Positions 1 through 64,000 of a DNA stretch of 64,000 bases are shown piece by piece. Source of the DNA: Chloranthus sessilifolius (taxonomy: Eukaryota > Streptophyta > Magnoliopsida > Chloranthales > Chloranthaceae); NCBI GenBank assembly GCA_021018995.1, contig CM037585.1:126756831-126820830 (forward strand), given 5' to 3'. The notes below the pieces were generated by a model, which saw nothing but the letters and a program-made list of their open reading frames with translations, ran no database searches and was not told the DNA's origin. A program made the position numbers and the translations under genes. How positions within the stretch are numbered: position 1 is the stretch's first letter; each line of letters opens with the position of its first letter.

Positions 1-75
1 ACTAAGGGTTCGGAGAGGTTTCTAAAGGTTGAGGGGGTAATTCCTATGGGTTTGGGTAAGTTTCTAAGGGTTTAA
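1..75 (-). mobile_element. Tat-lineage LTR, left fragment (interrupted by CACTA)
   Basis: This stretch has the same repetitive ggttc/ttcctaaggg texture as 31,240-31,390 inside the complete Tat LTR further right. It is continued at 15,874-15,977 on the other side of the CACTA insertion. It is read as part of the 3' LTR of minus-sense Tat element 1. The LTR starts outside the window. The alignment was done by eye. Confidence 0.7.
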
Positions 76-89
76 CACCACGTGAAAAT
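76..89 (+). repeat. CACTA left terminal inverted repeat
   Basis: CACCACGTGAAAAT matches the inverse of the right end at 13 of 14 positions. The usual fourth base T is C here. It is preceded by TAA. Confidence 0.9.
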
Positions 90-100
90 CGAAAAAAAAC

Positions 101-515
101 AACGGCCCAAAACCGTTGTAAATATCATAAGCAACGGTTTTGAGCCGTTGCAAGGGCCGTTGTTTATAGAGCAGTGGTTATTGTAAACAACGGTTCGAAA
201 CCGTTGTTTTTGTACCAGGTAAACCACGGTCCATGTCCGTTGCAAAAGAACAACGATTTGAAGCCGTTGTTTTAACGAAAAAAATGGTTGTTATTTTTCT
301 TCCGAAACCACGGTCTAAATCAGTGGTATATGTAAACAACGGTGACAAACCGTTGTTAATTTCCTCTGAGACACAACGGTTATGGGCCGTTGTTTGTGGC
401 TGTTGCAAAATAACAACAATGTTAAGCCGTTGTTCCTAATGGGAAAAGAGTTTTTTTTTTATTTCGAAACCACGGCCTAAATCAGTGGTATATGAAAACA
501 ACTGGTAAGGACCGT
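101..515. repeat. CACTA left subterminal hairpin array
   Basis: About eleven short inverted repeats follow one another, typically CAACGGTTCGAAACCGTTG or the variant ACCACGG...ATCAGTGG, with arms of 6-10 bp. In CACTA elements such subterminal repeats are the binding sites of the TNPA protein. That role is inferred here from position and repetition. Confidence 0.85.
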
Positions 516-780
516 TGTTTTATTTTATTTTTTTTTAATTTGAAAAACTTTCATTTTTTTTACTATAATGAGAGCCATTTTACCTATTACAATTATTGTA
601 TCAACCACAGATCACTCTACAAGGGACAAAATTCATAATCCATTCAACTAAATGAAAAAATAATAAGCCAAAAATAAAATCAACATCGTATTAATACATT
701 CAACACCATCTCATTAAAATATTCAAAGATATTATATTAATATATTCAACAATATCCTATAAATACATTCAACTTGATTG
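516..780. other. AT-rich CACTA interior, no gene seen
   Basis: AT-rich sequence with short, loosely repeated pieces (variants of ATATTCAACA every 25-40 bp). No reading frame or known motif was recognised. Confidence 0.5.
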
Positions 781-967
781 CCTTAGAGCATGACTCGAAT
801 TGCTAATAAGCCCAATGGCAGAATTTTAATGTCTCATTGCTTGACACCTTTTATTGGGCACATTTCAACTCGTTGTCAAGATGACTTTTCTTTTATGATT
901 TGTCCGCCCACTTCTTGTGTGTTTTACTTGCGCTAGCTCCCATACCACGAGTTTTCCTGCCATAAAA
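781..967 (-). pseudogene. Captured fragment of ribosomal protein uS12 (RPS23) gene
   Basis: Read on the minus strand, the sequence gives TRGMGA, then KTH, WADKS, KKSHL and NE in the order of the N-terminal part of plant small-subunit protein RPS23. That protein sits at the ribosome's decoding centre. A piece matching the following SSHAKGI codons (tcgagtcatgctctaaggc) comes after a gap filled with unrelated bases. Stops and a frame change make it a pseudogene, and only the first third of the roughly 142-residue protein is present. It lies inside the CACTA element near its left end, so it is best read as a host piece picked up by the transposon. No functional role is proposed. Confidence 0.65.
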
Positions 968-3463
968 ATAAACTCAGTTACATTAATAAATTTCATAATA
1001 AAATGATACTCAAAATTTGCATGTGTGTTCAAGAAAACGGTTTATTGCCGACTTTGACCGATTTTCCCTACTTAGATACCCTTTGTGTATTATTGTCAAC
1101 CTTTAGTTGAGCTACAGGCCTAACCCTTTTCATTCCTTTCTAATTTCAAAACTTAAACAAAATGTGAATGGGAAAACAAATAAATAAATAAATAACAACG
1201 AGAGAAATGCAACACAGCCAAATATCAAGCTACAATTGAAATCACTAAACTGGGCTTGAGGTCCAAGGTTCAATCTCAGATTTTATGTTGCCCAAAAATC
1301 AGAGAGAGAATCAAACTGATATAAGTAAAAAAAAATGATAGCACCAGAGTTCACTTATGAAACAATGATGCCAAACAAAGAAGTCTAAGATATATATGGA
1401 AATAAAAATAGATAACGTCAAACCTGCTCATTACCACCTTTATATTCTAGAGGACTTAAAAGAAATAAGAAATAATTGTAGTATATTAACAAAAAATGGG
1501 TAGGCCAAAGAGAAAATCAGGGGAGAAATCATCACAGAATGTAAGTCTAAAACTCCACATAGAGAATTGTGATGTTTACTTGAGAATCGGGACTCAACTC
1601 TAAAATAAAATTCTAAAGACAAATGGATGCATAAGACAAAAATTTGTCATAACGAGTAATTGACCGATAGTATCACCAATTGGAACTAATATTTTTACGT
1701 AGTGATGCTACTTCTTTCTTTGAATCAAATTTGAATTAAATTAATTGTAAGGCTAATTGAGTAGTCTAATTTACCTTGATCATACTCGCTAAGTTGGGGA
1801 ATTGTGTATTATTTGGAAGGACAAGATAGTCACATCACCACAAGATCCTCGACCAACCTAGAAATCAAAATAAATATGATCAGTACACAAACGCCTGATT
1901 GCCAAGCATAAAAATGTGAATATCATAAACTCTTAAGACCAGGTGATCTCCTTAAATAACTACTAGTGAAGAAATATTTCTTACATGGAGCAATGAAGAT
2001 GATGGGTCTGAAACATAAATTTTTTAGGGAAATAAACCAAAAGGTGATGCTAAAATGATAAAATTTGTATATCTTGCTCAGCCTTTAACACTTCCTTCTC
2101 CACATCAGCATGAGAATCGCCCATGCACTTTGTGATCTTTTCAAGCAACAAATCTGATGGTTCAAAATAAAACCATAAGGTCATCAAATTGTAAAGAGAA
2201 GCAACAAGGAGAAATATGTTGTCCAAATGCCACCTTAACTATGCTGGTTAACTAGATTACAACAATTAAATCATTAATATATGCCTACTGACTATCGCCT
2301 ATATGGACTATATTGACTATAAAACAATTAAATCATTAAGACGTGTAAACTTACACACGAAATCAAAAAGAACATATATACAATCATGTCCATAGCATAG
2401 TCACAGATTTCTCCAAATATCTTCGAATTATTCCAAAATTTCACGCAAAATGGGCATTGAATGTTGAGGAGAAACTTCACCTATTTTGGTAAATTGAAAT
2501 TCCAAAACTTTCCAAAATGACCATTGTCCAAATATTGTCAAATGTAACTTTGCTACTATGGTAAGTAGTATAGTGCTAGATGCAAGATTCAAAATAAGGT
2601 TATCAAGTTCCTCCTTTGCTTGCCACTATAATACTGATCACCAAAGAAGTTCCTCCTTTGCTTCAAAAATTCTAAAAGTGGTTTCTTTCCCAATTAACCC
2701 ATGTCCCTTCCCCAATCCTTTCAAATGTGAAGGGTAGGATCCTACAGCCTTTGTTGAACTGTTATCAAGTTAAATCAAAATTTCATGGGAAAAAAACAAA
2801 AACAAAAATAAAAAAATCTTACATCCATCACCATGAAAATAACATTTTTAAGGTAATTGTTTTCCAAAACAAAATGAAAGAAAATCCCAAATACAATTCA
2901 GAAGAAGCTATCAATAAAATATAGATCTAATGTTTCACCTCGGTTCACTTTGTGATAATATTAAAAAGTGAAACATCAGAAGACTGGTTGAACCTTATGA
3001 CTTCAAAAAAATTAAAGAGAACTAGAATCAACAAATGAAATGGACGGTTCTCTATAACATTAATAATCTCAAAGACAGATATGAAAAACCAATAGAAAAG
3101 TCGTTCAAGTGTTCTTTCAAGTTTCGTGGCTTTCCCTACTTTAGGATGATGGTCGAGTCCAGCTTGTTGAACTTTTGATTGAACCTGTTTTAGAATCCTT
3201 AGCGAGATACATTGACATGTTAAAAAAAGACGCACGTCAGCAATGAAATTGAATGCGGTGAAATTCAAGATTCCCTTCTATCTGATGGTTCTAAAGCCAG
3301 TTGAATACCATGTAAGGTTCAACCAGTTGGACCTGACTAATGCCCCAAAGTAGCATTCTATTCTGTAAAGTAGTAACAGCCGAGAAACTTAGGAGTTAGG
3401 ACTCTCGAACACCTTTTCTATTTTGGGAAAGCTGAGTCTCGGTAATCTGTTTCACGCAATCAC
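968..3463. other. CACTA interior without a recognised gene
   Basis: AT-rich sequence with no long reading frame. One exon-like island lies at about 2,066-2,162 on the minus strand, an open stretch reading LLLEKITKCMGDSHADVEKE and onward with coding-like composition. I could not assign it to a protein family. The rest shows nothing I recognise. Confidence 0.5.
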
Positions 3464-3469
3464 TTAAGT

Positions 3470-3824
3470 GAACCCGTGAGCCATAAGACTAAAAGCACGA
3501 GACAAGTTGGTGAAATGTTGGCATAAAATCCTTCGATTTGACAATGGAACCTCATGAAACCACTCGTGATTAAGAGCATCTTCATTGTATCCATTGCATT
3601 TAGAAAAAAAAAGAAAAAAAAAGGACAACAATAAGTCACAAGCAGAACAGTCAGTAGACAATAATTAAATTTAATGGTTTCCTTGAATATTTTTTCTAAG
3701 AATAACACCTACCTTATCAGGGTCATAAGTTAATAGTTTGTTCAATAAGTCCATTCCAGCCTCAGAGAGGGTTGGACGCCCAGAGAAAGATGTAGGTGGG
3801 AACTTATCACGCAGCTGGTTATAC
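3470..3824 (-). pseudogene. Captured CDKG/CDK11-like kinase fragment (two exons)
   Basis: Two exon-like pieces on the minus strand encode the end of a cyclin-dependent kinase domain. The first (3,713-3,824) gives [10 protein letters not shown], then [12 protein letters not shown] and [12 protein letters not shown], bordered by a TTTCAG acceptor and a GTAGGT donor. After a short intron, the second gives EDALNHEWFHEVPL. This is the C-lobe end typical of plant CDKG / CDK11-type (CDC2-like, PITSLRE) kinases, which act with L-type cyclins in splicing and transcription. The catalytic part of the kinase is absent and the second piece changes frame at its end, so it cannot be active. The retained intron shows capture at the DNA level. 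A different CDK subfamily is possible but less likely. Confidence 0.75.
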
Positions 3825-4259
3825 CTGAAAGAAACACGTCAGTGATTACTACAAACTTGAACTATATACCATTCAATGGAATAGTGCGACCAAGGCAAGC
3901 CAGAAAGCCTGACCAGAAACACCCATAATCGGAAGCCTGAGAAAAACTGGTTTTATAATACGTGGCTGCATCTACATTATTTCCTCTCCTCTACAATCAC
4001 ATCAATGCTAAAGAATCATTCTCTAGCGTGGGCGCTTATTCAAAGGAATCAATGGTTTTCAAGGAGTCAATGGTTTTCGTGGTGAAAAAATAATTTCCAT
4101 CTTCTTATTCAAAGGAATCAATGGTTTTCAAGGAGTCTAGAACGTGGGCGCTTTCAGAGAACACGTAGGCGCGTTTAGAGGTACCTATTATAAAAACTTC
4201 AAAATTAAGGGTTTGGGATAAAGATAGAATCAAGTATAACCTTTCCAAACCATAAATAA
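3825..4259. other. CACTA interior with short direct duplications
   Basis: A phrase of about 30 bases beginning ttcaaaggaatcaatgg occurs twice, near 4,040 and 4,110, and gtgggcgctt also recurs. No gene is seen. Confidence 0.5.
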
Positions 4260-4261
4260 TT

Positions 4262-4690
4262 GAAAAAACAGGAGAAACATAATATAAAGGGGAAAAAAAA
4301 CAGATTATGTACCATTCGAGATATTCTAAGACAAAATCTGCTCATGAAAATTTTGAAGAGTTATTAAGTTTGTGATTGATTTTTTCTTTAGCCTTTGAAT
4401 ACTAAGTTGCACATAATACTTGCCCATATTTCAAACCATTCAAGTAAACTCATCAAGGTTTTTGAGCACTTGACAAGGTTTTTCAAATACTTAGGTACAA
4501 CCTTCCAAGCTTTAAGAAGTTCAACAAACAGGGGAAACACAAAAAAAAATGGATGTTCCATTCGTGATATTCTTAAAAAAATCAGCTCATCAAAAATTTG
4601 AAGAGTTATTAAAGTTTGTAATTGATTTTTTCTTGAGCCTTTGAAAACTAAGTTGCTCATAATACTTGCTCATATTTCAAACCATTCAAT
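4262..4690. repeat. Direct duplication, about 180 bp, period about 245 bp
   Basis: The segment ending at about 4,443 is repeated ending at about 4,689. Both copies contain the string aagagttattaa, the string attgattttttctt and the string catatttcaaaccattcaa. The copies differ at perhaps a tenth of positions by eye. Short open frames across it are coincidental. Confidence 0.75.
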
Positions 4691-5689
4691 AGTATAGTCT
4701 AAGAAGAAAATTGTGGCACTATTCGATTACTACATAAATCCATAACCATATTTATTAGAGCTATGAAAATAAAATTTATTTACCCTCAAAGATTTAGTGA
4801 ACCTAGAGGATGTGGTGTCTAGGCGATCATGTGCTCTGTGGCACATGATCACAGTGTCAATTGCAGGACCTAAATTTCATATACAAAATATTACTCTTTC
4901 CTATAGAAATAAAAGGAACAAGAAAACACCTTCCTTCTTTCGGATGTCAATTCTGCGGGATGCTCAAAGCGAATATCACTTCTCCATCATTGTTTGGAGT
5001 TAAATCAAAATCAACCCGACTATGGCCTTCTCAATAGCTTTTAAGCTGAAAATAGTTGAAAGTTGTAAGTGTAAAATAAAAAGAGAATAGTGGTCTTGTC
5101 AGACCCAAGTATAAATTCATTGCAGAATCTCTACCTTGATTTGTCATATGGCTGGACAAGGAGAGCTGCCATCGAGAATCTTGATCTTAATCTTGCTCAA
5201 AGTACTCAACTGGAAGAATAACAAATCATTTTCTATTCTTAGGCGAATGAAACCTTTCCTTTCCAAGTAGCGATAATTGATGCTATTATCCGAATCAAAC
5301 TTTTGTTTAGATCCTTTCAAGAAAGCAAGATGACAAAAGAATTATCTTTAACAAATCGGTCATATGAAAAAATAATCTTATTAGCGCACTTCACTTCCTC
5401 TTGGGACTGCTGACTTAGAAACGGAAGAACAAATCAAGGATATAAGATGGAAATTGAGACGTTTCTCTAGTTTTCCCAGTAGAGATGGTATCCAAACTGA
5501 GAAATCGGAAATTGCAAAACAGATATATCATAACTCCACATCACAAGCCTACCATCCTTTTTATTTGAAAGAATTAATGAAAAAAATAAAATATCAACAA
5601 ATAATGGCATAAAGACGGTTTTCCTCATAGTGGTTTAAATTTCTCCAGCCACACACAATTTCTAAAACCACAACATCGAAGCTATAACG
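4691..5689. other. CACTA interior; possible unassigned exon
   Basis: Mostly AT-rich. On the minus strand, about 5,140-5,335 is an open, coding-like stretch containing NYRYLERKGFIRLRIEN. It lies just downstream (in minus-strand order) of the receptor-kinase piece. I could not place it in a family. Confidence 0.35.
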
Positions 5690-5950
5690 TCAACTTTCGG
5701 GTACTATTTGAGCTCGGCCATTAGGAGCCAAATAGTTGTGAGCTCCTGTCATAGTAGTCATCACATGGCTCAGATCCTTATCGATCATTTTGGCTAGTTT
5801 GAAATCAGAAACCCTGGCATTGAAGTTTTCATCTAGGAGGATATTCTCTGTCTGCAATCCTCGTGGAGATACGAAAGTCCTTTGGCTATGTCGAGTATAA
5901 TCTTCTTTCGAGTTTTCCAATCAAGAGGAGGGTTTTGGCTTCTATGGATT
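5690..5950 (-). pseudogene. Captured receptor-like kinase fragment (SD2-5-like kinase domain)
   Basis: The minus strand encodes the middle of a plant receptor-like Ser/Thr kinase domain. In order it gives LDWKTRKKI, AKGLSYLHEDC, ENILLDENFNARVSDF, then LAKMI and SHVMTTM, with an altered activation segment ending YLAP. The closest pattern I know is the G-type lectin S-receptor-like kinase SD2-5 group. The catalytic loop (the usual H-x-D-x-K-P) is missing between the first and second parts, where the frame also changes. The DFG glycine is replaced (DFK), and the APE motif reads APN. It is therefore a dead fragment of roughly 85 codons of the usual 270-residue domain, carried by the CACTA element. 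Confidence 0.8.
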
Positions 5951-7646
5951 AAAACATAGAAATATACAACTCAGTCATATGCCTTTTCAAGATCAGAACT
6001 CCATCCCCGACTGACCTATCACCGACAAAGATAATTTGACTCAAAGATCAATGAAGCCCTACCAGCCTTAGTAATATTTTCATCACTAACCTTGTAGGGA
6101 TTTCCCATGAGGCTAGTAGGGAGTCACTATTTATTAACAACAGAAGGGATCATCAATTTAATAACTTCCTAGCAGAATTTATTATGGTGAATTGATCAAA
6201 CTTATGTGTCAAATTACACAATTTCAGTTGTCACTAAAAAAGTTAGAACTTTTTATTTAAATCATAATTAGGATTATTATGATAAGCAATTGGAGTTGTT
6301 TATAACTAACACTCAAAAAAGTTATAACCACACAACAATAAAATTAAGTTATAACTAACACTCAAAAAAGTAGAAGTAACCTGAATCATCTTCTCCGTCG
6401 ACTACATCCATTTGATCTCTCGACAGCATCCGTTTGTACATCGATGATGCTTCACGGATAGTCGGGCGACCCGCATAGCAGCTCACAAGTCCCCCGGGAA
6501 TCCCTAAATCAAACAACAGATCATTTTCAGCTATCAATTTGTTTGAACTCCATAGATCGTTTAGCTTCATTCCAATTCAGTATCACTGTTCAATGTAGAC
6601 AACTAAATATTCGAACCTAAAATGAACTAATTTGAAGAGAGAGAGAGAGTGATAGAGAATGAAATTGAACCCAATGCTGAAATCTACTAAACCAGAGAAT
6701 CAGGTACCCAAGCACCACCAGCTGTGTTCAGGTCAATCCCTTTGAGCAAAAATAGTCTAACCATGGGAGGTGCACAGCTGCTATTTATGAGCACACAATC
6801 ATTGAAACCACAGTTTCAACCTTCATTGATTTGACGCAATCGGCCAACCACAGCTTCCTAACATTGGCTCCTACAATGAAAAATATATTTAGTTAGCCAA
6901 CTTAACTAATAGAATTAGATGGAACGATGTCGACTCTAAGTCCAAGGACAAGGCAATGATTATGATGAATTAGATGGAATCTGGCCAAGATTAGCATTTG
7001 TGAAGAAAATAAATGTCTTAAAGAAAATCTGCAACAAACAAAACAAGAAGAAAGATTTATATTGTTGTTACGCACATCCATCACTCCAACGCTAGGACGG
7101 TGTACCCCTTGAGTCAAAGCTCTACAATTTCAGCACTTGCTCATGAGAAGTAATGCTAAACACACGAAAAAGGAATACCCACTACACAAAAGATGTTAAG
7201 AGTTTTGCAACGCCTATGAAGAAAATATTTTGTGTGCTCTTCGAAAAATTATTTAAATATTTAGCACAATACTACAAAAACTTCATTCATTGTAATAGCT
7301 CATTTACCTAACTAAAATATTCACCAAAATTGAAAGTATAATTTAGATTCCTTCAATAAAATATTCACACAACTAAACCAAACATTCAAAATTTATCTTG
7401 TACTAAGTATAAATTGCCATCGACAATTGAGTGTATAGCATTATCCGTCAGATCCGAAGATGCTCATTGTAGACCAGCAACAAAACCCTGTAGAGAGAAA
7501 CTTAAATAATTTAGATATTCCGTTAGAGATAAGTAATTTTAACGAAATAGTGAAGTAGTGGAATTTGTGTTACCCATAAAAAAGGAATTGGCCATATACC
7601 TCTAAGTACAATCAACTAAAATGAACAAGACTTTTAGGCCATGTAA
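5951..7646. other. CACTA interior, no assignable gene
   Basis: Two short minus-strand open stretches look partly coding. One lies near 6,360-6,570, with RPTIREASSMYKRMLSRDQM. The other is near 7,075-7,135, with TQGVHRPSVGVMDV. They may be further captured exons, but I recognise neither. The remainder is AT-rich with no feature. Confidence 0.4.
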
Positions 7647-9234
7647 TTATATCACCCGGTGTAATATCTCCCAAGGTTCCATCACGAGCATACACTGCGG
7701 TGATATGTCGTATATGCCATCTACTATGATTGTATATGATAAGTTTGATTGACTTGCATTTCTATCAACACGTCCCATGGCAACATTCTTATTCTTGAAG
7801 TTCGTTAATATGCAGTGAGAGGGTGGTTGTTCTATGTGACCATCTAGATGAAACGATGATTGTCTCACTTCCTACATAAATTTAGGAAAAATAAATGAAT
7901 TGATCGATATTCACTAATGATATGAGGTAAAATAGAAATTTTGATTGGATATTTAAATTTTTACCTGATAAGAAGAACTCAACTGATCACTCAAACGAGT
8001 CATAGGTGCTCCATGAGAACTATCTTGTCTTGGTAATGCATTGAATTTCTCCTCAAGTACCTTGCGTGCCCTAGTCTCCTCATCAAGTCGTCGCATAATT
8101 GTTTCATAGTTCGACTCCACACTTGCACGTGCTCTCTTCTCTCGTGAAGCTATTTCCCTAGAAGGAGCTGATGAGGAAAAAGTTGTCTTTGATATACCTC
8201 TACCCATACCTCGTACATAACCTCTTCTATCACGACCAAAACCTAGGATTCAATTTTATTTATAATTACGATATTGATTTAAAGAGCAATAATTCAATCA
8301 TCTAATTTGAGAGGAAGGCATTTACATGTGCAACAGGGTCATCATCTAAAATTGCTTCTCCTTCAACCGGATTATCTTCAACCATTTTCTTAATTTCATC
8401 CTGTAAAAAATAAATAATGATAAAATATTATAATGATAAAGTCTCACAGTCCTTTATAACTATTGAAGTTAATGAAATGAATAATAACATATAGGAGCAG
8501 ACCAATTTTTCAATCATAAATTGTGAAGGGCATGTCCCGTCTTTCTTGGTATGTGTGGCTATAATCAGTTACATCACAGTAACTACACCATTAGGATTAC
8601 GCATTTTACATACAATTCAATGATCATAAGTAAGCATTATTTCTTTAGAAAATTATATTAAAGTAATATTTCAGTGAGATTACCAACTCCTCTGCCATCT
8701 TAGCTGCTCCCCGCCGACCAGTGGTGTGTGGGTTTGTCATCTTTTCTCTAGAACTTCTCCCCTTTTCTCGACGTGCGACATATTCTTTGGTAGAACATAT
8801 GTGAATAAATGTCTTCCAATCTTCCAACTTCACACATTTTGGTGGATGTTTTTCCCGCTCTCCATCCGTCTCATATTCATCATATTTTTTTCGAAGCTCA
8901 TGCTTCCATTGCTTCCAACATCCATTAGCTTTCGATAATACTATAGCTTTGTGTTGAATTTCAATATCATATTCATCCTATAATAATATAAAGATAAGTT
9001 AAAATCATGGAGGAAATCGGCCCGAAAATAGTATAAGTAAATAATATATGTACTCACCAAGATAGTGCTCCATATCTTATCCTTCACATTTTTTGGCACA
9101 TCATGCCATGTCATGTATGTAGGTGGACAATGTGTCCTTGCCACCTGACCTACTAACGTCGACAAGCTCGATGAATATGTTCCAATTGGCTGCCCATGTT
9201 CATTAAACTTAACTTGTTTCCGTATGCCTAGACA
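7647..9234 (-). CDS. TNPA-like CACTA protein (Transposase_24-type), spliced
   Basis: This is the second gene of the CACTA element, matching the plant Ptta/En/Spm family (Transposase_24). In En/Spm the TNPA protein binds the subterminal repeats and helps transposition and silencing control. Exon-like blocks on the minus strand run as follows: about 9,230-9,060 (KQVKFNEHGQPIGTYSSSL and WHDVPKNVKDKIW), ending in a GTGAGT donor; 8,977-8,684 (WKQWKHELRKKYDEY, then TTGRRGAAKMAEEL), with a TATAG acceptor and GTAATC donor; about 8,565-8,490; 8,403-8,329; about 8,240-7,965, charged and probably coiled-coil (RLDEETRARKVLEEKFNAL); and 7,871-7,647, ending EPWEILHRVI. Each block is open and bordered by plausible GT-AG sites, and I saw no obvious break. 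The start codon upstream of 9,234 is not resolved; a frame with METYEPQSSRLEQSE near 9,310-9,370 may be the first exon. Confidence 0.82.
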
Positions 9235-9627
9235 AAATATATGTTATTAGCAATATATCTAAACATCGATTATTAAAAAAAGAATAGATTTAAAAAAAAT
9301 ATTAGACAAACCTTTCTCAGCAGTCTCGCTTTGTTCTAAACGACTTGATTGAGGTTCATATGTTTCCATGCTCAATTCTTTACTGAAAATAAGTAAATAG
9401 TATTTGCCAAGACCATATAATGTATCAAGACATGTCAAAACCATGTTTATTAGTAAAAATAGAGTATATCTTCCAATGGTAATTCCAGCATGTAGAGAGA
9501 ACATAGAGTGGACCACATGAGTTTTTCAAAGGCATGTAGAGGGAACAAAATTGTAAAAAAAAGAGAATTGTGTTTTAGTATTCATCATCTTCCAATGGTA
9601 ATTACAAAAAAAAATGAGAAATATATT
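9235..9627. other. Spacer between the two CACTA genes
   Basis: AT-rich sequence separating the 3' end of TNP2 from the start of the TNPA-like gene. It may contain the TNPA first exon and promoter (see that entry). Confidence 0.45.
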
Positions 9628-12600
9628 TTAGTATTCATCATCTTCCATGACATCAGCAACCAATGGCGATGCTAAAGTATCTGCATTAATTCTTGCCTCA
9701 AATACTAATGGATCTTCATAAGCATCTACATCTCGAGTCAATCTCTTTGGAGCATCTAAGACAACATACCAATCGGCTCTAGTTTGGTCCTTGCAATAGA
9801 AGACTTGGGTGGCTTGGGAGGCAAGAATAAACGTCATCTTCATGTGAACTCCTCATAAGCCTCCCAAGATTAACAAAAATTAAGCTTTGTTTACGGATCA
9901 ACAACACATCCATTTGTTTTATCTTCTATCGTACCCAATCACATGAGAAGACATTTCTTTAAAGTTACCATAATTAGGTTCAAGTATTTGTTTGAGGATG
10001 CCATAATAAGTGACTTCTTCTTCCACAAGGTTCTTATCTTTGACACTAGCCCTAAAATTAGTTAAAGCCTTCATGGAGACTGCTTGTACTCGTTTCAATT
10101 CGATTACAAAAAAGATATCCATTAACCACATAAGAATTATACGATATGGCTTTGAAATGCGGACCATCAGCAAGACTCTTCAAGGTAGAAGACTCTTCTT
10201 TTTCTAATTGTTGTCTTAACCAAGGAATGTAGTTGCCCCTCAGATGTTTATCACATGACTTGTGGCCTTGGAGGTTAGATTGGTACTTCCTATAAATGTT
10301 GAGTGTTAATTAGATCAAGTATTTCAATATTAATTGAGGAAAAATAATGACGATATTTATAAATATTACTTACATCTCCCATTCAACATTTTGGAGAATG
10401 TGTGAGAATCCATTTACGGCGCTTTTGGAATTGCAAGTTTTGAAGGTAATAGACTTTTCCTTTTTATCGAGAGGAAACCATGTGTAACATCATAATCCAT
10501 GAACATTATATCTCTCGCTTATGCCCTCCTGCATTATCATTTGGCATATACTCCATCTGATTACCTCATGCATTCTTCCATTAGATATTGCTCGTAATAG
10601 ACCCCTCTGGATAAGTCTGATTTTTTACATAATGCTTGTAAGTCTTCATCATCCTATACAATTTTCTTCAATTAGATATCAATAATACTAGTAAAAAGAA
10701 ATACTTTAAAAGTCATATTATGAAGGTTTACCTTTCGAATGGATACATCCATCGATATCGAACAGGACCACATGTTAGCACCTCATCCGCCAAGTGAACA
10801 ACAAGGTGTATCATAGAAACAAAAAATGAAGGCGGGAAGTACTTTTCAAACACGCACAGTGCTTCGATCATGTGTCTCCTCATGTTTATAAGCTCAACCC
10901 GATCTATAACTTTGGAACATAGGACATTAAAAAATATTGACATTTGTCGGATAGCTGCTCTCAATGGCTTTTCTTTCTTGAATGCATGCATGAACAATAC
11001 GCGTAGTAGTTGTTGCATGAGGATATGATAGTCATGTGACTTGAGCCTTTCGATTGAAAATCCTCCAAACTTACGTTATACTTCCAATTTTACCTTTGTA
11101 TCCAATGGGAACTTTCAAATTATACAATGTTTCACAAATTAGTTTTCTTTCATCTCGTGATAAGACAAATGGAGCTTTAGGGCAATACACCTTGTCATTT
11201 TTCTGCACAATCCATAAATTTTTCTTTATCTTCATTTCTTTAAGATCATATCGGGCCTCAATTCCATCCTTACTTTTACCTTTTGTATCCATAATTGTTG
11301 CAATTAAATTTTTCGTAACATTCTTTTCCACGTGCATTACATCCAAATTATGACGAACGGGAAGATCCTACATTTATAAAGTAAAAAATTAGTATTCAAA
11401 CAAAGTTTATTGGAGATCACATAATAAAATGAAAGGAAAATTTTATCACCTTCCAATATGGTAAGTCAAATAGGATTGATCGCTTTGACCATGCATAACT
11501 CTCTTCATTCGTGGGCTTTTTCCTCTTCTTTCCTGCTGCCTTTCCGAACGTGGTCTGAATTGTTTCCATTTTACTTAAAACTTCTGAACCGCTCATACGG
11601 CGTGGATGTTTCCTATGTTCTTCCTTACCATTAAATTGGGATTTCTGAGTTCTGAAAGGATGATTTAAATCTGTAAGGAACTTTCGGTGGCCCATGTAAG
11701 CAAATTTCTTTCCGTGATATAACCATACGGAGTCAACCTCTTCACTACAAATAGGACAACCATATCTTCCTGCTGTCCTACAACCCGAAAGATGACCATA
11801 TGCTGGAAAATCATGTATAGCCCATAATAAAATTCCTTTCATGTTAAACCTAGTTTTTGTATAGGAATCATATGTTGTTGCTCCAGTGGACCACAATTCA
11901 TTTAATTCTACAAGCAATGGCTGCAAGTAAACATCAATGTCATGTCCAGGACCATTGGGCCCGGAAATCAATATGCTCAACATTGTAAACTCCTTGCGCA
12001 TGCACAATGATGGAGGGAGATTGTAGGGAACAATCATAACAGGCCAACAACTATAAGAGTTATTCTTATTGCCAAAAGGATTGAATCCATCTGTGGCAAG
12101 TCCTAGACGAACATTACGTTTCTCTAAACCAAACTCTTTCCACTGAACATTAATTGATTTCCAACAAGAAGAATCTACGGGATGCCGCATGTGACTGTCA
12201 TTTGCAACTGAGTTTGCATGCCATGTCATTTTCTCTGCAATCCACGGTACACTATACATTCTTTGTAGCCTCGGAATTAATGGAAAGTATCTTAATTTCT
12301 TCCATGGCAACGGCTTAGCCCTCGGCTTTGAAGCATTTGGTGGCTTCCATCTGCTCGTACCACACGTAGGACAAGTATCCTTATTTGCATGATCTCTCCA
12401 ATATAATATGCAATCATTGGGGCATGCATGAATAATCTCATATTTCATACGTAAAAACTTGATCAACTTTTTCGCATTGTATGTGGTATCCGCAAAGTAT
12501 TTTCTTGGGAAGTATGTTTTTTATCATTTTCAACAGCCCTGTGAAGCTTTCATCAGACCACTGATGCCTAGCTTTCATGCTCAACAACTCAATCGTGACT

Positions 12601-13109
12601 GACAATTTTCTGTGCTCATTTTTACATGACGGATACAAAGGTTCTAATGCACATTCCATCAAGTTACTATACCCCGCATCATCATGTAAATCATGTGGAC
12701 GTTGCTCGTCATCTTCATCATAAGCATCATTTAAGCAAGCATCTAAATCTTCAGTACGAACACCTCCGAATGTGTTATTCAACATATCTTCCATTCTTGG
12801 AAACCTATCTTCGTTTGGGTTAGAAGTCGATGTACTAGTCCCCAAATTGGTATGACTATTAGAAAATGATTCTCCATGGTGCTTCCATATCGTGTAAGAC
12901 TTATCTATACCATCACAAAATAAATGTTCCATAATAATCACGAGGCTATGCTTTTTAAGATTTCGACAGTTGACACAAGGACAACAACACCAATCAGGAT
13001 CTTCTACATTTTCTTTTGCGAATTTGATAAATGAATGAAGACCTTCGATATATTCCACAGTTGTATGATTTGCCGTCATCCACTCTTTACTTGGGATTGT
13101 TGAAGACAT
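9628..13109 (-). pseudogene. CACTA transposase TNP2/TNPD-like, broken
   Basis: This would be the cut-and-paste transposase of the element. The start ATG is at 13,109 (MSSTIPSKEW). The order of family domains is complete. A Transpos_assoc zinc region comes first (CCCCPCVNC, then MEHLFCDGI, then HHGESF; 13,109-12,600). The Transposase_21 core follows (12,466-11,450), with IHACPNDCILYW, CPTCGTSRWK, DGFNPFGN, GPGHDIDVYLQPL and GCPIC. A GT-AG intron of about 80 bp (near 11,448-11,368) leads into NLDVMHVEKNV. DUF4218 follows (11,018-10,728; FEKYFPPSFF and RWMYPFER), then DUF4216 (10,173-9,628; TYYGILKQI and DWYVVLDAPKR). The frame changes near 12,500 and near 11,070 while the family match continues in the next frame. 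Stops occur after the exon starting near 10,660, and the frame changes again near 10,130. The copy is therefore a pseudogene. Confidence 0.92.
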
Positions 13110-15640
13110 TCTACAAAACTAATTGAAGGAAAAATCACAACAATGAAGGAAAAAAATTGAAGTTTTAGAGAGAGAAAGAGAGAAAAAGCACAAGTGATAG
13201 GTGCCCATATGACTGATAATGGCTTATTTGAACCAGCATAATATGAGCCGGTATTGGCTGACTTGTATACTCATATTTAGTCGGGGCTTCATATCGTATT
13301 AGATCAGGCCTAACACGATATATACATGTCAGCCCCTGGCCCATTTTTAAAACTATGCGCCAGTTATCATTTTCCTAAAATATAGAAACAACCCAGCAAA
13401 ACTGGAGTTTCTGACAACAACAAACAAAATTTCAACAACCCAAAAGATTAGAAAACAAGAAGATTGAATTATGGTAAGCTCATGGACTCAAGATCCATTG
13501 TGTGGAAGATTAGGGGTGAAAAAGGATCTCTATCGTATGAATCCAAGAAGTCCACAAGTTGATCTTTTACTTTTTATCGAACAGTGTTCAACATTTTTCT
13601 TATTATCTAATAGGGTCCCAGACCTTGAACTTTTTCATTTCTTTTATTAAGCATAAGCAAACAGGGTCTAAATATTTGACATATGTTGAAATTTAATTTA
13701 ATTGAAAAAATGGGTTAGATGAAAATTTCCTTAGGTTTCATATGATACTTCGTTCTTATATAAGACTGATCGTTTTATGTTAGGTGAAAATTCCCTACAA
13801 GCGACCGATCAATCTCATAGTGGACTGGTCTGACTTGTACGGGGGGACCAATCTCATGTTGATGGAGTTTGTTTTTCGCACCTATCTTTGATCTAATTGA
13901 TCTTTAGATCATGAACATACAATCACATCGTTAGATTTTGATTTCACATCTTGAAAAGTGAGTCAATATCGGTTGACATCTCAAAAACTGAGTTAGCATC
14001 GATTGACGGAGATACTGATACAGATCGCTGATATGTATGTGTCGGCCAACACTTGATACCATGATTCTAACATAATTTCAACACATAATTAGCATAATTT
14101 TTTACATAATTTACATAGAAAACTGACCAAAAATCTGGCCCGCCAAACTGGACTGAAACCAGCCAAAAAGCAAAAGAACCGAACCGATTCCCAATCGGTT
14201 TGCTTTCAGTTTTGCGTGGCCAAAACCGAAATATGCCAGTTGGGACATAAAATCGGAAAGAACTTAACCGATTCCCAATCGCCTGGGCCAGCTTTTGAGC
14301 CTAAACCTAAAACCTGTTGGGACCCAAAACTAAAGAAGACCGGAAAAAAGAGAATTAATATTTAAATTTTTTTGAATAAATCAAACCGAACCATGAATCG
14401 AATCGATTTTTTATGCTTTGTTTCGATTACAAGTTTTCGATTTAACCAATTTGTTTCGCTCAGCCTATTCAGTCAATCGAATTAAAATCAAAAATCAAAA
14501 TTTTAAGTTTTAGTTTAGTTAATCGAATGCACTCCTAGGTACCCAACAAAACCGCATAATGTCGCTTATACGACTTTAATATATATGTATATATATATAT
14601 ATATATAGATATATATATATATATCGGCTTATACATACAATACATATGACATTTTAAAATAAAAAAGCATAATGAGAATTTAACAAAAAAAGTAAATATA
14701 TACATCGACAGAGGCAGTACATAATTTGAGTATATAAATTCATAAAAATAAAAAAACATTTCAACATATAGCATGGGTAATCCTTTTAAGAAAGAAAAAG
14801 ACTTTCTTAAAAAATTTAGTATTTAGAAAACAAAATGCAAAAATTATGGAAGAGAAAATAGAACATGAGAATAGCAAATCATATAAAAGCAGTAGGGTAA
14901 TAGAACATGAGAATAGCAAACCAATGGGTTTTATTCGATCCTCGCGGATGTTAGATAGCAAACCATATAAAACAGAGGAAAATTTAGGAAAATACCTCAA
15001 AATTTGGGAAAATACCTCGAAATACAATAGGGTAACCAACCGGATTTAGCAGGCTTCGAAGATGGAGGAGCTGCTTAAGAAAAAATAAAATAATCCTTCA
15101 GAAAAAATAAAAGAAAATAAAAACCATAACTCTGAAATTTAAAAAAATATTTTGGATAATCAAAAAACAAATAGATTTCAGAAAAACTATTTCTAATTAG
15201 GGTATGCCAAATTCTAGTGATTTGGGTATAATCCTTTTTAATATTTTAGAAAAAATAAAATAAAATATAACCCCTACCTGATCGTTTCTTCAATGTCGCT
15301 TTGGCGAGCTTTAATCGCTAGGCATATCGGAGAGTACTGATGCATAGATAAATTTCACCATTAATGGCTTCAAGCTGTGGCATCTGGAGACGACGAGGAT
15401 GGCGTCGAATCAGGCTTCGGCTTATGGAGATGAGGAGGTTTGCATTGAATCAAACTTTAGATTTTGGAGATGAGGAGGACCGAATCAGATCAAGCTTCGG
15501 CGACGAGGAAGATGGCATCAAATGAAGAGGAATAGGAAGGGCAAAGAGGAGAAGCTGGACAGACGTTCCGTTCCCGCGCTCTGGAGTTCCTTATAAGCTA
15601 TTTTTGTATTGGCGCCTAGTATACCTTAGAGGGCCGAGGT
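13110..15640. other. CACTA 5' untranslated and interior region
   Basis: No reading frame is recognised. From 14,140 to 14,480 there is a low-complexity stretch rich in AACCGAACCGATT and its relatives. From 15,360 to 15,540 two or three imperfect repeats contain aagcttcggcgacgag or gcttcggcttatggagatg. As the sequence upstream of TNP2 it should hold that gene's promoter, but I could not pinpoint it. Confidence 0.5.
14577..14627. repeat. AT/TA microsatellite
   Basis: A run of about 50 bp of alternating A and T with a few G interruptions inside the CACTA element. Confidence 0.9.
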
Positions 15641-15840
15641 TCGAATCGCCTAACCTATAACAAACCGGGCCGTTGCATTTGAGAAACGGATGCCCAATTT
15701 GTTTTATATCTTGAGGTCACAGGTTCGAATAGGCTTAATTATACAATATTAAGCCGTTGCATTTTAGAAACTACGGTTTTGGACAGTTGTATCAGTTGAT
15801 TTGTCCACAAAGGTCAGAGTCCGTGGTTTTCTTTAAGCAA
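15641..15840. repeat. CACTA right subterminal repeats
   Basis: Scattered GCCGTTGCA, AACTACGG and CCGTGGTTTT motifs match the arms of the left-end hairpins, but there are fewer of them and they are less regular. Two box-B-like sequences (GGTTCGAAT) lie near 15,651 and 15,721. Confidence 0.65.
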
Positions 15841-15859
15841 GTAATGTTGCTTATTCTTC

Positions 15860-15873
15860 ATTTTCACGTAGTG
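15860..15873 (-). repeat. CACTA right terminal inverted repeat
   Basis: The minus strand reads CACTACGTGAAAAT, the canonical family terminus. It is followed by TGA. Confidence 0.9.
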
Positions 15874-15977
15874 TGAGGAGATTCCTAAGGGTGCAGGAGG
15901 TTCTATCAGAAGCTTGGAGGTGTGCCTCTCTCGAAGTATGTCCTGACCAGGCCTTTGACCAAATTTGGGTGTCTACA
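15874..15977 (-). mobile_element. Tat-lineage 3' LTR, right fragment
   Basis: This continues the LTR split by the CACTA element and ends in ggtgtctaca, identical to the right end of the complete LTR at 31,467. The next bases, atgcccctctttgg, are the complement of a polypurine tract, so this is the 3' LTR of a minus-sense element lying to the right. Confidence 0.8.
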
Positions 15978-15993
15978 GATGCCCCTCTTTGGT
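15978..15993 (-). other. Polypurine tract of Tat element 1
   Basis: The minus strand reads CCAAAGAGGGGCAT directly before the LTR start (TGTAGACACC). This is the usual site from which plus-strand synthesis is primed in LTR elements. Confidence 0.75.
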
Positions 15994-16497
15994 ATCGGAT
16001 TACTAATGATCGAATGCCAATGACAAGAGACATCCGAAGAGGCCTAAGGCATCACTAACGAGTAGCGTTGTGAGTAAACGGAAGCCCTGTATGTCTGAAA
16101 AAATATCCGTTCCTCAAGGTTGTCAGTCCCTAAGCACTTAGCGACATTACTGGGCATAACCAAGATGGAGCGAGTTGCGATAGCTCAATATGCCAAGAAA
16201 AATATCCGCTTCTCGAGATGATTGAAGATGTTTGATGCTCAAGCTTCATTCTGAATATAACAGCTCTGTAAGTGAGAGGGTGATCGACCCATACTCAAAG
16301 ATAGGTGCGAAGCAAATACGCGAAGATCCACAGCTTGTGTCCAATCACACGAGGCATCAACTGCCCCATTTGACCGACCACGGGTGCCCCTGCGTGAAGC
16401 AGAGTTTGAGGTCTTTGGGCGAACCCATCGATCTCGAAGTTAATTTAGCATGACTACCCGAGCGGAGCGAACTGATGTCGCAACTTTTTTTAGGAGT

Positions 16498-16858
16498 ACG
16501 TGCAAATTTTTGAAGGACTCATGCATATGTGCATTTATTTTATGCGGATTTTAAAAAAAATTTTATTTTATGTGAGTTTTTTGTTATTTTATGTGAATTT
16601 TTGTTATTTTATGTGGATTTATTTTTTAATTTTAAAATTTTTGTTATTTTATTTGAGTTTTTTTTTTTTTTTAAAATTTTATTTTTATGTGGATTTTTTG
16701 TTATTTTATTTTTATGTGGATTTTTTTTATGTTCGAGATTTTGAGAGATGCTCATTTATCTTTAACCACTTATTCTAGCACAGCCTCCTAAACAGATCAA
16801 ATGGAGATTGACGTGCTGTTCTAGGGGCATGTGCACTGCTTCGGGTTTGAGGAGGATT
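16498..16858. other. T-rich start of the private block of Tat element 1
   Basis: Homology to element 2 stops near 16,497. The next 250 bases are T-rich, with a repeated ttattttatgtggattttt phrase. Phe-rich open frames here reflect composition and are not genes. Confidence 0.6.
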
Positions 16859-17040
16859 AAACTCAGTGTGTACAATACACATGTAAAGCCAAACTTGGCC
16901 AAGAAGAGCTTGGCGTGTGTATTATACACGCCAAGCCAAATCGGGCCAGGTTTGGCTTGGCGTGTGTATTACACACACCAAGCCTCATTAGGGTTAGAAT
17001 ATGCCTAGCTTGTATTTTATACACGCCAAGCCAAAATTGG
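16859..17040. repeat. Hairpin repeat array A, upstream of the PMD gene
   Basis: About four copies, spaced 50-60 bp apart, of a palindrome of the type TTGGCGTGTGTATTATACAC followed by GCCAAGCC. The third and fourth copies are less perfect. The same motif, in the same orientation, forms array B at 20,938-21,150. It lies shortly before the likely transcription start of the plus-strand PMD gene. Confidence 0.8.
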
Positions 17041-17059
17041 GGGGGTTTTTAAAACCGTC

Positions 17060-20000
17060 GAGCCCGAGCCAAAAGGGGCCATTTTCAAAATCTATTCCTC
17101 TCCCCCTCTCCAAATCGAAACAGAACCTCTTCCTAGGGTTCCTTTGAGTTGCCTTAAACCTCGTTCTATCGCTGGAGTTTGCTCCCGCCGTTCAAATACA
17201 CGCTCTACGCAGGATCAAGGATCCATTTTTCTTGAAAGTAATCAATGCTTCCTCATTCCTTTTTTTTTTTTTTTTTCTTGAAATAATTTACAATGTGGTT
17301 AGAATTTTTTCTTTATTAGATGATGAACGGGTGATTTTTTTTGTAAGTATGATTATTTATGACCCATTTGATTTCTTCCGTGTGCATTGGCCTCGATTTT
17401 GAGCAAAAATATGATTTTTTTGTGATGTCTTACTCTTTTTCTTCATTTGTTAATGTGATTAGGGGCCTCTCTTTTTTTCTTCTTTCTTGTGTGGATCTAG
17501 ATGACTCTTTTTTTTTGTGTAATGCAAGATGATTGTGATGATGATTTTTTTTGTGTTTGCTTTTACATGTTTATTGTGTATGCATATATATATTTTTATT
17601 ATTTTCGTTTGTTTGGAAAAGGAGGACTCTTCTTTTTTTGTTTATACATGTTTTGCTTTTCTTCTTTTTTACTTTTATTTTTTTGTATGTTTATTGTGTA
17701 TGCATGTATATATATAAATAAACATATATGTTTTTTTTTTTTTGTTTGTTGGAAAAAAGAAAGACTCTCTTTTTTTTTTGGTGTATGTTTATACATGTTT
17801 TGTCCCTTTTTTTTTTTGAATTTTTGTTACATAAATGCACACCCTTTTTTTTTTTTTTTTTCTTCTTCTTTTTTGGATTTTTGTTACATAAATGTACACA
17901 CACTCTTCTTTTGTTTGTTTTCTTTTTTGGATTTTTGGTTACATAAATGTACACACATTTTTTTTGTTTGTTTTCTTTTTTTCTTGGTTCTTTATTATTA
18001 TTATTATATATATTTTTTTGCTTTCTCTTTTTTGAAATGTGGGGGGTTTTGGGCCTCACCCTCTTTTTTGAAATGAGCAGGGCATACTTACCTTCTTTTA
18101 GCTTGCGATAATCAATTTCTCGCTACTGACATGTTTTGATAATGTTGCTTGTTTCTATCTCAGGATGTCAAATGAGGAAGAGCATGGGCAAGAGGAAGGG
18201 CAAGAGGAGGGACTGGAGGTGGTCTACGGTCCACAGGGGAAGCAGCTTTTGGTAGTGCAGTGCTTTTCCCAGCCTTGGTACGAAATGCAGGGCGAGGCAA
18301 CCCGTACTGGTCTGCTCGATCAATAGTACACCCATATCTCGAATTTTAGGATTGCTAGCAAGGCAATCAAATAAGTTTTATTTTACCACATTGTCCTTTC
18401 TTTGTGCAAGCTTGCTTTACCTGCAGGATCTGACACCTCTTTATCTCGATGCAGGACCTGGCACCCATTATGTTCCGTGGAGGTTGGCTTGACCTCCAAC
18501 GCCTTTACCGCTATCTCCCTCAAGTGGTGAAGTTTCTTCTTACTCAGGCCGGCTTCGGAGATTTCCTTTCGTCCCTAGCCATGAGGGGTGACTCGGCTTA
18601 TGTGAAGGCCCTGATTGAACATTTCTGGCTTGAGACCATGACCTTCCACATGGCGATAGCTATTACCCCTGTCGATTGGTCGATGATTATGAGGATAAGG
18701 ATTGGGGGCACGCCGGTGACCAACCTTCCCGTACGAAGCCGGTATGAGATGGTGCAATTAATTGAGAACTACCCCTCTGCTCAAAACAAGCATGGCTCTG
18801 AGGTTAAATTATCTTGGCTGGTCGATTTGTTTGGTGAGCACGAGTTGGTGGATCTGGGCCAGCTGGATGCAGATATCTTCCTTGAGCCCGCAAGTGCTCT
18901 AATGTTGGGTCGCATCTCACTCCTCTTCATTTTAGGCAAGGCCCTTTTTGCAAATGCCAACGAAGGTCGGGTTTCATTTTCCTTGCTCAGCCTTATGGGA
19001 AATTGGGATGGCGTGCATCGGAATGACTGGGGTGGGGCCAGATATGCCGTGCTGATATCTAGCCTAGCCCAAGCCTCAGTTGGGAGTACGACTTCTGTTA
19101 TCGGTTTCTGGCCTGTGATTGAGGTAATCCCTGACTCTCCCACTTTCCTTAGTTCATTGGCTAGTCATTCATCTTGCATCTGACACATCTTCTACCTTGA
19201 TTGCTACTTCTTTTTTTAGATCTGGGGGTACTTGCATTTCCAATCTAGCCGCCCACTCCTTTTCTTCGATGTTTATACGTATCCGCTCATGAGTAATTGG
19301 CACAGGAATTGCCGGAGGGATGTCGGCATGAAGCATTTAGAGATGGGCCTGAGGTTCCAATTTGACTTGCTGATCCTGGAGCAGGTATGGTTATTTCTCT
19401 CTTTTCTTTCTCAGCATTTCATTTTATGCTACCAATTTGGCTGATGTGACATTTTTCTGCCTGGGCAGGTCATCTATGACCCTTACGTTGGTTCTCCCTT
19501 CTGGGATCGAGCCGCCGTGGGTCCGTCCCGCTTCTTTGTTGACCTCCGCGTCGTTTTCTTCTACGGGGCCTAGGCCATGGCATATTATCTGGGAGAGAGA
19601 GAGTGGTACATAAGTACCGAGATCAATTTGCCATGCCGCAGGCTCCTTCGACGGACGTTATGGCTCCTAAGGGTACTATTGAGGAGCTTTCGGCTAGGTT
19701 TCTCCATCATGGGGTCCCCATTGATGATCTTCTCATGCCACGTTTTGTACTTGGTGCCAACTTCCTGGCCTTTGGTGGCCCGCGATCTCAGGTAGCTCCT
19801 CTTTTTTGCAAGCTTCCAATGGTTCTGCTTTAATTTTTACCTCTATTGATTGAAACCCTACTTCTTTTCATAGTTCAATTGGGAAGATGATTCTAACGAC
19901 GATGATGCGGCAGCGGAAGATCCTACTGAGGCCACGGATGCTGGTCCTTCAGACCCCTTTGGTGTAGGTGCTTCAGGTAGTTCTACAGCTGAGGTTCAGG

Positions 20001-20506
20001 GGACATTTAGACGCCTCGATGATGCCTTTCTTTCGAGTTTATGTGCAGATGTAGACGAGCGAGCCCGTCTATCTACCGAAGTGGTTCGGGTCCCCCCTCC
20101 TGAATTGGTTCCTGCGGTAAGTTTTTTTTCTCTTTTTGTACTTTTACTTTCTAGAGAAATGTCTATGTTTGCACCTGTGGCTCCTGTAACTGATATCTCC
20201 TTTTTCTTTTATGTAGAACTATGAATCGGCCGTGAATCAGGTCAAGTACTACCGCAATATTGCCGGCCTCCGAGATGTGGAAATGGTGAGTGTCGTACTG
20301 ACTGGTTTTGATCATTGCCTTGCTATTTTATCTTTCAACCGATCTTAATTGGCGACTTTGGATATGACTTACAACATGCTCGCAAGAAGGAGTCGCGCTC
20401 TCTGCTTAGCCGACTCTCTCAGGCGTGGTCCCTGGTGGGGGAGGTTCGAACGTACCATAGTACCTCGTGCCGTCGCAAGAAATCGAAGGGTGCTGCCAAG
20501 GATTAA
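17060..20506 (+). pseudogene. Antisense accessory gene with plant mobile domain (PMD)
   Basis: A spliced gene on the plus strand, opposite to the element's own pol. A pyrimidine-rich leader (about 17,090-17,237, with AGGGTTCC) is followed by a long T-rich intron and an ATG at 18,165. Six or more exon-like blocks with GT-AG borders follow to a stop at 20,506. The main block (18,455-19,123) encodes a plant mobile domain: FRGGWLDLQRLYRYLP, HFWLETMTFHM, ITPVDWSMIMRIRIGG, then WLVDLFGEHELV and ARYAVLISSL. Later blocks carry the typical PMD end and an acidic low-complexity tail. PMD proteins occur as plant nuclear silencing factors (MAIN/MAIL1 type) and inside several transposon families. The role here is unknown. 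The copy is degenerate, with a few breaks, and is treated as part of the Tat fossil. Confidence 0.78.
17700..17990. repeat. T-rich intronic repeats
   Basis: Within the leader intron of the PMD gene, the phrase ttttgttacataaatg with following cacac recurs three times at 60-70-bp spacing between poly-T runs. Long Phe- or Lys-rich open frames on either strand come from this composition. Confidence 0.75.
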
Positions 20507-20937
20507 GCTTTTGCTCAGGTTTTTTTGTTTTTATTTTGGGAAGATGTATTGGAGAATATATTTTTAGACAACTTTTATTTCTTTGAATGAATAACATTGC
20601 TTTTCCCTCTTTGTTTCCTGCTCCATCTCTTTCTCCTTTCTCCTTTTGTCGTGGTATGTTGGCTCTCTTCTACAGGATGAACCTAATTTAAAAAAAGAAT
20701 GGCCTTGGGGCATTGCACTTGGTTAACATTTGGCCGCCATTTTCATGTTTGTGTAGACTTTTCCTGCATAGAAAATCATATGTAAGGTGGATGTGGCCCA
20801 AAAAATTTTATATCTCTGCATGTGGGCTAGTGTGCTTTTTAAGCAAATGACAGGAAATGCAGGTGGGCTGTCTAGGGGATCAGCAAAATGACCTCTCCTA
20901 TACTCACTTTTCCTCCTTGGATGGCAGCAATGGTATG
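20507..20937. other. Spacer after the PMD gene
   Basis: Probable 3' untranslated sequence of the PMD gene (a gaatga...aataacattg region near 20,585 could hold a polyadenylation signal), followed by unique sequence. No gene is seen. Confidence 0.45.
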
Positions 20938-21150
20938 ACCTGTGTAATACACACGCCAGAGCAAATCTGGGAGAATGTGGCTTGGCGTGTGTAATACACA
21001 CGCCAGAGCAAATCTGGGAAAAAGTGGCTTGGTGTGTGTAATACACACGCCAAAGCAAATCTGGGAAAAAGTGGCTTGGTGTGTGTAATACACACGCTAA
21101 AGCAATTCTGGGAAAATTTGCTCTGGCGTGTTTAATACACACGCTAGGTG
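20938..21150. repeat. Hairpin repeat array B, upstream of the second antisense gene
   Basis: About four and a half tandem copies of a 47-bp unit. Each contains the palindrome GCGTGTGTAATACACACGC followed by CAAAGCAAATCTGGGAAA. The copies differ by only a few bases. The motif is shared with array A (16,859-17,040), and a related single copy lies at 43,958-43,990. Confidence 0.92.
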
Positions 21151-21312
21151 CCATAAGGGGAAAGTGGGGCCTTTTAAGCCCGAGAATGCATTCTTTTCTT
21201 CTTCTTTTAATTTTGACTTGATATTTTTTACTCTCATCTTTTTCCTTTCTTGCCCAAAGGTGGATCCATCGTCCTACATTGAATTGTATCTTGGGAACAT
21301 CTTTGTACGACC

Positions 21313-22674
21313 ATGGACCTGCTTTCTGGTCCCGCCTCTCGTGGAGGGTCCGGGACCACGATACTTCACTCTTTGGGCGTGGGGCCTAGTTTTCTAAGGG
21401 GCTTGAGAGCATGAATGAGAGCGAGCTCGCGGGTTTGGGTCGGCTCAGATTGGCCCGTCTCTCGTCTTTCCTTGAAGTTCCTTTGCTTTGGGATTTCATT
21501 TATTTCATGGCTTCATCTTGGGAAGTTATCATCCATGTCTTCTGTTTTGGGAATCGTAAGTTAACTCCTACTCTCGAGGAGCTCTCCAATCTATCAAGTC
21601 TGAAGTTGCATAGAGACCTTGCCAGAATGCTGCCGAAATTGGGTTATGTTAAAGCTATCTAGATCACCTTGGGCTTGAAGAAAAATGATTATGAGAAAAG
21701 TCTCATTGGCGGGCCCACCAGGTGCTCGGTGAAATTCCTGAGATAACTTTTTGGAGAGGAAAGCCTGTGAAAATTGCCGACCAAAAATCCTCATAATGTG
21801 AAGGCCTTTCCTCTTTGCCTTATCTCTGAGGTTCTTTTCAATACTAGGGGAGAGAGTTTCTCGCTTACTCTTTATGACATTTTGGAGGAATTAGAGAGGG
21901 GCCGATCCGTGATGCATATGATTTTGGCAGAGCTCTATCGTTGCCTTGACGCTTTTGCATTGGGTAAGGCGGAGGGCCTCCGGGGATGTCCTATCTTGCT
22001 CCAAATTTGGCTTGAGGGGCATCTTGCTATCTTGGGACCATGCCCCACTTCTATGTTGGTCGTAGTAAGGTGGCCCATTGCTTTTTGGGTAGGTGCCTCA
22101 TGCTTCTGCGAGGGGATATACAAGGGTTGAAGCTTTGGCTAGCTGAAGCCGAGTTGGTGTGGAGGCTTCCTTGGTTAGACAGGACTTTCCCAGTGGTTCG
22201 CTCCAGAGATCACTAGGGCATCACTCTCCTTGGTTTGACCGACAACACTTACTATTTCCCATTTCGATGCTGCGCCAGTTTGGTTGCTCTCAGCAAGTGC
22301 CTTGTGTGACAAAGCCACCCTTGTGTGACTTAATTTTCTCTTGGGGGTCCTCTGGGGATATGGATAGGATAGCTGCCCTATGGGAAATGCGTCAGTCGAT
22401 GCTCATGTGCGATCTAGAGCAGGGGAATTTGGTCTTGTCCTCCCGAGAGCATTTAGAGAAACAGATGGTTAGAGCAGAGGTGGCAGAAGTCAGAGCTGAT
22501 GTAGCTGAGTGTGAGGTCCTTCGTTTGGAAGGATCGTTGAGTGACGCTCTTGGTCCTACTGATGCCTCCCAGAAGCGGTATAGGAGTCTTCATGGCCGCT
22601 GGATGACAGAGCGGGATGCACGGGAGGATGCTTTACATGCAGAGAATCGTGCCCTAAAGCACAAGTTGGGTCAT
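21313..22674 (+). pseudogene. Second antisense accessory gene, DUF7745-like with coiled coil
   Basis: A plus-strand coding region, broken in a few places, lying 3' of the PMD gene and right after hairpin array B. It encodes segments that resemble a plant-only family of unknown function (DUF7745-like): PLLWDFIYFMASSWEVI with FCFGNRKLTPTLEEL, then RCLDAFALGKAEGLRG with LLQIWLEGHL. The C-terminal part (about 22,350-22,674) is rich in Ala, Glu, Arg and Leu (AEVAEVRADVAECEVLRLEG) and should form a coiled coil. The family assignment is from memory of its consensus and is only moderately sure. No function is known to me. It is treated as part of the Tat fossil. Confidence 0.55.
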
Positions 22675-22984
22675 TGATTCTCTCCTGCACATACTTTTTG
22701 CATGGATCAGATTACCACACGAAGGGGCATAAGAACCCCTACCAAGTTTTTTTGGGTATATATACTTTCTTTATGTTTTTATTATTTTGTTGCTTTTTGT
22801 AAAAAAGGAAAGGGAGAGAGACATCAGACCGATTATTTTTTTGGGAGATGTGGTGTAAGCAAGGTACAAACTTGTAAATGGAAAAGGGAAACCTATTATC
22901 TTACAAAAATTTTATCATTTTTATGTTATTTTCTTTTTTTGTAAAATGGGGGATTATGCCGATTATTCCTTTGGAGATATAAAA
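22675..22984. other. Spacer before the 95-bp repeats
   Basis: Probable 3' untranslated sequence of the second antisense gene. Near 22,875-22,925 is a diverged first unit of the 95-bp repeat that follows. Confidence 0.45.
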
Positions 22985-23330
22985 CACACAGTGCCAGCCT
23001 AAAATGGGAAAGGAAAATTTATTATCTTTTGTAAATGTGGTCTTTTCGGTCATCAAACCAATCATCCCGGAGTGGTGTGTGCACAGTGCTAGCCTAAAAA
23101 TAGGAAAGAAAAATTTATTATCTTTTACAAATATGGTCTTTCCGGTCATCAAACCAATCATCCCGGAGTGGTGGGTGCATAGTGCTGGCTTGAAAATGGG
23201 AAAGGAAAATTTATTATCTTTTGTAAATGTGGTCTTTCGGTCATTAAACCAATCATCTCGGAGTGGGGGGTGCACAGTGCTATCCTGAAAATGGGAAAGG
23301 AAAATTTATTATCTTTTGCAAATGACTTTT
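22985..23330. repeat. 95-bp tandem repeat, about 3.6 units
   Basis: Units start near 22,998, 23,093, 23,188 and 23,284. Each contains gggaaaggaaaatttattat, a cggtcatcaaaccaatcat segment and gtgcacagtgct. The open frames that run through it on both strands come from the unit length and composition. Confidence 0.92.
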
Positions 23331-24440
23331 TGTTTTTGTTATTTTTTTGTTTTTTTTGCCTTATGCGTGAGGGGACGTAGCGGGTCCAAATTTGAGCATA
23401 GTCGAACCCGTTCAAGGTTGGACCTGAGTGAGGTCCAGAACGCCCATCCCCTTGGATCGAATTAACCTTTTATCCTTGTCTCCGGTCATGCGCTTGACGA
23501 TGCAATCTTGATGATATGCTTGGCCTAGACTCGTTTTGAGTAGACATGAGCGGCCCAGGGGGATCAAATGGGTCAGGGTTGTAATTGGGGGGTAACTGAT
23601 GACCCTCACCTTCTCTCTTTCTACAACATTTTGTACTCACGGCGCCCAAGACGGGTTCTCGCCATGCCTATTGTTTCCCTCTTTTTACTTGTAGCGCCCC
23701 TTTGGGTTCCTACTACGTCCATGGGTATATATTTTTTCCCCATGCGTCTTTTCAAGTTTTCACCTGGTCCGCACAAGCTCGCTGTTTTTACCCATAGTGC
23801 CCTTTCAGGTTTTCACTACGTCCATTTTTCTTTGAGCTTGTATTATTTTTTTTTCTTCTTTTTTTCTTTATTCAAAGGCCACACATAGACGTTGGTTCCA
23901 TCATAGCCGGCTGGATGGAGTTCTTGTGTCGTCTATTAGCTTGGCTTGCGCTGACTCAATGGATACTATGACTACTTGTAGACCCTAAAGAGGGCTTTTC
24001 CTTGGAATGTATCATGGTTATGGGATAGGTTAAGAATTTTGAAGGTATTCTGGGTTTAAAAATGTTTCTTTGATTGGGTTTCAGCTGCCATAATACACTT
24101 TTTCCTTAGGGGATTTTGACTGTACATGCCCCACTTTTCTTTTTTCTATTTTTTTATTCTTTTTGCTTATTCTTTTTTGGGATTTTTGCTTTTCTGATTT
24201 TTTTTTGGATTTTGATGATAACTTTTTATTTTTTGTTGGTATATATACTCCTTTTTCTGTGGAGGGGATAATGAAAGAGAAGGCCATTGGCTCAAGATGG
24301 GGTAGCAAAAGGGTATAAGTTTTCAGGGATACTTTTTGGCTACTTGGCTTTGAAATAACGACCTCTTTTTGAAGTATCCTTAAGCAGTCATGCATCCATT
24401 TTTATTAGTACTTACCTTACTGCGAGAGACTTAGGAATAG
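23331..24440 (-). other. 3' untranslated part of Tat element 1
   Basis: The sequence matches 33,610-34,800 of element 2 (shared phrases gagcatagtc, tcgggttttcac-type repeats and catagccggctggatgg). It contains several copies of an accacgtcc/ccctttcgggttttcac phrase. No reading frame is recognised. Confidence 0.7.
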
Positions 24441-25560
24441 AATCGTTGGACATACCCAGCGTTGATTGGCTCAGGAAAGTGATCTCCGTCCATGGTGGCG
24501 AGGTGGAGCGCGTATCCCGGGAGTACCTCTCTGATGACGTAAGGTCCTTCTTAGATGGGCTTGAATTTCCCTCTTGGATTGGCGTGAAGAGATGGGAAGA
24601 TTTTCTTGAGTACAGTGTCTCCCACCTTCAGAAATCGAATGCGAACATGTTTGTTGTAAGCGTGTGCGATTCATCCTTGGTAAACTTTGGTGTGACACAA
24701 AGCCAGGAGCCTTTTCTCGTCCACTAAGTTCAGCTGCTCAAAGCGGGACCTCTCCCTCTCAGCTTCAGGTAGATTAGACTCCATGAGAATGCGGAGCGAA
24801 GGTACTTCAACTGGCAACACGGCCTCAGTTCCATACACAAGGGAAAATAGTGTTGCTCCTGTAGTGGTACGGATTGACGTTCGATAGGCCCATAGTGCAA
24901 ATGGTAGCATTTCGCTCCAATCTCGATAGGTGATGACTATTTTCTCCAGGATGTGGACAACTGTCTTGTTAACAACTTCGACGACTCTGTTGGTTTGCGA
25001 TCGATAAGGAGACGAGCGATGATGTTTGATTTTGTATTGCTCGCAGAAGGCCTTGATGCACTTGTTCGCAAAGTTAGTGCCACTGTCAGTGATGATATCC
25101 TTGGGTCCACCGAATTGGCAAATGCTGTTATTCTTGATAAACTTATCGACATAATCAGCTGTGATATTTTTGTAGGATGTCGCCTCTACCCATTTGGTGA
25201 AGTATTCAATGGCGACTAGGATAAATTGATGCCCATTTGAATCTTTCGGATTGACTTTTCCGACGACGTCGAAGCCCCAAGTGGCGAATGGCCAAGGAGT
25301 GGTCATGCTGTGTAGATCTATGGCTGGAGCATGTATTAAATTGGAGTGTTTTTGTCATTTGTAGCACTTCTGAATGTGCTTGCAACAATCAGATTCCATG
25401 GTAGTCCAAAAATATCCTTGCCGTAGGATCTTTTTAGCGAGCATATGGTCGTTGACGTAGGCCATGCATACTCCCTCATGGATCTCTTTCGTAATGCTGG
25501 CTGCTCGTCCTTAGTTAGGCAGTGGAGAAGGATATTATTATATGACCACTTCTAGAGGCA
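24441..25560 (-). pseudogene. Tat element 1 integrase region (fossil)
   Basis: Minus-strand integrase of a Ty3/Gypsy element. It shows the zinc-binding N-terminal end upstream, then WPFATWGFDVVG, FILVAIEYFTKWVEA, GGPKDIITDSGTNFAN, SSPYRSQTN and ALWAYRTS, the usual order of the D-D-E core. The matching region in element 2 is 34,801-35,984. The region is broken. Confidence 0.9.
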
Positions 25561-26766
25561 CTCACCGCAGATGACGTAATTGGTCGCCAAACGTTGGATG
25601 GTCTGCCTGTCCGTCTTGGACGTACCCTCGGGGAAGGTTCGAGTTTCAAAGAAATTCATGATATCTGAGAACCATGGAGGCTCATCATCTAATCTTGTAG
25701 GTTCCTCAATCTAGAGGCAGAAGGCTGGCTCACTCCTCTACTCAATCATGATTAGCTTCATCTCGACACCATATGGTATTTCGACCATCGATGCCAGTGT
25801 TGCTAGTGCATTGACAAAGCGATTTCTCACTCACGGGACATAAGAGAAAGTAATATCATTGAAACATGCTATCAGATCTTCGAGGTGCTCATGGTATGGG
25901 ATCAACTTTTCATCCTTCATCTTCTAATCTCTATTTGTTTGACATATAATCAATTGTGAGTCACCAAACACCCTGAGGTGAGTTACTTTCAGGTCAAGTG
26001 CTGCTTGTAGGTCTGCTAAGCACGCCTCATATTCGGCCTACTACGTACGCCTCATATTCCGCCTGCTACGCACGCCTCATATTCGGCCATGTTGTTCATG
26101 CATGGGAAGTTGAGCTTGATGGATACTGGTACGTGAGATTCTTTCGGTGAAGTCAAAATAGCGCTGACTCCTTGACCCTCGGCATTCATTGCCCCATTAA
26201 AGTGCATTACCAAGGATTCCTCTGTCTATACCGTATCATCCTCTGTCATGAACAAGATGTCCTCATCTGGGAATTTAGTTCTCAAAGGCTCATAATCAGG
26301 TAAAGGGTTCTCAGCAAGATGATCGACGAGTGCGTGCCCCTTGATCGACTTCTGTGTGACATATGTGATGTCAAATTCAGATAGGAGAAGTTACCAGTGT
26401 GCAGTTCTGCCAGTGAGAGCCAGCTTTTCGATTAAGTATTTCAATGGATCTATTCACGCTAGGAGTAGAACAACTTCAGATAGCTAGTAATGACGGAGTC
26501 TCTGGGTAGCCTATACAAGAGCCAGGCATGCTTTCTCTAGATGAGAATAGCATGTCTCGTAATCAGTAAATTTCTTGCTCAAGTTATAGATGGCTTGCTC
26601 TCTTCTTCTTGTTTTATCATGTTGCCCTAGGACAGATCCCATCGAAACTTCCATCGTGGAGAGATACATTCAGAGTGGTCTCCCAGGTTCGGGTGGTACC
26701 AAAATAGGTGGGTTGAGGAGGTAACCTTTAATCTTATCAGATGCTGCCTAACAGTAGTCATTCCAT
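25561..26766 (-). pseudogene. Tat element 1 RNase H and second RNase H region (fossil)
   Basis: This region matches 36,000-36,900 of element 2 over its length and is more decayed. A Tat-type second RNase H between the first RNase H and integrase is the hallmark of the lineage. A short local triplication of tacgtacgcctcatattc-type sequence is visible near 26,020-26,095. Confidence 0.75.
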
Positions 26767-27660
26767 TTGACTAGCAAATCTTTCCTCGGTAGTTTGAAGA
26801 TTGGTGTGCAGATAGGAGTGAGTTGTGTAATGAACCGACTGTTGTACTATATTCTGGCCAAGAAGCTTCTGACTTCTTTCTCTGTAGATGGTGGTGGCAT
26901 TTCGATTATGGCTTTTACCTTGATTGGGTCAACCTCAATGCCTCTTCTGTTGACAATGAAGCCCAATAGTTTTCCTCACATGGCATCGAATGCGCATTTT
27001 TGAGGGTTCAACTGCATCTTGTATTTTCTCAGCCTCTCAAATAGCTTTTGGAGATTTACCAAATGGTCACCTCATTCTCATGACTTGGCGATCATGTTGT
27101 CGACGTACACATCAATTTCTCGATGCATCATATCGTGGAATAGTGTCGCCATGGCTCTCTGATATGTTGCCCCAACATTTTTCAACCCTAATGGCATGAC
27201 TTGGTAGTAGAAAGTTCCCCATGGAGTGATGAATGCTATTTTCTCGCGGTCTACTTCTACCATCTTGATTAGATTGTACCCAAAAAATTCATCCATAAAT
27301 GAGAGCAACCCATGCCTGACAATGTTATCCACCAAGATATCGATGTGTGGCAACGGGAAGTCGTCTTTCAGGCTTGCTTTGTTCAGGTTTCTGAAGTCGA
27401 TGCACATGCGAACCTTTCCATCTTTCTTTGGTACAGGGACGATGTTGGCTAGCCACTGCGGGTACTTGGAGACCACGAGAAACCTCGTATCATAGTGCTT
27501 AATGACCTCATCTTTCACTTTCAGCATCCATTCTGGCCTGAGGCGCCTCATCTTCTGCTTGATTGGCTTAACATCTGGATATAACAGCAACTTATGCTCG
27601 ACCAAATCGGTACCCAAACCAGGCATATCCTCATACGACCATACGAAGACGTCTTGGTAT
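26767..27660 (-). pseudogene. Tat element 1 reverse transcriptase region (fossil)
   Basis: The minus strand shows KPIKQKMRRLRPEWM, VPKKDGKVRMCIDFRNLNKA, FPLPHIDILVDN, FYYQVMPLGLKN, YQRAM and DVYVDNMIAKS, the motifs of a Ty3/Gypsy RT. The layout equals 36,707-37,933 of element 2. The region is broken. Confidence 0.92.
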
Positions 27661-28744
27661 GACCGAAGAAATCAATCATGCTTCTTCTTTCCTCGGGAGA
27701 TAGCAATGTTCCGATCTTGGTGATCTTAGGAACCTCCTTTGTACCCAGGTTGACATCCTCTGTTTCTTCAACAATTGGGGTAGGACCATTGTCCAAGTCA
27801 GCAAACTGCTCAAGGAGTTCATTAGGAAGCTCCTCAGCAGGGATTTCCTCTTTCAGACTCGTGACTCCTACCTCTTCTTGTATTTCTATAAGAAAGGGGT
27901 CGATTTCACGTGAGACAATTTTTTTGATTACGACATCCTTTTCTTTGATTTTCTCATAAATTTTAAAAGATAATATTTTTGGGTTATTTTGTACTTTTTT
28001 TTCACGTTTTTGACTTTTTCTTTTTCTATTTTTTTAATTTTTTTCTTTTTCTTCAGGGATCGGCCTTTGGCAGGGCTGGTCTCTATACATACATGGTATT
28101 GCCTGCCAAGGGCTAACCTCACTTTTTGTAGGTTTTTTTTTTTGGGGAACTGGGTGCCGAATTTCAAGCCACTCATCGCTTCCAAACTTTGGGGCACAGA
28201 CGCTCAATTCCTTACCTGTGGTACTGCCCCTTTACCTATTTGGATGGAGGAGGTTGGCTGATATGATTACTCGGAGTCAGGCTCCATCATGTTGATCATG
28301 GGTTCGTCTGAGATTCTATCCTCAAACGTTAGCATGGTCATGTAGTGGTTTACCACAGGGGGAGATTGTGCAGTTATGGAAAACTCTTCCTCGAAAAGGG
28401 ACAAAGCGGCTAGGTCTATTTCCAGGTTGGGAGGAATAATTTGGAGATTTGTGGGGTGGACGAGGGCTGTTGATTTGTGTGGGGTTAATTGTGATGCCCC
28501 ATTCTAATCGATCTTCACAATCCCTACGTTCACGAAGGTATTCCAGATGTGAGGTCTAGGACTGGGTTTCTCTTCTAGGTTTATTTCCCTGGCTCTTGCT
28601 GCAACAATGGTTCGGGCCTTTTCCTTAGCCTCTCGCACTTCTTCTTTTGTGGGCTTATAGCCTAACCCAAATCTGATCTGTTGCCCGCCCTTGGCCTTGA
28701 CTGGCTCTCTCCTTCCTTGTAATCGGGGTCCTAATCCTTTTCCT
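27661..28744 (-). other. Tat element 1 linker between protease and RT
   Basis: Low-complexity, acidic linker region of pol (PTPIVEETEDVNLG and relatives) followed by a T-rich stretch near 27,960-28,060. It corresponds to 37,934-38,980 of element 2. Confidence 0.65.
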
Positions 28745-29705
28745 TTTTGATAGCCCTATTTCTGGAGCATGGCTACAGCTGCCACCATCCTGCCTCCGAT
28801 TTTCAAGGTGATGATTTCTGGGGGCTCCAGGAATACTGCTAATACCTCATATTCAAAATTGTAGATGTCTGTATCTTCGGTCATGTGCGACACATCTAGT
28901 ACTTTAGGGTGCTCAATGTTGTGGGTGGCTTTTTCTCTTTCTTCATGCCCTTCACCTATGATGGTGATGATCTTCTGCCCAAATATAAATTTGAGCTTTT
29001 GATGCAATGTTAATGGAATTGCCCCAACCTCATGTAACCAAGGGCGCCTTAATAATGGGTTGAAGGAGGATTTGATATCCATTACTTAGAACGGTATGAA
29101 AAAGGTCATTGGCTCAATTACGAGCTCAAGGTCAACTTCGCCCATTATCTCTCTCCTTGTGTTATCAAAATCTCTGGCGCTGGTTTTTATCGGTCTCAAT
29201 ATACATGGATCTTCCCCTATTTTGGTAGTGGTTTTTAGAGGGCACACATTCAAAGCAGACCCATTGTCGATCAACACTAATGAGATTATCATATTTCCAG
29301 TCTCTATAGTGATATTGAGGGATCTAAAATGATTATTTTCCTCCTCTGATAAATCAACATCCGAAAGAGAGATGGCATTGGAAGCCATCACCTGCCCGAT
29401 TATCTGCCCGACCTCATCTGGGCTCACTTAGAGAGATACATGTACATTCTTTAATGCCTCCATCAAAGCTTGGAAATAAAGCGGGGATGTCATTAATAGA
29501 TCTGAAACTGTGATATGGGCCGGCATTCTCCTGAGCTGGGTTTCAAGTATGTGCTCTCAGCTCATTTTCTCAAATGGGTTTATTGCAGTGTTATCCTTCT
29601 TTCCCTCTGGTTGGGCTGGTGCTGGTATTGATGTGTCTGATTGCTTGGAAATCTTTCCTGGCCTGGTGATGAAATCCACTGCCCCCTCCTTGCTGTTGCC
29701 GACTG
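28745..29705 (-). pseudogene. Tat element 1 protease region and gag end (fossil)
   Basis: Minus-strand match to the Tat protease, with SLVLIDNGSALNVCP (the D-N-G-S form of the aspartic protease site typical of Tat), DFDNTRREIMGEVDLE and PLLRRPWLHE. It is preceded by a short gag-end piece, KEGAVDFITRPGKISKQ. It corresponds to 38,986-40,005 of element 2. The region is broken. Confidence 0.85.
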
Positions 29706-29760
29706 TGCAATCATGGGATTTTTTTGACGATCCCATCGCGACGATGCGCTCGCTAAATAA

Positions 29761-29777
29761 AATATTTAGAGTCGCCA
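29761..29777 (-). other. Primer-binding-site-like sequence
   Basis: The minus strand reads TGGCGACTCTAAATATT next to the LTR edge. TGGCGACTC is the form seen in Tat/Ogre-type elements primed by a tRNA-Arg. Assignment of the tRNA is from memory and was not tested. Confidence 0.6.
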
Positions 29778-30010
29778 CCCGGAGCTTTTAGTGTCCCGGG
29801 AAACCTAGATCAATTTTTATGAGCACCGAAGTGCTAAAAATATGACTATGAATTCGGTCCACAATAAAGGTTCTTGGGTAGGGGCTTCGGTTATCGATTG
29901 GGAAGGTGTTAGGCACCCAATCAACCCGCTAAATGCGATCTCTACTTAAGGCCAGGTCTATGTGGGGCTGATTTATATAGTATATATATATATGTGTATA
30001 TATATATATA

Positions 30011-30057
<47 letters not shown>

Positions 30058-31467
30058 AAGCAAAATGAGCGGTACTTCCCCTTGCTCGAAGGCACACCGA
30101 TCCTATTAAGCCCTTCCTGCTTGCCGAAATTTGGACAGCATAACGGCTCAATTCTAGGATAGAGGAAAAGCAAAGAAGGTAGAGGAATAGAGGGGAAAGC
30201 CGGAGCTCTCGGACCCTTGTAACACCATTGGAGAGCCTTGCGTTGGCTTACTTCAGTGAGCTTTTTGAAGGCTTGTATGGTATGGAATGGGGTTCTAACT
30301 CCTAAGGCTTGGAGCTAAGAGGTAGAGAAGGAAAGCTAGGGGGTAACACACACCTAACCTAGAGATATTTAGTAAAATACTAAGGTCTAAAGGGGCTTTT
30401 TCAATTCTGGAATTTGTATGGGGATGGTGCACCAAAGGGAGAAAGGTCTTCTCACTTAAGCTCTTTCTCTCTTAGGTAAAAACTCTCAATCCTTAAGCAA
30501 GGCGGGTGGCTCTCTATTTATAGAGAAAGGGAGGATTAGTAAGGGGTTAAAGTCCTAATTGGATTAGCAATTAGGTAATGGGCAATCTAAGGTTTTTATG
30601 ATTTTCTAGAGCTTGGAGAAGAGGGATTTGGGTTTAATGGTAGATGATAGGGTGGTGACTTGAATGACAAAATGGTGATAACTTAAGCTAATAGGGTCAC
30701 TAGGGTCCTAAGGAAACACACCCTAGAATTTGAGATAGTCCACAAGTCAAACCCCTAATGTCAATTTTGGCCATTTTTTGAAGGAAAACCAGGCCCAAAC
30801 TGTTGGAAGTTGAAGACTTGGAGGGGCCCGGCCCGGTTTGCAATTTCCTGCACAAATTCGCAATTTTCAAATTCCCATAACTTTTTATGTACAACTCCAA
30901 ATTAGGCGATTCTTGGCTCGTTGGAAAGCTGAGAAAGTCTACTTTCTAATGGTATAGGCCTTAGGTTGGAAAACTATCTATGCTAGCCTTGGCACTCCTC
31001 TTTTCATCAGCTATTTTGCTTAGTTCGAAATTGGCTCTATGGGTTCGATTTTGTAATTTCTCGCACGAATTTGCGATCTTTATTTTGCCATATCTTTTGA
31101 TGTACAACTCAAAATTAGGAGATTCTTAGTTCGTTGAAAAGATGAGAAGCTCTACTTTCCAATGGTATATGCCTTAGGTTGGACAACTATCTACAAAAAA
31201 CTTTAGCACTCCTCTTTCTAACCGCTGTTCAGGGGGGTTCGAATCGTGCCCGGGAAGGGTTCTAATAGGTCTAGGAAGGCTATGGTTGATTCCTAAGGGT
31301 TCGGGATTGGTTTCTAAAGGTTCGGGATAAGTTTTGAGGGATCTAAGGTGATTCCTAGGGGTTTGGGGTAATTCCTAAGGGTTCCATACATGCCATCAAA
31401 AGCTCAGAATTACACCTCTTTCGAAAGGTGTTTCGATCGGGCCTTGGGCCAAATTTGGGTGTCTACA
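29778..31467 (-). mobile_element. Tat LTR shared by elements 1 and 2, about 1.7 kb
   Basis: The left edge adjoins the primer-site-like sequence. The right edge ends ggtgtctaca and is followed by a polypurine-tract complement. It is thus placed as the 5' LTR of element 1 and at the same time the 3' LTR of element 2. It contains ggtgttaggcaccc (29,907-29,920), a TA-rich microsatellite, two diverged copies of a roughly 230-bp segment (about 30,820-31,000 and 31,040-31,210, both with tttgatgtacaactc or its close form) and a string of ttcctaagggttcggg repeats near 31,275-31,390. Confidence 0.8.
29980..30054. repeat. TA microsatellite in the Tat LTR
   Basis: About 75 bp of alternating T and A with a few GT interruptions. 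Confidence 0.95.
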
Positions 31468-31483
31468 TATGCCCCTCTTTGGT
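31468..31483 (-). other. Polypurine tract of Tat element 2
   Basis: The minus strand reads CCAAAGAGGGGCATA before TGTAGACACC. It is identical in type to the tract at 15,978. Confidence 0.75.
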
Positions 31484-32067
31484 ATCCGATCACTAATGAT
31501 CGTATGCCAAAGAAAAGAGACATCCAAAGAGGCCCAAGGCATCACTGATGGGTCTGCTGCATTCAGAACGAACTTCAAACATCAGGTGAGTAACACGGTG
31601 AGAAAACGAAAGCCCTGGGGTGCCAGGCTAATCATTCGTTCCTCAAGGTAATCGGTTCCCAAGCACTTAGCGACATTACTGGGCATAACCGAGGTGGAAT
31701 GAGTTGCGAAAGCCCAATAGCTGGGAAAAACGTTCGCCTCTCGAGTTGCGAAAGACCGTTAGTCGGGAAAAACGTCCGCTTCTCGAGATGATTTGAAGGT
31801 GATTAATGTTCGAGATTTATTCTGAATACAACAGTTTCGTAAGTAAGAGGGGTGATCGACCCACATTCAAAGATAGGGGCGAAGTAAATATACGCAAGGC
31901 TCCACAGCTTACGTCCAATCCTACAAGGCATTTGACGACCTCATTGGATTATTCGCGGGTGCCCCTGCTGAAAGCAGGGTTCGAGATCTTTGGGCGAACC
32001 CATCGATATCAAAGTTTATTTAGCATGACCACCCAAGTGAAGTGAATAGATGTCACAACACTTTTTA

Positions 32068-33962
32068 GGAGTCATTTTTTTGAAAATGTGCCCTGGATCA
32101 ACATGAGCTAGAGCATCCAGTTTCAACTACCTTGAATAGATCCAACCAAACATTGGGTGTCTCCCAAAAAGGGGCATCCAATCTTGGCTTCCGCCGATAA
32201 TGATCATAAACATCAATTAACTATGCATAACTATGCACCCATTAGGGGCAATAAGCAACAACAAAGGCGATGGAAGCCCCGACCCGGACCCGCCCGGGTA
32301 TAATTTATGGGGACAAACGACCATCATACGGATACCCAGACGCATGGCGTACACTTTACAGGGATACCGCTGCCCATACAGGTTTTAAGCCTACAGAAAA
32401 TAAAAAGGGAAATGATCCATTCTGAATGCATGGTTGCACATAGTTTGATTGACACATAGTCTCATTCTCAACAGGTTGGTCTCAACCAATGATTGACCTT
32501 TTTCCAAAGGAGAATTTGAAGCTTAAGACACTTAAGTTCATATGAACCCAAAGACAGAGGGTTTGGCTAAAAAAATTTAGCAGTGGAGTCGACTCGATCG
32601 AAACATCGATTGTTTGACCGGGACCGACGTCGTTGCTCCTTCCTTGAAGTAGGATCCAGAATCCAAGGCGTGCCTTAGACTTAGGACATTATTATAGCAC
32701 AGTGGTGTTGCTGATAAAACATCGACATTTTACCGCATCAGAACACGCATGTGCGTCGCTCTGTGGGGAAGCACAGATTTATTCTTTTTCTCTTTTTTCT
32801 TTTTTTTTTAAAGATTGCTTTTCATTCATTTTTTTTTTTAAACATATCTAGACCTCGAACCCTAGCAGACGCAGGCCCAGACAACGCATACCAAGAGCCC
32901 GTGCCTCCGCAATAGTTTGTAACAAAACTGAAACCAACGTACTCAAGTTCACCTGAAACCGAAATATGGAATGATCAGGGCGAAGATTTAGCGGTGGAAT
33001 CAATCCGATCCATGCATTGACTGTTTGACCGAAATTGACACCGTCTCTCCTATTTTGAAATAGGATCCATGGATCCAAGGCGAACCTTAGACCTAAGACA
33101 TTAATTTTGCATAGCTGCGTTGTCGGTAACATATTGACATCTTACCGCTTCAAAAATATGCGAGTGCATAGCTGTGCGTAGCATGAAAACATAGATTTCT
33201 TTTTCTTTTCGAAATGATTTTCATCATCATTTTTTTTTTAGACCTGACGTCGGTGGTGAGATGCTTTATCTGATTTGTCCATCGCTGAGAAGTTGACCGC
33301 TTCGAGGCTTTGGACCGTGTGATGTTCCTGCACATTCTCGAGAAAACGTCAGTCTCTTTTTTGTTTATACATATAAAGAAAATACATCCTAAATAATAGA
33401 AGAAAAAGTAGATTTCTACCTACACTTTTTCATTTTCAATAATTTTTTTTTTTGGATTTTTTTTTTTAGAGATTTATTATTATTTTTCTTTATTTTTGAG
33501 ATTGAAATATGATGCTGGAAATATGTACATGAAAATGAGTAGAAATATATACACATTTTTTGGTGTTTGGATTTTTCTTGATTTTTTAATTTTATTTTTG
33601 GCTTTTCTTCTTTTTTGTTTTGTTTCTGATGCCTTGAGAGTGAAACGGAGTAACGGGTCCCATTTTGAGCATAGTCAAACTCTTTCATGCAGTCTGACCT
33701 GAGTGAGTTTCCAGATTTTATCAAGGCCGAAACGTTGATCCCTTTGGATTGAGTTAAACCTTTCTCCATGCCTCGGGTCATATGTTTGACGGTGCAAGTT
33801 TCACAAAGACAATTCTGGTCGGGACCCGATTCGAGCTAGCATGAGCGGCCCAGTCGGACAAGAGGGTACAGGAAGAGTAACAAAAGGGTTCCTCAAACAT
33901 CAATCTTCTCAATCAGTCCAACCCTTTCTTTTTTTCTTTTCTTTTTCTTCTCTTTTTTCTTC

Positions 33963-33993
<31 letters not shown>

Positions 33994-34800
33994 ATCTCTT
34001 TTTTTTACCCGTGGAGCCCTTTCGGGTTTTCACCACGTCCATGGGTTTAGCCCTCTTACCCCAAGCGCTCTTTCGGGTTTTCACCTAGTCCGTACAAGTC
34101 CACTGTTTTTACCCGTAATGCCCTTTCGAATTTTCACTACGTCCATCTTACTTTGAGCTTGTATTTTTATTTTATTTTTTATTCTTTTTATTATTATTAT
34201 TTTTTTCAAGAGCCACGACATAGACGTCGATTCCGTCATAGCCGGCTGGATGGGGTTCTGGTGTTGTCTCACGACTCGGCTCATGTTGACTTAACAGATA
34301 TTATGACTGCTTGCGAACCTACAAAGAGGGCTTCCTTCAGGGTGTAGCTTGGCCATGGGTTAGGTTAGGATTTGAAGGTATGCTGGGCTAAAAGGGTTTC
34401 CTTGATACAGCTTCAGTTTTCTCAACATACTTTCTTCCTTGGGGGTTTTTACTGTACATGCCCCGTGATTCTTCTATACACATTTTTTTTGTTATTCTTT
34501 TTCCTCCATTTCAGGCAATCTCTTTTTGAGGTTTTGCTTTTTAGATTTTTTTGGATTTGATAGTAACTTTATACACATGCATCTTTTCTCTTTTTTTTTT
34601 TTTTTGGTATATGTACACGTATATTTTTTTGGGGGGAATGGGTTTATTGAAAGAAAGGCCAAGGCTCAAATAGGGTAGCAAAGGATATCATCATTTTTAG
34701 GGACGTTTTTGGGCTACTGTGCTTGGAATGATGGCCTCTTTTGGGTGGTTCTTAAGCAGCCACGTATCTATTTCATCAATACTTACCTTATCGCGATAGA
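32068..34800 (-). other. 3' untranslated part of Tat element 2
   Basis: No reading frame is recognised. 32,068-33,610 occupies the place where element 1 has its antisense genes, and it does not resemble that block. 33,610-34,800 is shared with element 1. Poly-T and poly-pyrimidine runs occur at 32,790-32,840, 33,430-33,640 and 33,920-34,010. Confidence 0.7.
32576..33182. repeat. Diverged direct duplication, period about 411 bp
   Basis: The segment starting tttagcagtggagtcgactc at 32,576 recurs as tttagcggtggaatcaatcc at 32,987. Both contain gttgtttgacc-type, aggatcc...atccaaggcg and taccgc motifs over about 190 bp. The identity is roughly 75-80 percent by eye. Confidence 0.8.
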
Positions 34801-35984
34801 CTAAGAGTAGAATCGTCGGATGTATCCAGCGTTGATGGGCTCAGACAGATGATCTCCATCCATGGTGGCGAGGTGGATGGCGTATCCCGACAACACTTCT
34901 TGAATGACGTATGGTCCTTCCCAGTTCGGCTTAAACTTTTCTCTTGGATCGGCATGGAGGGATGGGAAGATCTTCTTTAGCACAGTGTCTCCTACCTTTA
35001 GATCTTGACCGCAGACACATTTACTGTAAGCACGTGCGATTCTTCCCTGGTAAACTTGAGTGTGACACAAGCCTAGGAGTCTCTTCTCGTCCAATAAGTT
35101 TAATTGTTCAAAGCGAGATCTCTCTCTCTCTCTCTCTCTCTCTCTGCTTCGGATAAGCCTGATTCCATGAGGATTCAGAGCGAGGGTACTTCAACCTCTA
35201 CCGGGAGGACGCCTTTGGTTTCATACACAAGGGAGAATGGTGTTGCCCCTGTAGCGGTATGGATCGACGTTCGGTAGGCTCACAAAGCAAATGGCAGCAT
35301 TTCACTCCAATCTCGATAAGTGACGATCATTTTCTCAAGGATGCGAACGACTGTCTTATTCGTGGCTTCCACGGCTTTATTAGTTTGAGGCCAATAAGGG
35401 GATGAGCGATGGTGCTTGATCTTGTATTGCTCGTAGAAGTCTAGGATGCGCTTATTCGCAAAGTTTGTGCCGTTGTCCGTGATGATATCTTTGGGTACTC
35501 CAAATCAGCACACAATATTGTTCTTGAGAAACTTCTCAACATGACTGGCCGTGATGTTGGCATATGACACCGCTTCTACCCACTTGGTGAAGTATTCAAT
35601 GGCGACGAGGATGAACTGATGTCCGTTTGATGCTTTTGGATTAATCATTCCGACAACGTCAAGGCCCCAGGTAGCAAATGGCCAAGGAGTGGTCATGCAG
35701 TGAAGATCAATGGCAAGAGCGTGTATTAGACTGGAGTGTTCTTAACACTTGTAGCATTTTTGAACATGTTTGCAACAATCCGATTCCATGGTGGTCCAAA
35801 AGTATCCCTGCCGTAGGATTTTCTTAGCGAGCATGTGACCGCTGACGTGGGCTCCGCATACTCCCTCATGGATTTCTTTCATGATATTGACTGCTTCACT
35901 TTCAGTGAGGCAAAGGCACCTGAGTAAGATGTTATTATATGATCGCTTGTAGAGGCATTCCCCGCAAATGACGTAACCTGCCAC
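34801..35984 (-). pseudogene. Tat element 2 integrase region (fossil)
   Basis: Minus-strand integrase. The H-H-C-C zinc module (EIHEGVCGAHVSGHMLAKK and CCKHVQKCYKC) lies at 35,984-35,742. The core follows (WPFATWGLDVVG and FILVAIEYFTKWVEA, 35,696-35,505) and the C-terminal end is at 35,094-34,801 (DEKRLLGLCHTQVYQG and NWEGPYVIQEV). There is no chromodomain, as expected for Tat. The region is broken. Confidence 0.92.
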
Positions 35985-35999
35985 TAAACGTTGAATGGT

Positions 36000-36700
36000 T
36001 CATCGGTCTGTCTTGGATGTACCTTCTGGGAAAGTTAGGGTCTCGAGGAGATTCTTGATATCTGAGAACCAAGGTGGCTCATCATCAGGCTTTATAGGTT
36101 CCTCAATCTGGAGGCAGAAGGCTGGCTCATTCCTCTGCTCAATCTTGATCGGCTTCATCTCAGCACTATAGGGGATTTCAATCATTGATGCCAAACTTGC
36201 TAATGCGTCGGCAAAGCGATTCCTTATCCGGGGGACGTATGAGAAAGTCACATCTTGGAAGCAAGCTATCAGATCCTCGAGGTGTTCATGATAGGGGATC
36301 AGTTTCTCATCTTTCATCTTTCAGTCACCATTCGTCTAACATATGATTAACTGTGAATCGCCAAATACTCGAAGGTGAGTTACATTCAGATCGAGAGCTG
36401 CCTGCAGACCAACGGTGCAAGCTTCGTACTCAGCTATATTTTTGTGCAAGGGAAGTTGAGCTTGATAGAGATCGGTACATGGGATCCTTTTGGTGAAATT
36501 AGGATGGCGCCAACTCCTTGGCCTTCAACATTTACTGCCCCGTCAAAGTGCATTACCCATGATTCTTCTGCTTCTTCTGTATCGTCTTCCATCATGAATA
36601 AGATATCTTCATCTGGGAATTCGGTTCTTAATAGCTCATAGTCAGGTAAAGGATTATCAGCAAGATGATCAGCAAGCGCCTGCCCCTTGATCGATTTCTG
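36000..36700 (-). pseudogene. Tat element 2 second (archaeal-type) RNase H region (fossil)
   Basis: The minus strand shows EHLEDLIACFQDVTF, YVPRIRNRFADALASLASM and, further upstream, a GAGAVL-like remnant. The ADALASLASM ending is typical of the second RNase H of Tat elements. The region is broken. Confidence 0.82.
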
Positions 36701-36706
36701 AGTGAC

Positions 36707-37933
36707 TTACGTGATGTCGAATTCAGATAATAAAAGTTGCCATCGTGCGGTTCGTCTAGTGAGAGCTGGCTTTTCAAATAGGTATTTTAATGGGTCCATT
36801 CGGGCCAAGAGCAGAACCGTCTGAGATAGCAAATAGTGGCAGAGCCTTTGAGTAGCCCATACAAGAGCTAGGCATGCTTTCTCCAGATGAGAGTAGCGCG
36901 CTTCATAATCAGTAAACTTCTTGCTCAGATAGTACATGGCCTGCTCTCTTCTTCCTGTTTCATTGTGCTGCCCCAAGACACATCCCATCGAAACTTTCGT
37001 CGTGGAGAGATACATCAAGAGTGGTCTCCCTGGCTCAGGTGGTACCAAAATAGGTGGATTAAGGAGGTAGCTTTTGAATTTTTTGAACGCTGCTTGACAA
37101 TCGTCGTTCCATTCAACGGGCAAATTCTTCCTTAGTAACTTGAAGATCGGCGTGCAAATTGGAGTTAGCTGTGCAATGAACCGACTGATATACTGTATTT
37201 TGTCCAGAAACCCTCTAACCTCTTTCTCGATAGACAACGGTGGCATTTCAGTGATGGCTTTGACTTTGATTGGGTCAACCTCGATCCCCCTCCTGCTGAC
37301 GATGAACCCTAGAAGTTTCCCTGACATAGCACCAAATGAGCACTTCTGTGGATTCAGTCGTAGCCGATACTTCCTCAGCCTTTCAAACAGCTTCTGAAGG
37401 TTTACTAGATGGTCGCTTCGCTTTGGTGATTTAGCTATCATATCATCGACATATACTTTAATCTCTCTGTGCATCATGTGATGAAATAGTGCAGTCATAG
37501 CTCTCTGGTACGTTGTACCGGCATTCTTCAGCTCGAATGGCATGACTCGATAGCAAAAGGTTCCCCAGGGGTTAATGAGCATTGTCTTCTCGCGATCAAC
37601 CTCTGCCATTTTGATCTGATTGTATCCTGAGAATCCATCCATAAAAGAAAGCATCCCGTGCTTAGCTGTGTTATCAACCAAGATGTCGATGTGTGGTAAT
37701 GGGAAATCATCCTTTGAACTCGCTTTGTTCAAATTGCAAAAATTGATACACATGCAGACCTTTCCATCCTTCTTTGGCACAAGTACGATATTCACTAGCC
37801 ATTGCTTGATGACCTCATCTTTTACTTTCAGCATCCATTCGGGTCGGAGACATCTCAACTTTTGCTTTACTGGCTTCATATCAGGGTAGAGGGGCAACTC
37901 ATGCTCGACCAAATCAGTATCCAGACCAAACAT
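36707..37933 (-). pseudogene. Tat element 2 reverse transcriptase and RNase H region (fossil)
   Basis: A long minus-strand open segment with RT motifs (VPKKDGKVCMCINF, FSGYNQIKMAEVD, YRVMPFELKNAGTTYQ, VYVDDMIAKS, LRLNPQKCSFG, GFIVSRRGIEVDP) followed by the first RNase H (ILVPPEPGRPLLMYLS, YYLSKKFTDYEARYSHLEK). YVDD is the RT active site. It is the best-kept part of the element. Confidence 0.95.
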
Positions 37934-38985
37934 GTCCTCGTACGACTAGGCAAAAATGTCTTGGTATGACCGAAGGAAGTCGATCATGCTTTTTCTTTCC
38001 TCAGGAGACAGTGACATTTTGATTTTGGTTATCCTGGGAACCTCCTTAGTTCCTAGATTGACGTCTTCGGTCTCTTCGACAATGGGGGTAGGGCCATACT
38101 CAAAGTCGGCAAATCAGTCAAGGAGCTCATCGGGGAGTTCCTCGAAGAGGACATCCTCGTCCAGACTTGTGATCCCTACCTCTTCTTGTATTTCTACAGG
38201 GAAGGGGTCGATTTCACGTGGGACTGGCATTTTGATTATGGCATCCTTTTGTGGGACATTTTTTGAAATTTTAAATGACAATATTTTTGGACTTTGAATT
38301 TTTTCAATGTTTTTGGGATTTTGTGTTTTTTTCATGTTTTTGAGATTTTGTATTTTTTTCATATTTTTGAGATTTTTGTTTTCTTCGGAGACGGACCCTT
38401 GGCAAGGCGGGTTGCTATATACATAAGGTATTGTTTGCCAAGGGCTTCTCTCACTTTTTATAGGTTATTTTTTTTGGGAAATGGGTGTCAAATGTTAGGC
38501 CACTCTTTGCTTCCAGGGTTTGGGGCAAGGATGTCCAGTTGCGTACCTGAGGGGCCGCTTCTTTACCTGTTGGGATGGAGGGTGCTGACTGATATGGCTC
38601 ATTGGAGTCAACCTCCATCATATTGATCCCCATTTGTCTGAGATCATGTCCTCAAACGATAACTTGGTTTTGTGGTGATTCACCACAGGGGGGGTTTGTT
38701 CAGGTACCGACCGTCTTTCTTCGAAAAGGGATAACGCGGCTAAATCTATCTCCAGGCTAGGAAGGGTAATATGGGGATTGGTGGGGTGAACTGGTGTTGT
38801 AGGCTTGTGTGGGGTTAATTGGGTTTCTCCATTCCGATCAATTTTCACAACCCCAGCACTTATGAATGAGTTCCTAATTTGAGGCCTGGGACGGGGTTTC
38901 TCCTCTATGTGGATCCCCTTAGCTTTCACAGTTGCCATTGCACGGACCTTCTCCTTGGCCTCTCATACTTCTTCTTCAGGACTTT

Positions 38986-39831
38986 TTAACTGCCCTTAGC
39001 TATGACGGGCTCCTTCCTTCCTTGTAATCTGGGCCCAAGACCTCTTCCTTTTTTATAGCCCCACTTTTGGAGAATGGCTACTGCTGCTACCATGCCACCT
39101 CCGGTTCTTGGAATGATGCCCTCGATGGGTTCCGGGGGTATTGCCGACACCTCGTACTCAAAACTGTGGAGGTCGACGTCCTTAGCAGTGTGTGGTATAT
39201 CCAGCATATTGGGTTTTTCAACACTATTGGCGGCCTTTTCTTTCTCACTATGCCCCTCTCCGATGATTGTGATAATCTTATGCCCAGATGTAAATTTGAG
39301 TTTCTGGTACAATGTGGAAGGTATGGCTCCGACTTCATGTAGTCACGGGTGCCCTAATAACAGATTAAATGAGGATTTGATATCCATGACTTGAAACAAG
39401 ATGGAAAAGGTCATTGGCCCTATCAATAGCTCAAGATCAACTTCTCCCATTATTTCTCTCCTGGTATTGTCAAACCCTTTAGCGTTGGTTCTGGTGGGCC
39501 TTAACATGCACGGATCAACCCCGATCTTGGTGGCGGTTCTTAACGGGCATATATTCAATACAGACCCATTATCAATTAGTACCAAGGGGATAATCATATT
39601 TTCAGACTCAACGATTATATTCAAAGATTTTGAGTGACTACCTCCTTCCTCAGGTAAATCGGCATCAGAAAATGAAATGGCATTTGGAGCCATCACTTGA
39701 CCAATTATCTGCCCGACTTCATCTGGGCTAACTTGGAGTGATACATGCGCATTTTTTAACGCCCCCATTAATGCTTGGAAATGGAGTGGGGACGTCATAA
39801 ACAGATCCCATACAGTGATATGGGCAGGCAT
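38986..39831 (-). pseudogene. Tat element 2 protease and G-patch-like region (fossil)
   Basis: Minus strand, with VLIDNGSVLNICPLRTATK (Tat form of the protease site), FDNTRREIMGEVDLELL and FNLLLGHP. The region then ends in a Gly-rich G-patch-like stretch, GYKKGRGLGPRLQGRKEP. The region is broken. Confidence 0.88.
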
Positions 39832-40179
39832 TCTTCTCAGCTAAGTCTCCAGTATATGTTCTCGACTCATCTTCTCGAAGGGGTTCACCACGCTGTCTTT
39901 CTGTCCTTCGGGTTGGGCCTGTGCTGCTGCTGGCGCTTTTGGCTGCTTGGATATCCTCCCTGACCTAGTAAAAAAATCTACTGCCCCTTCTCTGTTGTTG
40001 CTGTCGGCATTGATATCTGTTTGTTCGTAGCTTAGCGAGACCTGATGAGGATCGTATGTGGGTCCCGAGAGCTGGAAAGGTATGGCTGTCGGTACTTGAT
40101 GCACTTGTACTGTCGGCTTAGGAGGTGTGGGCAATACTTGATTCACCTCGGTGGCAGTGGGTTGGGTGGAAAGATTAGG

Positions 40180-40600
40180 CTAAATGGGGGTGGTAAACCT
40201 TGAGGGTGGTGGTATTGGAGGAAATAAGGTAAAAGTAGGCCATTGATAGTCAGTGGGTGCTGGTGGCAGATGGGGGGTCTGATGGGCCGTTAGGTAATTG
40301 ACCGGGGTGGTGGAGTTTGCCAATGGCTGAACTGGGGGTGATGGGGTGGGCGCAGGCCATTGATAACTGATGGGTGTGGGCGGTGGATTGGGAGCTTGGT
40401 GGCCTAAAGGGTAATCGGTAGGGGTTGTGGTGTATGGGGGTAGTTGAAATGGGGCGGGCATAGGCCATTGATAACTGGCGGGTGCGGGTGCAGGATTGGG
40501 GGCCTGGGGGCTTATAGGGTAATTGATGGGGGTTGTGGTGTATGGTTGGTATGCATTGATATTTACATAATTGACAGGTGTGGTGGACGGAAAGTATGCC
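40180..40600 (-). repeat. Pro/Thr-rich coding repeats in gag
   Basis: Three or four imperfect repeats of about 105-110 bp. The minus strand encodes variants of SYQWPMPAPFQLPPYTTTP and NYPISPQAPNPAPAP. Confidence 0.75.
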
Positions 40601-42399
40601 CGGAGATCCAAGAGTTCAAATTGTGGAGTTGGGTTGGGGAAATATTCAGACAAATTTAGGGGTTCAATTACCCTAACATTCCTTTCTTCATCATTCCTCG
40701 GCAATGGTGCCACATAATTCTCTCGATCACTGATATAATTGGATGGGTCAAATTCAAACTCCTCCTTATCTTCTACCATTCCGATGGTGGGTCTGGGACC
40801 TGCTCCTCTGATAGGATGTGGGGTAGTGGCACTTGGTGAATATTAGTATGCTGAGAGGGTGCAGGGGGAATGATTTTCCTGGCATCGATCAAATTTTGGA
40901 TGGCGTGCTTCAATGGGAAGCAGCGATCAGTAGGGTAACCCGGGCCCTGATAAAAATTACAATGGGTATTTGGGTCATAGTTCCTTGGGATCGAGTGAGG
41001 AGGAGGTTGTGGTTGGCGGATAGCCACTAATCCCTTTTCTACTAATAGGGGCAAAAGTACACTCAATGATTGCCCCAGAGGTGTGAAGACTTGGTCGTAG
41101 CGGGCTCTTCTCTGTTCCAGGGTCATTTGCATTCCTTGCCCATTCCCTATTCTTTGTGTCTGCTCAGGCCTAACAGGTGCTTGTGGGGCAGCCTGAAATT
41201 GAAACAGAGTTGTATTGTTATTGGGCCGGGTATTGACTATGTTCTGGACATCACCCCCTGTTCTCTTCTCATTCCTTTGTTATGAAAATCTTCTAACCCC
41301 ACTGGGTCCACTCGACATATTCTTATTCAGACGCCCCTCCCTGATGGCGTCCTGGCATCGATTAGCATTTCTCACGGATCAAGTCGGTCATCACGATATA
41401 CCAAAAATCAAATCAACCGATGAGTGTTCTTTAAAATCATCTCTATCTGTTCATCATCAGGTATTCTGTTCCTGACCTAAGCTGCTAATGCTCTCCATCA
41501 CCCCAAATAGTCGCTGAAGGTCTCATTCTGGTTCTGCTTTAAACGGGCCAAGTCGGACTTACGCGGCTCAATGTCCATATTATAGACATATTGTTCTTGA
41601 AAGAGATGCGTCAAGTCCCTCCACGTTTTCATCATAGACGGTTCTAAACATGTGAACCATGTCAAAGCTGGCCCGGTCAGACTCTTTTGAAAGACTTTTA
41701 TTAGCAATCTTTCGTCCTCCCCGTATTGGCACATGCCCCCACAGTAGGACTTCAGGTGCGCAATAGGATTGCCAGTGCCATTATATTTGTTAAAGGCTGG
41801 CATTTTGAATTTGGGGGGGCAAGGGGGCCTCAGCGAACAGGCATAAGTCTGTGAAGTCCGTGGCGTGGATTTCAGTACCACCCATTTTCATTAATTGCTT
41901 CTGTATTTTGTCGAACTGTTCTTTCAGTTGCTCTGATTCTTTGGACAAGGGAGCTGCTTTCTCAGCAATTGGTTGAACTTCACTCAGGGCCACCAGGGGA
42001 TGGGCAATTATGGGAGGAGGGTTGAGGCCAGTCAAAGCCCCAGCATAGGCCCCGCTATTCCTAATCTCGTCCTCTTCATACTACTGGTAGGCATAATGTG
42101 CAGCGAGGGTGGGATTCTCCTGTTGTTGCACGGGTTGGATGGGAATGACATGAGTGGGGGTTGGGTGAGCCCATTGGGGGTGAGGAAAGGTTTGTTGGGT
42201 GAGGGGAATTTGGTTTTGAGGTGGGGCCTGCTAGGGCCATTGGGTATGGGGGAAGGTTTGGAGATGGCCTTGGGGTGTGGGGCCATGGGAGAATTGGGTT
42301 TGAGGGATGACATGGGTTTGACCCAGCTGTGAAGGTTGGGCTAAATGTTGGGGGTTTTGTGGAAGGTGTGAGTGTGGGGTTTGGGTTTGGGCTATGAAT

Positions 42400-42710
42400 C
42401 CTTGGCCATTTTGGGCCACAGGCCATTGATAGGTTTGGGCCATGGACCCTTGGTACGTTTGGACCACGGGCCCTTGATGGGTCTGGGCCAATGGGCCTAG
42501 GAAGGTTTGGGCCAAGGGCCCTTGATGGGTCTGGGCCATGGGCCCTTTGGTGGGTCTGACCAATTGGGCCTTGGTGGGTATGGCCCAATGGGCCTTGATG
42601 GGTCTGAGCCATGGGCCCTTGGTGGGTCTGGGCCATGGGCCCTTGGTGGGTATGGCCCAGTGGGCCTTGATGGGTTTGGGCCATGGGCCCTTGGTAGGCT
42701 TGGGTGGTGG
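42400..42710 (-). repeat. 30-bp minisatellite in gag
   Basis: About ten units of 30 bp, such as gggcccttggtgggtctg with ggccat. On the minus strand they encode a 10-residue repeat, THQGPMAQTH and variants. Because the unit length is a multiple of three, all frames on both strands stay open here, and the plus-strand Gly/Met-rich frame is a shadow. Confidence 0.92.
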
Positions 42711-43957
42711 GGTATTGGGTGGTGTGGATTATGGGGGGTTGATGGGAGTCATGGGGGAGTGAGGCATGGAGATTAGCTAGGGTATTGGTTGGGTTCATGG
42801 GCATGGGGTGCGAAGGAGGAGGGGGGTGTTTTGAGAAGCCTTTCACATGGAATAGGCTTGGAACATCTCCTCCATCATGGTCATGGAGGAAGGGTTGGAT
42901 GGAGATGGGAGGTTTAAGGGGTGATGGGGTATAGATGGGATGGAGGTGACAGAAAAATTGGGCATGGCCCCGGTATAATCGGGCATGGCCACAGTAGGTG
43001 GGGGGTATGGGGTGGATGAGGGGATGTATTGGGTATGTTTTGGGATGATGGGGGGCATGATGGGGAGGGATGAGGAAAGTTGGGCATGGCTCTGGCAAAA
43101 ATGGGCATGACCCGGATGGATGGGAGATTTTGCGGGGGGTTGGATAGAGTGAAAGTGGTGTATGTGAATGTGGGTGGATCGGGTCTATAGGGGGATGATG
43201 GGAATTGGGGCATAGATGTGGATTGGAAAAATGGGTTTGGGTTTGTCATGGGCATGGCTTGGGCAAAAGATGGAGAATGGGGGGTTGGATTTTGGATATT
43301 TAGGGGGTTAGTGGTTGGGAAAATGGGGGTGCCAAATGGGCCGAAAACGGTAAAAGGGGGTTGGGTGAGAGGGATGGTGGAAAAAACTTCTCCCGAATGG
43401 GAGTGGGTTGGAGAATGTGTCGGGGATGAGTCAGGATCGGCGTAAGCCGGGCCCACTACCCACGACATTCTTCGGGAGCGGGTCTGGTAAGGATGCCTTG
43501 GGTAAGGACCAAAAATCCTCATTCTTCTTCCCCTACGGGACGGCGGAGGGCAAGATGATGCCGCTGTGCCGGCACCACAAACTATCTATTTCTTTTTGAG
43601 TTTTAATTATTTATTTTTTTGTGAATTTTTTTAAAAGAGTTTTAAAAAATAAAGGTTCTGAGGCCTTAGAATTCCCTTTTCGGGTGACTCTCGTACCTTG
43701 ATTCAAGACCCGCGGCTACGATTCCAAGGCACTTCGGAAGAATCGAAGGATAACCTTCGATCTATTGAAGGCACGACAATCGAGGCAAACAACCCCATCC
43801 CCCGAAATGAGTAAAAAAGAAGTTTCCCTCTTTTGACCGGCGGGGGCGTATTGGATGTCGGAGATGGCGGGGCCTAAACAAGGTACTAAGTACACTAATC
43901 GGGGAACTTGAGAGGTGAAGAAGGCCACAGATTCGGGCTGGTGCTGTTAAACAGACC

Positions 43958-43990
43958 TGGCGCAACTAATACATGCGCCAGGCAAAATCT
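43958..43990. repeat. Single hairpin related to arrays A and B
   Basis: CCTGGCGCAACTAATACATG followed by CGCCAGGCAAAATCTG resembles the GGCG...TAATACA...CGCCA(A)GCAAATCTGG unit of arrays A and B, including the bases after the hairpin. Confidence 0.6.
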
Positions 43991-44510
43991 GCTGCTCCAG
44001 AATGTTTGATAGCAGCCACCAACACCTGAAATGAGTCTCTTTTTTGGTTTTTTATGGAAGTTAGGCTTCCGAAAACTGAGCTATTTTTTGATGATCGATT
44101 CTCTCCTCACCACACCTAAAGGGTTTGAGTCCGATATAACTCGCTAACACGCTCCCCAAGGGTTTTAAGCTTTGGAATGGGAACCCACCCGTTATACCTC
44201 CAGCGCAAGTGCTTTCTCAGATACTTGGTGGGCTGGGACTTTTCTGGATCATCACCACTAGGGCTGCCGCCATACTAAGACCCGGGTAGTTGTATGTGTG
44301 CCTAAATCCAACCCTTTGAAAATCTACCCCGTAAAAATAAATTTATTAAGCTCCCTAACTTGGTTCAATTTTAATTTTTTTAAAGTTTTTCTCGTTTTTT
44401 TTTTTAAAGTTTTCTTTAGTTCAAAGACCGGGGGTGATTATCCCGTGCCGCCACTACGGGCCGGCGTCCACTATTAGGATATGACAAGAAATAAATAAAA
44501 AGATGACGGG

Positions 44511-44765
44511 GCCAGTCAAGCGACTAGGCGAGAAATATAAAGTGTTGAAATTTAAAACCGAATCGTAAATGTAAGTAAGAAAGGTGTTAGTCAAGTGACT
44601 AGGCGAAAATTGCTGAAATTTAAAGCTGAAACATAGGGGTAAGTAAAAGAGGTGCCAGTCAAGTGACTAGACAAAAATTACTGAAATTTAAAGCCGAAAC
44701 GTAGGTAAGCAAGAAAGGTGCCAGTCAAGTGACTAGGCAAAAATTACTGAAATTTAAAGCAGATA
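44511..44765. repeat. Tandem repeat, four units of 66-75 bp
   Basis: Each unit contains ccagtcaagtgactaggc (itself a short dyad), then attactgaaatttaaag and an aagaaaggtg end. Units begin near 44,511, 44,586, 44,654 and 44,720. Confidence 0.9.
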
Positions 44766-46506
44766 AAATTAAAATAATGCTTGAAATAAAATCCTAGAAC
44801 TTCCTCCTAGCCTTCTCTAATCGAATGAACTTTAAGATCACTCTTCCCCTCCTAAAGCTCAAAGATGAAGGCTTTGTTTATAGTACCAAGGATCTCTTTA
44901 GAATAATTATTTCTTCATTGTTTGAGTCTTTGGGTTAAACCAAATTTTCTTTCATATCTTTTTGAAGAGTTACCATCATGAGAAATGGGATCTTGTCCTT
45001 GTCCAAAATATATTCCAAAATCACAAACGTCTATAAAGCTAATGCCTTGTGAAAGAAGGCAAGTAAAAGGAAAGTGTAAACTAAAGAGAGAAAGTTAAAA
45101 ATGTAGAAAAATATTTAACGCTGAAATGATGGAAGAGTGAGAGAAAGTATGCCAATTAAGTTCTTGGTGTGATGGGATGAGATGGTGGATGCTAGGTCAT
45201 TTAATGAGGAGAGAGATTAAAAGTTGAGAGAGAAAAAATAGTATTGGTAGCAAATATGGATGTATATTTGCATCCCAAAAGTATGTCCACACACCCTATC
45301 TATTCTTATATTTTCTTTTGTACTCCATGTACTTTAGCCCAAAATTGCTCTATTTACTAGCAAGTCTGTAACAATTCATCTTTATTTGTGAAAACAAAAA
45401 GATAAACTTGTGTTAGGTAAAAAGACAGTAAAAATAAATTAAAAGTTGCGTTGAGGGTAAAATATTTGATAATTCTATGCTCAATAGTAGCGAAGCGCCG
45501 CCACCCCTCTAGTGGAACGCTAGCGCCCCTCTAGAGGGGCGTCGTCGGAGCATTGCCGGAATATGTGAGCTAGAGATAGAAAGGACGCTTTTCTACTTTT
45601 GCTTCTAGAGAGAGAGAGGGAAAGAAAAAAAAAAGAATGGATAGATGTTACCTAACCTACCTTGAGTTAAATGACATAAGAGAGAGAAAAACTTTACCAT
45701 TTTCTCTATGCTACGTGTTACTTTCATAATAAGTGGTGGGAGAAATGTTTTTAATTAAGTAGCTCATATATAGTCGTAAGTAGGCCTAAGCCTTTGTTTT
45801 CACAAAGGGAGGCAGTTGACTCCTCCCTCCCCCAAGCCGCTACTTTGCTTTGCCAGTGATTACATAGAGAAGAAACCTCAGGTTAAGTTTCTATTTCCAC
45901 TCACGCGAATGGCGCAAGATTGTGAGTTAATGTTAAAGAAGTATTATCTTTTTGCGCATAAAAGAAACTTTTATGCTTTATAAAAAGCCTTTTATTCTAC
46001 TTTTATCATATTTGTAGTATTGTAATCAAAAGTGTATTGTTGATATTTAGACATTGCAATCTAAAACGAAACAAAAAATATTACAAAATGCTAATTGGAA
46101 AATGCATTAATTGATCGCTAACAGCAATAGATCATGAAGTTAATGCAGAGCCTTGCATATGGGAAACAAATACAAGAGAATGGATATCCCCATAGATACA
46201 AATTTCTATTGAAAGCAGATTGACCCTCCTCTCTATCAGGAAATTAATAGATAATATGAAAATGTAATGATTCCATTGAAGTTAATCTTTACCTTTGAAT
46301 TAACCTTTTATAACCTTTTGTGTATATTAATAAAACCTTTATATAAACCTAATTATGCCTTTTATAACCTCTTATATACATTATTATACATTGATTTTTG
46401 TATAAACTTGAACCCTTAACATATAACTTATGATAAAAACCGAATTTTGAAGGAGAGTTGTTTTGAAACTTAGAAAACAGTATCTTTCTTCGTCCTCATC
46501 TCTCTG

Positions 46507-47427
46507 TGTAACATCCCCAAAATTTTCCAAAGCATTGTGCACCGGCTAGGTGTGCGTGCCCAGCACGCGCTTGGTACCTGATTAAAATTAAAGGTAAACT
46601 AATTGGAAGTAAATTGGGTTTTATTTTAAATCTTTTGAATAGTGACTAACATATTATTTTGGTGTGTAAGCTTAATACCAAAACGAACCCACTTTGTATA
46701 AGACCCAACACACACCTTGGGAGAGCTTGCTACATTGAAGCAAGCCCTTTAGTTAAATACAAGGCTTCTCACCTAAGCCATTGTATTTGTATGAGAAATA
46801 GAAATTGAGAGAGAAAGGGAGGGAGCTTGAGAGAGGAGGAACTGATTCTTCTCCGCCATTCTTTGTCAATCTTCCGCGCAACCTTCTTTAATTATTATCG
46901 TGTGTCGTGGGAGATTGTAGATCTACGACGTATTTGTGATCCGTGGGCGAGAAGGAGGTCCGTCTCTCTGTAAACCCTCTTTTGTTTTTCCTTGAAACCC
47001 AAAACCTCCATCGATCTCAATCAAAGCTCTTCTTCTTCACTCAAGAGAGCTTTGGGTTGTTGTATATATCGCAAGGAATCGATCTATGACTCGGTTCTGA
47101 TTGAAAGAAAGAAAGGGGTTTCAAATCATGAGATGGATGTGAGGCGCAATGGCCGATTTCTTTCAATGCCGAGAACCGTGGGCGTGCATACTCGAAATTA
47201 GAAGGTAAGATTTGATTTAATTTGGTTAGAATTAGTTTAGTATTGATTTATGGTATGATTGGGAGTGTTTGCAAAGAGATTGAGGAGTTAGGGTGGAGAA
47301 AAATGAGTTTTGAAAAAGGGAAGAACGCACGCGCGAGTTGGAATTCGCGCGGGTGAAATGCCTTCAAAGGTTGGAATTCATGCGGGCGAAATTCCTTTAG
47401 AAAATAGGCAAAAAAATTTTGGAAAAC
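46507..47427 (+). mobile_element. Chromovirus-type LTR, left part (interrupted)
   Basis: It begins TGTAACATCCCC, the usual start of Tekay-like LTRs. A TATA-like ttgtataag lies near 46,695, followed by a leader-like region with GAGAG runs and AGGGTT-type sequence and a probable donor site near 47,203. At 47,428 it is cut by the LTR of element T1. The remainder should lie beyond T1, outside the window. A dyad (arms CGCGCGA and TTCGCGCG) lies near 47,330-47,351. Confidence 0.6.
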
Positions 47428-49848
47428 TGTGACGACCCGACTTTTCCAATCCCTCAGGTATAGGAAAGGCCGGTTCGCCAACCTATCGAATAAACGATAA
47501 GCCGGACAAACAGGGCACATATCAGAGTAAAGCGCAATAAATATCCATAGCTAAAATAAATGCGGAAGCAATTAAAAGTAAAGAACCACCGATGATGGTA
47601 TACCATCATCGAAACATGGCTCATAACAGAAATCAACGTCAAGTATAAACTATGATATCCAACTAAAATGGGCCCACAAATTCAAGTCTAACTCTCACTA
47701 CAAATAAGAAAATCAGTAAGTTCTATACTGGGAAAAACTCCTCAGGAGGGACCTCAAGCTCTTCCTCAGGCACGTAGTCAGGATCAGTCTCACAGCCCTG
47801 AATAGCCACGTCCAACACGAACACTCGTGACGTATAGTGAGTGAGCTAACCAACAAAGCTCAGTAGAAGAAAGACATCTACAGCATTTTACTTTAACTAA
47901 CATGGTTTCAAAACAAATATCGGAATATAGCTTGTCAAACATATAAGCAGATAATAAACTGAATTTAGGTGCAGAAATCATATGTAAGATTTATTTCTAA
48001 ATGTGTGAAAAAGCCAAGAATGTATGCAAAGGTTTCAGTGTCTTAGTTTCTCTAACTTCTATATGCAAAGTTCAGTAATTCATGACTTAATCCTCAACTT
48101 AAAATACCTCCCGAGTAAACTATATCTCGAGAGCAGGAATATAGCCGATGGGAACCCCTACCTACCATCGTCATTCATGAACCCTTTTTCAGGATGCAAC
48201 AAGCCCCTACGTAATGAGGAAACTTGTGCGTGAAATTGTTCGTGAATTTTGAGGGGTCGTTCAGGTCAATCATAAAACAAATGCAGATACTAATATAAAT
48301 CAGATGCAAGTCTCTTATACATAGTTCAGGTTCTTGATTTCAGATTTTCAGAGCTTAAGCAGATTTAGGTTTCAGGATTCAGGTAGATTTAGATTTTCAG
48401 TCATCTATATCAATTTCAATTTACAGATGTGATTTCAATGGCATATACAAGTTCAAAGATTTTAATTCAAAATATCTATGCGAATTAAAATAGAATACTG
48501 TAAAGATGAGATTCTCCTACCCAAAACTCGTAGTTATGCGAAGTCAAGCAAAGTCCTATTGATGGCCTCTCGCCCTCAATCTACATCACAATATACGTTC
48601 ATGCATTAAGATAAACTCTAATTACTAATAATATAGACCTATTTAAGCGTTTCCTCAAAAACAAGTCAAAACAGGCAAGTTGCGCCAATCCTAGAATTTG
48701 ACGTAACATTCTCATATATTTTTGACTATCAAGACGATTGATCCATGAGTTGGTCAAAACATAAAAGTTATAGCTTTTTCTATTAGCTTTCCAACACAAA
48801 AATAATCGTCTCAATCGGAGTTTGGGACAAAAAGTTATGACTAAAATACTAAGGCAATGTCGAAGTTTGGTGATACCTCGCTCGAGCGATGATAATAGCT
48901 CGCTTGAGTGATTTGACGTAACATTCTCATATATTTTTGACCATCAAAATGATTGATACATGAGTTGGTCAAAACATGAAAGTTGTATATTTTTCTATTA
49001 GCTTTCTAACTCAAAAAGAATCGTCTCAATCGGAGTTTGAGATAAAAAGTTATGACTAAAATACTAAGGCAATGTCGGAGTTCGAGGATACCTCGCTCGA
49101 GCGATGATAATAGCTTGCTCGAGCGAGCTACAGCGACGCAATTTCGCTGGTTTTCACCCGAATCGAAACCCATACATCCCAAAGTAAAACCCATGGCTAA
49201 TCTAATGATTTAATCAAAAAGTTTAATTAAAACGTACCTTTAATCTAAGGATTCCTAGATTAGAAATGAGTCACGCGAATGGAGCTTCGGAACGAAACCG
49301 ACAGGTTTCCTCAACGATTCGTGCCGCGATCGATCCCACGAGTTCACAGAGACAACTCCAACATGCCCCCAATGATCTCAGCCTCTCCCAATAGCCAACT
49401 ACGAATCCAAGGTTGATTCAAGTTCTTTCTAAGGTTTAAGTGTTTTCAACAAAGAGGATTCTAGAGAAGGAGGTTTTCTAAACCGATCTCCTACGATGAT
49501 TGAAGAAGAGAGAAGACGGAGTTTCACACGGTTGGGTAACTATCCTCTCTTAACAAAACCTAGTATAATACGGGAATGCAATTCCTTCTTATAATAGGAT
49601 TGCTCACAAAGTAAAACACACACACACATCTTATGTATTATTCACTTCTAATTTTAAAACTCAAGTCCGGTGTTGAGCGGCTACATCGAGGTCGGTGCAC
49701 AACTTTCGCACGAGGGTCCAAATGGGCTCTAAATTAAAATCTGTCCGCACAATCACATCTAGATAAAAATCTAAAATAAATGGTGACGCTGGTGTCGAGC
49801 CAATACACACATGGTCGGGCCTAACTCGGTTCAAAATACGTCTTTACA
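47428..49848 (-). repeat. 3' LTR of T1, about 2.4 kb
   Basis: It starts TGTGACGACCCG and ends CGTCTTTACA on the plus strand. The left flank is AAAAC, the expected 5-bp target repeat, whose partner lies outside the window. The matching 5' LTR part is 57,898-59,005. It contains a 215-bp tandem duplication and TCGCTCGAGCGA palindromes. Confidence 0.92.
48696..49125. repeat. 215-bp tandem duplication in T1 LTR
   Basis: atttgacgtaacattctcat begins at 48,696 and again at 48,911. Each copy ends with the motif cctcgctcgagcgatgataa and a second TCGAGCGA-type dyad. The two copies are about 93 percent alike by eye. Confidence 0.92.
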
Positions 49849-49863
49849 TTCTACCCTCCTTAG
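49849..49863 (-). other. Polypurine tract of T1
   Basis: The minus strand reads CTAAGGAGGGTAGAA directly before the LTR start TGTAAAGACG. Confidence 0.8.
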
Positions 49864-50495
49864 GAATTTTCGCCCTAAAATGTACCTGGTAAGCTAAACC
49901 GAATCATGTAAGTCCTTATCCTAACACCAGTATAAAGCAAAATCGCAACAGTCTAAAGTCTAAAAGAACTTTGGTCGCGATGTGGTAGGCATCACTAAGC
50001 ACGCTTTCAAGGGTCGGGATCCGTAGTAACCTGGATGTACTGCGTGTGGCATCCCATACTGCCATAGAGGATTGCATCCGTACATGGATGCATACCTTCC
50101 CAAGTGTCACGTGCCTGGAAACATACTTCACCATGACACAAAACTAGCACACACACCTACCTCACCCTTTTGGTAATTATTTGAGCGAAATTTGATGTCG
50201 TAATCGAATACTTATTCAGAAGCATGATCACATGCCTAGTAACATGTTCTAACTGATAACACGGGTTCCAACAGACATACGGTTCTAACCGAGAATGAAT
50301 AAATATGACATTTAAGATTTTATTGTGTGATCGTTATAGATATATATGTAAAGCATCGATGTTATGAACCAATTTAACATTGAAGATTTTGAAGAAATTC
50401 TCCCTTTTTTTATTTTATTTTATTTTAAAGAAGCAAATTCAAGAATTTAAAGGTACGTATGGTTTTCTTACATAACTATAGTTTACAATATACCT
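49864..50495 (-). other. 3' untranslated part of T1
   Basis: Non-coding stretch between the end of pol and the polypurine tract. No other feature is seen. Confidence 0.7.
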
Positions 50496-52086
50496 TCACT
50501 CAAAAAGTTGTGGAAATTGCTCGCGAATCTCCGCTTCACGCTCCCATGTGGCTTCCTCTGAAGAATAGTTCCGCCACTTCACGAGTACTAAGGGAATGCT
50601 CTTTGCCCGTAAGATTTGTTCTTTACGATCCAAGATTCGTATCGGTTCCTCAACCAAGGATAGGTCTTCTTGGAGCTCAATGGGCTGGTAGTCCAATACG
50701 TGAGTCGGGTCCTTAACATATCTTGGTAACATGGACACATGAAACACGTTGTGCATTTCCGATAGCTGTGGTGGCAAGGCTACTCGATAGGCAACCTCGT
50801 CGACTCGGACCAATACCTCGAAAGGTCCAACATAGCGTGGACTCAGCTTCCCACGCTTCCCAAAACACATCACGCCTTTTGTAGGAGAGATTTTGACAAA
50901 TACGTTATCTCCCACCTTAAACTCAACATGGTTTCTTTTCAGATCAGCGTAGCTCTTCTGACGACTTTGAGCAATGCGTAGTTTCTCACGGATTAACCGA
51001 ACTGTCTCGGTTGTATTCTCCACGATCTCGGGACCTAAAATGAGTTTCTCACCCACTTCTTCCCAATTAAGCGGAGACCTGCACCGTCGTCCATACAAAG
51101 CTTCGTAGGGTGCCATGCCGATGCTAGCCTGGTAACTGTTATTGTAGGCGAACTCGATCAGCGGTAAATGTTGGTCCCATGACCCCTGAAAATCCAACAT
51201 GCAAGCACGTAACATATCCAACATGCAAGCCCATCGGTCTGAGGATGGAATGCTGTACTATAATCGAGCCTAGAGCCCATCCTTCTTGAAATCGTTGCCA
51301 AAACTGAGATGTGTACATCAGGTCTCTATCGGATACGATACTGACCGGTATACCATGCAGCCTAACTATCTCTTTGATGTATAATTCTGCGAGCTTGTTG
51401 GTGGTATACGACGTATTATAAGGAAGGAAGTGTGCGGACTTAGTCAATCGATCCACAATGACCCAGATGGCATTGTATTTTCTTAATGTTCTTGGCAATC
51501 CCAAAATAAAGTCCATAGAAATGGCCTCCCATTTCCACTCAGGTATCAGTAGTAGTTGCAACAGTCTTGCCGGATTTCGATGATCCACCTTTACTTGCTG
51601 ACACACAAGATATCTCGAGACATACACAGCGACATCTTTCTTTAAACCCCTCCACTAGAAGCTTTTCTTTAAGTCCTGGTACATCTTGGTACTGCCAGGG
51701 TGAATAGCGTACATAGACTTATGAGCCTCTTCCAAAATAGTGTCCCGAAGCTCAGTACTAGTTGGTACGCATACCCGGTTTCTAAACAACAAAGTGTCAT
51801 CATCTTTGATAGAAAAATCTATTTTGCTTCCCCCAATCACATCCCGTCTGATAGCCATAAGTTCATCATCCGTCATCTTAAGTCTGCGAATGTTCTCATA
51901 GAGGGTGGAACGAATCACCAGCGTAGCCATTAATGCACCTGAACCTTTTACGTCAAATCTCATGCTACTTAGAGCCATATCTTCCAATAAATGCCATCGT
52001 CGCACCCTTGCGGTGAGATGTGATAACTGAGCAGAGAACTTTCGACTTAACGCATCTGCCACTACGTTTGCTTTCCCGGGGTACAA
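50496..52086 (-). pseudogene. T1 integrase and chromodomain region (fossil)
   Basis: Minus strand. The zinc module and spacer lie at 52,086-51,655 ([16 protein letters not shown] at the end of RNase H, then AHKSMYAIHPGSTKMYQDLK). The core is at 51,627-51,139 ([38 protein letters not shown]). The C-terminal part is at 51,224-50,496 ([20 protein letters not shown]), ending in a chromodomain, VLVKWRNYSSEEATWE. The chromodomain is the mark of the Tekay/Del branch and is thought to steer integration to certain chromatin. The region is broken. Confidence 0.94.
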
Positions 52087-52890
52087 TCATAATCTTTCAA
52101 GAACTCCATCCATCGACGTTGTCTCATATTCAACTCCTTTTGTGAGAAGAGATACTTGAGGCTCTTATGATCGGTAAATATATTGAAGGTCTCCCCATAA
52201 AGGTAATGCCTCCAGATCTTTAGAGCAAAAATCACTGCTGCCAACTCAAGATCATGCGTCGGGTAATTCTTCTCATGGTCTTTTAGCTATCTAGACCCAT
52301 AAGCAATGACTCTCTCATTCGGGTTAAGCACACAGCCTAAACCCCCATATGATGCATCACTGTATACTGCAAAGCCTCCCTTACCTGATGGTATAGCAAA
52401 TCTTGGCGCGATGAGTCAATCATTTCTTGAGTTCCTGAAAACTTTGCTCACACTGCTCTGTCCAATCAAATTTAATATTCTTCTTCGTAAGTTGTGTAAG
52501 AGGACCTGATATCTTGGAGAAGCCCTCCATAAACCTTCTGTAGTATCCTGCCAAACCGAGGAAACTACGAACCTCCGTAACGGTCTTTGACTGTTCCCAA
52601 TTCATCACTGACTCAATCTTGGCTGGGTCAATTGTAATACCGGTCTCAGAGATAACATGGCCTAGGAAACTGACTTGCTCAAGCCAAAACTCACACTTAC
52701 TAAGTTTTGCATATAACTGATGGTCTCTAAGGGTTTGTAGAGCCACTCGTAGATGTTGCTCATGTTCTTCTCGTGTCTTTGAATAGATGAGGATGTCGTC
52801 TACAAAAACTACTACAGACTTGTCCAAATGTGACTTGAATATCCGGTTCATCAAGTCCATAAATGACGCGGGTGCGTTTGTCAACCCAAA
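52062..52890 (-). pseudogene. T1 RT C-terminal part and RNase H region (fossil)
   Basis: The minus strand shows [15 protein letters not shown] (RT active site), [27 protein letters not shown] and [13 protein letters not shown]. RNase H follows, with [17 protein letters not shown] and [17 protein letters not shown]. The N-terminal half of RT lies on the other side of the solo LTR. The region is broken. Confidence 0.94.
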
Positions 52891-52895
52891 TGGCA

Positions 52896-55358
52896 TGTAA
52901 TAACCCAAAAAATCACGTCAAACGAGGACCTCGGGATCCGTGCCCGTTTGGTCTTAGGTTTGACCATGAGATAGTTCATTGATGAACTTAAGATGAGATG
53001 AGCGGATGTGAGGTGTGAACCAGTGTAGAAGAGTGGAGAGATAGAGAGGTGTGTAGAGTGACATACACCGATGTGTGTGTATGTGCTCCACACCGAGAAA
53101 AGAGATAAGATAAAAGGGTTAAAAACCCTAATTTTCATATTTTGGTTGTTGAGAGGAGTAAAGAAGAGAGAGAGAGAGAGAGAGAGGAGTAAAGGAGCTA
53201 GTGAGGAGTTATTGCAAGTTGTTGGAAGGGGATTTCTTGCGATCAAAGCGCCGGATTCGACGCGGGGGATCTGTTCAGACAAAAGCTGGAAACCCTAACC
53301 TTCCAACCCTACATTTAAATCAAATTGAGGTTGATTTAAGGTGAGATTCTTGTAAATAAATGGTGTAGATTTATAGAATAAATTATGGTTAAAATGGGTG
53401 GAAATTGTAGGAATATTGCTTAGAAAATAGCGAGAAAAGATTGGGGAAGAAACGACCAAAGAAGAATTTGAACACAGGATTCGACTAATCGAAATTGGGA
53501 TTCGATTAATCGAAATTCCCGAAGTTGAAAAGTCGAGATAACCACGAGTTCGACTAATCGAAATGAAATTCGATTAGTCGACTTTGAATTTCGACTAGTC
53601 GAGTTGGGTGTCGACTAGTCATTGAACCTCGGTGAGGAGTAAAAATGGGTTAAGAAAAATCGACCCGATCGAAATTGGATTTCAGTCGAGTAAGGATTTC
53701 GACTAGTCGAATTGGACTCGATTAGTCGATTTTGTATGTTCAATTAATTAAGGGAAAATTGACAAGAATAGGATTTCGACTAATCGATTTTGAGAATCGA
53801 TTAATCGAAATTGGACCTCGACTAATCGATTTTGAGAATCGACTAGTCGAGTTGGATTTCGACTAGTCGAACCAGGAGCTCGACTAGTCGACTGACTTAG
53901 TTTCGTTGACTTTTGATTCTTACTTCAAGACTCTAGGGGGGTCTTGAGACTTATTCATTACATCTTTTGTGATGTTTCGAATGTGTTTAATGGTATCATA
54001 GGTAATGCGTGTGAAAGTGGGCACAAGGAGCCGAGTGGGACCTTGATGCATTGAATCGATAGAGACCTAAGGTAGGGAACACCTTGAACATGTACTTTAT
54101 TTTACAAGAGCATGTATGTAGTGATATAGATTTCTATTCAAATATTTTCACTGCTTAAAGAATTGTGAAAAGTGTGGGTGTGTGTGACATTCATAAGAGT
54201 AAACTATTGAGCCATCCCCAGGGGATGAAGAAGTAAAGAGATAAGAGCATCAGGTGTGATGCAAGTAAATGGATACATCCCAGGGATGTATCCAAGGATT
54301 GAATCATGTTTGATAGGGCCTAACTGATATAAGATAGCACACTTACACGGTGAATAACTATATGTAAGGCACCGATATTTTTGTTATTTGAGGTTTGATA
54401 GGTTACCCCACCGACGTGGCGGGATATCCACGACTGACACGGCAGGATATCCGTGACCGATACGGCGGCGAAACCGTAGGCCAGTGCGGAGGCTTATCCG
54501 CACATAGTAAGCACACCCCAGGGGTGTTGATTGAGACAAGTGAAACCCCGCCACCAATCCCCAGGGGAAAGGGGCTTGGGTACTATATGGTATTCCCAGG
54601 GAATACATTAAAACTGTCTATATAGATGACGATGAAGGGTATCTCATCGGGGCTCGATGCTATATTGCTCGGGGATTACTTAAGTTGAAAGTTTAAGTTT
54701 TGCTTTAGGCCTTTTCAGCATTATTCATGAGTAAATGAAAACATAAGTAATCAACAGTAAAACGAATGCTTTCAAACCGTTTCATTAACAATTGCATAGA
54801 TACATCATGCATGGCATATCATAGAATATATGTGAGTTATAATTTATATGTTCAACAGTGTTTGTTCCCTATTGAGCTAGGATGTAGCTCACCCTATAGA
54901 CTATACGTCGCAGGTCCACTACTAGCGACTGCGGCTTGAGACGCCGATCCCGTGATCGGACCTTGCGGTGACGAGTTGGAGCCACCTCCAGAGGACTTCT
55001 TCTAGAGGACTCCGCTGTGCCACTTTGAGGGATTTTTACAGAGAGTTTTGTACGGCTTGGTATGTCAAGCCTTGATTTTGCGAAAACCATGTATATAAGG
55101 TTTTGGATTATTCTTTTGGGACGAACCATCCGTGATGAATTCTATCATCGATGGTTCGGATCGGTTCTCCATTCATGTAGGGGCATGAGGGTAGAACTGT
55201 CCTTTGGAAAGTTAATTAATATAGATTTAAATTCCGAAATTTCATTATAGTACTTTTTCATGCTGGATATACCAGTGTTCCGTGTTTAGCTAAGGGCACG
55301 GTCAAGATGATCGTGCTGATGGCACGGGTTTCGGGGTGCCGAAATCCGGGCTGTCACA
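52896..55358 (+). mobile_element. Solo LTR of the E3 family, 2,463 bp
   Basis: It starts TGTAATAACCC, ends CCGGGCTGTCACA and is flanked on both sides by TGGCA (52,891-52,895 and 55,359-55,363), a perfect 5-bp target-site repeat. No internal region is present, so it is a solo LTR left after recombination. It matches the LTR at 59,006-61,685 in the opposite orientation (about 80-85 percent by eye). It sits inside the RT region of T1. It contains a GA microsatellite (53,166-53,188), a leader-like region with a donor site near 53,340 and the palindrome array at 53,478-53,892. Confidence 0.95.
53478..53892. repeat. Palindrome array in solo LTR (TCGACTAGTCGA type)
   Basis: About fourteen copies of a 12-bp palindrome-like site, TCGA-NNNN-TCGA, with centre CTAG, CTAA, TTAG or TTAA, at spacings of roughly 15-40 bp. 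The outer TCGA arms are kept while the centre varies. Confidence 0.92.
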
Positions 55359-55363
55359 TGGCA

Positions 55364-55910
55364 TGACCAAGAACTCGTAGTGCCCATATCGGGTTCTGAA
55401 CGCTGTCTTCTGAATGTCTTCAGACTTAACTTTCAACTGATGGTAGCCTGACCTCAAGTCGATCTTCGAGAAGAACCTTGCTCCTTGTAACTGATCGAAC
55501 AGATCATCAATTCTTGGAAGTGGATAACGGTTCTTAATTGTCAACTTATTTAGCTGGCGGTAATCGATGCAAAGCCGCATTGAACCGTCTTTCTTCTTTA
55601 CAAATAGAACCGGTGCTCCCCAGGGTGACACACTCGGTCTGATAAAGCCCTTATCTAGCAGTTCCTGAAGCTGCTCCTTCAACTCTTTCAATTCTGCAGG
55701 CGCCATTCGATACGGAGTTTTTGATACTGGTTCAGTACCCGGCACTAACTCAATCGTAAACTCAATCTCCCTGTCAGGTGGTAATCCAGGTAGATCTTCA
55801 GGAAAAACATCTGAATACTCGCAAGCAATCGTAATATCTGTAATATTTTTCTTCTCCTCCTTATGATCTTGCAAGTAGGCCAGATAACCACAACACCCAT
55901 TCCTCATCAT
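55364..55910 (-). pseudogene. T1 RT N-terminal part (fossil)
   Basis: The minus strand shows [60 protein letters not shown] and [15 protein letters not shown], the first motifs of a Ty3/Gypsy RT, up to the point of the solo-LTR insertion. Confidence 0.95.
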
Positions 55911-56345
55911 GCGATGCGCTTTCGAATGGCGAGATAAACGGTATCACACAAGATTTGACTCATAAAATCGAAGATTTTCTCTTCTAGCGGAATGTTACAA
56001 TCTTTCGAAGACAATCCACGCTCGCATGGTAAGTAGATAACCAATCCATCCCTAGTATCACGTCGAACCCTTCCATGCTCAAAATGATCAAATCGCCCAT
56101 CGCCTCGTGGTCTTCGATCATCACAATCACTGATTGGCACATGGTACCGGTGCTCACTGAGTTGCCCGTAGGAATTGACACTGCCAAGATGAAATCAAGG
56201 GCCTTGGGAATGATTCCCAACTTCTCAGCGAACAATGGAGTAACAAAGAATGTGTAGACCGGGGTCTATCAACACTCGCTTCGGTTTTCCTTACATCGCT
56301 CCCCGATGCATAAAAAGGGTACCTTAGTTTAGACAAGCGTTTCAA
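55911..56345 (-). pseudogene. T1 protease region (fossil)
   Basis: The minus strand shows FDVILGMDWLSTYHASVDC and, upstream, ILMVLVDTGS-like remnants in decayed sequence, as in the chromovirus aspartic protease. The region is broken. Confidence 0.75.
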
Positions 56346-57726
56346 TTAAAGTTTCTAAGCATGTGTGTTCATCCATAACTTATTAACAAAATTTATTAAA
56401 TATCAAGCAATTATATATAACACATAAAATAAGAAGACATCTCAACTTTCAATAATACCTTGGATCACGTCGTTCGATGTTTCGGCTTCTTGAGCCATCA
56501 CGACATAAGCTCTTGAGCAAAGAGGGTCTGATCTCGAGTAGAAGCCAAACTAGTTCTTCCCTTGTCCTCCCGAGGACAATCCTTAACCATGTGTCCGATT
56601 GCCACACGAAAACACGCTCCAGTGTTCCTCCTACAATCCTCGGTCTTGTGTGGTTTCCCCCTTAGGCACATAGTGACCCGAAACAAAAGATGGTGCACGA
56701 GAGGATCCACATGCTGAAGCTCCACTAGCATTAGAACTCCCGTGGTAAATACGGATTGCACGGTGATGATCTTTGCCAATCTCGATAAGGGGTCGGTCGA
56801 AGAAAATGTTGGTTTAGAAAATGCAAAGTTGAATAAGGTTCATCTTTGGCGGCTTTGTAAACTTGGCCTCTTATTTTCATAAGTACTGTTGCCTTGTACA
56901 ACCCATCCTTGTTAATTTGTTGCTTCTCAAAAACCGCTTTTGAATTTCTTCCTCTGCTATGAGGGCCTTTGACAGTACTCCTCCATATGTTTTCATTTCC
57001 CACATAGCCACGCTCTCCTGTATACTCGGCCTAAGACCCAGCTGAAATTTTCTGGCCTTCATCATATCGGTGGCCACATGTTGAGGTGCAAACCTTGAAA
57101 GTCGCGTGAACTCATCTCCATACTCACGCACTGACATTGTCCCCTACTTCAGCTCGATGGACTGAACTTCCATCGATGCCCTAACGATCTTGGGAAAGAA
57201 ATCTTGATCGTTGAACGCCTTGATAAACTCAGCCCATGTCCAAGGAGTATTGGGAAACTCACGCTCCGGTGTCTAGCCACGGACTTCCACCATGGTCGGC
57301 TGTCCATCGGTTTGAAGGTTGCCCATCTAACCTTCTCGACATCGGTGCACTGAAGCACCTCGAAGATCTTTTCCATCTCATCTAACCAACCTTCAGCTTC
57401 CATCGGGTCGGTCTATCCAGAAAAATTTGGAGGTCTCATCCTCCTGAATTCGGCAAATCGATGATTGTTGTTGTTGTCCAGAAATCAGCTGTTTTGTTGG
57501 GCGATAGATCATTTGAGCCATAGATGCGGTCTCGAGCAATGTTGGTGGCCAGACTTTCCAACACTTGTTCCATTCTTTCACCCTGACCTCTAACAACTCC
57601 AGCTCCTATAGGGACTGCATTAGAACCGGATGCGAAGGCAACTCCCCTTGATGTACCGACACCTCCAGGAATGTCCTCTAAAGGCACCGCCCTAGCCCTG
57701 CCTCTGCCTCTAAATCTTGGGGCCAT
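56346..57726 (-). pseudogene. T1 gag region (fossil)
   Basis: The start is at 57,726 (MAPRFRGRGRARAVP, an RG-rich N-terminus common in Tekay gags). The gag domain follows (WLDEMEKIFEVLQCTD, MSVREYGDEFTRLSRFAP, MKARKFQLGLRPSI). A zinc-knuckle remnant lies near 56,590-56,660 (GACFRVAIGHMVKDCP). The region is broken. Confidence 0.88.
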
Positions 57727-57876
57727 CTTGATCCGTCATTGTGAACACCACAACATCACCAACATTGATTGTAAAGACAATCACAAACAAGATTAGTGAT
57801 TTTGGACCTAACGACATAACTCGATGCGAATCGCATCGGTCACTTTGGTTCTCATGAGTCCTTAGAGAATCTAAAA

Positions 57877-57893
57877 CCATAGCTTTGATACCA
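57877..57893 (-). other. Primer-binding site of T1 (initiator Met tRNA type)
   Basis: The minus strand reads TGGTATCAAAGCTATGG, complementary to the 3' end of plant initiator-Met tRNA, the standard primer of chromoviruses. Confidence 0.9.
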
Positions 57894-57897
57894 AGCA

Positions 57898-59005
57898 TTT
57901 AACCGACTTTTCCAATCCCTCAGGTATAGGAAAGGCCGGTTCGCCAACCTATCGAATAAACGATAAGCCGGACAAACAGGGCACATATCAGAGTAAAGCG
58001 CAATAAATATCCATAGCTAAAATAAATGCGGAAGCAATTAAAAGTAAAGAACCACCGATGATGGTATACCATCATCGAAACATGGCTCATAACAGAAATC
58101 AACGTCAAGTATAAACTATGATATCCAACTAAAATGGGCCCACAAATTCAAGTCTAACTCTCACCACAAATAAGAAAATCAGTAAGTTCTATATTGGGAA
58201 AAACTCCTCAGGAGGAACCTCAAGCTCTTCCTCAAGCACGTAGTCAGGATCACTCTCAAACTCGAATAGCCGCCAAGATCTAAACTCGTGACGATAGTTG
58301 AGTGAGCTAACCAACAAAGCTCAGTAGAAGAAAGACATCTAAGGCATTTTACTTTAACTAACATGGTTTCAAAACAAATATCGGAATATAGCTTGTCAAA
58401 CATATAAGCAGATAATAAACTGAATTTAGGTGCAGAAATCATATGTAAGATTTATTTCTAAATGTGTGAAAACAGTTTCAAGAACAGATCTGATGTTTGT
58501 GTCTTAGTTTCTCTAACTTCTATATGCAAAGTTCAATAATTCATGACTTAATCCTCAACTTAAAATACCTCCCGAGTAAACTATATCTCGAGAGCAGGAA
58601 TATAGCTGATGGGAACCCCTACCTACCATCGTCGTTCATGAACCCTTTTTCAGGATGCAACAAGCCCCTACGTAATGAGGGAAACTTGTGCCAGGAAATT
58701 GTTCAGGAATTTTTGAGGGGTCGTTCAGGTCAATCATAAAACAAATGCAGATACTAATATAAATCAGATGCAAGTCTCTTATACATAGTTCAGGTTCTTG
58801 ATTTCAGATTTTTAGAGCTTAAGCAGATTCAGGTTTCAGGATTCAGGTAGATTTAGATTTTCAGTCATCTATATCAATTTCAGTTTACAGATGTGATTTC
58901 AATGGCATATGCAAGTTCAAAGATTTTAATTCAAAATATCCACGCGAATTAAAATAGAATACTGTAAAGATGAGATTCTCCTACCCAAAACTCGTAGTTA
59001 TGCGA
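57898..59005 (-). repeat. 5' LTR of T1, first part
   Basis: The sequence follows 47,438-48,541 closely for 1.1 kb. It breaks off at TGCGA (59,001-59,005), where E3 is inserted. The missing 1.3 kb should continue beyond the right edge of the window. Confidence 0.93.
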
Positions 59006-61685
59006 TGTGACAGCCCGGATTTTGGCACCCCGAAACCCGTGCCATCAGCACGATCATCTTGACCGTGCCCCTTAGCTAAGCACGGAACACTGGTATATCA
59101 AGCATTGCAATAAAATAATAAACGAAACTGCAGAATTTGAATCTATATTAATTAACTCTCCAAAAGACAGTTCTACCCTCATGCCTCTACATGAATGGAG
59201 AACCGATCCGAACCATCGATGATAGCAATCATCACGGATGGTTCGCCCCAAAAGAATAATCCCATCTATATATATATACATGGTTTAAACAGAATCAAGG
59301 CTTGACATACCAAGCCGTACAAAAACTCTCTCCAAAATCCCTCAAAGTGGCACAACGGAGTCCTCTAGAAGAAGTCCTCTGGAGGTGGCTCCAACTCTTC
59401 ACCGGCCGCAAGGTCCGACTCGCCGGGATCAGCGTCTCCTGAAGCCTCGGCAGCTGCTAGTAGTGGACCTGCGACGTATAGTCTATAGGGTGAGCTACAT
59501 CCTAGCTCAATAGGGAACAAACACGGTTGAACATATAAATTATAACTCATGATATGCCATGCATGAAGTATCTATGCAATTGTTAATGAAACAGTTAAAA
59601 AGCATTTCGTTTTACTGTTGATTACTTGTATTTTCATTTACTCATGAATGATGCTGAAAAGGCCTAAAGCAAAACTTAAACTTTCAAGTAATCCCGAGCA
59701 ATATAGCATCGAGCCCATGAGATACCCATCATCGCCATCTATATGGATGTTTTAACCGTATTCCACAGGAATACCAATAGTACCAAGCCCCTTTCCCACG
59801 GGATTGGTGGCGTTTCACTTGTCTTAATCAACACCACAGGATGTGCTTACTATGTGGATAAGCCTCATGGCCTACGGTTTTCGCGCCGTGGTCACGGATA
59901 TCTGCCGTGTCGATGTGGATATCCCGCCACGTCGTGGGGTACCCTATCAAACCTCAAATAACAAAATATTGCCTTACATATAGTTATTCACCGTGTAAAT
60001 GTGCTATCTTATATCGTTAGGCCTATCAAACATGATTCAATCCTTGGATACATCCAGGATGTATCCATTTACTACATCACACCTGATGCTCTCATCTCTT
60101 TACTTCTTCATCCCCTGGGGATGGCTTATTAGAATTTCTCTTATGGATGTCATACGCACACACACTTTTCACAATTCTTAAGCAATTAAACATTTGAATG
60201 GAAATCTATATCACTACATACATGCTCTTGTAAAATAAAGTACATGTTCAAGGTGTTCCCTACCTCAAGTCTTCATTTGATCAATGCATCAAGGTCCCAC
60301 GTGGCTCCTTGTGCATCAGTTCACACGTACCACCTATGGTACCACATAACAGGTGAAACACATCACAAAGGATGCAATAAAGAAGGTATAAGACCCTCCA
60401 AGAATTTTAAAGTCAAACCCAAAAGTCAACATAATTTATCTCAGTCGATTAATCGAATTCCAAAATCGATTAATCGAACCGGATTCGATCAATCGATTTC
60501 CAAAATCGATTAATCGAAGGTCAATATCGATTAATCGAAGTAATTTTGATTAATCGAAATTCTCTGTTTCACAAGGTCGATCCTCAGTTCGAACAGTCGA
60601 GCTTTCATTCGATTAATCGAATCCAATTTCGATTAATCGAAATTCTCCTTTTCACAAAGTCGATCCTCAGTTCGAACAGTCGAGCTTTCATTCAATTAAT
60701 CGAATCCAATTTCGATTAATCGAAATTCTCCTTTTCGCAAAGTCGATCCTCAGTTCGAACAGTCGAGTTTTCATTCGATTAATCGAATCCAATTTTGATT
60801 AATCGAAATTCTTCTTTTCGCAAAGTCGACTCGCCTCGAATAAATGAGTTTATCGATCCCAAATCGATTAATCGAAAACTAAAATCGATTAATCAATCCC
60901 ATTTCCATTAGTCGATTTTCCTCAATCATTTCCTCCAACCCACAGGGTCCACGGAGGTTCTCGATCGATTAATCGATCCCCAAATCGATTAATCGAAATC
61001 CAAATCGATTAATCAAATCAAATTCGATTAATCAAAATCGAATCTCGACCCTTCAACTTCCAGCCAATTTTGATTAATCGAAACCCAATTTGATTAATCG
61101 AAATTGTCGGTCAACCTTCAGCTATTCTTCCCAATCTTCTTCCATACTTTTCCTCTATTTTTTTCTAAGCCATTATCCTATGATTTAACCCACATTCAAT
61201 CACAACTTAACCCCTATAATCTATGCATTTTATTTACAAAAATTTTACCTTGAATAGATCTCAAGTTGATTTCAATCAAGTGGTTGGAAGGCTAGGGTTT
61301 CCAGCTTTGGCTCTAACAGATCCAAATCGCGTTGAATCCGGCTTTTATCTCTTGAATCCCCCCTCCAATTAGTTGCAATAACTCCTCTCTTACTTTTCTC
61401 TCTCTCTCTCTCTCTTCTTTACTCTCCTTCAACAACCAAAATACACCTCTAGGGTTATTAAACCCTTTTATCCCTTTTCTCACTTGTGTGTGTTGAGCAC
61501 ATACACCGCGATAGGTGTATGCGACTTCACATTTACAACACACACCACATAGACATTAAGTTTATCACATCTCATCCGTTCATCACACCTCATGCTAACT
61601 ATTGGACTTCCATTTGGTCAAACCTATGACCGATCGGGCATGGATCCCGAGGTCATAGTTTAGCGTGATTTTTTGGGCTATTACA
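59006..61685 (-). repeat. 3' LTR of E3, about 2.7 kb
   Basis: On the minus strand it starts TGTAATAGCCC and ends CCGGGCTGTCACA, the same family as the solo LTR. TGCGA on the left is the expected target repeat. Because a polypurine tract follows on the right, this is the 3' LTR. It includes the palindrome array at 60,443-61,103 and a TC microsatellite near 61,396-61,416. Confidence 0.92.
60443..61103. repeat. Palindrome array in E3 LTR (TCGATTAATCGA)
   Basis: About 22 copies of the 12-bp palindrome TCGATTAATCGA or one-base variants within 660 bp. Part of it (60,573-60,830) is organised as three 83-bp tandem units that also carry gtcgatcctcagttcgaaca. Confidence 0.95.
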
Positions 61686-61700
61686 TCCTCCCCACCTTGG
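61686..61700 (-). other. Polypurine tract of E3
   Basis: The minus strand reads CCAAGGTGGGGAGGA directly before the LTR start TGTAATAG. Confidence 0.88.
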
Positions 61701-62082
61701 GAATTTTTGTCCTCGAAAATAACCCAAGGTGTGGCTGGCTGGGTCTCTCCCCCCCCCCACACTCTCAGGTGAGGTGGTTGAGTAGACCCAGACGCATTCA
61801 GATAGGTACAAATACCAGCATAGAATTTAAATTTGACGCAATGGAACAATCTAGACAAAAATTGTTGATTTGTATTTAAAATTGGAATCTTTTTACAATG
61901 CCAAATAAGTTGGCGTACAAAAGAAATCTACAAGTACACAATCAAAATGCAAAAGTAAATACAAGACTCAGGCAGTCCCCTCGTCAGGCTGGTCGAGTCG
62001 ACAGAGGCGGTGGAGTCTGCTGGAGTGGCTGTGCGGTGGTGGAGCTGTCTTTGGTGAGTGGTCGGGCGTGGCAGCGTCTCGG
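61701..62082. other. Spacer between E3 accessory frame and polypurine tract
   Basis: Probable 3' untranslated region of the accessory gene. A C-run of ten bases lies near 61,750. Nothing else is seen. Confidence 0.6.
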
Positions 62083-63525
62083 TCATGAGGCGGATGTAGT
62101 GGTAGAGGGAACCGCGTCTGCAGTGGTGGGAGGGCAGACGCGTCCTCTGTGGAAGGCCGCGCGTCCAGCGGGCCACTCCCCCTCCTCGGCGAGGTAGCGG
62201 TGGGAGTCCGGGTAGATGTAGCGGAGGGTGTGGAACATCAAGAAGTCCATCCTCCGGTTCATCCGCTCGTTGTTGGCCTCCATGCGAGCCAACACGTCCT
62301 CGATGGTAGGACCGGATGGAGCGGCGCGCCGGCGGTAGGATGAGGTGGGTGTCGAAAGCGCGGAGTGGGCAGGTGGTGTCGGTGAGGCTGTGGTGTGGGA
62401 GGGAACCCTCTCCACAGATGGCTCTGCGAGAATAGGGTGTGCCCCACCCACGGGTGGGTCATGCTGAGGTGGTGGGGGTGGTGGCGGTGCTACTGCTGCT
62501 GCTGCTGCTGGGGCGGGAGCGGGACCCGGAGCTGGTAGGGTTCGCTTGAGAAGGTTGTAGCTACGGGTCCATGAAGACTTCGTAAACGTCTTCACACGAT
62601 CCGTAGCCCTCACCTCGTGAGGTGAGATGGTGTAGGAGGGCTCGTCGGAGTAGCACTCCAACATGCTCGATATAAGGCGAGCATAGGGCATCTTTTCTTT
62701 GGGCCTCATGTTGCCCTTCATTAACTTCCCCTTGATGTACTTCATCCCCTCTAGGATGACCATTGTGGCGTTGAACCACCGGCCACAGAAGGCCGCATAA
62801 AGTGCATGTTGCACTTTGTCCACGCGCTCGGTGTTGTGGCGCATCGGGTAGAGGTTGCACTTGATTATGGAATCAAGCATCCACATGTAGGGTGGAAGGT
62901 CAACTCTCTTAATGGAGGATCCTGACCCCTTCTTCCCATTGGTCATACGGGTCATGACCTCCTCGAAACGGGGTTCCTCCTCAAAGGGTGGGAAAAGAGT
63001 GGTCTCCGGGGTGAAATCGAGGTAACACTCGAGTACCTCATGGATGTGGCGACGAGTGATCGTATAGAGACGACCCTCAATCTTGGTTATAATACAATCG
63101 TCAGTAGGGCCATCGGTTAGCCCTTGGTAAAAGAGTCTAACCAATCTAGGGTAGTAAGAACCCCGGATTGGTTTGAGAAGGTTGCCGAGTCCGGCGTTGG
63201 TGAGGTAATTTCGAGCCCATTGGGTCTCGCCCGGTAAATCGGGATTGGTGAAAAGGGTAGGGTCTATGATATATTCGACCTCAAAGGTCTTTGCCGTCCA
63301 CCATTCATTTGGTTGTTCAACATTGGTGGGTGGTGGTGGCATGGGGGTGGGCTCGCGGGAAGACTCGCGCGTAGACTCGCTCGTCGAACCGGAGGTGGTC
63401 TCCGATGCCGACGGTGATGGAGTCCTCACCGGCGATGGGGTAGGTGGTGGTGGCGCGGCGTTCTTACGCCGAACCGAGAGTTTAGAAGTCGCCTTCTTTG
63501 AAGATAAACGGGTTTTAGGCGGCAT
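62083..63525 (-). CDS. E3 accessory protein, 480 residues, plant transposon-protein-like
   Basis: A single open frame of 480 codons on the minus strand, in the same sense as the element. It starts at ATG 63,525 (MPPKTRLSSKKATSKLSVRR, basic). Residues about 25-65 are Ser/Pro-rich. Residues about 70-305 form a folded domain (NEWWTAKTFEVEYI, YYPRLVRLFYQGL, EGRLYTITRRHIHEVLE, RWFNATMVILEGMKYIKGK). This resembles the putative plant transposon protein domain seen in accessory frames of many plant LTR elements; the match is from memory. A Pro/Ala-rich linker with poly-Ala and poly-Pro follows, then a short helix (DVLARMEANNERMNRRMDF) likely to form a coiled coil. There is no protease, RT or integrase motif. 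Function unknown. It looks whole, unlike its surroundings. Confidence 0.8.
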   Translation of the reverse strand: MPPKTRLSSKKATSKLSVRRKNAAPPPPTPSPVRTPSPSASETTSGSTSESTRESSREPTPMPPPPTNVEQPNEWWTAKTFEVEYIIDPTLFTNPDLPGETQWARNYLTNAGLGNLLKPIRGSYYPRLVRLFYQGLTDGPTDDCIITKIEGRLYTITRRHIHEVLECYLDFTPETTLFPPFEEEPRFEEVMTRMTNGKKGSGSSIKRVDLPPYMWMLDSIIKCNLYPMRHNTERVDKVQHALYAAFCGRWFNATMVILEGMKYIKGKLMKGNMRPKEKMPYARLISSMLECYSDEPSYTISPHEVRATDRVKTFTKSSWTRSYNLLKRTLPAPGPAPAPAAAAAVAPPPPPPPQHDPPVGGAHPILAEPSVERVPSHTTASPTPPAHSALSTPTSSYRRRAAPSGPTIEDVLARMEANNERMNRRMDFLMFHTLRYIYPDSHRYLAEEGEWPAGRAAFHRGRVCPPTTADAVPSTTTSAS

Positions 63526-63752
63526 TTTGACGAAATTTCTGGTAAAAACTAGGGTTTTCGACTTGAAATTGAAGAATATACTCGAGCCTAGGGTTTACCT
63601 TAGGCTTCGAAGGCGAATGCGAGCAATTTCAGATGTGAATCGGCGGAAAATCCAAACCCTAGAGTACTCGGTTGGTTGGAGAAGAAGAAGAAGATGAAAC
63701 GCCCAACAACCCCAAGCAAGAAAATTTTCGAATGGGGAATAAAATCCCCAAT
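63526..63752 (-). other. 5' leader of the E3 accessory gene
   Basis: About 200 nt between the TATA-like box and the ATG. It is pyrimidine-rich, with CTTCTTCTTCTTCTCC and AGGGTTT-type sequence on the minus strand, as in plant leaders. Confidence 0.6.
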
Positions 63753-63765
63753 CTTATATATATAG
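63753..63765 (-). promoter_or_regulatory. TATA box of the E3 accessory gene
   Basis: The minus strand reads CTATATATATAAG about 230 bp before the ATG at 63,525, at a normal plant core-promoter position. The palindrome array begins only about 8 bp further upstream. Confidence 0.65.
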
Positions 63766-63772
63766 CCCACGG

Positions 63773-63995
63773 CTCGATTAATCGAAATTCAGAATCGTTT
63801 AATCGAGATTCAAAACTAGGTTAAGCCGCGTAAAATCGATTAATCGATTTCCCAAATCGATTAATCGAAAGTCATATTCGATTAATCGAAATCATTTCGA
63901 TTAATCGAAATCATTTCGATTAATCGAAATCGTATCTAATTAAAATTTTAAATTTTTAAGCTCACTGGCGCGAGCTAGTCGATTAATCGAAATCC
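63773..63995. repeat. Palindrome array upstream of the E3 accessory promoter
   Basis: About nine copies of TCGATTAATCGA-type sites in 220 bp, three of them in direct 22-bp succession near 63,868-63,925. The array lies directly upstream of the TATA box and may continue past the window's right edge. Confidence 0.92.
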
Positions 63996-64000
63996 ATTTC

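Follow-up and report, generated by a model that had tools for sequence, protein, structure and literature searches.

Why would a retrotransposon carry arrays of one palindrome in two places, in its LTR and directly upstream of the TATA box of its own accessory gene? The question is raised by a stretch of 64,000 nucleotides of Chloranthus sessilifolius DNA (the window), in which the initial annotation had suspected a self-recognition loop, with one element-coded or host protein binding both arrays. The element concerned is a Ty3/gypsy LTR retrotransposon (Table 1), with an LTR pair of 92.5% identity, the target-site duplication TCGCA, and RT, RNase H and integrase in pol (RVT_1, RT_RNaseH and Integrase_H2C2 matches in L009, which holds the pol of the window element). 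As judged by eye, pol ends at ~64583; array, TATA run, accessory ORF (aORF) and 3' LTR follow in that order. The element is probably a chromovirus (Tekay): a neighbouring relative has a Chromo domain (window:50499-51257; 2.6e-9), and the window element itself has a chromodomain-like C-terminus, recognised by eye only. Adjoining its 5' LTR are two 216-bp tandem copies (L009:8476-8906; 93.5% identical), within which three TCGCTCGAGCGA palindromes lie at L009:8680-8895, with no link to an aORF.

Table 1. Features of the element and of the window in which it lies (positions in window coordinates unless a contig is named).
Feature	Position	Strand	Remarks
Window	CM037585.1 (C2):126756831-126820830		2.17-Gb plant genome
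3' LTR	59006..61685	minus	2.68-kb LTR
Candidate late LTR TATA box	59267..59278	minus	TATATATATATA, downstream of the LTR array; putative function
LTR array	60445..61101	minus	in 3' LTR
Candidate early LTR TATA-like sequence	61464..61472	minus	GATAAAAGG, upstream of the LTR array; putative function
Polypurine tract	61686..61698	minus	AAGGTGGGGAGGA, directly before 3' LTR; assigned by position and composition
aORF	62083..63525	minus	480 codons, sense of pol, PF20167-like
TATA run of aORF promoter	63755..63764	minus	nearest palindrome ends 9 bp upstream
Upstream array of aORF	63774..64000 in the window	minus	runs on to ~64366 in L009
5' LTR	start at 72316, outside the window	minus	minus-strand element

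The palindrome, TCGATTAATCGA, was found at 45 sites in the whole window when up to two mismatches were allowed, against 3.35 on average, and at most 7, in 100 dinucleotide shuffles. Genome-wide, 241,617 exact copies compare with 55 of a reversed control, in which the same letters are read backwards without complementing. Shuffles and reversed controls rule out chance or a simple satellite as the origin of the array, and its existence as described is confirmed. The count of about nine sites in 63773-63995 needed correction, as this interval holds eight sites at ≤1 mismatch, seven of them exact (63774, 63836, 63857, 63878, 63897, 63916 and 63979) and one, at 63795, with a single mismatch. The full upstream array, which reaches past the window edge, has 21 sites at ≤1 mismatch.

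To describe the sites, we aligned those of 16 elements and of the window's 5' LTR that had ≤1 mismatch to any of four core variants. Two core positions reached 1.07-1.25 bits and the remaining ten motif columns at least 1.65; part of the conservation in the motif columns follows from choosing the sites by their match, and the contrast is provided by the flanks, which stayed below 0.6 bits in 29 of 32 columns around the upstream array and 25 of 32 around the LTR array. Most sites follow each other at 19-22 bp, roughly two helical turns (upstream, 191 of 276 distances; in the LTR, 204 of 266; counting those <70 bp; the elements are related and the distances therefore not independent). Lesser peaks lie near 40-42, 54-56 and 63 bp upstream and near 50 and 63 bp in the LTR.

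The distance between palindrome and TATA box is equally regular. For the window element, the initial annotation had given a gap of some 8 bp, and this holds to within a base: on the minus strand, nine bases (GCCGTGGGC) separate the end of the last palindrome, at 63774, from the start of the TATA run, at 63764. A gap of 8 or 9 bp between the last palindrome (≤1 mismatch) and the TATA box is shared by 16 of 21 ORF promoters. The remaining five comprise E1, with a gap of 21 bp, and four promoters without a pattern-matched TATA box within 45 bp, namely C2 and C11_B, which have an altered TATA sequence at 9 bp, the second ORF of L027 and the ORF of L032. The gap of 8-9 bp recurs with four palindromes (TCGATTAATCGA, TCGACTAGTCGA, TCAATCGATTGA and CTCGCGCGAG); where the TATA box is that of a probable LTR, the gap is 12 bp in L032 and 28 bp in L027. 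Genome-wide, the half-site TAATCGA lies 6-15 bp before the TATA core TATAAGATTGGGG 193 times, against 0 in the control, and the core on its own occurs 250 times, against 87 reversed. A 25-letter promoter stretch is present in 176 copies genome-wide. Among the matches listed, 90 of 97 promoter copies have the half-site 6-15 bp before the TATA core, the 97 being those of 100 listed copies that fall within the stretch also covered by the TAATCGA matches; one of the seven without a listed half-site is E1, whose array was read directly.

Whether other family members keep both arrays had been left as a check by the initial annotation. Ten further elements were selected by aORF match alone, after which the stretches expected to hold arrays were inspected, and both arrays were present in all ten. 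Seven of them have a TTAA core in both arrays; the other three belong to subfamily B (copies with 92-97% identity to the query L036:1827-2468) and have, again in both arrays, mostly CTAG or its half-forms as the core. The share of C/G at the two core positions correlates between upstream and LTR array with r = 0.98 over 16 elements, a value as high being reached in 0 of 20,000 permutations. The 16 consist of the ten aORF-chosen elements, the window element, L030, L014_15, L023 and the L034-L036 tandem pair, which has an LTR in common. Because they are related, the correlation stands for at least one coordinated core change and not for 16 independent ones, and the change between TTAA and CTAG may have been one event on the tree. 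Including L024, L027, L032 and L016_17, both arrays occur in 20 of the 24 aORF-bearing loci examined; in L024, a 57/45% relative, they are decayed in both places. Exact TCGACTAGTCGA, the CTAG form, occurs 5,483 times genome-wide, against 29 reversed.

L034-L036 consists of two tandem copies of one element in the order LTR-inside-LTR-inside-LTR, with a period of ~10.2 kb. The copies are 90-91% identical and have a common LTR, so they are not independent, and their reading as two subfamilies was ruled out. Small clusters in L021 and L022 include the core TGCA (TCGATGCATCGA), possibly a further variant of the palindrome.

The two arrays of an element are not simply copies of each other, in agreement with the initial annotation. 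In the TTAA class, upstream and LTR arrays are no more alike within an element (64.1 bits, n = 11) than between elements (63.7 bits, n = 110; p = 0.56), which rules out for this class that the aORF array is a duplicate of the LTR array. In the CTAG class, the likeness is nominally 47.3 bits within (n = 5) and 45.2 bits between elements (n = 20). Protection of motif CpGs linked to methylation was considered and discarded. In three LTR pairs, CpG decay affected 9 of 113 positions inside motifs against 41 of 204 (p = 0.004), but non-CpG motif columns likewise showed fewer changes (4 of 486 against 227 of 6,398; p = 0.0003). The lower decay of the motif probably reflects alignment and selection bias in repeats.

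Other palindromes accompany other aORF lineages. Exact copies of TCAATCGATTGA, ACGGACGTCCGT and CTCGCGCGAG number 64,441, 9,483 and 5,967 genome-wide, compared with 79, 14 and 205 reversed, and when 20 block-shuffled copies of the window (base composition kept per 500-bp block, dinucleotides not kept) were searched for clustered palindromes, 0 clusters resulted. Six arbitrary 10-kb stretches (L023-L028) contained exact-palindrome clusters in three cases (L023, L026 and L027) and decayed ones in L024. L027 has an ORF fragment with 34% identity to the window aORF over 56 residues and no Pfam match; 11 TCAATCGATTGA sites precede the TATA box of this fragment, six a second ORF and three the TATA box of a probable LTR. 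L032 encodes a PF20167 ORF (67.1 bits) directly preceded by eight ACGGACGTCCGT sites, with four more directly before the TATA box of a probable LTR, of which one edge was seen. L031 has a nearly identical ORF next to a copia-type pol, which makes L032 probably copia-type. The weakest case of matched palindromes is L016_17, whose aORF is 28-37% identical to that of the window: two CTCGCGCGAG sites, both exact, precede its TATA box, and four more, one of them exact and three with a single mismatch, lie 650-800 bp into the presumed LTR.

The pairing of arrays and aORFs has exceptions. The initial annotation had named aORFs lacking an upstream array as evidence against its proposal, and two were found, neither of which appears intact. 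L012_13 has LTR arrays and none upstream of the aORF; its RNase H lies ~410 bp from the aORF, against ~2,170 bp in the window, and integrase and array therefore appear to have been deleted. In L031, the 5' side is cut off. No array was found in the 451 and 331 bases read upstream of two divergent PF20167 loci, L058 and L059. More weight than the aORF loci without an upstream array is carried by the gypsy element L026 (L026:6930-10000), where pol is followed at once by polypurine tract and LTR start, with no aORF, and the probable LTR contains a TCAATCGATTGA array (eight copies of the central 10-mer). This counts against a strict pairing of array and aORF; L026 could live off the protein of another element, or could point to a host factor. 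Clusters of CGCTCGAGCG, TATCGATCGATA, CGATACGTATCG, TCGATATCGA and CAAAATTTTG, which have no known aORF nearby, count against a reading in which the aORF protein is the binder. L018, L019, L020 and L037, with arrays and neither RT nor aORF, are probably solo LTRs or fragments. As a separate observation, CGCTCGAGCG occurs three times in L011, with no link to an aORF.

The accessory gene itself is open over its 480 codons without a stop, as first described. Its product matches PF20167 (Transposase_32) with 36.4 bits (E 6.2e-09), a score below the curated cut-off of 45 bits, for which reason we call it PF20167-like only. No other Pfam domain, PF04195 included, and no known DNA-binding domain was found in it at E up to 1. 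The aORF is under purifying selection in one comparison, that of the window copy with L030 (dN 0.032, dS 0.257, dN/dS ~0.12). A genome search with the aORF gave 58,203 first-look candidates, and 79 of the best 89, those that were scored, are without an internal stop. A single-sequence structure model of the protein was unusable (mean pLDDT 39.8), and a PDB sequence search returned only two chance-level matches (E 0.18). Towards the C-terminus, hydrophobic residues fill 0.64 (window ORF) and 0.69 (L032 ORF) of the heptad a/d positions, against 0.39 and 0.36 overall, taking the best of seven phases; this may be a weak hint of a coiled coil.

In the LTR, the relation of array and transcription start is less clear than the initial annotation, which placed the array downstream of the likely start, had assumed. 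Two candidate TATA boxes flank the array, and the array may thus lie downstream or upstream of the start. Both are present in 9 of 9 aligned LTR copies, the early one as a TATA-like GATAAAA ahead of the array (near LTR position 214) and the late one as a TATATA-like box beyond it (near position 2409). Between the early candidate and the array lie a GA-rich leader and a possible splice donor; at window 61230-61260 (minus strand) the leader-like stretch ends in CAAG|GTAAAA, just before the array. This sequence could be a 5' splice site, in which case the LTR array would be intronic. The LTR arrays of L027 and L032 are followed by a TATA box. That of the window element is far from both candidates, which counts against the explanation that we favour.

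That explanation, to which we give a probability of roughly 55%, is that the promoters of LTR and aORF are under one trans-acting protein, most likely a homodimer of the aORF product, which reads a family-specific palindrome in phased arrays. It is based on the arrays, their geometry, the palindrome core matched to the aORF subfamily and the purifying selection on the aORF in one comparison. The palindromic form suggests a dimer, the spacing of two turns suggests binding on one face of the DNA, and the fixed TATA distance suggests that the initiation complex is either contacted or blocked. A palindrome that tracks the aORF lineage and matches in both places points to the element's own protein. 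The aORF protein would then bind the palindrome of its own family as a homodimer. Bound 9 bp ahead of the TATA box, it would influence the transcription of its own gene, and bound to the LTR array, it would influence the genomic transcript. By analogy with VANC or foamy-virus Tas, a positive role, in activation or anti-silencing, seems most likely. For the self-recognition loop of the initial annotation, paired arrays, the joint core difference, lineage-specific palindromes and the TATA gap amount to strong circumstantial support; binding, dimerisation and the sign of the effect are what we infer. The pairing in ten of ten relatives, the CTAG subfamily, the other palindromes with distant aORFs and the recurring TATA gap go beyond that annotation.

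A host transcription factor could instead bind the palindromes at both promoters, leaving the aORF with a different job. The LTR array of L026, an element without aORF, favours such a factor, as does the occurrence of TCAATCGATTGA in both L026 and L027, apparently elements of different kinds. However, one factor would not explain why the two places are filled, from family to family, by at least three unrelated palindromes, nor why the core differs jointly in both arrays of one subfamily, and we consider this explanation unlikely. Somewhat more doubtful still is that the aORF protein sits beside the TATA box as an autorepressor and limits its own expression and that of the element. The fixed gap of 8-9 bp fits steric blocking as well as it fits activation, but a simple operator would need fewer than the ~20 sites that both promoters carry in these very abundant families, and neither candidate TATA box of the window element is near its LTR array. 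That the arrays are neutral tandem repeats arisen by slippage and recombination, with no binding protein, is very improbable: the array is the least alike stretch of the LTR alignment, Retand elements commonly have tandem arrays whose function is unknown, according to the relevant sections of PMC11963269, and the high motif conservation owes something to choosing sites at ≤1 mismatch, but the 8-9 bp TATA gap recurs with different palindromes, the 12-mer recurs while its spacers vary, and array likeness within elements is not above that between elements.

Recognition by the element's own protein may extend beyond this family. Tentatively, and at somewhat less than even odds, we propose that several plant LTR retrotransposon lineages (Tekay-like, Athila/Tat-like gypsy-type and one probable copia-type) have private regulons. 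Each family would possess a dimeric DNA-binding protein of PF20167-like type and a palindrome of its own, the latter located in the LTR and also, in most cases, 8-9 bp upstream of the aORF TATA box. A change in one would go with a change in the other, giving at least five codes and ~327,000 exact sites in this genome. The paired palindromes and the fixed geometry lead to one prediction, that an aORF protein binds the palindrome of its own family and not that of a sister family. If this is true, self-recognition of the VANC kind extends to class I elements, the aORF proteins are a naturally diversified family of sequence-specific DNA binders, and a large plant genome holds hundreds of thousands of element-owned regulatory sites.

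The function of accessory ORFs in plant LTR retrotransposons is treated as an open question in the passages concerned (PMC7264820; PMC11963269). A close parallel is VANC, the anti-silencing proteins of VANDAL Mu-like transposons in Arabidopsis. As their relevant sections describe it (PMC5735166; PMC10398659), an element-coded protein is likewise combined with arrays of a short family-specific motif in non-coding parts of the element, and motif variants differ between subfamilies (C-type and T-type), as here. In contrast, VANDALs are Mu-like DNA transposons and the window element is an LTR retrotransposon, the nine-mer YAGTATTAY (the VANC21 motif) lacks palindromic symmetry and is arrayed in a single orientation (same sections of PMC5735166 and PMC10398659), and VANC has DUF1985/DUF287, whereas the window aORF matches only PF20167 in Pfam. 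With regard to anti-silencing, the likeness is one of sequence arrangement.

In foamy viruses, the tas gene lies near the 3' LTR and has its own internal promoter. The window element resembles this in its cis arrangement, with a gene near the 3' LTR and a putative internal promoter; foamy viruses are animal retroviruses, and the comparison is by arrangement, with no homology claimed. The passage concerned treats the transactivator Tas with LTR and internal promoter, and family-specific palindrome arrays are not part of that passage (PMC8670036).

Among plant elements, Retand has antisense TRP28 ORFs and tandem arrays, the ORF product being predicted to bind DNA and proposed as a transcription regulator (PMC11963269, relevant sections). 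As in the window element, the accessory ORF lies between pol and 3' LTR, with tandem arrays in the same region. Unlike the PF20167-like aORF in sense orientation described here, the Retand ORF is antisense with PF04195, and its LTRs measure 315-1,194 bp, against 2.68 kb; a palindrome common to the LTR is not described in those sections (PMC11963269). In sunflower, Athila has a 3' aORF with Transposase_32 (PF20167) and Tekay has conserved 5' aORFs, and the discussion parallels VANDAL (PMC11728184, relevant passages). The window element resembles Athila in its PF20167-like aORF on the 3' side and Tekay in having a conserved aORF, but differs from Tekay, whose aORF is 5' and of another kind; palindrome arrays go unmentioned in these passages (PMC11728184). 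Searches with TCGATTAATCGA, all five palindromes and part-forms yielded no plant or transposon paper by title, which is weak evidence, as subscription literature lay mostly outside the search. In one paper on PF20167 ('Transposase 32'), the passages concerned name no binding motif. For palindromic LTR motifs and additional ORFs, Vicient 2025 was nearest among the matches listed, and among those listed for Athila, internal promoters and anti-silencing, no title concerned paired palindromes.

The window contains further mobile sequences. On the plus strand, a solo LTR of the CTAG-type family (52896-55358; flanking duplication TGGCA), with a TCGACTAGTCGA array at 53481-53891, is inserted within the RT of a minus-strand gypsy pol. 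ORFs with Transposase_21 (tnp2) and transposase-associated domains at 11417-13109 belong to what we take to be a CACTA-type DNA transposon, and an ORF at 18449-19183 contains a plant mobile domain (PF10536, 39.9 bits).
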